Source: Rhizophagus irregularis (lineage: Eukaryota > Glomeromycota > Glomeromycetes > Glomerales > Glomeraceae). Taken from it: 64,000 bases of DNA. Where the stretch lies: positions 2,294,001 through 2,358,000 of the forward strand of contig NC_089429.1 in assembly GCF_026210795.1 (NCBI RefSeq). The letters are read 5' to 3'. The position numbers and the translations under genes were made by a program. Of this stretch, positions 1 to 64,000 are shown in pieces (within the stretch, counting starts at the first letter, position 1; each line of letters starts with the position of its first letter). Below the pieces are notes generated by a model that was not told where the DNA came from, did not search any database, and was given only the letters and a program-made list of their open reading frames with translations.

Positions 1-42
1 TAATTTAAATTATATGTGAATTTTACATAAATATAATAAACT

Positions 43-543
43 ACTTACGATCTAAAATATTAAATAATTTTTTAAAGAATTTAGTTAGTTAAATTATATA
101 TAAATATAGTAGCTAATAGAATTAAATAAATGACAAACTTACACCCTATAGTATTATTAATGTTAAATTATAATCAATTAGATCAATTAGATAAAATATT
201 ATAATTGTATATAAAAATTAAATATATATGGTAACTTACAATCTAATTATTTAAATAAATAATATTATTAATTTAAATTATATGTAAATATTTTAAATTA
301 ATATAAAATTAAATACTTACTTTCTATTACATCATAATTATTAAGCAATTATATTAATGAAAAAAATTAGTTATTTGAAACATTTATATAAAATACAATA
401 AAAATAAATAGCTATTAACTTACCAACTATAATAACATTAATAAAATAAATTATTTGATTATATTTAGAAATAAATAATTCAATTATTATAAATACAGTT
501 AATTTAAAATTTTAAAAATTATTTGTTTATAATTTACAAGCTA
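43..543 (-). other. Chain of six 3-nt microexon-like units
   Basis: Six times in 500 bp the plus strand reads ACTTAC-NNN-CTA (the last copy ATTTAC-NNN-CTA). The positions are 43-54, 137-148, 234-245, 315-326, 418-429 and 532-543. On the minus strand each is TAG-NNN-GTAAGT: a 3' splice site, exactly three bases, then a near-consensus 5' splice site. The gaps would be introns of about 78-111 nt, the usual size in this window. In minus-strand order the triplets are CTT, TTG, AAA, ATT, GGT and ATC, and none introduces a stop in the phases tried. The series may continue off the left edge. It could be the middle of a gene with one-codon exons, a set of recursive splice sites, or a coincidence of a degenerate tandem repeat. 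The pattern is seen directly; splicing is inference. Confidence 0.45.
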
Positions 544-582
544 CAATATTATCATTAAATTTTTCTGAATAAGTTTACATAC

Positions 583-712
583 TTTTGTCTTCCTCGATTT
601 CTGAAACTAGTTTAAATTTGTTTTAAAAAGTATTTAGAATAATTTCAAATTTATGTTAGATATCTATGTTCATGCTATATGCTTTTACCTTTGCCATTAC
701 TTTGACCCATTA
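583..712 (-). other. Two candidate short exons upstream of the microexon chain
   Basis: On the minus strand an 18-nt segment (583-600) lies between TTTCAG and GTATGT. A 24-nt segment (689-712) lies between TATTCAG and GTAAAAG. The intron between them would be 88 nt, but the one joining the 18-nt segment to the first 3-nt unit would be only 42 nt, shorter than other introns here. Both segments are purine-rich and would encode charged or hydrophilic residues. No start codon or signal peptide could be placed with confidence, so these are tentative exons of the same hypothetical gene. Confidence 0.25.
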
Positions 713-1627
713 CTGAATAATATTATTGGAATTCTTCCTGAAAATCATAGGTAAATACAATTAAGCGCCTTTATTCGAGCATATATAGTTATTTGTGTAA
801 TTTGTGTAATATTATTTATGCAAAATGCAGATGCCAAGATTTCGGTTCCAGATATAGTTAACTAGTGTAACAGAACCGTTAGATATTATTTGATAAACAC
901 TATGACAAATTAAATGGTAATTACTAAATTAAAAAACTTTCTTGTCGATCATTTAACCAAAAATCTTACAAAGAAAAAACCAAAAGTTCTATGAAAGAGT
1001 TAAAATTATACTTACACGAGTCTTTTTTTCACTCCTTTTATTGTAGGTTATATATATTTTGTTGAAAATATTGACCAAAGACAATTTGAGAAAAGCGTTG
1101 AATATTCTGAAAAAATGAAAAAAAAGGTTTACATTTCTTTTGATACAAAATTCAAACAGGAGTATCAAGCGTCAGTACAATAGTGCACTGTGCAAATTTT
1201 GTTATGAAGTAAAAGAGGATGGGCATATGAAAAAGTTGCTCAAAGTATATAATAAATAAAGATCAGGCAAGTCGCAGATATAAAGGATAGCATGATATCA
1301 TAAGATTTTCCACTACGCGTCTACACCTAGTGTACCTTGCGGTTCCTGAGAGTTGTTACTTAGGAAAAGAGTTTTGTCATAACTACGAGACTTTTCTGGA
1401 AGAATAGGCGATATTATTTATAAGTTTTAGTTTTTTTTTAGTTTTTAGATTTTTTGTTGTTTTTTTTATTGATACAGACATACAGTTTAATTTAGTTTAA
1501 CACTATATAGTTAGGTTTGGTGTCTTGTTTAGTTGTTTTATCTTATTTTAAATAGTTCTAGTTTAGTTGCAGTATAGATGTACTGTATATTTTCATAGGT
1601 CTACATCGCTGATGTTAGACACTTAAA
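713..1627. other. Intergenic, AT-rich, faint coding decay
   Basis: No open gene. Short stretches around 1100-1420 have somewhat higher coding character on the plus strand, broken by many stops, and may be the residue of an old mobile-element gene. Nothing specific could be recognised. Confidence 0.4.
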
Positions 1628-1703
1628 GTATAGTCCTTGATTATTTGAAAAAAAATAAAAAAAAATTTTTTTTTTTGTCGTGAAACAAAACGAAGGACTA
1701 TAC
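1628..1703. repeat. 76-bp inverted repeat, tiny hairpin element
   Basis: GTATAGTCCTT at 1628-1638 is matched by AAGGACTATAC at 1693-1703, with a poly(A)/poly(T) interior. The layout is that of a very small foldback MITE. No clear target duplication was found. Confidence 0.35.
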
Positions 1704-1979
1704 ATGTTTATGAGCATATTGGATCATGTGGTAAAGTCCATTTGTCACGACATCACGTCATCACATCACAAATTTTGTGCTACAAAAAAAAAATGCATTG
1801 CAAGTGTTACATGATCTACATGTTCATTTATTTATTTGGGGTCAAATAGGTAGTATTACATAAATCGGGATCTTAGTCATCTTACCACACTATCGAGAAG
1901 AGGAAAAGGTCAAGATAGGAAGAATAAACTATGAACGTTTTATAGCGCCAAAAATATTTTGCTGAACTCCGAAATATTA

Positions 1980-2660
1980 AGAGATTATGTAACACCTAAA
2001 GTCGAATAATTGAAGAATATTTTTGTAAGTTGCGGAGAAGAAATTGAGTGGACTGCAATAAAAAGGAAGCTTATGAAGATACAAGAGTTAAACAAGTGTT
2101 GGAAATGAACTTGGGATTGAGCAATTTTAAAGAAATTGATAGCTCTTTGGATTAGGGATTGGAATCAATTCCCATTATTAGAATCGATTCTAAAATCGAT
2201 TAATCGCGATTAATCGTTTCGCAAATACCGATTTTTTTTATACTGTTTATAATAGGTGTGTTTAAACACATATCACGTGATTACAAAAATTACAGTGATC
2301 GACGAACAAATTTCCTTTTTTGGAAATTTGTACAACCTTGTGCGATGGCAACTTGAATTTTATTGGGAGATAAAATTTCCTTTTTAGGAAGTTTGTGTTC
2401 TGTCACGTGATTCGCGGGCGGAATTATGAATTTGGCCAAAATTAACTATTTTGAACAAATAATAATTTACGGTCAAATTAACGAAACTGCGCCACAATAA
2501 GTAGATTCGATTTTTATTCGAGATTCGATTTAAAATCGATTCTTATCGATTTTCGATAGTTTCAATTTTAATCGAATCTTTTCCGATCCCTACTTTGGAT
2601 CTACATAAAAAATTAATAAAGGCGGCAGAATTACACGAAATGAGTTCACAAAAAGAGTAA
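1980..2660 (+). pseudogene. Decayed coding fragment split by a hAT MITE
   Basis: Codon-like sequence runs from about 2040 to 2152 and resumes in the same frame after the MITE, at 2601-2657. Removing the insertion and one target copy restores a continuous reading frame across the junction, with a lysine- and glutamate-rich sequence ending at a stop near 2657. Stops upstream and the short length show it was already a fragment. Family unknown. Its value is as an insertion target that proves the MITE boundaries. Confidence 0.45.
2153..2592. mobile_element. Non-autonomous hAT element (MITE), 440 bp
   Basis: The element starts TAGGGATTGGAA and ends TTCCGATCCCTA, giving short terminal inverted repeats. 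It is flanked on both sides by the identical 8-bp target duplication CTTTGGAT (2145-2152 and 2593-2600), the hallmark of hAT transposition. It carries no coding capacity. The interior holds several copies of an AATCGATT-like motif near both ends, which is typical of subterminal transposase sites, and an AAATTTCC/GGAAATTT hairpin near 2306-2331. The perfect target duplication suggests a fairly young insertion. Confidence 0.85.
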
Positions 2661-2805
2661 AATAGGAAAATAGGGGAACAGACGAAACATTAAGATAAAA
2701 TAGCCACTAAGAATGCAATGGAAAAAGAATATAAAAAGAGATGGATAAGGAATAGGTTGAGTAAAGTGCGTTATTTTAATCCTAGTTGAAGTCACGTGAT
2801 TTCAC

Positions 2806-3046
2806 GTAAAAAATTATCTACCCAGAAAATTTTTTCACCCCACGTGACCCTAAATAATTTGTCACCCGTGTCACTTTTTATAAGTCTTGGACTTAGATTT
2901 TTTTAGGTGTCTAAAATCCTCTTTGTCACACGTTATTCGTCACATGGTTAATTTCTTAATTCCAGCCAAATCTCATAATGCCGGCCAAAGTCACGTGGGG
3001 TGAAAAATTTTCTAGCGATACTGGGGTAGATTAAAAAATTTTCCAA
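2806..3046. mobile_element. Foldback/MITE, about 240 bp
   Basis: The left arm around 2806-2848 and the right arm around 2990-3046 are inverted copies. The best core is a 23-24 bp match ending CCCCACGTGAC (left, 2825-2848) against GTCACGTGGGG (right, 2990-3012), with further imperfect pairing outside it. No transposase. The target duplication could not be defined because the outer bases are A/T palindromes. Confidence 0.55.
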
Positions 3047-4192
3047 CATAAATTAGTTGGGATTATTATTATCTTTTTATTTGAATGTAGTTTATTTTTT
3101 TATGTATAATTTTTGTAATTTTAATCATACATCATCTATTTAGTAAGGTTCGTTATGTAATAGGAAATGGTACTACAACGTTACTATATGAGGTAACGGT
3201 TTTGGTATGGAGGGAGACAAAGGTTTTGTCAAACTCAAGGTGTGCTTTATAGATTTTGTATTTTCTTTATCATATAAATAATAAAGTGTGTCATTTACCA
3301 AAAAAAAAAATAAAATAAAATAAAATTTGTGAAAATATAAATAACTCCATAAGTATTAATTGTATTTTCATGAAAATTGAGATTTGAACCTGTTGAAATT
3401 TTCACTTAAAAAGGAAGTGATTCGCTTTGAATAAAGTGTTCAAACTATGTTTTAAAATATATGCAAACTATAGTCAGAGATAAACCGATTTTGACTTACC
3501 AAATCCACGTATAATTAATTTTACTACTATATACTGATTTTATTATAAATTTCGCGATATAGCTATTAAGCTATACCGATGTTAAGTTATATTGTATTAT
3601 TCGCGATAAGCCGATACCGATTTTTTTTTCTATATACCAATCATCGTTATAAAAAAGTTTTCACCAAAGAGAGTAAGATAACAGATGTAAGTTAAATATC
3701 TCGCCCCTTTTATTAACTCTTTTATTATCGTTATGTCTACAAATAAGCGTGTTACTTTATCTGTAGCTCAAGTTTTATAAATATAGTATAATAAATAAAG
3801 CGTCTATTATAAAAAAAAATTTATATAAAAAATTTACATATTAAGTTCGGATATTTATTTTACCGAACTCTCGGTATAACGACCTAAATCAGGATTCTGA
3901 CTGTATAATATTTGTTTATACTATTTAAAAATAATTATAATTGTGTATCTACGTGTGAAGAAAATCAAACAGATATAATAATGATATATTTTGTGTAATA
4001 TAACCGATCAGGGGTGAAAGAAGCTTATGAAGCCTATTCGCCACAATAGTCTACTTCAGAATTGATTGGGGATAGTCGATCAATCAATTCTTCCCAAATA
4101 AGTAGATCAAGTTAAAAATATGTACGTTTATTTATGCTATTTTTAAAATAGTTTAAAAGTATAAATTATTTAATTATTCATATTAAAATATG
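3047..4192. other. Intergenic, AT-rich
   Basis: No gene seen. An A-rich tail of AAAAT units at 3300-3326 could mark the 3' end of an old retroposed sequence, but no matching target duplication was found. An imperfect inverted repeat lies near 4048-4110. Confidence 0.4.
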
Positions 4193-4339
4193 GTAAATCT
4201 CAAACTCCAAATATATACAGATAATGTGGGAGTGTATAATACGTGGACGAAATTATTTTTAGAGGAGGAGTTAATTTGGTCAATTCGTCGGAATTAGAAT
4301 ATTAATTCAGTAGTATTATGGAAAATGATTTATAAATTT

Positions 4340-5815
4340 GTTAAGGGCAATAATTTAATTGTATCGATAAACAAAGTAAAATCTCACTCAAAGAACCGAG
4401 GAAATGCAAAATGAGCATATCTAGTTATGATGACAAAGATAAAATTTTTATTAATAGTGATAACGATGTAACGTGTGAATATTTGGTGTATTGGAGAGGT
4501 TCAATGATCGGGAAAAGCCCGAGAGAATTCATGAAAGAAATTAATCAATATAGGTATAAAGCGGAATGGCTCGCGCTTGAGATCAACAGATCAATGAATA
4601 TAGCAGTAGTTGATATTGATTGGAAGTCAACATTAGATATAATTATGAAAGAATTTAAATAGGATACATCATTGATTAATAATGAGCGTGCGTGCAGCAT
4701 ATAATTTAAAAACTTTTTTTAGAAATTTTACCAGTGATGGGTTGTTAAACAAACGTAATCCAGAAATTTACCCTATAAAAAATAAATGTCCGGAAAATGT
4801 CTACGAAAATGTCCGGAAATTGTCCAGAATAAATCTGGCATGTCCAGAAATTGTCCAGAAAATGTCTATTTTTTTGCTACAAATTTGATACCTAAAATTT
4901 TGACATATCCGGACTTTGTACAGAATATATCCAGAATTTGTCCAGTATAAAATTTTGGACAAATTCCGGACAGATAAACCTGGACAAATTCCGGACATAG
5001 TAAAAATTCAGATAATTTGAATTGGACAAATTCCGGATATGAAAAAATTCTGGACAAATTCTGGACGCTACTTCCAAAAAAGGATAAATTAATTTTGTAA
5101 AAAAATGCAAAAAGCACAAGACTGACATTCATAACCTTCTTTGTCATACTAATTAAATTTGCTGAGCAGGCAAAAATACTATATATCTATGATATAAAAC
5201 TTTAGGTTAAAAGCAATTATAATGATGGCCACCTGTTGATCATCTTTTTGTGCCAAATTTTATGAAAAAATATTTCAGGTCAATTTCCGGACAAATTCTG
5301 GACAAAATGAGTGTCCGGAAACGAGTGTGTTTTTGGAACAATTTCCGGACATGGTACCTGGCATTTTCTGGACATTTTCCGGACAATTATTTAGACAAAT
5401 TTTCCGGACAATTTCTGGACATTTTCCGGACACTTGTGTGTTCGATGTAAAATGACTTAATGACTTATGAAAATTGGATACATATTTGGATGTGCAGAGA
5501 AATAGTACGACTATCAAATTATTAACGCGGCATATGAAAGTTAACAGAGTCCAGAAAATACGGGATTCAAGGTTGATCATAGGTTACATGCGAATTTGCT
5601 TTACATATTGAATGAGAGATCCTAATTATTTTTAATGGTAGAATATTTCGTGAAACAATTAAGGGGATTATTAATAATAGGCATTCAAGAAAAAGTCTTT
5701 AAAGATGCAGTTAAAGAATTTGTATTGGAAATTAAGGAGTTAACATACAAATTCATTTGGATACAAAGATGTGAAGAAGTGAGCATGATCAAGGCATCAC
5801 GAAAAATATGAAAAG
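4340..5815 (+). pseudogene. Broken LINE ORF2 C-terminal region (RNase H and downstream)
   Basis: Reading begins with the RNase H motif near 4372. A frameshift at about 4409 moves the frame to the open stretch 4411-4662 (83 codons), which has an aromatic-rich segment and ends in a stop. Coding sense continues as a stop-interrupted frame to about 4785 (segment LLNKRNPEIYP). It resumes after the foldback insertion at about 5455 with a Trp-His-Ile-Trp-x-Cys segment and ends near 5815 with a lysine-rich tail. The order matches the RNase H to C-terminal end of fungal LINEs; the family assignment is by motif, not by alignment. Not functional. Confidence 0.6.
4787..5440. repeat. Foldback built from many TGTCCGGAAAtTGTCC units
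   Basis: About 25 copies of a roughly 11-bp unit, TGTCCGGAAAA or TGTCCAGAAAT, occupy two blocks (about 4787-5065 and 5277-5440). The first 80 bp carry the unit in one orientation and most of the remainder in the other, so the ends form an inverted repeat. The insert interrupts the LINE reading frame between the segments around 4785 and 5455. The central 5066-5276 part is unrelated sequence that includes a TTTGCTGAGCAGGCAAAAATAC motif also seen in other MITEs of this window. No target duplication was found. Confidence 0.65.
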
Positions 5816-6138
5816 GAGGGGGAAAATAATCAATCTAGGATACCATATTGTGGAGTTAACGATCAAACTAAACATAAGATAGATGGATTGGTTATACAGT
5901 AATATAGAATGGGTAGTCGTTAGATTTATCTGATTTATGGAATTATCATAACTTTATAGTATTTAGAAGTTCGAATTATACAGCAAATTATTCAATTTTA
6001 TATTAGGTTTATTTTATTTTTACTGTAAGATAGATACTTTATTGATAAGATGTTTTGGCGTCTATATTATAATCAATTATGTTGTATAATTATTATAATA
6101 CTAATAAAGCTAAAAAAAAAAAGTAAATCTCAAACTCC

Positions 6139-6835
6139 GTTACTGCGGACAATGCTGTCTTACATTTTAAAAAATTTTCCTTTAAGTTGATAGTTTATTT
6201 GGTTAGGTTTGGATCTTATTTTTTTTTAAAAAAAAATAATCTTTACATTACGATAAAACAGGTATTCAACTTGTTTTTTTCTTTTTTTAACAGTTAAATT
6301 GCGAAATATTATAGTTTGTTAATATTTATTTCTTTTGGTTTTAACGAATGGGACTGTCGAAAAAGCAATTGCATTAATAGAACCATAGAAGATGCTACCG
6401 AATGACAACAGCATAATATATAATGTTATTCTTTAAAGGGTTCTTAGTGTTTTGATGCTCCAATAAAGATAGAGAGAATGACTAAAATACAATTTACATT
6501 AATAATTACAAAAGAATGATAAATCGCTGTAATGTGTAAATAGATATGTATCCCGAGCACGATTTCTAGAGTTTCTAGCCATACTACAACACTCTCCTCA
6601 AGACCGTTATCCAACGACGTTGTTCCGATCTCGCTTGATACTGCTACAGTAATATTTTTAGCAATAAAGTTTTTTTCAGTTATAACTTTTGATTTATTAG
6701 TAGTTTTAAAAATAATTTAACATTCGATTTCATTTCCACAATCAGCTTTGGTATCTCGTCATTCGCAACCAGCCGATGAATAAGAATATACCAAAGAAAG
6801 TAGACTAGAGCAGTGAAAGCAACGGAGGAGGCTAG
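6139..6835. other. Intergenic
   Basis: AT-rich, with short poly(A)/poly(T) runs. No convincing gene or repeat boundary was seen. Confidence 0.4.
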
Positions 6836-8060
6836 ATGTTGAAATTCGAGCCTCGTAATAGAGCATTGTTGGCGATCAAAGAAGATCGGATAAGGAATAA
6901 ACAACGAAAATATAATTGGCACATGAGCGGGAATAAAGAAAGTAATATTGGTATAAGCATTCCAGTTGCTTCTCAACCTGAAACTTCCTCAAAACCTTCA
7001 CAGAATACTGCTCTTATTCAGATACATTTGTCAACTGGTCAAGCTATTCGTGAAAAATTTTCCTCATCTACGAAATTTCTAATTTATTTGGATGAGTATC
7101 TAATGAAGAATGAGCCAAGTATAAAATTTCAATTGATGTTACCATTACCTAGAAAGGTATTTAAGATGATCAGATGGCGCAGATGTTGGTTTGGCACAAA
7201 ATACTTCTTTGAATGGATATTTCGTCACAACAACCGTAACTGTCAGCAATGAAATCAAGGACTACAAATATTTCAAAAATTTCAAATAGGAGATTAGAAA
7301 TTGAATCTGATGATGATGATACTGATGATGACGACGATGACAGTGAGGCGATGATGGTAGTAGTCAAAGACATGTGATGGGGATTTCGCAAGCTCCGTCA
7401 CAGATTTGTGATCCAAAACAATATTCCGCCTAATGTTCCTTTTGCCGCAAGTACCACTACAAATTCCTGTGATCCCGAATAATGTTTCGCGAAATTTTCC
7501 TCCAAATTTTGGACAACCTCCACGAACAGTACATCACGGATATTGGTGTGGCTAATTTACGAAGTTAGTTCATCGGAATTTCCGATTTAAATTATTAAAA
7601 AAAAGAACTAAAATTTTATAATTTATGATTTACAAGAACTTACACACTTAAGCAAAACAAGGATTAAAAATGAATCTTTACGAATAATTGGTAATTCTGC
7701 ATTTTCCATAGGAGTTTAAAATATCTTACCGTTGGATACACGTGTTACAGATAAAGATGTAAAAGAACTTTAAGGTAAATTTTATTAACCTTTTATTATC
7801 AGTATTTGACCTGATATATTCGATCTAAATTTTTTTTTTTTAGTACAGGACTTTCAAAATTAACATTTTTGAATTTGGATTATACGAAAGTTTCTTTATC
7901 TTGTAAACAAATTCTGAGCTGGTAAAAAGATATTTTGTTTAATTAAAAGAGATTATAAATATCAAAATTAATAATTTATCATTTTTGTTTTTTTTAGAAA
8001 TGTCTCAATTACTTACAGGGATTATCAAAGGATTCTGTAATGATGACGATGATGAATAGT
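6836..8060 (+). pseudogene. Decayed UBX-domain plus leucine-rich-repeat gene
   Basis: The first part (6836-7250) encodes a UBX-like fold: a basic linker, then a segment running LIQIHLSTGQAIREKF to a FQLMLPLPRK strand. The frame shifts near 7168; in the new frame the sequence continues as DGADVGLAQNTS and then a VTTTVTV strand, matching the end of UBX domains, which usually recruit Cdc48/p97. An Asp-rich acidic tract follows (7300-7345). Leucine-rich-repeat-like sequence comes next (about 7660-7775 and 7843-7921, KLTFLNLDYT), separated by introns such as 7774-7842 with GTAAAT and a T-rich TTTAG acceptor. Several stops and frameshifts show it is dead or very badly mutated. The UBX call is by motif and the LRR call is weaker. 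Confidence 0.5.
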
Positions 8061-8790
8061 CAAAGAATCAAATATGCATATAATATAATAATAATAGAAT
8101 ATTTATGATGGCCTATTTAACTATATCTAACTATATCCGTATATTATTAAATAAGAATTAATATTAAGCTCTTTAAATATAATCGAAACTTTTGCAACAA
8201 TAATTTCAGTTTATCATAAATATTGCGTACAGTACTTCAATGTTAAACTGCAAACATAAATATTTGCGCTCTCCTCAATCTGTGGCAATCTTAGTATTTA
8301 TGAACCGTTGTTCATTCGATAATACATCATAAAACTCGAGTATTGGCTAAAGTTTTCATTGATGCACCCTGGAAGCCTAGAGAGTCCCTTTCTTGGTTTA
8401 TAAGGGTCCAGTATATTACGACCATTACGTTATACTCATATGGCAAAAAATAGAGATCATTTTTTTTCGTTAATCTTTTTATTTTTTCAAATTCTGCTTA
8501 AAAATATCCGTTAGAAAGCCAAAGTTTCTGGGTTTCAAATAAACTTTAAAGAGGCATAATATAAATAAAGTTTACAACGAAAAATTACCATATGAAGTTA
8601 ACAATAGTTGCGAATTCTCTAAATAGTTTTAAAGTAATTTATATCAAAAAATTATCGAGCATTATTTATTCAAATCCAATACCATTTTATTTTTTTTCAT
8701 TATCTTAAATGTATTTTTTCCTTTAAACCTAAATACAAAATATTTCATATTTTGTGAAGTGATAATTAGATTATTATAATTTTATAATGA
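8061..8790. other. Intergenic
   Basis: AT-rich, with no gene recognised. Three short blocks of ordinary base composition around 8330-8450 show no open frame. Confidence 0.4.
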
Positions 8791-8792
8791 AA

Positions 8793-10260
8793 CTAGGCGT
8801 ACCCAGTCGCGTTGCGCCGGGAATAGGGCTTGCCCATCAAGCTAAGAAAGTAATAATAACATATTTATATTTTTATTTGGTATGTGTCTATGTGAATAGG
8901 TTTGGTTTTACTACTATTATTATAGTGGTATTAGTAAAAATAAATGTAATAATTAATTTATATAATTTATGTGTTTATGCAAATAATAGTGAATTGTGTG
9001 TGAATGTTATATATGAAATATTCTTATTAAATGCAAATTTTATGCTTAAAGTTTGTCCTTGTGATTTATTAATTGTCATTGCGACATGTATAGGAAATTG
9101 ATGCTAATTCAAAATAAAGGGTAGTTTACTTTCTGACGCTGTTAATGTGATACATGGAATAAATACACATTTACCAGTGATCCTGCTATGATTTCAGCAT
9201 CAATGACTTGACTTTGAAACAACAGATCAATCTAGTTCCATTGCAGATGCCTTCAGATGGGTTTAAATTTTGTGGAAGTATAATTGATATTCCTAACTTT
9301 AACTTCAATTCATCATGAGGAAGTTTAGGAATTTTTAAAATCTTAAAGGTGAATAAAGTTGTACCACTTTTGAATTAAATAGTAAGACATTTAAGTTAAT
9401 CAAATTAATTGTTGGAAATGGAATACCAAATCTTTCTTCTAGACTATGACGAGTGTTATTCTTTGTTTGTTTCCCTTCAACCCAATTAATATTAAGATCG
9501 TAATCTTCTGAATTGTATGATCTTATAATTTAATTCATTAATAACTCTACGAGTAGCCGTAAAAAATTGGGTTATACAGGAAATTTATTTTGAATTTTAA
9601 AAATTAAGTAGACCTTTATCAAAGTATTTCCATTTATGTAAAATTAATAAAATAACTCTTTCAAGCAATTTCTTAACATCCTCAACCACTTTTTTATCTT
9701 TTAAGTTGAAAGTAATTATTTATTACCATTTGCTCCTGTTTTACAACTAACTTTTTCTACAACCATTTTGATCAGAATTAAATGATGGTAAGTTTGTTTT
9801 AAGATTAAATTTAGCCGTATGATATCCATCTGAAGAATCAACCATCTTGTTGACTATAAACAGCACGATGTGAATTTGTTATTTTAAATCTTTGTTACCT
9901 AAAATCTTTTGATGCGGTAATAATTCAAAGGAGTAAAAGCAAATTTTAAATGAACCTGATCATTCTTTTTTAATTTATGTTACAATATTATATAGCGTCA
10001 AAAGGAATGCTTAAGTGTAATATTTTTTTGTCGGGTGAAGAAATTTTTTTTTCGATAACGACAGGATTTAAAATTTTTTTTGATTAAAATAATTAATATT
10101 TAATTATTTTTAAGATTACATGAATGTACTTTTTCATCGGAACATTAGAAACTTCATTATATTTTTTTTTTTAATTTTTTTGTATCAAATTTTTTTTATT
10201 GGTAACACGTATTTCTTTCTTCAAATACTGTGAAAAGTAACAAACATTATAAATAAATTT
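8793..10260 (-). mobile_element. Helitron relic, 3' end at 8793
   Basis: On the minus strand the element ends ...CCCGGCGCAACGCGACTGGGTACGC-CTAG and is followed by T. That is a GC-rich hairpin a few bases before a CTRR-type terminus inserted next to T, as Helitrons require. The same terminus recurs at 12902. A helicase remnant lies just inside, in the expected orientation. The 5' TC end was not located, so the right boundary is approximate. An 8787-9101 open frame in this stretch is just the terminus plus AT-rich filler. Confidence 0.6.
9110..9330 (-). pseudogene. Helitron/PIF1-type helicase C-terminal fragment
   Basis: Minus-strand reading gives KLPHDELKLKLG, then NLNPSEGICNGTRLI, then VIDAEIIAGS. 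After a one-base shift it gives CVFIPCITLTASESKLP. This order (Leu-rich strand, NLxPSxGLCNGTRL, then the FIPRI strand) is the conserved C-terminal region of PIF1-like helicases and of Helitron Rep-Hel proteins. Stops and frameshifts make it non-functional. Sequence further right on the same strand (to about 9560) still looks coding but could not be assigned. Confidence 0.7.
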
Positions 10261-10504
10261 TCATTTCATACATTGAAGAATGCAACTCAGATATTGTTCC
10301 AATGTTACAACTTACAATTTGACAATCAAACATCATTATCATCATTAGTTCTCGCAGATAATTGGATTTGGCTTTTTAATTATGATTCTATCTGTTCAGA
10401 AAATTTTTATAACAATCTAGGACATGATTCAATGACCATTGCTTGCTTCACAATATTTACAATTTGCACAGCTAATTATTTGATTTTTCCATTTTGCATA
10501 GTTT

Positions 10505-10600
10505 GTTGTCTGGAGCAAAGAATAGGACATTAGACTTTTAGGAATTCATGTGAAAAATGGATTAGTCACGTGAGGATTTTGTCACGTTATCAATACTGTA
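10505..10600. repeat. Dispersed repeat copy 1 (TTGTCTGGAG family)
   Basis: The block starts TTGTCTGGAGCAAAG, continues through GGACATTAGAC and reaches TCACGTGAGGATTTTGTCACG. It recurs at 26216-26305 with about 10 differences. Each copy sits just left of a copy of the kinase-gene flank (11180 and 26310), so it is probably part of the duplicated unit rather than an independent element. Confidence 0.65.
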
Positions 10601-10679
10601 ACGATCGATCGATCACGTGACCAGAATTCAATTTAATCACGGGATTGTCGATCTATGTTTCAAATGTTACGAAGGTTAC

Positions 10680-10825
10680 GAATGTTACGAATGTTTGATA
10701 TGTTTAACATATTTAACATATGCAACATATTAAATATGTTCAACATATCAAATATATGCAACATATCAAATATGTTTAATTTATTAAATATGTTTAATAT
10801 ATGCAATATGTTAGATATATTTAAC
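10680..10825. repeat. AT-rich short tandem repeat (AACATAT/ATATGTT)
   Basis: Alternating units such as TTAACATA, TGCAACATAT and AAATATGTT repeat over about 145 bp at an irregular 11-22 bp period. The array is internally palindromic and could form cruciforms. No gene. Confidence 0.55.
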
Positions 10826-11179
10826 ATTAATTAATTAGAGTAAAATAATTATAAATAGTGGAGCATTTGTAGCAGAACGAAATGTAGTTGAATGAAGTTC
10901 AAGTAGAAGAGGTTTCTTAATAAAATGGTTCTAATGATTATATTAAATAAACTGTTGTTTGAATTTAACAAAATATAAATTTGTTATCCTTTATTCGTGT
11001 TGGGAGTATATGCCGACGTACAGTGCTATACTACACGTCTGATTGGATTGTTTATTATGATAAGTGTTTATACATATAGTTTATTTATTGATTATACCCG
11101 CCTACCTATATACCTTCTGCTTACCCTTTTCCATTTGTTTACGTTTGTAAACGCTAAAGAACTGGCTATAACAATACGC

Positions 11180-12060
11180 TAGTAAAATCGCGAGATGTAT
11201 AGTGAGAATAACAAAGTTATACAAAGGAAAAATGATGAAATTTTATACTGCCTGCGACGACAGATTTTATTATATTTAATTTATTACATTTATTGATTAA
11301 TAAATTTCTCCGTTTCCTAATGTATATAAAATTGATGTATCAATTGATAACTGAAATAAATCATTATTAGCTATTTTTATGAGAAAGAAATTGTTAATAA
11401 ATATATTTTTTTTTGATTGATATTTATTAAGATCTTTTTTTTTTAAATTTTAAAAACTTAATAATAATTTAGTAGGAAATCAGATATCGGAATGACTTCT
11501 AGGATGGACAAAATTTTCAACCTAACTTATATAATGGACAATAAATTGTCTAATATACGAATATATAACGAGTTATCTATAAATTTATTGTGTGAGTTAA
11601 TACTTGTTAACAATAATTATAGGTAAATACAAATATTAAAAAGTGTATAATGAGGCAGTTAATAAAGAAGCCTCCTGATACAAATTTAATAAGTTCAATT
11701 ACCATTCATTATTTTTATATATAATATTAAGCAAGTATGTAATGTATTATTGTCCGTTGTATCCTTTGCATATTGAATATACCAAAATAAACAATTTTTT
11801 TAATATTTTTGGTTATACCTAAGTGACTTGGAGTATTCATTTCCATGATAATAACATTTTACCTCATTATTATTAAAGAAGTAAATAAAACAGGTACAGG
11901 GCTAGATTTTAATTTTAACGTAGGTCTATGCTCATAATTTTGTATATCAAGAAAATAGAAATTTAAAAATATAAAGCGATATTTATGTTTTATGAGGATA
12001 CAATAACAAAGTATAATTCTACAGAACTTTTCTTTAAAGAATCAAGGATATTCAAGGATA
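11180..12060 (-). repeat. Truncated copy A of the kinase-gene duplication unit
   Basis: 11180-11420 matches 26310-26480, and 11461-11735 matches 19300-19570 and 26970-27500 (the 3' flank of the kinase genes). 11740-12060 matches 21775-22110 (the gene's 5' end and leader). The middle of the gene, about 2 kb, is missing, so the 3' flank is joined directly to the first codons by an internal deletion near 11715-11745. Confidence 0.7.
11745..11935 (-). pseudogene. N-terminal remnant of a TKL kinase gene (copy A)
   Basis: The ATG at 11935-11933 corresponds to the start of the two intact kinase genes. The reading frame hits a stop after six codons because about ten bases are missing, but the downstream sequence still aligns to the first roughly 65 codons of the family: the VPVLF-like segment, then the first Cys pair and the aromatic YIQY-like segment. 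No kinase domain remains. Dead gene produced by deletion. Confidence 0.7.
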
Positions 12061-12900
12061 TTCTATATAGAAATTCTATGTTGCAGAAATCTATTCGTTG
12101 ACGATTAGAAATTGTAATTTATTTTAAAAAGTACAACTCAAAAATTAATTGATTATTAAATAATAAAAAATTAACTTTTCTTAATAAGCTCAAAACGTAT
12201 TGTTTATTAAGCTGATTAAAAAGAGGTATTAAGGCTTATGCAATTATATTATGTTATCATAGATTACATGAATGTTCAAAGATAAAAAATAAATAAAATA
12301 TTATAAAATGTAAATTGTATAGAAACACTTGTACAGATCACGATATGTAGTTGCTGGTATCAAATGATTCATCATTTTTATGGTAAAACCTTTGTGATTG
12401 GCCCGTTATGCTAAATTATACTTATCCAAACAGGAAGAAGATAGGTATAAATTTAGTTAACAAGTAGTATTAGGAATAAACCTTGATATATGTATCACTG
12501 CACCTCACATGTTTTGTTGTCATGCTAAAAATTGGTGGTACACTATTCTGTCGGAGTTTTTTAATCATAAATCACGGTTTTCAACAAAATTTAAATTCAT
12601 GTTGATTACAAATATATATTATGTAATTTGATTATTTTTTGGTTAAATTGAAGACCTGATAATAAATAAGTTAATATTAATTACACATAAAATTTTTAAT
12701 GGGTTCTTTTATGATTAGTTACAGGATATTTTTATTAGTGGATTTTATAATAATGTTTAACTTCTTTTAAAATACTTTCTATAATAATAATTAATTAAAT
12801 CATTTTTTTTTTTAATTAAAACTCAGATTAGCCAGTTAAGTTGACGGTTACTAGATAATACATCAAGATGTTAAAAAATACATTTTTTTTATTAATTATA
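12061..12900. other. Intergenic
   Basis: AT-rich. The first 200 bp may be decayed kinase-unit flank. No gene was seen. Confidence 0.4.
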
Positions 12901-12901
12901 A

Positions 12902-13010
12902 CTAGGCGTAACCCGTCGCTTTGCGCCGGGGATGATACTTGCCCATCGAGTAAGAGAGTAATAATAACACACTTATATATTGTTACCATATCTCAAAAAA
13001 ATTCATTATA
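12902..13010 (-). mobile_element. Second Helitron 3' terminus
   Basis: About 90 bp match the terminus at 8793, including the GC-rich hairpin and the CTAG end flanked by T (minus orientation). No helicase fragment was recognised beside it, so this is a solo or non-autonomous end. The interior grows into the purine-rich tract on the right. Confidence 0.55.
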
Positions 13011-13209
13011 GCAATCTATTGTTATAGAAAAAAAATATCTATATGAAAAAAAAATTCCCAGAAAAATTAATAAAAATTCCCCATAAAAATTAATAAAAAG
13101 TAAATAAATAAGTAATTACGTTAGTCTATTATTGAGCTTGATACAACCTAAAAAATATTATTATGGCAATTGCCGTGGCGCCGCAACATCGATCCGATCA
13201 CCGATCCAA

Positions 13210-13765
13210 ACCTAAATGGCGAAAGAATGTATTCGGGAAAAAAATTCGGTTTGAAAAAAAAAGCCAAACCGAAGAAGGAAAAGGAGAAAAAATTTTTTTG
13301 GATTGAAAAAAAAGCCAACGGAAAAAAAAATAAAAAAAAATTCAAAAATATAAAAACGAAAAAAAATTTGGGGTGGAGGGACAAAGAGAAAAATCGGGTT
13401 GAAAAAAGAAACCGAAAAGGAAAAAGAAAGAAAAAATAAAAAAAATTCGAAAGAAAAAGAAAAAAAAATTGGGATTAAAAGAAAAAGGATAAAGAAAGAA
13501 ATCGGGTTAAAAAAGGTAAATTTTCGAAAGAAAAGAAATCCGAAAAAAAAAATAAGCACCGAAAAAAATTCCGAAAAAAAAGGACAATAATTCGGTCCAA
13601 AAAAAAAAAAGAAAAATTTTTAAAAAGGAAAAAGGTGTTTCGAAAGAGAAGAGGAAATTTGAAAAAAAGGAAAGAAACGAAAGTAAAAGATCGGTTCAAG
13701 AAAAAAAACAAAAATTAAAAAAGGGGGAGCCGAAAAAATTTAGATCAGTTGGAAAAAAAAAATAA
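13210..13765. repeat. Purine-rich strand-asymmetric tract, about 550 bp
   Basis: The plus strand is almost entirely A and G in GAAAAAA, AAAAAGG and CCGAAAAA runs, with very few T outside TTTTT or TTCGG islands. It produces long but meaningless Lys/Glu-rich or Phe-rich frames on the two strands. A CCGAAAAA or TTCGGTT motif recurs roughly every 20-60 bp, suggesting a decayed tandem repeat. It is not a gene. Confidence 0.6.
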
Positions 13766-13989
13766 TAAAAATTTCATTAACCGGAATTAGATTAATGACA
13801 GCGGTCTTAATTAATTTATACTAAACGTTAGTCACACAAACACCATTTTTTTTTAATTATATTGAATTATGAATAAAAAAATGGTAATTAATAATTGTTT
13901 TACTATATAATAAAAATTTAAAAATTATTCGGAGATGCATGTGCATGTGATTTCGATGGTTAACTAATTTGATGATTAATTATTAAATC

Positions 13990-14120
13990 ACAATTCGAGG
14001 TTTACTTTTAATTTTTTTTCTGCTTCTTTGTAGTTTATGTTTGTCCTTATGTATCGTTAGGCTCCAGTCGTGTCTATATGTTTAAAATAAAATAAAATAA
14101 AATAAAAACAATTCGAGGTT
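13990..14120 (+). mobile_element. Mini retroposed insertion, 105 bp with (AAAAT)n tail
   Basis: The 13-bp direct repeat ACAATTCGAGGTT (13990-14002 and 14108-14120) flanks a 105-bp insert that ends in five AAAAT/AAAAA units. Target duplication plus A-rich tail indicates a severely 5'-truncated LINE or SINE copy. The non-tail part is only about 78 bp and could not be assigned to a family. Confidence 0.65.
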
Positions 14121-14229
14121 CATCACAATTGCGTAATTCACAAGGGCTGACTACCATAATTATACCAATGAGCAAAATTTTCCGTTGTTTATAGCCATTC
14201 CAAAGCTAATAAAAGTGAAAAAAAGCAAT

Positions 14230-14650
14230 GAATGATTTCTAATGAACAAAAAAAACACGAATTTTATAATTTTTCTAATAGAACGAAAAAAAAGACTTTT
14301 TTTCTGATTTTCTGATTTCCTAAAGAAGCGAAAAAAAAATTTTTTTTCTCTAATAATGATTTTTTTCTAATTGTCAAATAAAATGAAAAATGTATTTTCT
14401 CTAAGAAAAAATGTATTTTTTCAAATTAAAAAATTTATAATTTTCTAACAAAAAAACGAAAAAAAAAATGTTTTTCTTACAATTTTCTAACAAAACAGTA
14501 AAAAAAAAAATTAAGTTCTAATAAAGAAACGAAAAAAAAACAATTTTTTCTAATTTTCTAATAAAGACGAAAAGTATTTTTTTCTTTTCTAATTCTCTAA
14601 TAAATAAATGAAAAGTATTTTTTTATTTTTTCTAATTTTGTAAATTTTTA
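14230..14650. repeat. Degenerate tandem repeat, about 58-60 bp unit
   Basis: Units of the form TTTTCTAATAAA-GAAACGAAAAAAA-TTTTTT recur about seven times, each made of an A-run and a T-run that can pair. Copies have diverged in length. No gene. Confidence 0.5.
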
Positions 14651-14689
14651 CAATAAGAAAAATGATCTCGCAGTCTCGCACCCTTATTC

Positions 14690-14980
14690 CAAAAAAGGGT
14701 ATTTTGTATGCCGATCATTTAATTCTGACCAGAATTAAATACGTCACGTGATTTAACGGAAAAAGACCCGAAAAAAAAGTCAAATAAGTCAAAAATGACA
14801 TTCAAGGCCATATTTGATGCTTTAAGTAAACTTGCAAAGCAGGGGAAAATACACATAGTAGACATTGTTTAAAAAAGTTTGTATATTAAGAATTTCTTTT
14901 TTCGTTACAGAATGCGAGATTTTAACATCATACGGGGGCGAGATATACATTTTCCCTTTTTATAAAATCACTGAAAGAAA
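14690..14980. mobile_element. MITE remnant with shared inverted-repeat core arm
   Basis: 14790-14850 contains AAAAATGACATTCAAGG, then TTTGATGCTTTAAGTAAACTTGCAAAGCAG. This is the same arm found in the MITEs at 26514-26882 and 61166-61608. A CACGTGATT motif and an AATTCTGACCAGAATTAAAT palindrome lie to its left. The opposite arm is missing and the ends are unclear. Confidence 0.45.
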
Positions 14981-15189
14981 GTTCTTTTAAAATATTATTT
15001 TGTTTACTTTTTCGATAAAAAAAATGTCCATTAGTTATTATATATATCAGAATATAAAGAAAGGGCATTCTTTCATTGTAGATAAATCAATGTTTTTAAA
15101 AAGAATATGAACATTTTGCTAATCCTTTACCTTTAACTCTAAATTCGATGATAATAATCATATTTTCTTAATTATAAAGATGAAGTCCT

Positions 15190-15880
15190 CCGTAAAGACG
15201 CATATTCTAGTAACTAAATAATTATATCGCAATAGATACTATACATTTACTAAACTAAACACAAATATTGAACCTACATAACTAATTTAGTACATTCCGT
15301 AATTAAAAGGCCTTTTCGCTTTGTAATATATATATTTCTCTATACTGTATATATACGTAAAATGTTACCGATCATAGGAGAACTAAATTAAGATTAATAA
15401 TGTAAAATTTCTTTAAGATCATTTGTGTTAATTATACGACAAAAAATCTAAATATTTTATTAATCCAACAACTAATTTTTTTTTCTTTTTGGATACTTTC
15501 CTTTAAATAAATTTACACTAAGAAAATTAATCAATCTTCTTTGATTTATAGAATAAATGTACCGCTCACATGATATTTCTAAACGTGATTGGTTACTTTG
15601 TGTTACACGTAAATTCATCTTCCAACAACTGTTTTTAATAAAGTACTTTTTAAAATTTTTAATAATAATTCCAGAATTCTCTAAAGTAAAGGATAAATTT
15701 AGTAATATAGAACTAAGTTCTTTGACACCAACAAAACAATCATAAAAGGTTGGTTTGATAAAGTAAATATTCTGGATATTAAATTAAATAATTCCAATGA
15801 CTTTCACTTCGCTTAACTTACATACTTATAAATGATAAACCTAACGTTTTCAAGAACTTTGTAATAATTCATTTTTTCGT
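15190..15880. repeat. Copy D of the kinase-unit upstream flank
   Basis: 15200-15530 aligns in order with 30770-31090. Shared landmarks are TATATCGCAATAGATA, CTAAACACAAATATT, ACATTCC-TGATTAAA, AAGATCATTTG-GTTAATTA and TTTGGATACTTTCCTT. No kinase coding sequence is attached, so this is an orphan flank of a lost copy. A short open frame at 15557-15745 has no support as a gene. Confidence 0.6.
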
Positions 15881-18640
15881 TATAAATAAAGAAATTATAG
15901 CTGATAGTAATATGAGTAATTTGGCCGAGTAGAGACAAACAGGAACAATAAAACAGGAAAGTGAATATGTACGTGTCAAAATATCCTATTTAAAATAAAG
16001 TACTACTCGATAAATTTGATCTTTTAATGCTTAATTGATGTAAGCATTTTTCAACTGATTCAATGATGACATCATTCATTATTATTATGGGTTAGAAATA
16101 TTAAATTGCACTAACCTTATATTTAAAAAAAAGTATGTAATTATTATGGTTTTTAATAATTAGAGCAGCTATCATACATGGTAATAATTTGGCGCAGTGG
16201 TCACATAATTTATGTTGAATAAATAAGTAAAACTATATTTTAACTTACAAATAAAACTTTGCTCCGTCATTATTCAAAATCTAAAATATTTAATGCATAA
16301 AAATTTATGAAATATACTTAAGATTGATTTACTGGAAATAAAATATATCCATTTATTAATCTTAGTCAATTTACATCAGAATCTTAAAGAAAAATAATTA
16401 TTATAACAATTGATAATGCGAAGGAAAATTTTCATGTTTAGAAAATTCAACTGATATTTTTGAGGGTTCTTTGTGAGCCAATTATTTTATGATACAATAT
16501 GTCATTAAATATTTATAAGTGAAATATGAAAATTCGGGAGAAAATGAATATTTATAATTATTGTATCTAAATTAAATTTAAATTTTGGTATTTAAATGAT
16601 TCAAATGGTTCAAACGTCATCAAAATAAACAACAGTCATTATATTATGAAATGATCCCAATTTTATAACAGATAAGTAAAGTATGTAAAATAATTATTTT
16701 CAATAAAATATTCTAAATAATAACTCTAATTAACCTTGTAGGATTCAATCTAATAAACTTTTCAATAGAAATTCCAAGTATTTATTTAGAATATATTATT
16801 TATTTGATACCGTTTATATGTGTGTTTAATGAACGATAATTTTAGTAGCAAGGTTAATGTTTTTGGCGAAACCAAAAATCCAAATTCAAACCGTTTCTTC
16901 TTTCATGTGGTAAAATCCGAGCTTTACGATAATCGCGAAAGCCTCTTGGATCATGTGATACAATAAAAATTGACCAATTGAATCAAGGCTATAAAGTCAC
17001 GAAACGCTGTTCATTTTCTAGTCCATCAGTAAAAAAAAATTTTTAGAAAACATTGTATTTGGATTAATGTTCCAAATATGTCCCATTTGAGAAATAACTT
17101 TATTAGATGTCTCCTGGTAAGAAGTGAAACATGTTAATGCTCAAAAAGTCTTATTACTTTTATCTAGTTAAACGTGCAGATCATAACCTACTATCCTAAA
17201 AAATTTTATTTTATTTCGAAAGACTAGTATAAATAAATAATAAACTATTATATAACTATTTTATTTAGTTGATAATAAGTTTTGACTGGTTTCATCAATT
17301 TCGATAAGTTTCATCAGTATCAGCATGTGTCAAAAATTTCGGAATTTCAGAAATTTAAGAATTTGTCATACAGTGGGTTTGCCAAGTTTCGGAATCGACC
17401 CTCTCATATCTCGCCTATATATTAAGCAGAGTTCATTGAAAACGGGCCTTTCTCATATTTCATAGTCCCGTAATGGAATTCATAATTTATTAGCAACTGA
17501 AATTATACTTGATGAAAATGTTGGTAAATCAAAAAAATTTTTGATCATGTCATATTATTAGCGAGAAATGAAAAAATAGAAAGCTAAAATTACACTGAAA
17601 TGTGCAAATTTATCCACTTTTCAGACTCGTTAATCACACAATAATGACGTAGTTTTAAAATGATTCATTTATTACGCCTGCGAGCAGATTTGTGTTAACA
17701 CACACTTTTTAGATTATAGCGCAGCAAGTAGCAAATGCCAATATTGGTACATTATAAATTATCTAATTGATCCATTTTAATATGTAAACTTCGACATGAT
17801 TCAAATAACTTTAAAAAGTATCTACTAAAAAGTGAACAAAGAACGGACTACGATTTGTTCTTCAATGCAAACTTAATTTGATTCACGTCTCATCATACCA
17901 GCCTTAGGAGAAATTTCATGCAGTGGTGAATATTTAATTGCAATCCGTCGATAGTCACCGTAAATTAGACCGCAGGCGATAACATTATCTAAAAAAACCA
18001 AATATTAATTTCAAATATCAAATGTCGATTTTTAATATTCTAAAAAAAATCGTATTATTACTATTTTATTTCTTTATTAACCGATCAGAATATTTTATTC
18101 GCTTATAGTAGTAGTACTGGAATTACAAATATTCATAACTAAGCTCGGAGCGAGCGAGAAAATATTTGTTTAGATATTAATTAATCCAGGTTTTAGGTTA
18201 AAGATTCTGAACTTCTTTAATTTTATTTTTATGAAATGTTTATCTGAGAGCATTAATTGTTTCTTCCTTGTTTTAAATTCATTTTTTTTTCGATCTCTCA
18301 ATTTTAATAACCACACCAAATTATTACTTAAATTTCTTCCAACAACAAGACATTAAATACCAGTCATTATTCATAGCTTCTGGCTTATAGATGATATAAC
18401 AACAGTTGAACTCTAAGCTATAATCTTTGTGTTTCTATAAATTCTAGATGACAATTAAGAATTAATTATGAAAAGTTACTTTGGCTTCATTACAAAATAG
18501 TGTATGTACTGCGGATTATAACTGAATTTGTAAATTTCTTATAATATTTATGTGCTGATTTTGACTTTATTTAAATTTAAAATTAAAAATAATTCTTAAA
18601 AATATCATGTAAAATTGATATAAATATAACAAAAAATTAA
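15881..18640. other. Long intergenic stretch
   Basis: Uniformly AT-rich and full of stops in all frames. No MITE boundary, gene or tandem array could be supported, apart from a few short imperfect palindromes. Confidence 0.45.
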
Positions 18641-18659
18641 TAGCCAATTTTATATACAG

Positions 18660-19676
18660 TAGTAACTATCAATGTTAAATTTTTCGTGATAAATATAAAT
18701 TTAATAAGCTCAATTATTTTCAGTAACATTCATCATCCGAATTATCAATTTTAGTATATTTTCTTATTTTTATTACACCACTAAAAGATTTGTTGTTTGA
18801 TTTAAATATAAAAAAGAAAAAGTCCAAATGTAAGACAATAGAAAATATATTACATTATATACTGTACATTTCGTACAGTTCGATACTTAGCATGTCGACC
18901 CACCTCGACCACCCGCCAAGCAAGATGCATCCATATAGTATTTTTCTTTTTGGGATAGTGATTTTAAACTATCTTTAAGTTAGTTAAAAGAAATAACTAA
19001 AACAATTGTAATTTATTATGTTTTTTTAAAAAAATTTAAAACTTTTTTTCGTCATAAAATTAACCAAAAAATAATCATGAGATTTTTTTCTTCAATAAAC
19101 AATTACTTTGCATAATCTTTATTAACTAAATTAGGTAATTAAAAAAGTATATTATTCTTAAACTAAACTAAAAAAAGATAGTATGAGTTCTTTTTCTTAA
19201 AAAAAAAATTGTAATCCGATGATTATCAGTTACCTAATTTACTGAACTATATACTACTTTTAATTATGGTAAAATTATGACACTACAATAGTACTTAAAA
19301 ATAATTTAGTACATCAAAATGATTACTAGGATGGACAAAATTGTCCAACTAAACTTGTATATTTGACAATTTGGCCATTCAGTAAATTGTATATAAATGA
19401 ATATATAACAAAAGTTATTGTGTGAATTTTATTTGTTATCAATAATTATAGGTAAATACAAATATTACAGAGCGCAAAATGAGGTACTAGTAATATATTC
19501 TCTTTTATTTCGTTACTTCCTGCTGATATAAAATTAATAAGCTTAATTATATTCAACAATATTCATCATCTTGAATTATCAACTTTAGTATATTTTCCTA
19601 TTTTAGTTAAAAAAAAATGTTATAAATTGTTGTATGAAAACTATAGATACTATTTATTATGTGCGTAAATAAAAAT
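18660..19676. repeat. Duplicated 3' flanks of kinase genes (copies E and B)
   Basis: 18690-18780 matches 27478-27550 (AATTTAATAAGCTCAATTAT...ACATTCATCATCCGAATTATC). 19300-19670 is the 3' flank of the adjacent kinase gene and matches 26970-27610. Two tandem 3' flanks with only one gene indicate loss of a copy between them. Confidence 0.65.
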
Positions 19677-21981
19677 TTACTTACTATTTTCTTGAGTTTC
19701 ATTCGTTTCATTGTTTAATTCCTCAAAATTACGCTTTCTTGAAAATTTTACGGGTACAGTTAAGCTTTGAGTAACGGAATTTGTATTCTGTGTGGATGAT
19801 CTGAAAACGTACGATATATTATTAACAAGTTACATATATTTATATATTAATAATTAATTACCTTTGAATATTATTTATATCAAATTCATATTCTCGTGTG
19901 ATATATTCTAAAAATTAATAAAAGCCATCTAAGTTGATATAAAACTTAAAGAAGTAAATTCAATTATCATTATCTGATCGTCTAACTTAATGCTTCAGAT
20001 TTTTTCATTAATGGCTAATTATAACTTCATACCTTGTTTAACATTATATGAGATCATTGAAGAAGAATTTATAGTTGAAGCTTTTGAAATTAAAGAACTT
20101 AATGCTCTACTTGTATAAATTGCTTTTGGATGAGATTTTTCACTAAATTCGGGTCCAAGTTGCTTTAATTGTATTAATTCCAATCTTTTTTTTTCAGCTT
20201 GCTCAAGTATTTCGTTTCCATACATTTTGATAAAAGAATCCCTGATTTCATATCTAGTTGGTCTTTTTAAAGGGTCAGAATCCCAACATTTTTTCATTAA
20301 ATTTGCAAAACATTCAGGGGTATCATTTGTAATTTCAGGGCGTTTTCCATCTATAATTTCATAAATAAGTTCAAGATTGTGTTCAATATTTGCAAAAGGT
20401 TTGCAACCTGTTGTAACTTCCCACATAATCATACCAAAACTATATATATCAGATTCTTTTGAAAATGCAGCACCTTTAAATATTTCTGGTGCGATGTAAG
20501 GTATTACTCCATATATTTCATTATTTGATAATGTATTGTTTGCAGGTTGTGATAATCCTAAGTCTCCAACTTTCCAATCCGTATTTGACAATAACATATT
20601 TCCACTATGAATATCTCGATGTATAAAATTATTTTTATGAACATTTTCGAGTCTAAAATAAAGCATTTAATTGTTAATAAACCAACTATAAATTAGAAAA
20701 TAGATTAATTCACTAAAAATATACAATAAATACCCAAATAATATTCCTTGTAAAATAAACAATTTGCCGTCCCATCTAAGATTTATAAAGTTCTTTTGCA
20801 AATAATCATGCAAATTTCCACCTTCTGCATAGGGCAATATTAACATATATTCTTTTGTTATAGGATCTTGTGTAATGCCATAACAGTCAATTACCCAATA
20901 ATTTTTACATTGATAAAGTGATCTTAGCTAAAGAATTAATAAGTCAATTAATACAATAAGACATTGCAAGTATATAAAATTTAGTAAATATTACCTCATT
21001 TAGAAAATGTTTACTGATATTTTGTGAATCACGCAATTTTTTTACAGCAACATCAGTTCCCTCCCAAGTCGCTTTATAAATAATACTGAATCCTCCTTCC
21101 GCTATTTTCTTTAAATTCGTAATTTGAGAATATGGAATCCACTCTATTCCTATGATTGGAAGATTATTACGAATAAACGAATGCACCTCAAATGGACTAC
21201 GAATTGTCTTTTTCATATAATTAGCAATAGAATGGAGATTCTTATTGTTAATTCTTGTAGAGGCAAGAAATTCCTCTATAATGTAATTTTCACTTCTGAT
21301 ATCTGTAATATCAATTCTAATGAATGAAATTCTTTTGCATTTCTTACATTGAGATTGATCTGCAATTCCAAGAATTATATTTGTTGTTAAACAATACCTA
21401 CATCCAGTATAAATTATATGGCAATGTAAACACCATTTTTGACAATAAGATTTTGACTCTTGTTGTATATATTTTAGTTCTTGATAACAAACTACACATT
21501 GATTATGACTATCCCACCATGGTAAATATAGAATCGGAATAGACTTTTTAGTCAAAGTTGATTCTACCCATCCAGCAGAAGAAAACTGGTAATCACAATA
21601 ATCAGGAATTAAATTATAACAATAAACTAACGATTTATCTTTTGTGACTACTTGTGTAAAATATAAAATCTCAGAACAATATTCGCACCATTCTTGAATG
21701 TTTGTTGAATAAAAATTATTTCTGGTTGCTTTATGCTTAATGCACTGAGAATTATTTGTACTTATACGTGCGTCCAAGTGTGTATTATTGTCTGTTATAT
21801 ATTGAATATACCAAAATAAACAATTTTTGCAATATTTTTGTCTAAGCTTGAGTGTCTCAGAGTATTCAATTCCACAATAATTACATTTTTCCTCATTATT
21901 TTTAAAAGGAATAAATAAAACAGGTACAGGACTAGATTTTAATTTTGATGTAGGATCAAATGGATTGTTATCTGTATTCAT
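19677..21981 (-). CDS. TKL-type protein kinase with Cys-rich N-terminus (copy B)
   Basis: Five-exon model on the minus strand: 21981-20995, 20927-20734, 20652-20033, 19907-19862 and 19800-19677. All junctions are GT-AG, phases join without a stop, and the product is 656 aa. Residues 30-220 carry seven CxxC pairs (33/36, 51/54, 99/102, 162/165, 184/187, 194/197, 212/215), suggesting zinc-binding ribbons. The kinase domain spans about 285-540: glycine loop AEGGFS (294-299), VAVK with Lys314, HRD (405-407), DLG instead of DFG (424-426, metal-binding Asp kept) and APE (448-450). It should be an active Ser/Thr or Tyr kinase. The Ser-rich and basic tail ends at 19677. The final GTAAGT overlapping the stop could alternatively be another donor. 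The sister gene at 27630-29972 is a recent duplicate. Substrate unknown. Confidence 0.85.
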
Positions 21982-22438
21982 AATGTTGTGTTGTATTTCA
22001 AGAAAATAGTTTATAAAAATTAAATGTAAAAATCATAAAGCAATATTTATGAAGTTACATAACAAAGTGAAATTCTACAGAAGTTTTCTTTAAATATTCT
22101 ATATAGAAATAGTTGTACAGTATATTGAAAATCCGCCATCATGCATAAATTTCAAGCAAGATTTGCTTGCTCAATTTAGAAAGTTTCGCGGCTTAAATTC
22201 TCCGTCAATGAATATTATTTTGTAAACCTGTACTACCAATCTGAAATTATGTGACGATCAATTTGACCTAGAATTTTCTTTTTTTACGATGAAATAATCA
22301 AATAACGATAAAAACTATAAACTTTCTTAATAAACTATAACATGTCGTTTCATCAATTCTTTTTATTATTTAGAATTTGGGCTTTGGAAAGTAATCTTGC
22401 TAATATTTTATACCTTGTGTAATTATGTAATTATAAGC

Positions 22439-22573
22439 CATTGCAGAAACTTGATTTCCTTAATATGCAGTAACTGCGTATTTACTATATTTTCACACTA
22501 TGTAGTTACTGTATGACTACGATGCAGTTGCAATACAGTTACTGCACATTAAGGAAAACAGGTTTCTGTAATG
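22439..22573. mobile_element. MITE, 135 bp, about 38-bp terminal inverted repeats
   Basis: The left end CATTGCAGAAACTTG...TGCAGTAACTG is repeated inverted at the right end (CAGTTACTGCA...CAGGTTTCTGTAATG). The element is absent from the equivalent place in the sister kinase unit (about 30390), which confirms insertion after duplication. The target duplication is unclear. Confidence 0.7.
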
Positions 22574-22587
22574 TGAATATATTATCG

Positions 22588-24618
22588 TATACTTGTAGCC
22601 AAAAACCCCCCTAATTTTGGCCTAGTTTGGTTTAGTATTGGTTTTCAAAAACATTTCCCGAACCTGAATAGGTAAAACGCCAAAATAACCATGAAAATCA
22701 TTCCTTTTTCAGATAATTTTCGATAATGTTGATCAGAATTTTATTACTTATTTTTAGTAGCTGGCTGACATTATCATAATTCCGGCCCTGAAAAAATGCG
22801 TAGAGCTAATAGTAAACTTTTGCTAATTTCCTATGACCTATTTATACCGTATATCGCGGGCATAGTTCCCGGGTATTTGTAAATTTCGGAGATTTGGTCC
22901 TGTCCCCCCTCCTCCATTACGTGAATTTTTACTAGTATTAATAGAGGGTGTTTAAAACTTATAAAATAACTAGGGTATTGTTGCACGTCACACCTAAGAT
23001 ATTCGTTGGATTATTTAAATAATAAAATCAACAAAGAATGTGACTTCTTTTTTGAGGGGTACTATACATGATGGGGGTACTATAGCCCCCTATACACACA
23101 GTGAAATTCGATAAACCGGATCTTCGATAAACCGGATTTGGGCCTAAACCGGACTTTTTTGCTGGAACCAAATCACGTATATTAAAATAGGTTCGATATA
23201 CCGGAGTTTACTAGTAAAAGCTCGATATTCGCTATTACGGATCAATTTCTAACCAGCTATAGTAAAAAATGATTCGATAAACCGAATCACGTGATTATTA
23301 GCCAATAAAATTTAAGTAACGTGATGCGGTAAATCTTAATTTTGGCCGGAATTATAAAAATATTAATTCCGGCTGAAGTTTTGTATTACTTATATATTTA
23401 ATTAAAATATTTTATATTCATTTTCATGACCTCTATGACTTAAAACTAAGATGAAAAATTTAATTATAGTGTATATTAATTTTATTAGCATAAAAATTTT
23501 TTAAAAATTCTGTATAATAGATTTTCAATATATCGAAATTTTTTCGCTAAACCTATCCCGATAAACCGGATATTTTTAGTGGAACCGACAGATCCGGTTT
23601 ATCGAATTTCACTGTGTATATAATCACATCATATAAAATTCCCCTTTATAAGCACACCATATTTTGGCCCAATGTACTAATAAATATATTAGAAAAAGTC
23701 ACACCCTTTTTTTCGCCGAGGGGTGCGACTATAAAGGGGGTAGACTGTATAGTCAGATCAAGTAATCAGCTGATCGATCTAAATCTACATCTTAAATCCA
23801 GATTTAACGTAGTATAATCACATACTTCCCTTATTTTCTTTCCTTTTCCTCTCTCACTCTCCTTATTCTCCTATAATAAACACTAATGGTATAATCTATT
23901 AAGGATTTAATTAAATTTTTTAATTAAAAGTTGATCGGTTCTTTAAAGAGGGCATCTTATTAGCAAGATATGGAAATGTTTTGGCTCCAACAGAACGTGA
24001 AGATTTTATTCTGAGGCATTAATAACCAAAGAAGTGGATGATAATAAAATTTAAAATTCACAGTTATAACTTTTTTTTATTATACTGTAGCAAATAAGTA
24101 GTAAATAGTAATTTAAAATTTAGCATTTTAGCGTACTAGTAATAATAATGTAAAAATTTAAATAAGGCTGCTCCAATGAATAGTTCGTTTAACATCAATC
24201 CCCCATTTTTGCCAAAAAATTGGATTTAAACAAACACTTTGAATTAAATATTATTGGTCAATTAGCTTTATTAGTCATATGATTGTTTAAAATTTTTTAT
24301 GCTTAAAATTTTATTATGACCCCCCCCTCAAATTTTCTTGTGCCATTTGCTTGATGTTAAACGAAACTATTTGTCGGCCTAATGATAATTAATTAATAAA
24401 TAATAATATCTGATATAATCATAAAAATAAATGTATGTTATATTTTAGTAACAAAATAAATGAAAAACACATATTAAAAAATTGTTTTGTAAGTTTTGGA
24501 CTTTTCAGCCTATAATAAAGATAGTTTCGGCCTATATAAAGTTTCGGCATTAGTTTCGGACTTGGGTTTCAGACTTTCGGATTCAGCCATATCTTTGGGA
24601 TGTTTCGGCTCAAGTATA
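22588..24618. mobile_element. 2,031-bp insertion with TIRs and 8-bp target duplication
   Basis: The ends read TATACTTGTAGCC (left) and GGCTCAAGTATA (right), an inverted repeat of about 19 bp with small gaps. TATTATCG flanks both sides (22580-22587 and 24619-24626). The sister unit at about 30402-30412 shows the uninterrupted site. The 8-bp duplication fits hAT (10 or 12 bp are also possible because the ends are TA palindromes). GCCGAAAC motifs repeat near the right end. No transposase was found, so it is non-autonomous or decayed. It contains a nested pogo-like MITE. A C-run at 24321-24328 and short frames inside have no support as genes. Confidence 0.7.
23095..23616. mobile_element. Nested pogo/Tigger-like MITE, 522 bp
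   Basis: The terminal inverted repeats are about 26 bp: CACAGTGAAATTCGATAAAC plus CGGATC on the left, mirrored on the right, with an extra CA at the left tip. TA dinucleotides flank both ends (23093-23094, 23617-23618). Subterminal copies of TTCGATAAACCGGA repeat inside, as in pogo-family elements. There is no coding capacity. It lies within the 2,031-bp insertion and is therefore younger than it. Confidence 0.75.
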
Positions 24619-24626
24619 TATTATCG

Positions 24627-25871
24627 TAAGTTCGTTGCACGCACGTTCAAAAATAAAAACAATAATGTTATTAAATGTCTATGTTCATTAATTTAATATT
24701 AATTTAATGAATAAAAAAAAGAACACGGATTTTATTGAAAAGTGGTGTTAATATTTCTATTAGCTAATAAATAGAAATGCAAACTTACTACAACGTTAAG
24801 ATCTTACTTTTGAAAAAATGATTGTTACTTGTAGACGCAAACGAACCTTTGTACACGTTTTTTATAAATATTGACTATTGACAATGATTACTATCTTTGG
24901 TATAAAATTTTTATAAGATTGATTATTATACTGTACATAATATTCGTCTTATATCGCTAGATACTATATATCCAATTTTAATTTCAATATCAGATATCTA
25001 ATTAATTATTTCTCAATATTATGTAAAAGTTTTAAACTCGTCTGATGAGTGATTACTGATTACCGATCAATAGAATAACAAAATAAGAAAAATCGTATAA
25101 ACTTAAATATACAGCAACTACTTATTCATGATTGAATAATAATTACATTCCGTCGCTTGTATAGTAAATTCAAAAACTCTAATACATAAAAATAACTTTA
25201 ATATACGGTCGCCATAAAAAAAATATGCCTGAAAAATTTTATTCCGTGTTTTTTTATTCCATGTTATTTCCATAAATTTATCATATTCACGGAATTTACA
25301 GCTTCAAACCATGGAAATTATCAAAGTTTCATAGACTTTTAGTTATTTTTCTGTAAATTTATCATATTCACGCAGAAATTACGGATAAAATTCTTTACAG
25401 TGATAGTTTGAAATCCTCTAATAAATAAATATTTATAAGTTATAACCTTTAAATATTACTATGTATAATTAATTAGTCCGTCCTTCGCATTATAGTTTCT
25501 AGAAAAGGTCCATTATTTCCAATTAATGACATAGAATATATCGGTCAATGCTAAAGTTTGCTGACATATAAACATTAGTTCTTGCAAGCAAATTGTACGC
25601 TTATTGTTGTTATCTCATCATGGCGAATAAAGAATTGATTTGGCTTTTCAGTTTAATAAAAGTTAATTCTACCCGTTAAGAAAAATTTACACAATCTGGA
25701 ATATGTTTCAAATAACCCCTTCTTGTTTTCTTTGGTGGGTAGATTTCCTTATTTTTTTTGTTTTTACAGTAACGAAATGTCTATGATTATGATTTGATTT
25801 TTCTTTTTTTTTTAGACGGTCTGGACTGGTGAGAAATCAACTTAAATACTTAGCCTTAGATATCCTAGTCA
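24627..25871. repeat. Upstream flank of kinase copy B, with relic gene piece
   Basis: The sequence aligns with 30412-31560 of the sister unit. Near 25618-25700 it still matches the Cys-rich coding region of the kinase genes (the segment around 21519-21600), so an older, nearly erased kinase copy once lay here on the minus strand. Confidence 0.6.
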
Positions 25872-25879
25872 CCTATTAT

Positions 25880-26155
25880 TAGGGTTGTAAAATTACGGTA
25901 TTTTAAAAATTTTGGCTGTAACTTACAATACAAGTTATGTAAGTTACATGTAACTTACATCGGAAGATTTAGGAAATATAACGGAATAATTCGGAAATAT
26001 TAATGATGAGAAACTATAAATCATATAATAATAATTTGAACCAATAGAAATTAAGAATTTATGTATATATATAATGTAAGTTACGTTAGGCTAATGTAAC
26101 TTACAATGTAATTTACGTGTATTGTAACCTATGTAACGTAACTCTCACAACCCTA
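25880..26155. mobile_element. hAT MITE, 276 bp
   Basis: The ends are TAGGGTTGTAAAATTACG and CGTAACTCTCACAACCCTA. The identical 8-bp target duplication CCTATTAT lies at 25872-25879 and 26156-26163. The interior has many GTAACTTAC/GTAAGTTAC palindromic motifs near both ends, likely transposase-binding repeats. No coding capacity. Confidence 0.85.
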
Positions 26156-26215
26156 CCTATTATACTTACGGGAAATGTACAATATTTATAATTTGCATTA
26201 GCTGATTATTTCCTT

Positions 26216-26305
26216 TGTTGTCTGGAGCGAAGCGTAGGACATTAGACTTGTGTGAAAATTGATCAGTCACGTGAGGATTTTGTCACGTCGTCACGTCTGA
26301 TAAGA
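26216..26305. repeat. Dispersed repeat copy 2 (TTGTCTGGAG family)
   Basis: Second copy of the block at 10505-10600, again placed at the left border of a kinase-unit duplicate. Contains TCACGTGAGGATTTTGTCACG. Confidence 0.65.
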
Positions 26306-26513
26306 TCAATAACTAGTAAAATTGTGCAATGAGTTGTATAATGAGAATAACACATTTAATTAATAATTTATTGATTAATAAAAAATATAAATTTCGGTTT
26401 GAACTCTTAACGGTTTCCGTTTCCTAGTGTATCTAAAATTGATGTATCAATATTATTTATTACAAAATTGTTAATAAACGTATTTGTTTTATTAAAGGCA
26501 ATTTCTATTTGTA

Positions 26514-26882
26514 CACGGGGTGTTTGAACCCGGGTCATGTGATTATTGCCATTTTGACTAATAGTATAAACTTCAAAATTAGTAGATAAATGGATTTTTG
26601 CCTGCTCTACAAGTTTACCTAAGGCATCAAAGGTGCTTTTGAATGTCAGTTTTGACTTTACTTATGAATAATTGATTTTGCCGATCGCTCTTAAAAAAAT
26701 TTAGGAAATGATCGGCAAAGACAGTTTTTCATATATAAGTCAAAAACGGCATTCAAAACCCCCTTTGATGCCTTAAGTAAACTTGCAGAGCAGTCAAAAA
26801 TACATATATTACATAGAAAAAGTAAAAGGGTGTGACATTGGTGTCATTATATTTCACATGACCCGTGTTCAAACACCCCGTG
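26514..26882. mobile_element. MITE, 369 bp, mariner-like TA target
   Basis: About 30-bp terminal inverted repeats begin CACGGGGTGTTTGAAC on the left and end GTTCAAACACCCCGTG on the right, flanked by TA on both sides (26512-26513, 26883-26884). Copy A of the kinase flank lacks the insert. Inside is a second, independent inverted repeat (arms about 26600-26660 and 26735-26815, CTGCTC-TACAAGTTTAC and mirror) that also occurs inside a different MITE at 61166-61608. Confidence 0.75.
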
Positions 26883-27095
26883 TAAACTTTGAAATTTTCT
26901 TTATTAAATTATATCTGACATTTATTAAGATTTTTTTATAAATTTATGGTTTCTTAAGATAGATAGTACTTAAAAATAATTTAGTATATCAAAAACGATT
27001 ACTAGGATGGACAAATAAAAATTGTCCATCTAAACTTGTATATTGGACAATTTGGCCATTCAGTAAATTCAGTTGTCTATAAATGAATATATAAA

Positions 27096-27355
27096 TAATA
27101 GTTATTGGGTAGGGGGGTTGAAATGTCACCGAACTGCGAAGCAGTTCGGATGATATTTTAACCCCTCTACCTAATAACTGTGTTATTATGCAGACGTCCA
27201 AGATCATGTTCCATATGAAAAGCATAGTAAATGCGTGATAATAATCTATATGACGTAATGCGTCAAAAATATCAAAGATATTTACGCAATAATAATTTAT
27301 TTAAAAAATATCGGTATGTTAAAAACAACATAATCCTACTTGGCTGCATGATAAC
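27096..27355. mobile_element. Hairpin insertion in the 3' flank of kinase copy C
   Basis: Relative to copy B, about 250 bp are inserted between the equivalents of 19410 and 19415. The first 93 bp (27096-27188) form a long hairpin: a 42-nt arm ending CCGAACTGC, a GAA loop, and the mirror arm starting GCAGTTCGG. The rest holds a second imperfect palindrome (GACGTAATGCGTC, 27252-27264). GTTATTG near both borders may be the target duplication. Confidence 0.55.
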
Positions 27356-27629
27356 AAAAGTTATTGTGTGAATTTTATTTGTTATCAATAATTATAGGTA
27401 AATACAAATATTACAGAGCGCAAAATGAGGTACTAGTAATATATTCTCTTTTATTTCGTTAATTCCTGCTGATACAAATTTAATAAGCTCAATTATATTC
27501 AACAACATTCATCATCCGAATTATCAGCTTTAGTATATTTTCCTATTTTAGTTAAAAAAAAAAAGTTATAAAATTGTTGGCATGAAAAACTATAGATACT
27601 ACTATTTATTACATGCGTAAATAATGAGT

Positions 27630-29972
27630 TTACTTACTATTTTTTTGAGTTTCATTCGTTTCATTCTTTAATTCTTCAAAATTACGCTTTCTTGAAAAAT
27701 TTACAAGTCTTTGAGTAGCGAAATTTGTATTTTGTGTGGATGATATTATATTATTATTTATTTATATTATTAACAATTTACATACATTTAAATATTAATT
27801 AATTACCTTTGAATATTATCTATATCAAATTCATATTCTTGTGTAATATATTCTAAAAATTAATAAAAGAAATCTAAGTTAAATATGAATATTAAGAAAT
27901 AAATTAAATTGCTTTTATCTGATCATATCAAGTTTTTTACATTAATTGTTAATTATCAATGTACTGTAAAATAGTAAAATACCTTGTTTCACATTTAATG
28001 AGATCATCGAACTCATAGTTGAAGCTTTAGAAATTAAAGAACTTAATGCTCTACTTGTGTAAATTGCTTTCGGATGAGATTTTTCACTAAATTCTGGTCC
28101 AAGTTGCTTTAATTTTATTAATTCCAATCTTTTTTTTTCAGCTTGTTCAAATACCTCGCCGCCTCCATGCATTTTGCTAAAAGAATTCTCGATTTCATAA
28201 CTAGTTGGTCTTTTTAAAGGGTCAGAATCCCAGCATTTTTTCATTAAATTAGCAAAACATTCAGGGGTATCATTTGTAATTTCAGGGCGTTTTCCATCAA
28301 TAATTTCACAAATAAGTTCAACATTGTGTTCAATATTGGCAAAAGGTTTACAACCTGTTGTAAGTTCCCACATGATCATACCATAACTATATACATCAGA
28401 TTCTTTTGAAAATGCAGCACCTTTAAATATTTCTGGTGCGATATAAGGTACCACTCCATATATTTCATTATTTGATGATGAATTATTTGCAGGTTGTGAT
28501 AATCCTAAGTCTCCAACTCTCCAATAGCATCGAGATAATAACATATTTCCACTATGGATATCTCGATGTATAAAATTATTATTATGAATATTTCGGAGTC
28601 TAAAATAAAACATTTAATTGTTAATAAACCAATTGTAAATATAGAAAATAGATTAATATACTAAAATATACAATAAATACCCCAATAATATTCCTGTTAA
28701 AATAAACAATTTGTCGTCCCATCTAAGATTTATAAAGTTCTTTTGCAAATAATCATGCAAATTTCCACCTTCTGCATAACTCAACATTAACATATATTCT
28801 TTTGTTATAGGATCTTGTGTAATGCCATAACATTTAATAATCCAAATATTGTTATCATCACATTGATAAAGTGATCTTAACTAAAGAATAAATAAATAAA
28901 TTAATACAATAATTATTAAAAAACACATTGCAAATATATAAAATGTAAATATTACCTCATTTAGAAAATGTTTACTAATATTTTGTGAATCACGCAATTT
29001 TTTTACAGCAACATCAGTTCCTTTCCAAGTCGCTTTATAAATAATACTGAATCCACCTTCTGCTATTTTCTTTAAATTCGTAATTTGAGAATATGGAATC
29101 CACTCTATTCTATTGACTGAACGAAGTTTATCACGAATAAACGAATACATTTCAATTGGGCTGCGAATTGTATCGTTGTCCATATAATTAGCAATCAAAT
29201 GATAATTATCATTTTTAATTCTTGTAGAATCAAGAAATTCATCTATAATGAAATTTCCACTGCAAATGTTTGTAATACCAATATTAATGAATGAAGTTCT
29301 TTTGCATTTCTTACATTGAGATTGATCTGCAATTCCAAGAATTATATTTGTTGTTAAACAATACCTACATCCAGTATAAATTATATGGCAATGTAAACAC
29401 CATTTTTGACAATAAGATTTTGACTCTTGTTGTATATATTTTAGTTCTTGATAACAAACTACACATTGATTATGACTATCCCACCATGGTAAATATAGAA
29501 TCGGAATGGACTTTTTAGTCAAAGTTGATTTTACCCATCCAGAAGAAACCTGATAACCTGATGACTGCTTCTTGTAATTACAAACTCCGCAGTGTTCATT
29601 TATACTACCGAAAATGTGCAAACAAGATGGATATCCTATGAATACTTGTGTAAAACATAAAATCTCAGAACAACATTCGCACCATTCTTGAATGTTTTTT
29701 GTATAAAAATTATTTCTAGTTGCTTTATGTTTAATACACTGAGAATTATTTGTACTTATAAGTACGCCCAAGTATGTATTGTTGCCTGTTATATATTGAA
29801 TATACCAAAATAAACAATTTTTGCAATATTTTTGTTTAATTTGTGTCTTGGAGTATTCAATTCCACAATAATTACATTTGTCCTCATCGTTATTAAAAGG
29901 AATAAATAAAACAGGTACAGGACTAGATTTTAATTTTGGAGTAGGATCAAATAAATTATTATCTATGCTCAT
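27630..29972 (-). CDS. TKL-type protein kinase with Cys-rich N-terminus (copy C)
   Basis: Model on the minus strand: 29972-28956, 28880-28681, 28599-27983, 27852-27807 and 27708-27630. Product about 652 aa. The ATG at 29972 is the equivalent of the sister start; an upstream in-frame extension begins at TTG and is not needed. The architecture matches the sister gene: CxxC-rich half, then kinase with glycine loop, Lys324, HRD (417-419), DLG (436-438) and an intact APE. Exon 1 carries an extra Cys-containing segment near 29560-29640. The sister's last acceptor (CAG before ATCATCC) is missing here because the intron end has diverged. An AAG 36 nt further on (27709-27711) would restore splicing in frame and skip 12 codons. 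If that site is not used, the tail is truncated at a stop just after exon 4. Likely active kinase, substrate unknown. Confidence 0.8.
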
Positions 29973-31439
29973 AATGTTGTATTTCAAGAAAATAGATTAT
30001 AAAAGTTAAATGTAAAATTATAAAGCAATATTTATATTTTATGAAGATACAATAACAAAGTGAAATTCTACAGAACTTTTCTTTAAAGAATCAAGGATAT
30101 TCTATATAGAAATAATATAATTATGCATATTGAAAATCCGCCATCATGCATAAATTTCAAGCAAGATTTGTTGCTCAATTTAGAAAATTTCGCGGCTTAA
30201 TTTCCGTCAATGAATATTATTTTGTAAATCTGTACTACCAATCTGAAATTATGTGACGATGAAATAATCAAATAACGATAAAAATAAACTTTCTTAATAA
30301 ACTAAAACGTGTTGTTTCATCAATTCTTTTTATTATTTATAATATGGGCTTTTGGAAAGTAACATTGCTAATATTTTATAACTTATGTAATATAATATAT
30401 TATCGTAAATTACACGCACGTTCAAAAATAAAAAACAATAATGTTATTAAATGTCTAATGTTCATTAATTTAATGAATAAAAAAAAGAACACGGATTATT
30501 GAAAAGTGGTGTTAAGTGAATATTTCTATTAGCTAATAAATAGAAATGCAAACTTACTACAACGTTAAGATCTTTTTTTGAAAAAAATGATTTTTTACTT
30601 GTAGACGCACTCAAACCTTACACGTTTTTTATAAATATTGATTGTTGACAGTGGTTATTTTGGTATAAAATCCCTTATAAATGAAATAAATAAGTTTAAT
30701 TTTTTGTATTTTGTATATAAGCTAAATATTCAATAAATGACCGAAAATGAACCATTATATAATATTCGTTCTATATCGTAATAGATATTTAAATTTTACA
30801 AATAAATCTAATTTTAAATTTATTAGACTAAACACAAATATTAAATATAAAAGACTAATTTAATACATTCCATGATTAAAATGATTTTCATTTCATAATT
30901 TATTTCTCAATACGATGTAAAAAAAAGGTTTAAACTCGATTAACCAATCAATAATAGAATTTAAGATATATTTTTTTAATAAGAAAATTTTCTTAAGATC
31001 ATTTGAGTTAATTACACGATAAAAACTTAAATATATTATTAACTCAGAAGACTACTTCAGTTTTTTCTTTGGATACTTTCCTTAAAATAAATGCGTCCCA
31101 AATCTTTGATAGAATATCATTAAATAATTACACTATTCTTTTTACGCATCCAATTAATATATTCACTTGTACAATAAGTTCAAAACTTAAAAATAACTTT
31201 TTAAAATATTGTATGGTCGTCAATAAAAGAAAAATATTTTTTAAACTCTTTTAATAAAATAAGTACTTTATAACCTTTAAAATATTACGTATAATTACTA
31301 ATTATTCCAGAGCGGAGCGAATATTGTCTATAAAGGGTATATTTTTTCTAATCAATGACTTAAAGAAATATATCAATCAATGTTGAAGTTTGACATATAA
31401 ACATTAGTTATTATAAACAATTTGTACGCTTACAATATC
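29973..31439. repeat. Upstream flank of kinase copy C
   Basis: 29987-30410 and 30412-31400 align with 21981-22430 and 24627-25560 without the insertions found there. No gene was seen. A short open frame at 31069-31254 is not conserved. Confidence 0.6.
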
Positions 31440-31740
31440 ATTGTTATCCCGTTATGGTAAAAAAATTGAATTGGGCTTTTTAATAAAAGTGGATTCTATC
31501 TATCTGTTTAGAAGAAATTTTATAACAATTTGGAACATATTCAAATGATCACTCAATCTACATAATTAATAGGATGATGACATGTAGATGATAAATAAAC
31601 ATCGGATGGTGAATAATTTGGGGTTATTTGTTAAAATATGAAACCTCGGAAGTTGGAACAACATCCACATCATTTTAATTTTGTTTTTAGAATCTATTTC
31701 ATATTCTTCATTGTTTAATTTCCGAAATATATAAAAAAGT
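31440..31740 (-). pseudogene. Fragments of further kinase copies
   Basis: 31448-31535 aligns with the Cys-rich coding region of the two intact genes (about 21519-21600), but with stops and gaps. 31700-31738 aligns with their last exon (the EELNNE segment). The two pieces are in the wrong order to belong to one gene, so they are leftovers of two successive copies of the tandem array. Confidence 0.5.
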
Positions 31741-32307
31741 AATTATTACGAATATATTGTGAAATTATTATCAAACTATTACATATTAATCTATTACTAA
31801 AAAAGCCAAGTTCTTAATGTCGCTCTCCTATGACGTAAAAGTTAGGCATGTCAAACTCGATCGGATCGATCGGTTAGGTTGTACAAATATCTGTGATGTA
31901 CAGTAGGTACACGAACCACTCCTTCATCTTTTTAAATCTTTGCAATAAAAGTCATTAATAAAATATGTAATTCTTTCCTTTTACGATTATAAATTCCGTC
32001 AAATAAAAAAAAAAAACGACGATCATTACAGATTTACGGCCAAATTAGGCGGAATATGAAATAACTGACAAAGTAAATATTTCCTGATCGCCGATCATCT
32101 ATCTCCATGGAATATTAGGTCCGAATGATCGACAAATCAGGAATGTGGTGGCTTAGTTATAATTCTGACCTGTGCGACAATATATCGGGACCACCACTCC
32201 GAAAAGTAATTAATTTCCTATTTTAACGCATTTTTTTTTTTTTCAAACGAATTCTTTCTTCATCCTCTTTTTTTTCTTTCTCCCTCTCTCTTACTTCGCT
32301 TTACAAT
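31741..32307. promoter_or_regulatory. Upstream region of F-box gene, with pyrimidine-rich leader
   Basis: From 32252 to 32300 the plus strand is almost pure C/T (TTCTTTCTTCATCC, CTCCCTCTCTCTTAC). It ends 8 bases before the ATG at 32308, a common arrangement at fungal transcription starts. Further upstream (31860-32170) lie several GATC-type palindromes, but no defined element. Confidence 0.4.
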
Positions 32308-33990
32308 ATGGCATGTTCAAAAGTATTTTCGGGAAAATTACCGGAAATAACTGATGACATTGTACAATATTTTCGAAACGATTATAAAACGTTACATTCA
32401 TGCGTTTTAGTTAATAGAGCATGGTGTCGTATAACAATTCCATTATTATGGAAAGAACCATTTTCAATTCCTGTAAAAAATTATCATTTTATTGAAATTT
32501 ATTTACACAATTTAAATGATTATGATAAAACAAAATTAAACGTATGTGGAATTAATAATAAAATATTTCCATCAAAAACTTTATTTAATTACCCAAGTTT
32601 TATTCAAAGAATAAATACATTTAAAATTGAACAATCTATTGAAAAATGGATTACATCTATTGGAGTATTAAAAGATATGACAACAATTGTTAAAACATTA
32701 ATTTATAAATTATTATTTAAAATATTTATTAATAATGAAGTAAATTTACGTACATTTGAAATTTTAATAACAACAGATCAAGATCATAGAAATTTTAATG
32801 AAATTTTTGAATTAATTTTACAAAAACCAAATTTCATTTGTAATATAAGAAATTTCAAACTTCAAAGAATTGCGAATGTAAGAAAAATTCTTCAATTTTT
32901 AGAATTTATAAGTTTAAAATGTAATTCAATTTCATCAATAAATTTTCAATTTCAAAAATTTAATGATGAAAATAATTTATTGGTTAAAAAATTTTTATCA
33001 AGTATAATTAATTCACAACAAAATTTAAAGAAAATATCATTCGAATATGATGATCTTCCTTTACTTAATGATTTATTAATTTTAAATAATTCATTATCAT
33101 TAGTATTAGATAATTCTTTATTATTATTAAATAATAATATTAATTGTTCAAATACATTAAAAACTATTATATTTCATAAGATTAATTTTAAAAATTTAAA
33201 TAATTTAAAACAAGTATTCGAACAATTAAATAATTTAGAATCCGTTCATATTATTTATTGTCGTTTATTAAATTATGAACTTATTCAACAAATTATTAAT
33301 ATAACTAAACCATTTAAATTAAAATCATTATTTATGGATGAAATATTACAAATTGATTCATTAGAATTATTATTACAAAAATCAGGTGATTATTTAGAAA
33401 ATTTTGGTTTTGGTTCATTTTCAAATGATTCTTATATTCGTAATGAATTAATTAATGAATTAAAACAACAATTAATTGATTTAATTATAAAATATTGTAC
33501 AAAAATTGAATTATTCGATTTATTTGAATGTAATATTAATATTATTTATCCAAAAATATTCAATTTAATTCAAAATATTGATCAAAATCTTTATTATCTT
33601 TCTATTGATTTTGATGATGATGAACTTTTAAGTACAAATTTATTATTAAATTTAGGTCAAATCCTTCCTTTAAAATTAGAATATTTAAATTTATCTTTTA
33701 TTATTCAAAATATAAATGATTTTGAAATATTTTTAAAAAATTCTCATAATACTTTTATTAAGAAATTTTTAATAAGGAATAAAATTTCAAAAAGAAAAAT
33801 CAAAGATATTTTACCTTATATAAAGAAATATATTATGAAGGAGAAAAGGGTTGAATATTTGGCTATAAAAGATAGTTATTTAGAATATGATTTACGTGAA
33901 GTGAAGGATTTTAGATTGTATAATATTGAATTACGAAATTATGATAATTTATATATTCAAGCTGTTAATTATGTAAAAGAAATGTATTAA
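32308..33990 (+). CDS. F-box / leucine-rich-repeat protein
   Basis: Intronless 560-aa frame. Residues 10-53 form an F-box: LPEITDDIVQYF, then TLHSCVLVNRAWCRITIPLLW, the Skp1-binding module that links substrates to SCF ubiquitin ligases. The remainder is Leu/Ile/Asn-rich with irregular leucine-rich repeats (for example NNLESVHIIYC and LEYLNLSF), the usual substrate-recruiting part. The start is the first ATG after the pyrimidine leader. Codon use is extremely A/T-rich (Asn, Ile, Lys, Leu TTA). AATAAA lies 19 bases after the stop. A decayed relative is at 42725-43415 and a distant one at 44408-46132. The substrate cannot be guessed. The F-box call is by motif and the LRR call by periodicity. 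Confidence 0.85.
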   Translation: MACSKVFSGKLPEITDDIVQYFRNDYKTLHSCVLVNRAWCRITIPLLWKEPFSIPVKNYHFIEIYLHNLNDYDKTKLNVCGINNKIFPSKTLFNYPSFIQRINTFKIEQSIEKWITSIGVLKDMTTIVKTLIYKLLFKIFINNEVNLRTFEILITTDQDHRNFNEIFELILQKPNFICNIRNFKLQRIANVRKILQFLEFISLKCNSISSINFQFQKFNDENNLLVKKFLSSIINSQQNLKKISFEYDDLPLLNDLLILNNSLSLVLDNSLLLLNNNINCSNTLKTIIFHKINFKNLNNLKQVFEQLNNLESVHIIYCRLLNYELIQQIINITKPFKLKSLFMDEILQIDSLELLLQKSGDYLENFGFGSFSNDSYIRNELINELKQQLIDLIIKYCTKIELFDLFECNINIIYPKIFNLIQNIDQNLYYLSIDFDDDELLSTNLLLNLGQILPLKLEYLNLSFIIQNINDFEIFLKNSHNTFIKKFLIRNKISKRKIKDILPYIKKYIMKEKRVEYLAIKDSYLEYDLREVKDFRLYNIELRNYDNLYIQAVNYVKEMY

Positions 33991-34008
33991 TATATATATA
34001 TTTTTAGG

Positions 34009-34014
34009 AATAAA
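34009..34014 (+). terminator. AATAAA poly(A) signal of the F-box gene
   Basis: Canonical hexamer 19 bases after the TAA of the 32308-33990 gene. Confidence 0.4.
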
Positions 34015-34082
34015 ATTATTACGCGTACGCGCTTTTTTTTTTTTTCGAAAAAACTATAAAATTAATACGTCATTTTTTTATT

Positions 34083-34152
34083 CCGGACGAGGGGACGGAG
34101 GGGACGGAGGGGACGGAGGGGACGAGGAGTCGAGGAGTCGAGGAGTCGAGGA
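34083..34152. repeat. GC-rich minisatellite
   Basis: Four GGGGACGGA-type 9-bp units are followed by three GAGTCGAG 8-bp units. This is strongly G-rich on the plus strand in an AT-rich region, with possible G-quadruplex potential. It lies just downstream of the F-box gene. Confidence 0.7.
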
Positions 34153-34960
34153 TAATATTATAATCACACAAACACCACACGTGTAACCTGCTTATTCGAG
34201 ATAATATATAAACACCAACTACTTCGGCATCATCTATTATATGCAAATCATTACCTGCTAGTGCTTAGACAAATTGAACACTTAACAAAACTGAAGCCAT
34301 TTCACATTAAAAGGTTCGACGTCGAAAAACCGAGCCACTTTGTATTCATAGCACCTTATGGTAATTTGCAAATTGGTCACACGTAATTAGTCACTACAAG
34401 AGTAAGGTTTGTTTGAAACTTAATGAATAAACTCGTCGCTTTAATTTTTTAATGATATTACAGAAATTTTGATAAAATTAGTTCACTAATAAAAACTTAT
34501 CACAACATATAGGCGCTATCATTTATTCAGATATTATGTTTACGAAGAATTAATGATATAAACGAAGGCTTCTTTCAAAATAAAAGTGATGGTTGTTTTC
34601 GACTTGATGTATCGTTTTCAAATTTTTTTTTATTCCACGTATAATCCGTGTCGGGTGACAATTACTAGCGATGGGAAAGCAGAAACGAGCAAGTCAATCG
34701 AAATCCAACACAGGAATCTTGCATAGTCCTTTCTGTATTGATTGTATTAATTCCGTAATATTTTAGCAATTTTATAGAAATAGATCGATATATTGCACAA
34801 AGCAGTATGGGAGGAAGATAGTATAATGGCGATATATATTTATTTATACAAAAAATATTGAACGTCGCGTCAAAGAATAAGTCCAAAATCATGGTATGGT
34901 ATGGTATTATTAGATATCAAATTTCTATTCTTGCATGCAATTATTAATTTTTTTTTTCTA
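34153..34960. other. Intergenic
   Basis: No gene supported. A TATGG triplicate is at 34892-34906. A 75-codon minus-strand frame (34665-34892) has no recognisable features. Confidence 0.4.
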
Positions 34961-34964
34961 CCTA

Positions 34965-35465
34965 ACAGTATCTATCCTACCAAGATGTTGACTTGCATAC
35001 TGTGATTATCAATCACTTCAAAGAAATTCACAAGTAAATCAAATGCCATTTCTTGTTGAAGGATTAACAGGATTGGCTTACTTGTGTAATGAAAGAGGTA
35101 TCATTCGTATACGTGTGGATACGAGTAAATTAATGGATTTTGATCGTGCGTACGTCAAAAAAACATAAGGTGTAATTCTATTCGTTTCATCATACTCGAC
35201 CAAGATACAAGATAATTCCTGAAATATTTTGGAATAACAATATGGAAGTTATCACCCGAAAAAGAACCACGCCTTCATGATGAAATTTAGTCATGGACAT
35301 CAATTTCAGAGAAAATATCCATGCATTATGCAAAGCTAATGAAAAATGTTGACCATTTTATCCTCTATTTTATCAGCAAATTCTAATGGAATGGATGAAT
35401 GGAAATGTAATAATCTGTCATCACGCCATCGTGAAATTGCAATAATCACAAAATTAATTTGATTC
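34965..35465 (+). pseudogene. Decayed protein-coding fragment, family unknown
   Basis: Plus-strand reading shows long coherent stretches broken by stops: FLVEGLTGLAYLCNERG and IRVDTSKLMDFDRAYVK (about 35044-35165), then SHGHQFQRKYPC (about 35290-35330) and NSNGMDEWKCNNL (35378-35425). Base composition is less AT-rich than the surroundings. No domain was recognised. Confidence 0.45.
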
Positions 35466-37059
35466 AACTGTCCGATCAGCTTAATAAATAATCAAGGTAT
35501 TTAATATATATTGAGACACGTATTTTCATTAAAAATTTTCGTGATTTTTTATATAAATCTATTAATATACAGTATTATTAATGTTATTAATATGTTATAA
35601 GGCACCCGATCTAGCAAACAATACTCTGGATGAGGCTCCTAGGTTCTCCCATCACGCTGAAATGTATACCATGTATCTTATTTTGTTTTCGTTTTCATGT
35701 TCGTTTTTTTTCCAATTATTTCATTAATTGAATCTTCATTATGTTGCTGCACAATTTTAATGGTTAGACATCGATCAATTTTCTTGAATATTCTAATTAG
35801 ATGCCTTCATAGTATTCGTAGTTTTAATTTTATGAGTTTTAATCAAATGTAACATCAGTATTTATTATATATATATATATATATTAAAAATAAATAAAAA
35901 TATACAACTGTTTTATGCGTTAAAGTTTTGATTTTGTTTATTTCATTGGAAATATCTATTTGTAACCATATGGTGATACTCAAGTATATAGTAAAATTTA
36001 GAGATTACAGTAGTATTTGGGTTAAGGTTAGGATTAGGGTTAGGATTATGGTTTAATGGATTAGTTAGTTAAACTCAAAGGGCCAAATAACTATGGCGGA
36101 ACCCTAATTCATTTCCAGTATATTCAAAGAAATTGCCCACATATATATATATATATATATATATACAATTTAACATCTTCCGTTCGTTGATAAGGAATAA
36201 TCTTCTTCTCCACGTCTCGAACTGACATTTGGTAGTCTATTCTTCTAGATTATTGTAACGCATATTTTTCAACACCATCCCAAGATTTAGCAGATTTTTT
36301 GTTGCATAATTCTCTTTTTAATAACAAAAACTATAAATTTATTCTAGTGATCCCTATATTTACTATTTAAAACAAAAAAGTTCTATAAATTCAAATATAT
36401 CAATAATTAATAAAATGATATTTTTTTTCCGTGAATGAAAATAAGATTTATTAGAAGGAAAATCAGTTATACTTTACCCTCATCAGCAGTCTCCTTAAAC
36501 AGTTGTGCTACTTATTTCTTACGTTCCTTTTTACCTATTCTTCTGTTAATTTGAGTAGGTAATGTGCTTTCATCATCATATCTACTCAAATCAGTATAAA
36601 TCTCGAAGTAAGGGATAAAATTCGCGCCGATGCTCCCAATGATTTTATTCCCATAACGACTAAAAATATTCTTGCGAATTTTTCTGAAATTTAAATTTTT
36701 TATAAATACCCTGCCTATTTCCTTTCACTTTTTGAATCTGCATTAGAAGGTGAAACCGTGAAAGCCTCAACGGGTTTTCAATGAACTGTGCCACAAACAA
36801 AAAGAAGTTCCACTTCTTGTATATTCGGAACTTCTTTTAGAGGAAGCCTGAACCACTCAGCTCCGAAAAAAAAAAATCTCCCGCTCTTTATAGTTTATAG
36901 GCGATACACTTCAAGCCATCAAACGATTGTGTTTGTGACGTACACTATTATAAAATCCAGTGATTGACAAAAGACCGGCCAATCAAAATACGGCATGGAG
37001 ATGAGGTAACTTCTTATCAGTTGTTATAATTCATTTTTTTTTAACATTCGCGTAACTTG
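35466..37059. other. Intergenic with microsatellites
   Basis: Contains (TA)n at about 35865-35884 and (AT)n at about 36141-36165, the telomere-like tract listed separately, and weak minus/plus coding decay around 36480-36870 that could not be assigned. Confidence 0.4.
36018..36051 (+). repeat. Interstitial telomere-like repeat (GGGTTA/GGATTA)
   Basis: GGGTTAAGGTTAGGATTAGG, then GTTAGGATTATGG: about five imperfect TTAGGG units. A second, shorter tract in CCCTAA orientation lies at 39681-39703. Confidence 0.6.
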
Positions 37060-37122
37060 AGCCCTGTTCAATTCTAGAACGTATTGATGGCTGGTTGCGA
37101 TCAATAAGAATTGAACAGGGCT
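37060..37122. repeat. 63-nt near-perfect hairpin
   Basis: AGCCCTGTTCAATTCT (37060-37075) is exactly mirrored by AGAATTGAACAGGGCT (37107-37122). Inside, ATTGAT/ATCAAT pairs again around a short loop. It may be a tiny MITE or a small-RNA precursor-like hairpin. No coding frame. Confidence 0.65.
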
Positions 37123-37937
37123 TTGATCCGCTTTTTCCGCTTTTACCTTATAAATTGAATTTTCCTAACAAATGACAACAACTTTAAGAACAACTAAACA
37201 CCGATTGTAAATGAATACTTTAAAATAAAGTCGAAGCTCAATACTGCCAACTAAAACACTATCTTAACTATCGTCTTAGAAAAAAAAATGTAATCCTACC
37301 CTAGGTATAATTTTATGAAGATTGGCTACTCTCACTTAAAAGCATTAAGAAAACAAATTACAAAGGTTCCGGTTGTATATCTTCACTATGCGACGAACTA
37401 CTTGACGTAACTAATAGCTTTGAAGATGCTTCGGACCTAGGAAGTTGCATGCAATGGTATAATAAATTCAACGGGCGTGATTTCGATTTGCAGTTCGTAG
37501 AAAGAGTACGGCAATTAGAAACAGATATATTATATTGTATCTTTCATCTTAGAAAATGGCAGAATTAACGAATTGGTCTGGTGAAGCCAACAGCGGGTCA
37601 TCTGAGGTAGGAGACGGGAGGGATGAGTCAACTTGACACCGTTCGTCTTAAACATTATTTCTTACTATTATCTTTCCTTATAGAGAGGTCTAGTTGAACC
37701 GCAATCTTCTGCAATGATTATTACAGACGAAGATGGTGCATAAATGTCACCCAAAGTGGTAAATAAAAGCGTCATAATCTTATCTTTAACCATTGGATGG
37801 CTTACTTTATAATGTCTCTCTTGTAGAATCGAAAGGTGCAAGTGTTTTATTAATCGCCATAATCAAAATAATTCAAATAAACGAAATATTTGAATATTGA
37901 ATCGTTGGTTTGGAATCAAGCCCAGCAGAACAATTTT

Positions 37938-39660
37938 CTTTTAACAATTCTCTTTTAATGGATCTGGTTCATTTCCCCGACAATTATTTCACACGCTCCC
38001 AACCCACATACCCAAAAGAAGACGTAAAGAAAAGGGGCCTAAAGCGTGAAGAACAATTCGTAAAGTCAACAAACATATGACGCCTATAAAAGAGGTAAAT
38101 TCAACTTCAACGGTATAAGATCACAGATAGCAATGTTAATTATGTCTGATATTCAACGATATTTAATGGCTAAAGCAGGTATTATTGGAAAATCAACATC
38201 ATCTCTTGAAAAGGCTCCTTTTAAACAAGCAGAATCAAAGGTGATGGCAGCAGATACTGCAAAGACGGCAACATCAAAGACGTGGTCTGCCTACACCTTA
38301 ATCACACAGCAATGACATACCTACATTACTTTATCGCAAACGAAGCGCGATGATTTTCAATCAAAGTTGATAGAAATAGAAAATGATGATGAAGATTATG
38401 ATGAAGAGAAAGAAACTTCTGATAGCGGATGAAGAACAAGTAGACGATGACATCATCTGATCTTTTGATAAGTTACCAGAGGGAGACTTGTTAAAAACGT
38501 CCTCTCCGATAAAACATCAAGTGTATTGGATGTTCTAAAGATACAAAAAAACTGGACACGTACAAAGCTAGTATTATTAGGTACACTGTGATTACTGTCA
38601 AGTTTTTGCGTAATAGAGCAGAACCACTGATTATATCTTTAAATAGGCTTAGATTGACCTCTATCGTAGACCTTTCTTCTGAATTAAGGGTAGCATGAGG
38701 ACCTGGTTCGGAGACGAATGTACTTGCTTGAACAAGAAATACGAAGTAAGATGAATTTGGTCCCATCAAAATTCGAAGGCAGTGTTCTAGACAGCATTAT
38801 GAGGATCGAGAATGTATGTGAACAGCTTGTTGATTGACGATTTTAATTTTTTTTTTTTAACATTCTTTTGTACAGCTTTGCTTAGAATATCGATGTTGGG
38901 AAACGTGAAAATACTTACTAGACCAAATGAAGGATCGTTCAGTCACGAAAACACATCTTCAAATCATGAATATATACTCCATAATGTATATGAATGGTAA
39001 TTTAGTAGTTGCGCCTGTAAATACTAAAACTAATTGGATCTTCTATTAATAGCTTGGATATGCTACTTAATGATTTAAATGTTTTTGTGAATGAGGATGG
39101 AAAAGAAAACAAATTAACGGAGGTGGATTATGTTCTTAAAACAGTGGCCCCTGCGATGGACATTATATTTTCGGATGTTAATCATATCATCGGACTCCAA
39201 TGGTAAATGCCTGCATTTTATAAATCATGCCCTGTCGATAATTTATTATTTATACTTATAATTTTATAATACAAATGCAACTGTAGAGGAGAACTATGAC
39301 AAAATGAATGTTTAAAGATTCAAATGTACGAACATTGAATTGTTTTGTTTGTAATCAAGCCAACAAGCCTAGCGGAACAACTTTCTTTCATCAGTTAATA
39401 GACAACCTTCTAAACGACATCGATGATCTACAAGGTAGTAATGTTAGTTGACTTGCAATTAATATTATTGTTATTATAATCGGAATTGTTTTTTAGTCCC
39501 AAATCAGGGAGTAAATATGGTTTGGGAGGAGTTGCAAGCGTTATTGAAGTAGAATCGACTCGATCTCCAATAGCAAGCACCATATTCAAAAGCTAGTACT
39601 CCTAACAATTCTCTTTTAATGGGCTAGTTCATTTCACCGACAATCATTTCAATCATTTCG
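37938..39660 (+). repeat. Internal duplicated block (37938-37995 and 39601-39660)
   Basis: TAACAATTCTCTTTTAATGG, then GTTCATTTC-CCGACAAT-ATTTC, occurs in both places with about six differences. The preceding AATCAAGCC-AGC-GAACAA motif is shared too (37917-37938 and 39352-39383). This shows rearrangement within the decayed gene. Confidence 0.55.
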
Positions 39661-39680
39661 CTGATATCCTTCTTAATCCG

Positions 39681-39703
39681 CTAACCCTATCCTAACCCTA
39701 AAG
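39681..39703 (-). repeat. Interstitial telomere-like repeat (CCCTAA)
   Basis: CTAACCCTATCCTAACCCTAA, about three units in the orientation opposite to the tract at 36018. Confidence 0.5.
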
Positions 39704-40327
39704 GACATTTATGGCGCGCAGAAGAATTTATTTGAGGGTCAAAACTCGAAATCAACACATAAAACTTTGCCACACTGAATGTGCCACCGGCAAAAATTGT
39801 CCGAGATTGTAGCAAAATTTGCGTACTAATAAATCTATTCTTGATGATTATTTGATATCGGATAAAGCTGCTGAAGATTCAGCCATATATACATTTCAAT
39901 TTGCCGGTAAGATGTTCTTATATATGTAATACTGAATATTGTAATATTGTTTATTGATGCCTAACGATGCCTAACATTTACCACCGCGTTAGGTTTACAT
40001 GGTCAACTTATTGCTGACGATGGTCTGTATTTTAGTTTGGATGGATCTACATTTAAGTTTCCCTTCCGACTATTAAATATCAAAACTATGCGCCAAACAT
40101 TGGGAATATTATACTTCTTTAAGGTTCGAAACTAATATCTTTTATATTTTTTTTTTTTTGACAAGTAGTCTCTTATCTTGCTTCTATCATTATAGAAAAA
40201 TATTATGCAAAAGTCTTCCGCGCTATCACGATATGACGTAGAGAAAAACCCGTATCAAAAAGTTTTCCATAGTAGAGTATTACTATGTACGGATATTATA
40301 ACAGAATTTAATAGAGTAATAGAGTAG

Positions 40328-42724
40328 AATAATTTTTTGAATAATCACTTTCAAATTTCAAATTAGATAATTTAAAAAAATTTTTTAATGTAATTTATTT
40401 TTGCTAAAAATGATATAATGATATACCATTAATAATATACGTGTTACATTCATGCAACAATATACTAGCTGTACTCACAATATACGCCCATCAAAACATA
40501 AAAAGTTCAAATTTATTATATCACATATTTTACAGAATAAAGATGTTGGAAAATGAGATTTTATAAGAAATTACTATTTAAGTATTAATATGGAAAACTA
40601 ACTTAGCATTTGTGTAAAGTATTCTGCTTTGTAAGTTTATTGCATGTAATTTCTATTCAAAGTCAAAAGCATAAAAGACGATTAATAAAACGCTAGCATT
40701 TAGTTGTACTGTTTTGCTTGGATATACCGTTATGAGTGAATTAAAATCATGCATATATTGCATATATTGCATTTTAATCTTATAAAAAACCTTAGTTTTG
40801 TATACAAAGCTATCATTTTTTGTAGGCGAAGTGTGTAAATCTTGTAATGCTTTTGACTTCACTATCATCATGGTTCTGCCATGATGATTAATGATATCTA
40901 CGGTTTTCTACGAAATAACTATTATGAATCTGATTTATTTAGGAATCTTGATATTAAGCAGGCTTTGCCATTGAAATCGGGATAGGTGTTGACAATGGTG
41001 TAATTCCACATTTCCATATGCTGAGTTATTTAAACAATTAGGTAAGTATAACGTGGAATATAAACAATTAGGAGCGAAAATAGAAAAGAAAAAATGTTAA
41101 CGAATCTGAAGTTTAAATTATTATATAAAAGAGAAAAAATGCAAGATTTTATATTTTAGATTGAATATCATCAAAATGATTTTAACAAACTCTTCGAATG
41201 GATTAAGAGTTGGAAGTAAAGGTAAATCATACATGCCTAATCACATCATTTTTTTTTTATTTATGTAGTACTTAATCTGTGATAATTTTCTGAAAAATTT
41301 ATGTATAGCTAATGACAATTTATACTTATACACAAAGTAGAATCATATGTATAATAGTTATTTAGCAAATAAGAGGATCATTTTCAGCACTTTTTAGACA
41401 CTTTCTCGTTACTCTCAGAATATAAAATCATAAATCAATCTATATTACACATGAATATAAATTAGCATATAACTCCATATAAATCTTCCAGTCTGCTTCC
41501 TCTCATTGAGTCGATTAAGACGAACTCGATATTATAAATTTTATTAAATTTGGATTATTAGTTAGCTAAAAAACAGGGGGGGTATGTATTGTAGTTTAAA
41601 ATTTTTGAAAAATACCTTATTATACTAAAATGGTGAAGCTTCAACTGAGTAAAAGAATAAAATCTGGAATAACTTAATGCATTTTAAAAAAAGAAATCTT
41701 TATATTTATTCTGAAAAAAAAAAAAATAACTGTTGATAGAAATAAAATGTAAAATGGATATCTGTTTTATACAATCAACTTGTATATTTTTGGAATAAGA
41801 ATTGATAAAAGTAAAAGATATATATATATATATGATGAATTGAAGAGTAAGTTTAATTTAGACATATTTCCTTTAATAAAGCATATTGGATCGGAATATG
41901 CATTAATATTAAATTATAGCTTGTATCAAAAATAAGTTTGTTTTGAAAATTATATGGAAACAAAACAGCCAATCTTTTCCAATAAGTAGATGAAATTCTA
42001 TTATTGGTATTTTGCGGAGAGGTTTCAAATCCATTTGGTAAATTTTGATATAAGGAACCATATAATAACGTATGTAATTATAAATATATTAAAAATAAAT
42101 TCAGTATTTTCGCAGAAAACAAACTACATAGTTATATTTTATAGTTGAAAAATGTTATTAGAAGCAGCAGGCAGAAATATACCTTTTTATATACTTCAAG
42201 GATAAAAGGAATTTCAGAACAATAGCTAAAAGATGCATCTATTATACATAAATAGGTAAGATTGGATTAATACAATAATTATATTCAAACTATTTGATAC
42301 AACATTATCGCAGTATTATTATAGAATCGTTTTATAATATATTTTTTGCATGTAAACTTTTTTATGCAAAAATTATATCTAATAAAATATTCCATTTTGA
42401 CTACAAACATATTATCAAAAAATTCCATTCCATTAAAATTAATTTCTGAAAAATCTGATTCAACTGATTTATATTTATGCCATACATTAGAAGTTTGTAA
42501 AAAACATGAATGTAGAATAAACATGTGTTAAAAAATTGGTTATAATAATGAAAAAACGGTGTAATCTCTGTAATCAAAGCGAAATACGCCGTATTCCATA
42601 CATGAGTCAAGAAAAATCATAAATTATAAATGAAGTACGCCTTTTTTTATATAATGTCATCGCAATTTTTGAAGTAATTTTTTTTTAATTTTTCACTGTT
42701 CCCTTTTCCCCCTTGCTTTTGATT
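40328..42724. other. Intergenic
   Basis: Very AT-rich. Only minor features: a CATCATGG/CCATGATG hairpin (40868-40888), a G-run near 41574 and (TA)n at 41819-41832. Overlapping short frames at 42285-42610 on both strands have no support. Confidence 0.4.
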
Positions 42725-43415
42725 ACAGCACATTCAAAAATGGCGATTCTATTACTATGGGAAAATCTATTTTCAAATCCTTCTAAAAATAATCGTTTTC
42801 TTGAAATTTATTTACATGATTTAAATTATAACCGAATATGAAATGAATAATAAATTGTTTCCTTCAAATACATTATTCAATTATCCTTGTTAAATATAGA
42901 TGAAATAGGACATTCTATTGAAAAGTGGGTGTAAAAAATACTTTTAATATTATTGAGCTAAGTTTATGATTTATCAAATTCTAAGAAAGATAATTAATAA
43001 ATTAAATGGCAAATAAATAATTTTATAAATTGTTGTACAATTAGAATAATTAGAATATAAAAATTTTATGAATTTGTATTACATTTGAAACCCTTTAAGT
43101 TATAAATTTTTAACATTTAAATAACCATGATTATTAAAAGAATTAGGACAAATTCTCCCTTTTTAAATTAGAATTATATCTTATATTTAATAAGAATGAT
43201 TTTGAAATATTTTTATGCAATTTTGATGATATATTATCTTATGTAGAGGAACATATTATGAGAAAGAAAAGGGACCTTTAGTCAACTGGGAAAAGTATTA
43301 ATGAAAGGTAAAGTAAAAAAAAAATTTGAATTATATGATGTTGAAGTACAAAATCATTATAATATAGAGATTTTAATTACCAAAGTAGTAATATATCAAA
43401 GAAGTAGTAAATTTA
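42725..43415 (+). pseudogene. F-box/LRR pseudogene
   Basis: 42725-42960 aligns with codons about 40-125 of the intact F-box gene at 32308 (LLWEN, then FLEIYLHDLN and NNKLFPS-TLFNYP). 43150-43400 aligns with its last 130 codons (NDFEIFL to IMRKKR to the ELYDVE segment). The middle and the start are deleted, and stops interrupt the frame. A pyrimidine-rich stretch at 42680-42722 may be the old leader. Confidence 0.75.
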
Positions 43416-44407
43416 ATATTATTATGTAGGATATATTTTGTATTATAATAAATTATATTTACAACAATATTTAAAATCATTATTATTCATAAAAGGATTA
43501 AAGTTCAAATACTCTAAAACATTAGTTCTAAAGAAATTAATCATTAAGAACAATATCATTATGTTATAGAAATTTTAGGTGATTGATGACATTACTAAAG
43601 AAATCCTAAAGAACGTCTCAAACCTTTGAATCGAAATAAAATTTTCAAAAGTCTGGCTAAAAAAACTCAGTTCTGCTTTATTATAAGTTTCGAATCATCA
43701 TATCTAAAACGTTAATTTCGTTAATCGCAAATTGCGATTTTTAATATTTATTAATTATTCCGCATAAATCGAGTAATTTATCATTACATAAATTTTAATA
43801 CTTACACTGACGTATTGTATAACATTCTTACTTCTAAATAAGATTAAGAGCTACTTTTAATATTTCACAATAATGAATTTATATTTTTAATAAATAATTA
43901 ATCTACGAAATTTGATGCTTCCCTCCAAAAAAAGAGTAATGTGAATGCCTGGTGTACCATTGCATTAGTACTCCGTGACCTAAGTTTTTGGTGTCTGGTA
44001 TGCAGAACACTATTTTCTTAACATACTTTATAATAATCAAATTACTTTTAGTATGAATGGTGCAATAAGTTTATATTAACAGATAAATTCAAGACAAACT
44101 AAATACCATGGTCGGGATCTTTATTTAGAATACACTAATAAAAATTCTCACTTGTGCTATTTATTTATTAAAATAGGCTATTGACTGTAAAAATTATTGT
44201 CACATTTAATAATTTATAAAAACACAAATATGAGAGAAACAAAGAGAAAAAAAAATCAAATATAAAAATTCTTTAATATCCCATATAATATTTCTATGAA
44301 AGAAAGAAATATATATATATTAATAAAATTTCATAGAAAGCTTAATATTTTTGTAAATAAATATAACAAAATAACTTAACAATACGAAATTACTATTACA
44401 TACCAAT
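43416..44407. other. Intergenic between F-box pseudogene and F-box gene
   Basis: AT-rich; nothing else recognised. Confidence 0.4.
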
Positions 44408-46132
44408 TCAAAATATTGATTTAAGAAAGCTTTTTGTAAAGGGTTCTGTACTATCTTCAACTATAAATAGATCCTTTGCTTCTTCTAATATTTGTGTTGT
44501 AAGTTGGGGTTGATAAAAATATAAAACATTCTTATCATTCATATACCTAAGTTTCTTTAAGGAATTTTTTCGACTGGCATATTCCATAATAACTTTTAGA
44601 ATAGCATCATTAATACGCGCAAATATGCTAATTTCTTTGAAATTACAATGCACATTCTCTAACAAAACTTTTAACTTCTCTGCTACTACAAGGTAATCCA
44701 TCTCCAAGATTTTTAAAGATTGAGAAAATGAATGTGCTAATTCTGTAACAGCATCATCTTTAAGAGAATTGCTACAACTCAATTTTAAATGAACAAGATG
44801 CTTCAAACTTTTCATAAATGAAACAGTACATGAAAATTCTCTTCCAGCTGTTACTATTATAAATAAATGAGTGAGATTCGCACAGAATGGTTGAATTGAT
44901 GACGTGACATTATGATTAGTAAAGGGATTATAAATATCTTGTCTACCATAAAAAAGGGTTTTGAGACCATTATTTGACATTAAAACAATTCTTTCAAAAA
45001 GTTTAAGAACAGAAGAATGAGATATTCTAACATAAAGGTTCTTGAGATGAATTAAATTTGATGAAATGGGTTTATCAAAAATTGAAATTAAATCAACATC
45101 ATTAATACCATTAAAATAAAAACTTGTAAGTTCAATCGTTCTCAAATTTGGGCAACGATCTATAATATTAAGAACAGTAGAACAACTAAATATGTCATGT
45201 AATTTTAAATAAACCAAAGAGTGTGAATGCTTTATAAATAAATTTGCAAAATCAACGTTTTTTGAAAAACAATGAGTTTCTAATGATTTCAAATTATTTA
45301 ATGAAAGAATAAAAGTTTTCAAAATTTCTAATAATTTATCATATTCTGTTCTAATCTTTATTAACTTTTTCGTTCCATTCCTATGTTCTCTAGTATGTAA
45401 TACTGTGAATGAGAACCTAACATGTTGAATATCTTTGTTGTGATTAGAGATTATGTTAGCGAGTATTGACGCATTCCTTTGAACAAATTTTAAAAATTCC
45501 ATCTTCTTAGTATCAAATTTAAAATTAAATCCAAAAGAGAATTTTTTGATATTTGAAAGAACTTGCTCAAGAACCTCATTATTAAATGAACTCATGTCTA
45601 TTTGATTTCTTTCAACGCTTATTTGATGATCATTCAAATCAACATTTACATACTTGAAATTACTTTGGTCATTGAATAACAACTTTTCAATAAAAGGATT
45701 AAGAATACGAACAATACTATTAATTCTGTTCTCTGTAGGTGTAGCTGAATAGTATTGGCGAAGAAAAACCCTCATTGATGCTTGTATATCATTTATTTCA
45801 AATTCTTGAAGGAAACTTGGGTAATTAATAAAAGGTTTTGGAAAATACGAAACAGACTTTTTAAGAAAAGGTGTTATTTGTTCTTTCTCTTTATCATCAA
45901 GGCAAGAAAAATATGTTTGAAAGATAAGACTCCTTTTGACTTCATCTTGAACGTACTTAAATGGATTACTCCAAAGTATCCGGATAGAGATTTGGCAGAA
46001 AGTTTGATTTAAAGCAATACATGAATGTAAAGTTTTCATATCATGAACAAAATATTGAATAATCTCATATATACAATCAGCTGGTAAAGTTACTGGAACA
46101 TTTCCTTGAGCAACGTTATTATCTTTATTCAT
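44408..46132 (-). CDS. F-box / leucine-rich-repeat protein
   Basis: Intronless frame. The start is taken at the ATG at 46132 (574 aa), because the 16 upstream codons are a translated T/A-rich leader. Residues 14-54 form the F-box (LPADCIYEIIQYF, then TLHSCIALNQTFCQISIRILW), the Skp1 contact of SCF ubiquitin ligases. The C-terminal two thirds contain leucine-rich repeats (for example SLVYLKLHDIF, NLRTIELTSF, HLVHLKLSCS, SLKILEMDYL) that should bind the target. Codon use is less extreme than in the 32308 gene, and sequence similarity is confined to the F-box and general layout, so the two are distant paralogues. Confidence 0.85.
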   Translation of the reverse strand: MNKDNNVAQGNVPVTLPADCIYEIIQYFVHDMKTLHSCIALNQTFCQISIRILWSNPFKYVQDEVKRSLIFQTYFSCLDDKEKEQITPFLKKSVSYFPKPFINYPSFLQEFEINDIQASMRVFLRQYYSATPTENRINSIVRILNPFIEKLLFNDQSNFKYVNVDLNDHQISVERNQIDMSSFNNEVLEQVLSNIKKFSFGFNFKFDTKKMEFLKFVQRNASILANIISNHNKDIQHVRFSFTVLHTREHRNGTKKLIKIRTEYDKLLEILKTFILSLNNLKSLETHCFSKNVDFANLFIKHSHSLVYLKLHDIFSCSTVLNIIDRCPNLRTIELTSFYFNGINDVDLISIFDKPISSNLIHLKNLYVRISHSSVLKLFERIVLMSNNGLKTLFYGRQDIYNPFTNHNVTSSIQPFCANLTHLFIIVTAGREFSCTVSFMKSLKHLVHLKLSCSNSLKDDAVTELAHSFSQSLKILEMDYLVVAEKLKVLLENVHCNFKEISIFARINDAILKVIMEYASRKNSLKKLRYMNDKNVLYFYQPQLTTQILEEAKDLFIVEDSTEPFTKSFLKSIF

Positions 46133-46748
46133 GATTTTTTTTTTTTTAAGAAAAAATAAAAGGGGAAGACTTTTTTTCAAATTTTTTTTCGTTCATTCAT
46201 ATTTATGGCGCAAGATCCTTACACAAGCTCCGATCCTTATTTAATCAAGATGCAAATGTCGCACAAAAAAAATATACGGGATATTATTAAATTTCAAAGG
46301 TTTTTGTATTAATTTGATCTTCTCGATTGATTCCCTGTTGAGTCGATGATCATCCTGAAATTTACGAGTTATGGATTAATCGGAATCCGGAAATTAATTT
46401 AAAATGTTCGAAATAATATCATAGCATTTTGGGCATTACCATAATCCAATTAATCTATATACTTATGACACTTTTCAAACCAGATACATACTTTTTTTAC
46501 CAAATATAGAGTAATTTTTTAATAGATGATTCATGATTGACGTATTTGTTAACAGTAACATTTAATTATTTTTATTGGATGATCCTACAAGAAGAATTAC
46601 TCTTTATTTATGGAATTTATGCATGGAACCTTATTATTATCCATTGTAGATATAAACTTTGTAATAGAATTAATTAGACCGACAAATATTGGGTTTTCAT
46701 TACGGGCCAAAAAACGTATTTCCCGCAGTATTTATGGAATGATTATTA
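46133..46748. other. Upstream region of the minus-strand F-box gene
   Basis: An A/T-rich leader lies immediately upstream of the ATG, with nothing distinctive beyond it. Confidence 0.4.
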
Positions 46749-46920
46749 GTCAACTCTCTATAAATGCACCCCTTGGGACTGGATAAAAGCGTGCGATTAC
46801 AAACGGTGTGCATTTATAAAGAGTAAATAATTAGAGGTCATATATACTTGGGACTGAATCAAAGTGTGCATTTAAGAAGGGAATGCACTTATAAGTAGTG
46901 CATTTATAGAGAGTTGACTG
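46749..46920. mobile_element. Pogo/Tigger-like MITE, 172 bp
   Basis: GTCAACTCTCTATAAATGCA at the left is mirrored by TGCATTTATAGAGAGTTGAC at the right, with TA at both borders (46747-46748, 46921-46922). The CAGTCAACTCTCTATAA style of end matches the pogo-type terminus seen at 63514. GTGCATTTATAA motifs repeat inside. No transposase. Confidence 0.75.
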
Positions 46921-47602
46921 TATTATTAAATTTTGCACTAGATATTACGTTATGTAATACTTCATGCTAGAGTTTACCCTCTATTATAATAATTTTTTGT
47001 ATAATTTTTATAAGGATGATGCTCTTAGAATCTTGTAAGCTCTACAAGAAAAATAACAAGCTAGATAAAATGGATAAATTGAGATTTAAGACTTAACAAA
47101 AGTTAGCTGCAGGAAAACGAAAATAGGTAATTTTGCTATGGAGTATAGATCAAATATACATGAGAATATTAACGAACCCAACCAACTTTACATCTAAGTT
47201 ATAGCTCTTTTTGTTGTTCGATTAAAGAATTTTAAAATCTACAGAAACTTAGTCTTTTACTAGAGATTGACATTATGAAAAAAGCTTTGATTTATCCAAT
47301 TAGTAACTATAAGAATCTGACTATCAACGTTCTTTTTATATTTGATATGGTTTTCTACGCAATTGCATATTAACCATTAATTATCGTGTAGTCTTATTAG
47401 TAAGTACTTTTATATAAAATAATATTTTCTTCTGCCTAAATTAAAAATTTCATTCACAAATGTTCGAATTATTCCAGTTCGGCCAGAATTAGCATGGCCA
47501 GATTTAGGCTGAATTAGAACCTAAAGCTGGCCGGTCTTTAAAAAATTCAACCACCAATTAACAGGATTTTTTAACCAATTTTAATTTTTATTTATTTATT
47601 AT
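46921..47602. other. Intergenic
   Basis: AT-rich, with a short GGCC-rich patch at 47470-47545 (CGGCCAGAATTAGCATGGCCAG). No gene. Confidence 0.4.
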
Positions 47603-48420
47603 TTGTTTTATTTCAGATTTTCTATTGAATTAATTTTATTGATCACAAAATTATTATTGGAAGACCTAAAGAAAGAATATGAAGAAAATAACTTTTTCTT
47701 ACGAAGTGCCTTAGGGCCTAGCATTTACAAGAAAAAAAATTCTCACGTCGTTGAACATGTGGGACTATGGGTTATGGGATACTCTTTTTTTTTTATTTTT
47801 AAAGTTGATACGCAGGTACCAAGTCCGGATTTTTTTTCTTTCAGAAATGGAGGGTATGATCATGATATCATTTTCACAATAATTCTCGAAAATAAGGCAC
47901 GTGACGATGACTTTCACACGTCATTGACTACAATCATTACACGAAACCTTGACGATCAAACTGCTGTCTGAAAAAGATTTTTATTGCGTTGTTGTTTAGC
48001 TTGAGACGGACTGTGAACAGCGAGCATGCGATCCTCGAAATTCATACTTGCCATGTAATATAAGACACCTGCTTTGGAAAATCTGGCTGTGGTATTCAAT
48101 TTTTGATAGGGAAAGATATTTCACCTAGAAACAATGAAACGATCCCTCATTTCAAGAGATGTCGCAACTGTTAGTATCAAAAACCAACCCTTAAATTTAC
48201 TTTATTCATTGAAAGCCATCAAAACTATTCAACGAGTGGACCTTTTCGAAAGCGTGTAAGCTCTATGAGCTTAGCGATGACTCGAAACCTAGCATTGATG
48301 TATATGAAGCGTTGTGTAAACTTTTAGACAAAATGGAAACGTGTACTGTGTGCAAGCCGACAATCGTATCCTATGAGGCCACGAAAACATCTATTCCTAC
48401 ACTTATTTCGCCTCACTAAT
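47603..48420 (+). pseudogene. Decayed coding fragments, family unknown
   Basis: An open stretch at 47603-47971 (122 codons, no recognisable domain) is followed by a coherent stop-free segment at 48218-48418 (LFNEWTFSKACKLYELSDD to ALCKLLDKMETC, then VCKPTIVSYEATKTS). Base composition is closer to coding than in the surroundings. The two may be parts of one old gene. No function can be suggested. Confidence 0.35.
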
Positions 48421-50143
48421 TTTCCTGTTTAAATTGAGAAGAACGGACGCGAAAATCTTTTGACTATGAAATTGAATTACGTATAACCGGGAGGGAGAAT
48501 GGTGGGGAGTAAAAGTCATACCTACTTGTATCCTTGGTGGCTTGGTACTCCCAACCTATTGTGATACAAAATGAAAATATGAAAGAAAAGGCGGAAAAGG
48601 TCCTTGTACATATTATGGTTGTTGAGGTGGAGGTTTCTAGGGAAATAAGAAAGGTGGGTCATCGGGTAGTCTTATGATTGAAATAGATGGGCCTTAGGAT
48701 GGTTTGAAGTGGTTATCTCAATCACTCATTCATGTAGTTTGTTTTACGTGTATAGAAACGTCATGTACTACGCGCTATTCTTGGATTTTTGTATTTTCTA
48801 CATCAATGCTATAACGTAATAAAATTTTTTTTTACAAGACGCTGATCGTAACAAAATGGCATAGTTTTTCATAACATAAAATCAATTGAGGTGAACGTTA
48901 AATTTAGCAGCACATGATCCTCATCCACAGGATGATATTTTTTCGGAAAGTTCTAGCATAGTATTAATTATCTAGCCTTATTGATCTCAAATTTTTTTAT
49001 TGTAATTAAGGTCTGTTGGTCAGGTTTTCGTGATGCGATCATATTTTCCGAAGATTGATTTCAAAATCGATCTTTAGACCACTGCAAAAGATGAGGCTCT
49101 GGTTAGTAAATCCTTTTATCTGCCTTGCGTAAGTAATGCGAAATAAAGAAGAATAAAAGAAAAGTATGTTAATAACACTTAGATTTGATTCATCATCATG
49201 ATTCTAGTCATTTTTTCTGCTTTATTACAATTCTTGATCTTTTTAGCATATTTGACAAAGAAATCGTGGTAGTTGGCACGTGTTTTGTGGGCACAGTTCA
49301 CAGTTCTCATATATCGCAAATTTAAAAGCCTGGCAATATCGTTATGACAAACTCTATCAAAAGCATTCACTGTGAATGTGAAGCGGAATATGAAAATGAA
49401 ATATAAAGGTTAGAGTGGATTGAAAGTAATTTTTTACTTTTTATCTGCTAGCAATAGACATCATTTCAGAATGTATGTGTGGGAATTAGTCAAAAAAAAA
49501 ATTATGTCATTTGGAGTAATGTGGCGAAAATTTAACTTCTGAAATCATAGAAGCAAAGTATATACGATGAAAAATTAGCATTAGACAGTATGGAGTAGCG
49601 GGAAAGAACTCCCATTTTATGGGTTAGGGCTTGAGATCTATTTTTTACGTATAATTATATAATTATTTCAACTAAAATAAAAGATTTTTGCTTTATTATT
49701 TCTGATAGAACGTGTAACTAGTTGCTCTCAAATTATAATTATATAAATTACATTAGAAAATTGCATCAAATAGGCATAATAATTCTCATTATAACTACGA
49801 TACGATATTTAATCAACGACTGTTATTTCTGTATCTTCTTCTCCCCCATTTTTGATACTTCCTCTTTATCTCCTCTAGTAACAAATCTCCGTATACTTCC
49901 GTATACTCCCATAAAATCCAGAAGCAGATCAGAACGGTTTAAAGAGAATTTCAAGAAAAGAACGGTTTACAGTAATCACCACAAGTCATTCACAACTATT
50001 TATAGCCTTCAATGTAAACTCTGTTTTATGGACGGAAAAATCTGATTCAACAGCAGATCGGCTCTTTTGCATGTAGTGTTAGAAAGTCAGTTGTCCCACT
50101 ACCTCTACGAATCAACACAGTACTCCCTATTGTGCAATACTTC
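48421..50143. other. Intergenic
   Basis: Mixed composition (48480-48680 is less AT-rich) without a continuous frame. Short frames at 49179-49370 (-) and 49722-50045 (+) show no features. Confidence 0.35.
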
Positions 50144-50332
50144 ATCTTTTGCTAAGATATAGAAAGAGGTTCTTCTAAGAATCAATAGTGGAAAGTTAGG
50201 GTCCATGTATTAATATTTAAAACTAGGAGTAATATTTTATCTTTTGCTAAGATATAGAAAGAGGTTCTTCTAAGAATCAATAGTGGAAAGTTAGGGTCCA
50301 TGTATTAATATTTAAAACTAGGAGTAATATTT
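50144..50332. repeat. Perfect 94-bp tandem duplication
   Basis: 50144-50237 and 50239-50332 are identical (ATCTTTTGCTAAGATATAG to GGAGTAATATTT), with a 95-bp period. Identity without a single change suggests a very recent duplication or an assembly artefact. Confidence 0.8.
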
Positions 50333-51739
50333 AACGTATTTTCCCCACCTATTTGTTTCACTTTTTTTATTGTCAAGTTTCTTGTTTTAATCTTCCGATT
50401 AATTAAATAAATAATGAGATAGTAATGAGATACCGTATTTGGCAATACAATTTCTTTTCCTAAAATTCTTCAATTATATACTACGATATGTCTTTTTTCA
50501 GTTGGTACAAAATCATTTATTCCGAAGACCAATGATAATACAAACCATTACTGGAAAATTGAAAAAATGTTTGTTTGCTTAATGAAATACATAATAAAAA
50601 TTTTCATATTTTAAATAATAATGCTTACAGCTATACATAAACCAAATTCTCAAAGTCTTAAAGTTCTATAAAAATTATGAGATTTTAACCCTCTTTGTTC
50701 AACAAATTGTTGTGCTATAATATCTCCTGTAACAAATAATGTTCCTGAATAAATTCAAATTTATAATATTAAATTTCTAAAAATTTTGTAATAAATTAAA
50801 AAAGAGTCCATCCACCGATCCACGGCTATCTGGTATCGTTCTTTAGACCGGTTTGTTACAATTAAAAATCCCATGTTAGGTAATTATATCCCTTGATGTC
50901 CCGCCAAAATTTTAATGTCCCGGACATTGTCCGTCCACACGTCCCGTCCAAAAATTGTCCAAGTTTACAATTTGTCTTATCAAGACAACACCTAATGGGC
51001 TATAATTTATATTTAAGATCACGTGATTTTAATGCCGGACATCTTTGGACGTGTCCTAGACTGTCCCGTCCCTATGACAACACTGCCTTGCATTAAAAGA
51101 TTAATTAATTCATTTATTTATTTTTCTTTTTCAATAAAGGACTATTAACGCGTGTCACTTTAGATCCCATGTTTTATTACAACATTTTTCGTAGGTCGGG
51201 CACTATTAGAAGGTCAACAAATTTTAGAAAAGCTTGGAGATGTAAAAGATGTAAATATAAATTCCTCTCAGAATATTTATCTTAAAGATATTGTTTACTT
51301 AACATTAATATTTTTTACCTTCTAATATACACAGGCTTTTGTACCTACTTTAATTAATAATTATAAATTGTACAATTGCTCAATTTTCATTTTATTCCAT
51401 TGAATTATTTTAGTTGTTAATTGTGTTGCACTTGGCTGGAATACTTATTTATTTGTTATCAATAAGAAAGTTCCGACAAAGTGAGTGTTAAATAGGAAAC
51501 GAAATAAATGGAATTGACTACTAGTGATAGAAAAAATTTTGTTATAAATAAAATTATTAAAACTTTCGTTGACGGTCTAGTAAAATGACTGATGAGATTT
51601 CTTCGAGCGTATTTATTATATATTTTTGAAATAATATCAACAAGATGATAACTAAAAAAGAATCAATGGTCAATATTTATTTTGATTAACAACATCAGAT
51701 ACTAACATCTACTTACAAATCAAGAAGAACTTTTTCACA
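50333..51739. other. Intergenic with GTCCCG-rich patch
   Basis: 50900-51080 is relatively GC-rich, with repeated GTCCCG, CCGGACA and GGACGTGTCC motifs and a TCACGTGATT site. It may be a degraded element related in style to the TCCGGA foldback at 4787. The rest is plain AT-rich DNA. Confidence 0.4.
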
Positions 51740-52440
51740 ATACAACCTAAATGGTTCATTCAGAACTTCAACCTGAATTGCAGTTTTGAATTTTTTTCAG
51801 TTTCTTTAGAGACCGGTTCTTCTTTGATATGGAATTGTTTATTCCGCTGTTGATCTCGTTGATATTCCCACTTTCCTTTTATCAGATTGAATAAAATGTT
51901 TTGAAATTAATAATACTCTTCAGCCCTCATTTCTGATTTTCATTCGATTTCTGATCCCATCAGAACATCAGACAAGCTAGGAGGTCATCTGTGCCCCATT
52001 ACTGTTCGATGGCTCTAAGAGTTTTGAATGACGAACAATCTAGGAGATTTTCGTTCGCCACGCCACATATTCAAAAGTTTTTTACTTTCTTATAATCATC
52101 GTATAGCAACTTTGCTTCATCACCCCTTTTTCCTTGTTCACTATTCATAATTGCCTCTAGAGATTTAAGATATGCATCTATTTTAAGCTTGAAAGGCTCC
52201 TCAGTAGATTAGTTTAAAAAATATAAAATGCCTCAGTATGCAGAATTTCGCTTGAAGTAAACGTGAAGTTACATTTTTCCTTCTACAAATATATTCCCTG
52301 AAGTATAACTGTGAATCCGTTTAAATAGACTTTTTTGTTGGTCAAACATGACGAACTTTCCATTAACGTCATTGAAAATGGGAATTGGAATCAAACCGTA
52401 ACAAATGAACGACTGTGAGAAGATATTATTAAGTTTTTTG
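51740..52440 (-). pseudogene. Decayed gene, minus strand, family unknown
   Basis: Reading the minus strand from 52440 gives YGLIPIPIFNDVNGKFVMFD and SLFKRIHSYTSGNIF, then after stops EEPFKLKIDAYLKSLEAIMN and GDEAKLLYDDYKKVKN (52070-52200), then KWEYQRDQQRNKQF and EEPVSKETEKNSK (51790-51880). The order and orientation are consistent, so this is one gene with frameshifts and perhaps introns. No domain was recognised. Confidence 0.5.
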
Positions 52441-53297
52441 AGGGGGGGATACTGAAAACTTATAATAAAATAGACGCGAGTAATTTAAGTAATTTAGTAA
52501 AAAGATCAAAAAAATCACGAGTAAATCATATGATTTTCGAGTAAATTCGAGTCACGTGGTTGGCGCAGCGTACTGCGTATATATCGCAAGTTCGCAACAC
52601 TGAATTCAAATATAATGAATCTAGAATTTTATGGGTTTGCATTGTATCCTTAGTTAACAAATTTATATCATGGACATTCGAATCTCAGTATATTTGAATA
52701 TCATGACAGATTCGAATCTCAAAATTCTATATTCGAATATCTAAATTTACATGTTTTATAACGAACGTTCGAATATCCTAATTTCAAACGGAAGCATACG
52801 CAGCGATGTGCACTGGAAGTTACCATTTGGACTTCGAATCTCAATAATATTTCTAATTCTGACAAAAGTCATTGGGAAACTTCCAATGTATATCACTTCC
52901 TATACGTACTGTACGTATAGTCAAGGTATTAACACGAAGAAGCTAAGAAAGCGCGTTCCTTGTTTACTTTTCTTAGTTCTCAAATTCTGCTAAAGTTTTT
53001 AGTTTAACCAAATAAAATAAATAATTTATTCCAATAAAATATCTAAACGTATGTTTCTAAACAATAAGTAATTGCAGAATAACAAATTTATCGGCTTTAT
53101 TGAGATTAGTAAGATTTTCGCAGTTCAAATTCAAAAAAGCGAATTGAATGTTCCTCTTTTTGTGCTTATTTCTTATAATTAAACGAAGATTCACTTCTCG
53201 ACATATTTTGTCTCGATTATTAAACTAATTAATTTTAGAGATTTTACGATACGATGCGAACAATGATGATGTTATTAAACTAATTTTCGGGGGTGAC
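52441..53297. other. Intergenic
   Basis: Contains repeated ATTCGAATCTCA/GAATATC motifs (52675-52780) and a TACGTACTGTACGTA palindrome near 52901. An 80-codon frame (52751-52993) has no support. Confidence 0.4.
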
Positions 53298-53479
53298 GAA
53301 AACAAGTACAGTATGGAATCCTATGTATGTATGTATGGTGACCTATGTATGGATGTATGGTGGCCTATGTATAGTATATTACTATTGTGATAACTATACC
53401 GTATGAAAATTAACACCATACATACCATACATTGACCACCATACATACATACATAGGATTCCATACTGTACTTGTTTTC
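53298..53479. mobile_element. MITE with about 45-bp inverted repeats, 182 bp
   Basis: The left arm starts GAAAACAAGTACAGTATGGA, continues through CCTATGTATGTATG to GGTG, and is mirrored without error on the right (53433-53479). The middle holds GGTGGCC and GTATGG units. The length of the perfect inverted repeat suggests recent activity. The target duplication could not be separated from the arms; a TA next to CAGTATGG is possible. Confidence 0.7.
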
Positions 53480-53687
53480 TATATAATCCTAATTTTCGTA
53501 AGTAGATTCGAAAATATTTACGTATTACTATGTATGGTAAATGATGAACTTATTATATAGATTAGATTATCTTTTTTAGTAGGTGTTACCACATTGTGAT
53601 AAATGCTACAAAGTTAATTGAGAATTTAGCATATAAACAAAATTTTCTTTTTTTTTCTCATAATTTTTTATCTAATTTTTTACAATT

Positions 53688-56600
53688 ATGAACGAAACTG
53701 CTGCACCTAAAAAGAAAACATTGAAAGTAGTTGAAGATGGCGCGGAACAAGTAGAAGCCGCGACAAATGTAGCAGTACCATTTGCAAATTTTTTACCATT
53801 TATAGAAGAGGTGTCCAGGTTACTTAAAGAAATCGTAGATATATATCAAACAGCAGTAATTAATAAAGGAATATGTGGTGTAATGTTAGATAGAGTAGCC
53901 ATAGCTGAATCAGCTACAAAAAAATTCTTAAAAGTCCGAGAGAATGAAGAATTTTTTTCAGCAGAAAATTATGTTAATTTACAAAAATTAGTTACCGTAG
54001 TTGGTAAAATACGTAAATTTCTAGCAGAAATTTCTCAAGTTAGGGGATTAAAAAAACATACGCAAGCTAAAAATATTGAAAAGACTGCAATGGATTTAAA
54101 TAAAGAATTTGATTCTACCATTCAACTTTTGGAATTTGCTTTCATGGTTGATTTCAGTTTACGTGATGATATTGATAATAAAAAGATCAGAGCTGATATC
54201 GAAGATTTAATTGAGGTAATGTGTTTGATATAAATAATTGACATTTTAATTTTTAATACGCATGAGATAAATATAGTAAATTTAATAAATATTCATAATA
54301 GAATCTTCAAGCAATCGGAGGTGGTGGTGGTAGATTTGATCCGAATAAAAATGTCTCCACAATAATGGATAAATCCGAAACTAACATATTTCAAAGTGAA
54401 TTACTTCCATATAATGATTTTGAAGAAGTTGAAGTTGGAGAAAATGTTGGTAAAAAAATAAAAAAATATAAAAGAATAAAAAATGGGGTTAATGATTTCG
54501 TTGTATTAAAATTAGTAGCAGATGAAAGTATTAAGGAAGAGGCTAAGAATAATATTAAAAATCAAGTTACAATTTTAAGTAAATTAGAAGAATGTGATAA
54601 TATTATTCAATTTTTTGGTTTAACTACTATTGATGGTAATAAATGGTTTTTAGTAACTGAATGGGCTGAATATGGTAATTTACGCGAATTTTATAATACT
54701 TTTGGACCACTTGATGTTAAGGCGAAAGTACTATTTGCTATTGATATTTCTAGAGGTTTAAGTTTCTTGAATGCTGTTGAGGTAATTATCTTTGATGAGG
54801 GTTTCTTGTTTTAAAATTATATTTATATACGTTTATATATTTAACCATTTCTTGATTTCCTATAAATAGATTGTTCATTGTGATATAAGAGCCGAGAATA
54901 TTTTAATTACAGATTATCAAACGGCCAAGATCGCAAATTTTAGTTCAAGTAAAGCCGTAACTGATGTTACAAAAAACCACAAAACAACACTAGAACGTGT
55001 TCGATATTGTGCTCCAGAAAATTCAGAAAAATTAGGAACACAAACTAAATATAATACAAAGAGTGAAATTTATAGTTTTGGTATCTTACTTTGGGAAATC
55101 GCCGAAGAAAAAGTTCCTTATGCGAATTATAACGATATTATGGCTATTACTGAACTTGTTGGTGAAAAAAAATACCGTGAACCATTTTCTGATGCTTCTC
55201 CTTTACCAAAAGAATATCAAGATATTGCAAAAAAAGGTGTATTCATCAAAATTTTCACTTATCTTTTTATTTATAATATTAACTTTTGTAAATATCTATC
55301 TATATTTTAGCTGTTGATCATGATCCAAATTATAGGCCTTCATTTACAAAGATATTTACCGTATTACAAGATCTATATATGAAAACTTCTTCTAATTCTA
55401 TTGGTTCTTCTAGTCCTATTGGTTCTGTAAGACGACAAAGAATCTTGTTGAAAGATTTCATTAATTCTCTTTCTTTAAAGAGTATTACTTACTTACTATA
55501 TATTTATTTAAAAATCAGGAATGGATCAAAAAGAAAATGGAGGAAGAAGATATTAATTACTTTGAATATAATGAATTTAGCAAACCTATTCCAATTGGTA
55601 AAGGAGGATTTGGCTTTGTGCATAAAGCGGAAACTAATGATAAAAAACAAGTTGCATTGAAAGGTCTCATAGATTCAGTAATCGATGAAAATGTTATTAA
55701 AAACTTCGTAAAAGAGGTAAGAATCGTATTTAAATCCATCATAATGTATAAGTAGCTTGTAATAAAAACTATTCTTTTAGTTAAAACTTCTTCGTATGGT
55801 CAGCTATCATGACAATATTAATAGATTTCTTGGAATAACAAAAGGTAGTCTAATTTATTGAATTCATTCTTATAAATTTAATTAATTATATTTTAAATTA
55901 AATGGGCAGATAATATTGGTTATGTTATGGTATTGGAATACGCTAATGAAGGAAATTTAAGAGAATATTTAGAAAAAAAATTTGATTCATTACAATGGGA
56001 GAATAAGATTCAAATGGCATTAGATATTACACGCGGATTATTATGTTTACACTCGAGGAACATAATTCATAGAGATTTGGTAAATCAATAATTTATAATT
56101 TATTTATTTTTATTACATTTTTCTTAAATAATAATTTTTAGTAACGTTTACAATTATTCTTTAGCACTCAAAAAATATATTAGTGAATGACGGTAAATTA
56201 TTAATTGCAGACTTTGGATTATCTAAACAATTAACGGAAGTTACATCTAATTCAACAAGTAACAGGATGGGAATTATTGAATATGTTGAACCACAATGTA
56301 TAAGGAATGTAAATTATGTAAAAGATAAAAGGTCTGATGTTTATAGCTTAGGTGTTTTATTATGGGAGATTACAAGTGGTCGACCTCCTTTTTGTCATAT
56401 GGTAGAACGAGATATGTTAGGTTATCACATTAGTCGTGAGAATCTTAGAGAAGAACCAATTGAAGGTACGCCTTTAGAGTATCAACAACTTTATCAAAAA
56501 TGTTGGGATGGAGATCCGGAGAAAAGACCCGATATTAATCAAATATATAAAGAAATTTTAAGTCAATCCAATGTCAATGATATTAGCGAACAATCCGAAG

Positions 56601-56689
56601 ATTCATTAGTAAATAATGATAGTCTTGATAATTTAAACATACAATCAGCCCAATCAGATCTATGCATAAAAACCGAATTGGTATTATAA
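53688..56689 (+). CDS. MLKL-like helical bundle, pseudokinase and kinase protein
   Basis: Eight exons: 53688-54215, 54302-54781, 54870-55236, 55311-55426, 55519-55716, 55781-55844, 55910-56079 and 56165-56689. All are GT-AG with matching phases, giving 815 aa. Residues 25-176 are predicted all-helical (FLPFIEEVSRLLKEIVDIYQ, CGVMLDRV), resembling the N-terminal four-helix bundle of MLKL-type proteins. Domain 2 (about 215-480) is kinase-like: it has Lys246, HCD at 339-341 and APE at 384-386, but no glycine loop and ANF (358-360) in place of DFG, so it is probably catalytically dead. A Ser-rich linker (about 480-497) leads to domain 3 (about 515-765): GKGGFG (524-529), Lys545, HRDL (638-641) and DFG (657-659), so likely active. 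A Ser/Asp-rich tail follows. The 4HB call is by pattern and could be another Cbl-N-like bundle. Confidence 0.8.
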
Positions 56690-57900
56690 ATAGGTTATAT
56701 AAATGAGATGAGATTTAATCAAAAGATATTATCTTCGCTTTTATCAAAAGATATATATCTTTTGTATTTTTCCATACAGAGTCCCAATATTTATTAACAT
56801 CAATCAAATGATTCAATCAGCTATATTGTTATGGTTTCCATAAACTTGCTGGATTCAAAGTTAGCTACATAATAATTAAAGACCATTTGATGCTTGTTTA
56901 TCTTTCCTGAACGTGAGATGTAATCTTCAGTTGTTAACTCACACTTCAATTCTGCTATTTGCCTTCTATGTTAAGATTTGGTGTTTCTTTTTGGCCATCA
57001 CTTGAATATCTACTAAGGAATACTAATGAATCATGTACTGTACAGTGCAATAAGTATAGCACCTAGAAATTTCCTATTATAATATGTTTTCAAACATCCT
57101 CTTTAAAAATCTTATTAAATTTTTATTAATCAGAGTATTGAAAGCAACAGCATACATCATAAGACTCATAATAAAAATTTTATTAAATGATGCATATATA
57201 AAAAGCACGAATTAACGTGCCTACTACTACTACATTTGTTAAGCATAGACACGAAACACATCATATGATTTGTACACTATTTGTACTGAATGTACATTTA
57301 TTTCCAGAATATCCTTGGAACATTCAGGTATTAAGTAAATTAGGACATGCCAAAAAACTTGATATAGTACGTACGTTTGTTAAAATCTAAATTTTTTACA
57401 CTAGTATGTACGATTATTTAAAATATTTCTGTACGTATTTGTTTTTTTAAACATGAAATAGAAACAATAGAACCATTTAATATTTAAATTATTTAGCTCC
57501 ACAATAATTACAGGAATATTCAGTATTTACGAAGCAAAGTTTGCATTACAAATTACAAAATACCTGGATATATTAAAATAAAATACCTATTTTGCAATTC
57601 CAGTTCAATACTTAATGTAAATTTGAATTTCCAAATTTTCAACTTGAATTACTTGAATTTCATTTTTAATATATTACAAATATCATGACGTAATCACTTT
57701 TCTTTAGTATCTATCAAAACTTTTTTCTTTTACAAGGATTTTTGGTCTCAGATTTTTTATTATATGTATCTTTAATAAAAGAAATGTATTTTATATTAAA
57801 ATAAATATATTACATAATAATAAACTTTTACCTTTATGATTTGATGCAATTTGCTGTCTTTTACTTCACTTTTATCACATCTTGTATGTAGAGTATTTTT
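56690..57900. other. Intergenic
   Basis: AT-rich. 57040-57064 (TACAGTGCAATAAGTATAGC) looks like one end of a Tc1-type element, but no partner end was found. No gene. Confidence 0.4.
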
Positions 57901-58260
57901 AATATTTAATCATGTCTTTTATCACTAAAAAATTATTTCCTTCTTTATTAATTAAAGCACGAGTTGCTTCTGCCATATTAGTATTATTTCCATATTTGTC
58001 AAAATACAATGCTCCATTTTGGACATACAGTATTATTTATGCAATTATCCATATAGTCTTACAATATTTTGCCCATTATAGAAATACTTAGTTTCATCTA
58101 ACTTTGAATAAATTAATTTACCTTTTGCATCAGCATTTAGTCTGAGGATTCAATTTCATTTAAAATGGATTCAACAGATTCTTGTGAAGTAACATTAATA
58201 ATAGATTTGCTAACTTATATATTTCTTACATTAAATAGATTTCTATATTATAAATAAATT
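57901..58260 (-). pseudogene. Decayed coding fragment
   Basis: The minus strand reads FDKYGNNTNMAEATRALINK and then NNFLVIKDMIKY (about 57912-58010) before stops. Weaker continuation extends up to 58250. Probably a transposon or multigene-family relic. Confidence 0.3.
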
Positions 58261-58329
58261 AGTACTTAATTTTTTTAATTAAATATAAATATTATAAAAC
58301 AAATCACTAACCATTATATCTGAATTACA

Positions 58330-59130
58330 AAAGATAAAGATTTAGATAATTATGAAAATGAAAATATTAAAATTCTTTTAGAACAAGAACAATGTAATAA
58401 AATTCAGTATAATATAGTAAGATAAAATCTACTAACATATTTTTTTTAAGATCAATGTTCTGATTTTCAGTATTATTCTAATACACATCACATTACATAC
58501 CCATATTCATGTAAACAGGACGGACATGCTTATTACAATATTAACTTAAACTACTTACAAAACTTAATCAATAATGCTTGGATTTGGTTAAAAAAAATTA
58601 AATATAAAAGTTAAAATAAGATAAATTTATAAATAAAATTTGAAGATACATTAATATCTGAAATTTTCAATTGGAGCAAAATTAATGGATCTATATATTA
58701 TGTGATAAAATCGAATAATCGCATTAAAAATTGATGGCAGAAGATGAATATGTATAGCAGAAGGTTAAAACTTTACATAGATATTCTTTACATCATATAT
58801 AATCTATGAAAAAAATAATACAATACTTGCTCTCATAATACAGGTTTTTTACTTGTAAAGATTTCAGCTAATTATAATATTTGCTTATTAAAAATTAAAA
58901 GGTTATTACTTATAAAAGTTAGCCAATAATGATTTGATTTGGATAAAAATCTATTTAATTTAAATTTGATATAAAATGAGACTTTTAGTAAATTTTGGTA
59001 ATATTCTGATATATGAAATTTTTCAATGAAGTAAAAAAAAATATAATGATAAAATTGTGGATGATTGACAAATGATCGGTAAAATTGAAGTGATAAAATG
59101 AAGATGTTCGCCTTGTTATTCATATATACA
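58330..59130 (+). pseudogene. Decayed gene with a duplicated segment
   Basis: 58333-58425 reads DLDNYENENIKILLEQEQC. After a possible short intron (58425-58452) it continues HHITYPYSCKQDGHAYYNIN, then LQNLINNAWIWLKK (58490-58605) and LISEIFNWSKINGSIYYVIK. A second, more decayed copy of the NNAWIWLKK to EIFNWS part lies at 58905-59060. Stops throughout. Family unknown. Confidence 0.4.
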
Positions 59131-59515
59131 TGTTAAAAAAATCATAAGCCTAATGTTTGTGCAAACTAACTATTTATTAATTATTTACTTAATTTTAAAA
59201 TAAAAATGGTTTCAGAAAATATTATTCACTATGAAGCATTTAATTTACTATGATCTCATTATTCCATTTTGTTTATTACTTAAATGTCTTAGAAAAACAT
59301 GTAACTGGCCCTTAGTGCTAATCGTTATAATAAAATTAATCAACAATGCTTTCAGATTTGTCACCAAACATCTCATTAAAATTTCAAAGAACTGTATTGT
59401 CTTTAACTGATCTACTAATAATTTGATCTTAAATCGTTTTTTATGTAATTTTTTCTGTAACAAATATTTGCCATCATTAACTTTTAACTTCAAAATTATC
59501 TATTTAAATCAGCTT
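59131..59515. other. Intergenic
   Basis: AT-rich; the 81-codon minus-strand frame here has no recognisable feature. Confidence 0.35.
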
Positions 59516-59517
59516 TA

Positions 59518-60838
59518 CAGTTCACGACATAAATATCCGGAATTTTATCACAATATGTAAAAATATAATAAATTTTATTTTTTTTATTTCAAATTTATAC
59601 CATTAATAGCTTAAGATGTGCAGATAAACATACTTTAAAAGTTAGTAATTTATCGTATAACCATTATTTTCTATGACCATGTTAATCCGATCTGACATGC
59701 TATCTGCTAAACTAAAGAAGAGATTTTTATCAATATTATCCCATTCTTGCTGAATTACGCCTTGAAAATCATTAGCACCAAGTGATTTTTTTTTCATAAC
59801 CCAATTATTAACCCTTCTTTCTACATTTCCTTTAAGAATCGCCCATAAATTTTCGATGGGGTTCAAGTCAGGTGAGTTTGCAGGCCAATCAATAACCGGA
59901 ACATTATTAATCACAAAAAATTGATGAGTAAGCTTTGCGGTATGCATTGGCGCATTGTCCTGCTGAAAATTCCATCCATAACCAGCATGATAAGCATTAG
60001 GAAGTAGTTGAGATTGAAGGATTTCACGGTATTTAGCAGAATTCATGTTTTCTGTAAATAATGCAACTCCAATTGGCCCTTGGCGGCAAAATGCACCCCA
60101 AACATGAACCTTATATGGATGTTTTACCATAGGATGTACTGGATGTGGGTTTCCAGCCTTGTAACGTACAATTTGAGTATTACGAAACGTCTGAAATGTA
60201 CTTTCATCTGAAAAAATTGTGTGAGTCCAGTCATCTTGGATGTGATTTAAGGCCCATTGAAGACGAGCTTCAACATGACTTTCTTTAAGAAGAGGAACAG
60301 ACCATGGTCTACAAACAATATAATTAAGTTTATTTTTAAGAGTACGTTATACAGTTCGGGTTGATACATTAAGATCTGGATACAAATTATTCAGCTTTGT
60401 TGTCATTAAAGCTGAAGTTGTTGCATTATCATTTTTAAGAAGACGGCCAAGATATCGACGTTTTTTGGTGTCAAAACAAGAGGACGACCAGGGAACGGGT
60501 AAGTGTTCAACACTTCCTGTTTTTTTTAGACGATTGATAATGTCATATACTGTAGACTTTGGAAAACCAGTCATTTTAATTATTTCAGAGGGTTTTCGTA
60601 TATTATTATCCCATAGCTCCTTAACAGTCAACCTTTGCATTTCAAATACCGAAGTGGGTGCCATGATTTTATTTTGCTGCTAATAAACAATCAGGTGAGA
60701 ATTTTTCACGCTATATTTATGTTTAAAAAGGGCTGATCAACTTCCATTTTAATTATTATTTTGGTTGCACAAGACTTGGTGTGACAGCACTCCTTTATGC
60801 ATAAAAATAAAAATTCCGAATATTTATGTCGTAAACTG
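59518..60838 (-). mobile_element. Tc1/mariner element, 1,321 bp, nearly intact
   Basis: Terminal inverted repeats of 29 bp (CAGTTCACGACATAAATAT and its mirror, two mismatches) are flanked by TA on both sides (59516-59517, 60839-60840). One transposase frame fills the element. Intact ends and a single lesion in the coding sequence suggest recent insertion. Confidence 0.9.
59642..60664 (-). pseudogene. Tc1-family DD34E transposase with one premature stop
   Basis: A single frame from ATG 60664 to the stop at 59642, interrupted once by TAA at 60347-60349 (codon 106). Residues 1-105 hold the paired helix-turn-helix DNA-binding region (KELWDNNIRKPSEI, FPKSTVYDIINRL). Beyond the stop come the first catalytic Asp in IFSDEST, the second Asp in QQDNAP and the Glu in NPIENLW. 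Exactly 34 residues lie between the second Asp and the Glu, the DD34E signature of Tc1. A one-base change at the stop is the only visible defect. Translation restart at 60130 would yield only the C-terminal half. Confidence 0.9.
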
Positions 60839-60840
60839 TA

Positions 60841-61163
60841 CATGACAATGTTTAAAGTCAGAATATCCTTTTTTGCTAGGGTTAGTATACATTAACCTCA
60901 TCTTCTAATAATAAATCTGAATCTTGCTGTAATTATCTTATTGAATAAATAAATAATCTAAAATAAAATTATCAATAATAAATAGTCTTAACATATTTGC
61001 AAAATAGCTTTTTCAATCTAATATTGCGATCCAATCTGTTATTTATTACTCATCTGAATATTTACCAAATACATCTGAATATACAAATAAATATTTTTTT
61101 AGCATATTTTTTTCATAATTTTGGCCAGAATATTGAAATTACCATATTTAGTCATTGTATAAC
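60841..61163. other. Intergenic
   Basis: AT-rich, nothing recognised. Confidence 0.35.
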
Positions 61164-61165
61164 TA

Positions 61166-61608
61166 CTGGTTTCCTTTTTTGGAGGTCATCTAAAGTGGAG
61201 CAAATCATGTGATTTAGTGTAATTTTAATTAGATTAATTTTTTACAAAGAAAGATTAATAGAAACTTTAAAATCATAATATAGACGTATTTTTATCTGCT
61301 TTGCAAGTTTACTTAAGGAAAAAAGTGGATTTTGAATATTGTTTTTGACTTTACATATGATTGAACGAAACTTTACTAATCATATCCAAAAATGGATAAC
61401 AAAATTGAAAAAGTCAAATAAATTAAAAACAGCATTTAAAACCCTACTTTGTGCTTGAAGTAAACTTGCAGAGTAGGCAAAAATGCATTTAAAATGTTTA
61501 TTTAAAATAATTGAATATATGGTAAAAAGTTTTATTTTATAAAAACAATTTTTTTCTAAATTACATGATTTGCCCCGCTTTAGACGATCTCCTTTTTTGA
61601 TAATACAG
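61166..61608. mobile_element. MITE, about 443 bp
   Basis: Inner terminal repeats GGAGGTCATCTAAAGTGGAG on the left and the mirror CCCCGCTTTAGACGATCTCC on the right pair over about 37 bp. Outer bases (CTGGTTTCC against ATAATACAG) pair weakly, with TA on both sides (61164-61165, 61609-61610). The core 61285-61490 is a second inverted repeat (GCAAGTTTACTTAAGG and mirror) shared with the MITE at 26514-26882. Confidence 0.6.
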
Positions 61609-61749
61609 TACACATTTCACAAAAATTTGTTTCTATTTTTAAATATTATTAAATATAAAATATTGTATAATAATAATTACCAAAAAAAAAATTTTTATTA
61701 TTGATTATTTAATTTCAGCCAGAATTATAATTGATAGTTTATACAAATT

Positions 61750-62160
61750 ATCCAAATGATCCATTTTTCATATTCAGATTTATTTGTGATCTGACTGAAA
61801 TTCTGATAGATGACTCGAATGAATTTTGAATCAGATAAATCTGCAAATTGATGGATTAACAGATCAACAGATCATCAGAAAATTTTTTAAGATGCAGAAC
61901 TGCGGAAATCTGTAAAATTAGCAGATCTCCGTATTTTTTATATGAATTTATGTGGAAGTCTGCGATTTTGCAGATCTTCACTTTTTAATTTTTACAAAAT
62001 TTTGCAATAATCTGCGATTTTGCAGATTTCTGCTTTTTTTTATGTGAATTTATGCAAAAGTCTGCGATTTTGCAGATTTCTACTTTTCTTTTTATGTAAA
62101 TTTTTGCAGAAGTCTGCGATTTTGCAGATTTTCACTTTTATTTTTCATTGAAATATCAGT
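61750..62160. repeat. Tandem repeat, about 51-bp unit
   Basis: TCTGCGATTTTGCAGAT occurs at 61959, 62011, 62061 and 62113, each followed by a T-rich stretch and ATGTGAATTTATGC-like sequence. A more degenerate copy precedes it (61890-61930). The TCTGC-GCAGA core is palindromic. Confidence 0.65.
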
Positions 62161-62335
62161 TCAATCTGCAATTTTATCATTTTGATTAACTCTAACTGTC
62201 ATGTGAGATGATCAGTCACTAGCTGAATTTAGACATTATTTAAACTATTTGATAAAGTTCAAAACTTAATCTTTTTCTCTTAAAAAGTTTCGAAGCTAAC
62301 TAAAAAGACGAAATTTTTTTAAAAAAAAACTAACT

Positions 62336-62360
62336 TTTGTAGGGACTCCAGCCCTACAAA
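62336..62360. repeat. Short hairpin TTTGTAGGG-N7-CCCTACAAA
   Basis: Nine-base arms around ACTCCAG. It resembles the tip of a hAT-type end but has no partner nearby. Confidence 0.4.
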
Positions 62361-62459
62361 GTTTCTGAAAATTTCGAAGTACAGGACAAACGTAAATAGT
62401 AATTTCGTCCAACTTTGAAGTTTATTTTAAAATTTCGAAGGTAAGATCAAAATTTTACT

Positions 62460-63480
62460 TTTTATTTTTACTTTCAGTTCTAAACGAAACGTTTCTAAAC
62501 GTTTCAAAAATTTATTTTTTTAATTTAATTGTTTTATCAAAACATTTGTTAATGTTTCAAAATTTTTATTTTTTATTTTATTTTTAACAAAACGTTTTTT
62601 AACATTTCGAAATTTTTTTATCTTAAAATTTCTAAACGAACCGTTACTAAATATTTTGATTTTTTTTTTAACTTTTAAATGGAACGTTTTTAACATTTCT
62701 TTTTTTTTTATTTTAATTATTTTTATCAAAACGTTTTTTAATGTTTCAATTTTTTATTTAACGAAACATTTTTTAACGTTTTAAAATTTTATTTTAAAAA
62801 AATTTTATCAGAACGTTTATTAACATTCTGATTTTTTATTTACTTTCTAAACAAAACGTTTTTAAACATTTCAATTTTTAAACTTTAAACAGAACAGTTT
62901 TTTAACATTCCATTTTTTTTATTTTAATTATTTTTATCGAAACATTCTTTAATGTTTCAATTTTTTATCTTTAAATTTTTTAACAAAACATTTTTTAACG
63001 TTTTGAAATTTATTTTAAAAAAATTTATCAGAATGTTTGTTAATATTCCGATTTTTTATTTACTTTTCAAACGAAACGTTTTTAAACGTTTTGATTTTTA
63101 AACTTTTAAACAGAACGTTTTTTTACGTTCCATTTTTTTATTTTTGATTTTTTATCAGAACGTCTGTTATCATTCTGAATTTGAATTATTCCTTAACGAA
63201 ACATTTTTTAATGTTTTGAAATTTTACTTTAAAAAAAGGAACGTTAAAGAACATTCCGATTTTTTGATCTTTTTTTATTAAAACGTTAAAAAATGTTTCG
63301 ATTTTATTTTTGATTTTTAAACAAAAAGTTTTTAATGTTTTGAAATTTTTTTAATTTTTTTTCATATCGAAATGTTTATTAACGTTTCGATTCATTTTTT
63401 TATTAACGAAATGGTTTTTAACGTTTTGATTTCTTTCTTATTCTTTTATCGGAACGTTTATTAACATTCCGATTTTTTTT
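62460..63480. repeat. Satellite-like array of AACGTTTTTTAACATTTC units
   Basis: Over about 1 kb the motif AA(C/A)GTTTTTTAACGTTT and variants (AACATTTT, GAACGTTTATTAACATTC) occur every 40-60 bp, alternating with T-rich spacers. A higher-order unit of about 190-211 bp is visible (starts near 62522, 62711 and 62922). Each motif is an imperfect palindrome. It borders the pogo element on the right. Confidence 0.6.
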
Positions 63481-63513
63481 TCAAATTTTTTTGTAAGGTT
63501 CTGGCGATTTCTA

Positions 63514-64000
63514 CAGTCAAAGTTCTCTATAACGAATTTCTGTATTCCGAATTTTACGCCATTGCGAATCACATGAGTGGTACCAATTTTTTATTAAATA
63601 AAATAATTAAAAATAACGAATTTTTATAGTAAATCCTACCATTGCGTATAACGAAAATGAAGATCCGTACAATTATTAATAAAATGAATCTTTAATTAAC
63701 AAATTTATTTTATAATGAATTTTTATAATGACTGTAACGAATTTTTTTTTAACGAATTTCACGTTAAAATGTAAGGGATATAACGAAATTTCCATTAATA
63801 GAAAGTTTCACGTTATAAATTAAACAATCGTGTGAATTTTTTTTTGATAATTGATCATTTTATTTCAGATGCCTCAAGAAAAAAGACAAAAAACTTCTAA
63901 AGGTAAAGAGAAAGCTTCTTATATAAAACGAACCAGAGCCTCTCTTACAGGTGCTCAAAAACAAGAAGTTTGTCTAAAAAAGTTGCAGAAACTAACACCT
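63514..64000 (+). mobile_element. Pogo-type element, left part (runs off the window)
   Basis: TA (63512-63513) is followed by the terminus CAGTCAAAGTTCTCTATAAC, a pogo/Tigger-style end. Subterminal copies of TAACGAATTT are repeated about eight times up to 63770. A transposase frame starts at 63869. The right end is outside the window. Confidence 0.75.
63869..64000 (+). CDS. CENP-B-like transposase, N-terminus (partial)
   Basis: The ATG at 63869 opens a frame that is still open at the window end (44 codons). After a Lys/Arg-rich leader, SLTGAQKQEVCLKKLQK matches the first helix-turn-helix of CENP-B/pogo transposases (LT..QK.EIC). TATTTCAG just before the ATG resembles a 3' splice site, so the true start could lie upstream in another exon. 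A downstream DDE domain is expected from the family but cannot be seen here. Confidence 0.7.
   Translation, partial: MPQEKRQKTSKGKEKASYIKRTRASLTGAQKQEVCLKKLQKLTP

Follow-up and report, generated by a model that had tools for sequence, protein, structure and literature searches.

Exons of 1-3 nt are usually considered difficult for the spliceosome to handle, and to our knowledge exons of this size have been described so far as isolated exons. Ratchet points, at which acceptor and donor are juxtaposed, leave no exon in the mRNA. Several described systems are close to the locus presented here. Micro-Ex8 of Drosophila homothorax is a natural 3-nt exon that keeps the frame, occurs singly and is alternatively spliced (PMC7392893). 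Exons of a single nucleotide, placed between AG and GT and needed for the frame, are described for Arabidopsis APC11 (PMC4674806) and Fusarium CYP621A (PMC12940212), and the authors of the APC11 study suggest intron definition and stepwise joining for the former (PMC4674806). Schistosoma MEGs have exons mostly of 15 bp (6-81 bp, or 3-81 in the abstract), introns of 0.1-5 kb and secreted products (PMC10526429). In recursive splicing at ratchet points, acceptor and donor sites that adjoin permit intronic sequence to be removed stepwise (PMC8605326 and others). For Rhizophagus irregularis itself, 2,533 kinases are mentioned (PMC10234402). Literature searches on exons and splicing, in a collection without most subscription journals and without bioRxiv preprints, listed no report of arrays of 3-nt exons in Rhizophagus or elsewhere.

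The analysed stretch of 64,000 nucleotides (C1:2294001-2358000, hereafter the window) very probably opens on the beginning of an array of coding microexons in an R. irregularis protein-kinase gene. The initial annotation had described six minus-strand units resembling TAG-NNN-GTAAGT between positions 43 and 543, spaced 81-114 bp apart. All six were located at these places, with start-to-start distances of 94, 97, 81, 103 and 114 bp. The features of the window gene, as predicted from the aligned paralogues and the splice-site models described below, were as follows.

689..710, minus strand: exon 1, with the ATG start (MGQSNGK) and a phase-1 end before GTAAAAG, from the aligned heads of 20 paralogues
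583..606, minus strand: exon 2, 24 nt, phase 1 to phase 1, with donor GTATGT in the window copy
538..540, minus strand: 3-nt exon 1, CTT, with donor GTAAAT; CTC in most paralogues, where the first unit is conserved
424..426, minus strand: 3-nt exon 2, TTG, from the splice-site pair
321..323, minus strand: 3-nt exon 3, AAA, from the splice-site pair
240..242, minus strand: 3-nt exon 4, ATT, from the splice-site pair
143..145, minus strand: 3-nt exon 5, GGT, which with its neighbours encodes the conserved N-W
49..51, minus strand: 3-nt exon 6, ATC, which gives the conserved aromatic residue (Tyr)
43-54, 137-148, 234-245, 315-326 and 418-429, minus strand: matches to TAGNNNGTAAGT, from a pattern scan
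532-543, minus strand: sixth unit, with donor GTAAAT, read from the sequence
1..543, minus strand: in-window part of the array in the model of the window gene (locus L009); the rest extends to C1:2291597, about 2,404 bases past the window start

The array model for this gene contained 28 predicted 3-nt exons followed by a 1-nt exon, and 22 of the 28 as well as the 1-nt exon lay beyond the window.

The shuffle comparison that the initial annotation had proposed favoured its reading. The 64-kb window contained six exact matches to TAGNNNGTAAGT, five of them in the 43-429 region and the other at 55487, far away; 100 dinucleotide shuffles gave 0.42 matches on average and never more than 2. Searching the genome with the minus strand of window positions 1-720 returned at least 196 matches, and among the matches listed many were partial and stemmed from the internal repeat. 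Arrays were inspected at 24 loci (L009-L028, 10 kb each, plus L039-L041 and L043). Each of the 20 fetched loci L009-L028 had an array, with 9-46 motifs of the looser form [CT]AG-NNN-GTA[AG]G[TA], and the first triplets read CTC-TTG-AAA-ATT-GGT in most of these copies. The gap of three bases described at the outset recurred in these 20 related loci: the pattern YAG-(N)k-GTAAGT was found in 523 cases with k=3, in 18 with k=1 and in one with k=6, whereas k=0, 2, 4 and 5 gave none and longer k gave isolated single cases. A search for chains, also proposed at the outset, covered the whole genome of 146.7 Mb in 32 contigs. The strict pattern TAGNNNGTAAGT-N(68-98)-TAGNNNGTAAGT was found 3,380 times (1,651 + 1,729), against 2 for a reversed-pattern control, while the same pattern with NN replacing NNN was found 0 times genome-wide (control 3).

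The region is very AT-rich, which could produce such motifs by chance or through low complexity, and we regard this reading as having a negligible probability. It is refuted by the shuffle, reversed-pattern and 2-nt controls and by strand, as all 531 matches to the looser pattern in the 20 loci lay on the gene strand and none on the opposite one. In addition, 20 other places in the genome, among the matches listed, were 70-77% identical to the query over at least 598 of its 720 bases. Extrapolation from the 3,380 strict pairs and the 105 sites of the 1-nt motif presented below, with 24 loci inspected, suggests at least about 100 array genes and roughly 100-190.

The genes shared a general order of short 5' exons, an array of 3-nt exons, a 1-nt exon and a kinase domain. 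Among the aligned heads of 20 paralogues, exon 1 was ATGGCTCAAAGTAACGATAAAG or a near variant, its length varying by 3 or 9 nt, and its ATG was present in 19 of 20, the exception being L019. Exon 2 was 24 nt in most copies among the alignments listed, and both exons ended in phase 1. A second kinase subfamily (L039, L040, L041 and L043) likewise had an array and a 1-nt exon; in L040, exon 2 was longer and carried KEFEGS-like residues.

Array models were built by a Viterbi procedure using splice-site weights only and no coding information, for 15 loci and three more. The procedure prefers 3-nt exons by design, a bias from which the k-scan above is free. Across 23 arrays (L009-L028 and L039-L041), the models contained 809 exons, namely 782 of 3 nt, 21 of 1 nt, four of 6 nt, one of 7 nt and one of 12 nt. 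Each array held 11-62 exons of 3 nt; the highest numbers were 53, in a gene whose model reached the kinase exon, and 62, in one where the kinase exon lay outside the fetched stretch. Donors were mainly GTAAGT or GTATGT and acceptors TAG, and 75 of 122 3-nt exons overlooked by the simple pattern were of the form TAG-NNN-GTATGT. The median intron length was 91 nt, with 94.8% of 786 modelled introns at 65-115 nt. At least one longer or odd intron was present in 14 of the 23 models, and those of L015 (62 triplets) and L027 (45) crossed some very long gaps; for these two loci, the kinase-exon anchor was not found in the first modelling round.

Thirteen of 18 models (L011, L012, L013, L014, L016, L017, L019, L020, L022, L023, L024, L025 and L028) stayed open from the start of the array on into the kinase exon, of which 60-odd codons were read. 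L018 also opened when its 1-nt exon was counted, which gave 14 of 18. The four closed models were those of L009 (an insertion), L010 (a changed donor that produces a 7-nt exon), L021 (one stop) and L026 (a stop at the last junction).

These arrays can be set against the known systems. The 3-nt exons are frame-neutral like micro-Ex8 of homothorax, but would occur in chains of 11-62 in the 23 modelled arrays. MEGs and the arrays both split a coding region into many tiny, mainly frame-neutral exons that are hard to annotate automatically. Unlike in MEGs, array exons were of 3 nt in 782 of 809 cases and of 1 nt in 21, which does not fit the predominance of 15-bp exons and the usual 6-81 bp (3-81 in the abstract) of MEGs. 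The introns, with their median of about 91 nt, likewise do not fit the 0.1-5 kb of MEG introns, and the products are predicted kinases. Unlike ratchet points, the Rhizophagus arrays should leave three nucleotides each time; no acceptor YAG directly abutting a donor GTAAGT was found by the k-scan in the 20 loci.

The 1-nt exon, YAG-A-GTAAGT, was found after the array in 18 of 20 loci (all but L015 and L027), and 17 copies were aligned. The exon that follows it in L011 encodes FGTSGSEIVDQFISKNKLKWIPYDKFKNIEYLDKGGFGTTYKA. The single A turns phase 1 into the phase 2 required by the kinase exon, as a single-nucleotide exon needed for the frame would, and the same 1-nt A was present in the second subfamily (L039-L041). 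A motif covering this exon, AAATTTTAGAGTAAGT, occurred 87 times genome-wide (control 0), and at least 81 of the 87 sites were followed, after 43-458 bp (median 56) of the same strand, by a listed kinase N-lobe exon. A second version, TTYAGAGTAAGTATAATT, occurred 18 times (control 1), and at least 8 of the 18 had a kinase exon within 700 bp among the kinase exons listed. Together, the two versions made up 105 sites, at least 89 of them near a listed kinase exon. The 1-nt exons of APC11 and CYP621A are proven by RNA, whereas the Rhizophagus motif is read from genomic sequence, at 105 sites, and ends the array in the inspected loci.

The order of the triplets carried a further signature of coding. 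At 378 adjacent triplet pairs, stop codons numbered 0, 1 and 62 in phases 0, 1 and 2, compared with shuffled-partner means of 0, 28.2 and 49.9. The minimum for phase 1 was 15 in 2,000 shuffles versus 1 observed, while phase 2 gave no avoidance. In the 23 splice-site-only models, a phase-1 stop was present at 1 of 753 contiguous junctions. When triplets were shuffled within genes, the mean was 36.8 stops and the minimum 22 in 5,000 shuffles, against 3 observed with exons of other lengths removed and their neighbours joined. Phase 0, in which one triplet is one codon, was initially appealing, with 0 of 531 triplets being a stop, and was ruled out: triplet order avoids phase-1 stops, the frame is fixed as phase 1 by exons 1 and 2 and then as phase 2 by the kinase exon, and a TAA triplet stands in register in L043, where it would act as a stop in no phase but 0. 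The notion of a gene assembled from one-codon exons, raised in the initial annotation, is strongly supported by the paralogues, the frame, the genome-wide counts with their controls and protein homology, with the refinement that the predicted exons, although as long as a codon, are in phase 1 and each joins two half-codons.

The same data bear on the reading that the whole array is one long intron, with exon 2 joined directly to the kinase exon and the triplets serving as recursive stepping stones or persisting as repeat remnants. The annotated proteins P0025, P0045 and P0046 would fit this form, with a MALNNDKVS-type N-terminus running straight to or into the kinase exon, and the similar L040 gene carries an array. 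A direct join would break the frame unless another donor were used, because the phase-1 end of exon 2 meets a phase-2 start. Stops are avoided at phase-1 and not at phase-2 junctions, the N-W head and its aromatic residue are conserved, and zero-length ratchet sites numbered 0 in the 20 loci, all of which make one long intron very unlikely. The coding array is the preferred reading.

The head of the array mostly encoded A-L/F-E-N-W, with the variants K-N-W, T-N-W, E-K-W, S-D-W and D-E-W. In 22 of 22 genes having the N-W head, the following residue was Y, F or W; L040 lacked the head. An F-x-N-W-like motif (or K-W, D-W) was also present in 16 of 116 retrieved proteins, where TSGN or a similar sequence nearly always followed at once. 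The array genes thus share the kinase domain and an F-x-N-W near TSGN-like residues with the ordinary kinases of Rhizophagus and its relatives. The 16 contiguous relatives lack a long insert after N-W, where the array genes carry the microexon array. Because the array heads match the N-W of the contiguous NW-TSGN kinases, the array appears as an insert between W and TSG. Its composition was biased: N, R, Y, W, F, E and D accounted for 260 of 395 linker codons, counted with three models that have other exon lengths skipped.

The predicted N-terminus of L014 is MAQSNDEVSKIEKDK, polar by eye, and predicted peptides across its array and exit would contain, for example, DPFEFGNSGSEIVDQFISK. The spliced L014 model was recognized as a kinase by both PF00069 (124.1 bits, cut-off 31.7) and PF07714 (118.5 bits, cut-off 23.1). 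Active kinases are marked by the catalytic Asp of an HRD-type loop and by a DFG-type motif. L014 and L011 have HYNFHNGN in the catalytic loop and SDYLG in the magnesium-binding region, and the window gene has HYNFHDGN and SDYIG. In L039-L041, the loop reads HCDLHDGN, HCDFHDGN or HCDFYDGN, with SDLGL, and looks intact. Given HYNFHNGN and SDYLG, the subfamily of L014, L011 and the window gene may consist of pseudokinases.

Existing annotation appears mostly to miss or misread the array stretch. In many annotated R. irregularis relatives, the protein begins only past the array, at an internal Met, e.g., MDQFISENKLKW, or skips the array; examples are P0002, P0011 and P0014 (an internal Met) and P0025 (an N-terminus fused directly to the kinase exon). 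Array-like residues, in phase 0, are present in at least three retrieved proteins (P0012, P0016 and P0112), which then pass directly to the second kinase exon. The L019 gene encodes P0012, as shown by 297 identical residues from residue 23 on. Residues 3-22 of P0012, KIGGNGNNNNNNNNLIFMNL, were matched 20/20 and in order by a subset of the exons predicted for L019, a 12-nt exon among them. The controls, with the first two residues left out, reached at most 17 in 1,000 shuffles and at most 16 in other genes. P0112 mapped to C21 with 99% identity over residues 60-391, and 27 of its 54 earlier residues matched in order on L043, covering part of the array (at most 22 in 500 shuffles). The N-terminus of the R. 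diaphanus protein P0016 is similar, with MLKILIGGLIIIGGIGILLIGLIPL preceding WKI, which suggests that this species has the array architecture too. The three annotations are support for the splicing, not proof of it.

P0012 and P0112 also raise the question of whether every triplet is used. If triplets were variably included, skipping would yield many in-frame isoforms and combinatorial diversity instead of a constitutive linker. Every 3-nt exon is frame-neutral, as such a scheme would need, and the two proteins match an in-order subset of the L019 triplets and, in order, part of the L043 triplets. These subsets may, however, be products of a gene predictor and not of RNA, and the near-consensus donors of most units favour constitutive use. 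We consider variable inclusion possible but would not expect it.

For the coding array, we propose that the spliceosome would work by intron definition, pairing the two sites that flank a given short intron. Because 3 nt are unlikely to accommodate acceptor and donor complexes simultaneously, removal of adjacent introns is probably sequential. Each step would add three nucleotides and re-create a donor, a form of recursive splicing. The resulting mRNA would encode a polar and aromatic linker of variable length, rich in N, R, Y, W, F, E and D, between 'NW' and 'TSGN'. Tandem duplication and loss of intron-plus-triplet units would make arrays grow and shrink by one residue each with the frame kept. 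If this is correct, the dozens of consecutive 3-nt exons and thousands of strict pairs would be a test bed for intron definition and sequential splicing, and intron duplication would be shown to lengthen a protein in single-residue steps. It would also follow that many kinase genes in a plant-root symbiont are misannotated.

The introns themselves were informative. Within-array intron identity averaged 74-89% at lags 1-8 in five arrays, and some pairs were 100% identical; such likeness is expected if units duplicate. The initial annotation had described the units as differing except at the splice sites. With this mean identity, the introns instead amount to a diverged tandem repeat. In 102 non-overlapping unit pairs, chosen so that both flanking introns were at least 90% identical, the triplets differed at 54 positions versus 7.6 expected from the flanking introns. 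Pooled, triplets diverged about 7 times faster than their own introns, a figure that pair choice, gene conversion and dependence among pairs could inflate. Contributing pairs came from L010, L015, L016, L022, L025, L026 and others, while 6 of 20 genes had zero triplet differences in this comparison. Where both flanks were at least 0.98 identical, the triplet differed in 11 of 39 pairs, all 11 from two genes. By position, differences numbered 10, 20 and 24 of 102, above most nearby intron positions; positions farther into the intron rose too because offsets were not realigned, and introns were biased to similarity because pairs were picked by it. Near-identical introns with differing triplets raise the question of selection on single codons, and the contrast is suggestive of diversifying selection at that level.

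The same contrast could arise if copies of one intron had been inserted codon by codon into an existing linker, in the manner of introners. That near-identical introns flank different triplets (the 54 versus 7.6 above) fits such an origin, yet triplet selection or gene conversion of introns would explain it equally well. The spread from 11 to 62 triplets among paralogues fits gain and loss of units, and nothing corresponding to the insert was present in the retrieved kinases with a contiguous NW-TSGN. Introner elements are near-identical introns at many unrelated places in a genome; near-identical introns were seen here within arrays. An introner-like origin is distinctly unlikely in our judgement, and duplication of whole units remains the preferred account. 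We also offer, as an unlikely speculation, that the roughly 100 or more kinase genes could form a diversification system at codon resolution. Triplets changing faster than introns, array length and in-frame skipping could then give each gene very many variants of the linker, which might serve in recognition among nuclei, hyphae or hosts.

In the window gene, a 425-bp element (L009 4996-5420 in gene orientation; C1:2291081-2291505) splits the kinase exon. The ends of the element are inverted (TAGGGATGGG...CCCATCCCTA), and it has a direct repeat of 8 bp, CAAGTGGA, a duplication that looks hAT-like. As this element interrupts the kinase exon, the window copy may no longer encode a full kinase. 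Upstream of exon 1 by about 55-80 bp, a conserved block resembling ACTATATATNCTCGAATAAAGGCG was present (window ~766-789, minus strand). A similar block preceded the ATG in most of the 20 aligned paralogue heads and is perhaps a promoter or transcription start.

A non-coding RNA host was also considered as a candidate and rejected, since Rfam (gathering thresholds) and ARAGORN returned nothing in the window. Elsewhere in the window, the following features were observed.

20019-20666 and 20944-22032, minus strand: ORFs of a kinase gene at 20.0-22.0 kb, from the ORF listing
27942-28613 and 28881-29996, minus strand: ORFs of a similar kinase gene at 27.9-30.0 kb, from the ORF listing
50136-50332: 95-bp direct repeat, 2.1 copies, 98% match
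59642-60679, minus strand: Tc3/mariner-type transposase, two ORFs in one frame with a stop codon between them

The two kinase genes look like a recent local duplication. Within the transposase, DDE_3 and HTH_Tnp_Tc3_2 matched positions 59642-60346.

Follow-up and report, generated by a model that had tools for sequence, protein, structure and literature searches.

A predicted MLKL-like bundle-pseudokinase-kinase gene of apparently chimeric origin in Rhizophagus irregularis

Within a 64,000-nucleotide stretch of the Rhizophagus irregularis genome (assembly GCF_026210795.1, contig NC_089429.1, positions 2,294,001 to 2,358,000; hereafter the window), a predicted gene appears to join in one chain an MLKL-like helical bundle (NTD), an MLKL-like pseudokinase (PK) and a second, TK/TKL-type kinase domain (K). 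The gene looks chimeric, with a 5' part of the NTD-PK-Sel1 type, a 3' part of the NTD-NTD-K type and a switch near 55,380-55,460. The best overall explanation may be an MLKL-like bundle-pseudokinase in which a kinase has replaced a Sel1-repeat tail and which would act as a switch, a reading to which we assign a probability of roughly 0.45. Animals keep the MLKL executioner and the kinase that activates it on separate proteins.

The predicted gene and its three domains

The gene model, built from the window sequence, runs on the plus strand from an ATG at 53688 to a stop codon ending at 56689. It has eight exons and seven introns, all GT-AG, 64-92 nt long and consistent in phase, which leave an open frame of 815 aa. 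Exon 1 (53688-54215) encodes the NTD (aa 1-176), and exon 2 (54302-54781), also aligned with the paralog L001, encodes the bundle-to-pseudokinase segment and the pseudokinase N-lobe (aa 177-336). The pseudokinase C-lobe, with its HCD and ANF motifs and activation segment (aa 358-386), lies in exon 3 (54870-55236), and the pseudokinase end and the linker KTSSNSIGSSSPIGS (aa 483-497) lie in exon 4 (55311-55426). Intron 4 (55427-55518; 92 nt, phase 0, GT-AG) stands between PK and K. The kinase follows in exon 5 (55519-55716; N-lobe with GKGGFG and VALK), exon 6 (55781-55844), exon 7 (55910-56079; HRDL at its end) and exon 8 (56165-56689; C-lobe with DFG, C-terminal tail and stop), with Pfam and motifs in support of exons 5 and 8 and motifs in support of exon 7.

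An earlier sequence-only reading had treated 53688-56689 as one gene and had named the join of exons 4 and 5 as the link between the two kinase domains, and both claims agree with the model. The two exons are joined in frame across intron 4; were the intron retained, the frame would stop after 77 further residues. The acceptor of the first K exon, AG followed by GAATGGAT, is common to the window gene and the loci L003, L005 and L016, and it is internal in those three, which argues against a split into two genes. Judging from the gene model and these relatives, we consider it likely that NTD, PK and K form one protein.

That residues 1-176 form an MLKL-type bundle had also been proposed, with structure prediction and comparison with the MLKL and HeLo families as the check. 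As modelled by AlphaFold2 from the single sequence (mean pLDDT 68.9, pTM 0.62), exon 1 indeed forms a helical bundle with an extra C-terminal helix (helices at residues 36-55, 60-84, 92-116, 124-158 and 164-175). The top VIA-align match of this model is the MLKL executioner domain 6zz1 (Z 12.5, 119 residues, rmsd 2.4 A), a score to be read with the caution that for helical bundles Z below about 13 can reflect a common arrangement. MLKL occupies ranks 1, 2, 4, 7 and 14; the plant NRG1 CC-R, NRC2 and Rx CC domains are also among the matches, and unrelated rows lie near MLKL (a gamma-tubulin complex chain at Z 12.0, IncA at 11.5 and a designed protein at 11.0). Foldseek returned zero matches at E<=0.001 and gave the MLKL chains of 6zz1 a probability of 0.93-0.94 (E 0.75-1.1) and 2msv 0.89 (E 0.54). 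In sequence searches of the PDB, MLKL was absent at E<=1 with phmmer of the NTD alone and at E<=10 with the NTD profile.

The family gives a clearer picture. From 29 NTD copies collected in the genome, 23 were aligned (six, from L003, L005 and L007, were left out), and 21 of the 23 match the Pfam family MLKL_N (PF22215) at E<=1, the best at 1.9e-8. Six NTDs tested singly all match it at E<=0.01 (0.0028 to 1.8e-6), one of them passing the curated cut-off. The NTD of L012 scores 28 bits, above the cut-off of 27; that of L001, the closest paralog, matches at 5.9e-5; and for that of L016 families other than MLKL_N score better. The window NTD alone reaches MLKL_N at E 0.077, under the Pfam cut-off. 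No HeLo-type family matched exon 1 at E<=0.1, and none is among the best 25 of the 50 Pfam families matched by the 23 NTDs, two of which match RPW8 (best 0.033). Together, the Pfam matches of the paralogs and the structural match support an MLKL_N-type bundle at the level of the family. The MLKL half of the proposed comparison is thus borne out in the family, with the window copy itself at E 0.077 and Z 12.5, and no HeLo-type match was seen among the families listed.

Both kinase-like domains match PF07714, PK (residues 177-497) at 8e-41 and K (residues 498-815) at 2e-53. By eye, PK is without a glycine-rich loop, keeps the beta-3 lysine (Lys246), has Gln264 in place of the alpha-C glutamate, retains the catalytic-loop aspartate (Asp341) within HCD, and carries Asn359 at the position of the DFG aspartate (ANF). 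In K, also by eye, GKGGFG, VALK with Lys545, Glu563, HRD (HRDLHSKN) and DFG are present, and VEP stands where APE is usual. The motifs agree with the first description, including the missing glycine loop and ANF for DFG in PK; the description of K as having all catalytic motifs holds except for APE.

Asparagine occupies the DFG aspartate position in 32 of 32 PK rows (29 by pattern, 3 by eye). Since this position, the beta-3 lysine, the catalytic-loop aspartate and asparagine, and the alpha-C glutamine are also invariant in ten aligned PKs, PK is, judged by its motifs, a conserved pseudokinase family and not a single decayed kinase. When the window PK was compared with PDB sequences, the first 11 matches were all MLKL (best 7e-26), followed by 7t6f (6.2e-23), a tyrosine kinase that we take to be JAK1, and by ABL1 (4.3e-22). 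With a ten-row PK profile, MLKL has the best single-domain score (111.9 bits versus 79.5 for the better 7t6f domain), and by summed score MLKL comes after 7t6f and an EGFR chain with two domains. For the PK of the paralog L014 alone, EGFR and 7t6f chains stand above MLKL, ITK is close and MLKL is narrowly first among single-domain kinases. These comparisons support a PK nearer to the MLKL pseudokinase than to other solved kinases, less clearly so for L014. The matches of K in the PDB include 7t6f, EGFR, FGFRs, CTR1 and Roco4, with no MLKL among the best 60 of 731; DFG is present in 10 of 13 K rows, and K is predicted to be a TK/TKL-type kinase.

Relatives in the genome and the apparent fusion

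The assembly searched comprises 146,748,485 bases in 32 contigs, and exon 1 found 131 matches in it, some genes having several. We examined 40 regions around these matches, the first 20 taken from the better matches and the others for spread, so that the counts below do not describe a random sample; locus architectures are predicted genes, read from neighbouring same-strand tblastn matches. NTD, PK and Sel1 repeats lie on one strand at 29 of the 40 loci, two of which (L021 and L029) have two NTD-PK units each. At four loci (L003, L005, L013 and L016) two or three NTDs are followed by K, at two (L004 and L017) NTD, PK and K occur together, and one (L019) has NTD, PK and PK with no Sel1 match. 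Three loci have K before the NTD (L033, L034 and L037), with DLG for DFG in L033 and L034. One locus (L007) has three NTDs and no kinase match at E<=1e-5, and L005 combines three NTDs with three kinase units behind them, of which the middle one has no DFG. The genome may hold more PK-K genes, since the genome-wide searches with exons of the K and PK types scored the 150 best among thousands of candidates.

A survey of early-diverging fungi describes an expansion of Sel1-repeat MLKL-family homologs, found among the fungi studied only in Glomeromycotina (PMC8778642), and a kinase and Sel1 expansion is described for R. irregularis in PMC8647823. Our results suggest that the MLKL-type bundle and MLKL-type pseudokinase form a large, shuffled family here, which bears on the age of their pairing.

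The evidence for a chimera comes from comparison with two loci. Outside the window, the best genome-wide match of the NTD and of the PK exon is L001 on C30, and that of the K exon is L013 at C1:3695437 (for PK and K, among the best 150 candidates scored). L001, an NTD-PK-Sel1 locus with no K match, is 82.5% identical to window positions 53529-55385, and L013, an NTD-NTD-K locus, is 92.3% identical to 55378-56816, with exon 8 reaching 95% against C1:3695437-3695955. In bins, identity to L001 is about 90% and falls to background past about 55460, and identity to L013 exceeds 90% from about 55400, so that the stretch at 55380-55460 resembles both L013 and the PK-Sel1 linker of L001. In a C-lobe tree of 45 rows, PK is split from K (support 100/94), the window PK forms a pair with L001 (99/93) and the window K forms one with L013 (100/87); rows shorter than 95 residues, L012 among them, were dropped, and all relatives come from one genome. 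Synonymous divergence (dS) is 0.15-0.18 between the 5' part and L001 and 0.076 between K and L013. Both parental gene types thus seem to be still present in the genome.

Intron 4 itself may consist of one piece from each parent, since its start resembles the L001 linker and its 3' end, acceptor included, is like that of NTD-K genes. In plain letter shuffles, a lenient control for AT-rich DNA, 0 of 1000 reached the score of window positions 55386-55470 (linker plus first part of intron 4) against the coding PK-Sel1 linker of L001, and 34 of 1000 reached that of the intron section by itself. Likeness to L003, L005 and L016 starts at 55470-55489, inside the intron, and takes in the acceptor. Misassembly is an unlikely source of the chimera: both parental copies differ from the window sequence (82% and 92% identity), and the two similarities overlap at the switch. 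In L013, a stretch at 3610-3740, within the presumed intron before K, resembles the coding linker of the window gene, which hints that the fusion was once present in the L013 lineage and that its NTD-PK part was lost afterwards; the score of this stretch against the L001 linker was reached by 83 of 1000 shuffles.

The window gene is apparently not the only such fusion. L004 has an in-frame GT-AG model in which PK is joined through two short exons to the first K exon, with a Sel1-like match downstream of K on the same strand, and L017 has a stop in the K N-lobe. In the C-lobe tree, the K domains of L004 and L017 form a clade separate from that of the window K (support 100/98). The PK linker of L002, a Sel1-tailed locus with no K match, is nearly as in L004, sharing YGMPPASPRSSYHGKN with it. 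It seems unlikely that all NTD-PK-K genes go back to one origin, because the K clades are separate and supported and a near relative with a Sel1 tail is present for each gene (L001 and L002). On the simplest reading, the PK-K fusion apparently arose twice, K having been gained independently each time behind an MLKL-like PK. The PKs of L002, L004 and L017 sit in an unresolved fork of the tree, and the program warned that the two K groups join by long branches; K may also have been exchanged later.

Other features of the window were also noted. A pair of closely similar kinase genes about 8 kb apart, each with an N-terminal part rich in cysteine, was recognized by eye on the minus strand (20019-22032 and 27942-29996), as was a 234-aa open frame with the look of a Tc1/mariner-type transposase (59642-60346, minus strand). 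A MITE-like palindrome, about 199 bp long, lies at 53290-53488 and ends 200 nt upstream of the ATG. It has two copies elsewhere (C29 and C22) at 100% identity; on six contigs, partial matches occur in pairs about 5-6 kb apart and point to a longer parent element.

A possible switch and competing explanations

We suspect that, in an MLKL-like unit of a four-helix bundle and a pseudokinase latch, a TK/TKL-type kinase may have taken the place of the Sel1 repeats; this kinase is related to a second family, whose bundles attach directly to a kinase. In this scenario, the bundle would act on membranes and the pseudokinase would restrain it, until the tethered K, in cis or within an oligomer, phosphorylated the Ser/Thr-rich activation segment of PK (aa 358-386) and freed the bundle. 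The step that RIPK3 performs on MLKL would then take place within the same chain. By analogy with MLKL, this mechanism is possible, yet we regard it as somewhat doubtful. The broader proposal of a self-contained, one-chain necroptosis-like switch, made at least twice independently by adding a kinase behind the pseudokinase of an MLKL-like gene, in a genome where bundles, pseudokinases and kinases are shuffled much as NLR parts are in other lineages, is rather unlikely in our estimation. If the single chain is expressed, activation by a tethered kinase could be tested in a single construct, and the same genome offers natural controls: L001, with a similar bundle and pseudokinase and a Sel1 tail, and L016, with bundles and a related kinase and no pseudokinase.

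Alternatively, the kinase could be the output, with the NTD and pseudokinase placing and restraining K in a signalling kinase without a killing role, much as the JH2 pseudokinase of JAK restrains JH1. The catalytic motifs of K are intact, its nearest relatives are genes with bundles directly on the kinase, and the NTD that follows the kinase in L033, L034 and L037 would be ill-suited to an N-terminal executioner. MLKL's brace sits between bundle and pseudokinase, and there the window protein is missing 11 residues present in L001 (DLVVQLSVLNK), a loss that could uncouple an MLKL-like latch. However, the single-domain score of PK is nearer to MLKL than to 7t6f, and bundle and PK share 83-84% of their residues with L001, the nearest relative; we hold a purely signalling kinase to be a possible but fairly improbable reading.

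Another explanation is that family members recombined into a newborn chimera without selected function, its frame open by chance and the gene decaying. Estimates of dN/dS (upper limits in brackets) are 0.475 (0.92) for the NTD, 0.613 (1.07) for PK and 0.474 (1.04) for K. On the window branch, nonsynonymous and synonymous changes number 25:14 (outgroup L015) or 28:10 (L002) in exons 1-3 and 6:4 (outgroup L016) or 5:5 (L003) in exons 5, 7 and 8, compared with 15:4 or 8:7 for L001 and 17:8 or 14:6 for L013, depending on the outgroup; a further 22, 35, 2 and 6 changes are ambiguous. Because the upper limits lie near 1 and the branch counts are as they are, constraint on the window gene is either weak or beyond proof with these counts, and relaxed constraint may apply. 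The 11-residue loss and the HCD of the window PK, where L001 reads HRD, would fit decay as well. Among its relatives, L013, the nearest K copy, is without an AG before the counterpart of exon 6, and its exon 5 counterpart begins with a TAG in the frame of K; the stop in L017 of the second group and the MITE-like element close to the ATG point the same way. Against this, the window gene has kept 815 stop-free codons and seven GT-AG introns despite a dS of 0.08-0.18 to its nearest relatives, and the same domain order occurs in a second gene group, so that a functionless chimera seems unlikely.

Least probable, and in our view quite improbable, is a division into two transcripts, one for an NTD-PK protein that stops after exon 4 and one for a kinase of its own that begins at an in-frame ATG seen by eye at 55537 in exon 5: read-through of intron 4 would give NTD-PK a 77-residue tail, but that intron is a 92-nt, phase 0, GT-AG intron, the exon 5 acceptor is the one used internally by the NTD-K relatives L003, L005 and L016, and the roughly 110 nt between the domains leave scant room for a promoter.

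Comparison with known systems

The bundle-pseudokinase-kinase protein and its chimeric origin are, we suggest, new here, and the parts and analogues are already in print. No report of such a protein was found among the matches listed in the openly licensed literature on fungal MLKL, pseudokinases, tandem kinases, Sel1 repeats, necroptosis and AM fungi; a review notes that some fungal HELL domains occur in kinase or pseudokinase proteins (PMC12881547).

JAKs combine FERM and SH2 domains with a tyrosine-kinase catalytic loop. The resemblance to JAK proposed in the sequence-only reading holds for the domain order, with the pseudokinase directly before the kinase, and goes no further: neither FERM nor SH2 is among the nine Pfam families matched by the window protein at E<=0.1, and it has an MLKL-like bundle and HRDLHSKN instead. 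The chimeric origin, the Sel1-tailed family, the second fusion and the 11-residue loss had no place in that reading. Plant tandem kinase-pseudokinases such as WTK1 (Yr15) likewise hold a kinase and a pseudokinase in one chain and, according to PMC6170490, are polyphyletic, having arisen repeatedly and partly by gene fusion. WTK1 differs in having the kinase first and the pseudokinase second, both from plant kinase families, and the passages describing it mention no MLKL bundle (PMC6170490).

Cereal Pm13, an MLKL_NTD-kinase protein, shares with the window protein an MLKL-type bundle and a kinase with key catalytic residues, and a brace is named between its two domains in PMC10951266. As described there, it differs in having no MLKL-like pseudokinase in between, and its nearer counterpart in this genome would be the NTD-K group (L003 and L016). 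The Sel1-repeat MLKL homologs of Glomeromycotina, as described in PMC8778642, share the NTD-PK unit, and the window gene has K in place of the Sel1 repeats.

The closest parallel is MLKL itself. Both proteins would begin with a four-helix bundle followed by a pseudokinase, and among solved structures the window PK is closest to MLKL in sequence. The window PK differs in keeping the catalytic-loop aspartate, and the segment before it is shorter than in L001. A separate RIPK3-like activator is not known here. MLKL ends with its pseudokinase and is activated by a separate protein, whereas the window model continues, in frame, into a C-terminal kinase with intact motifs.
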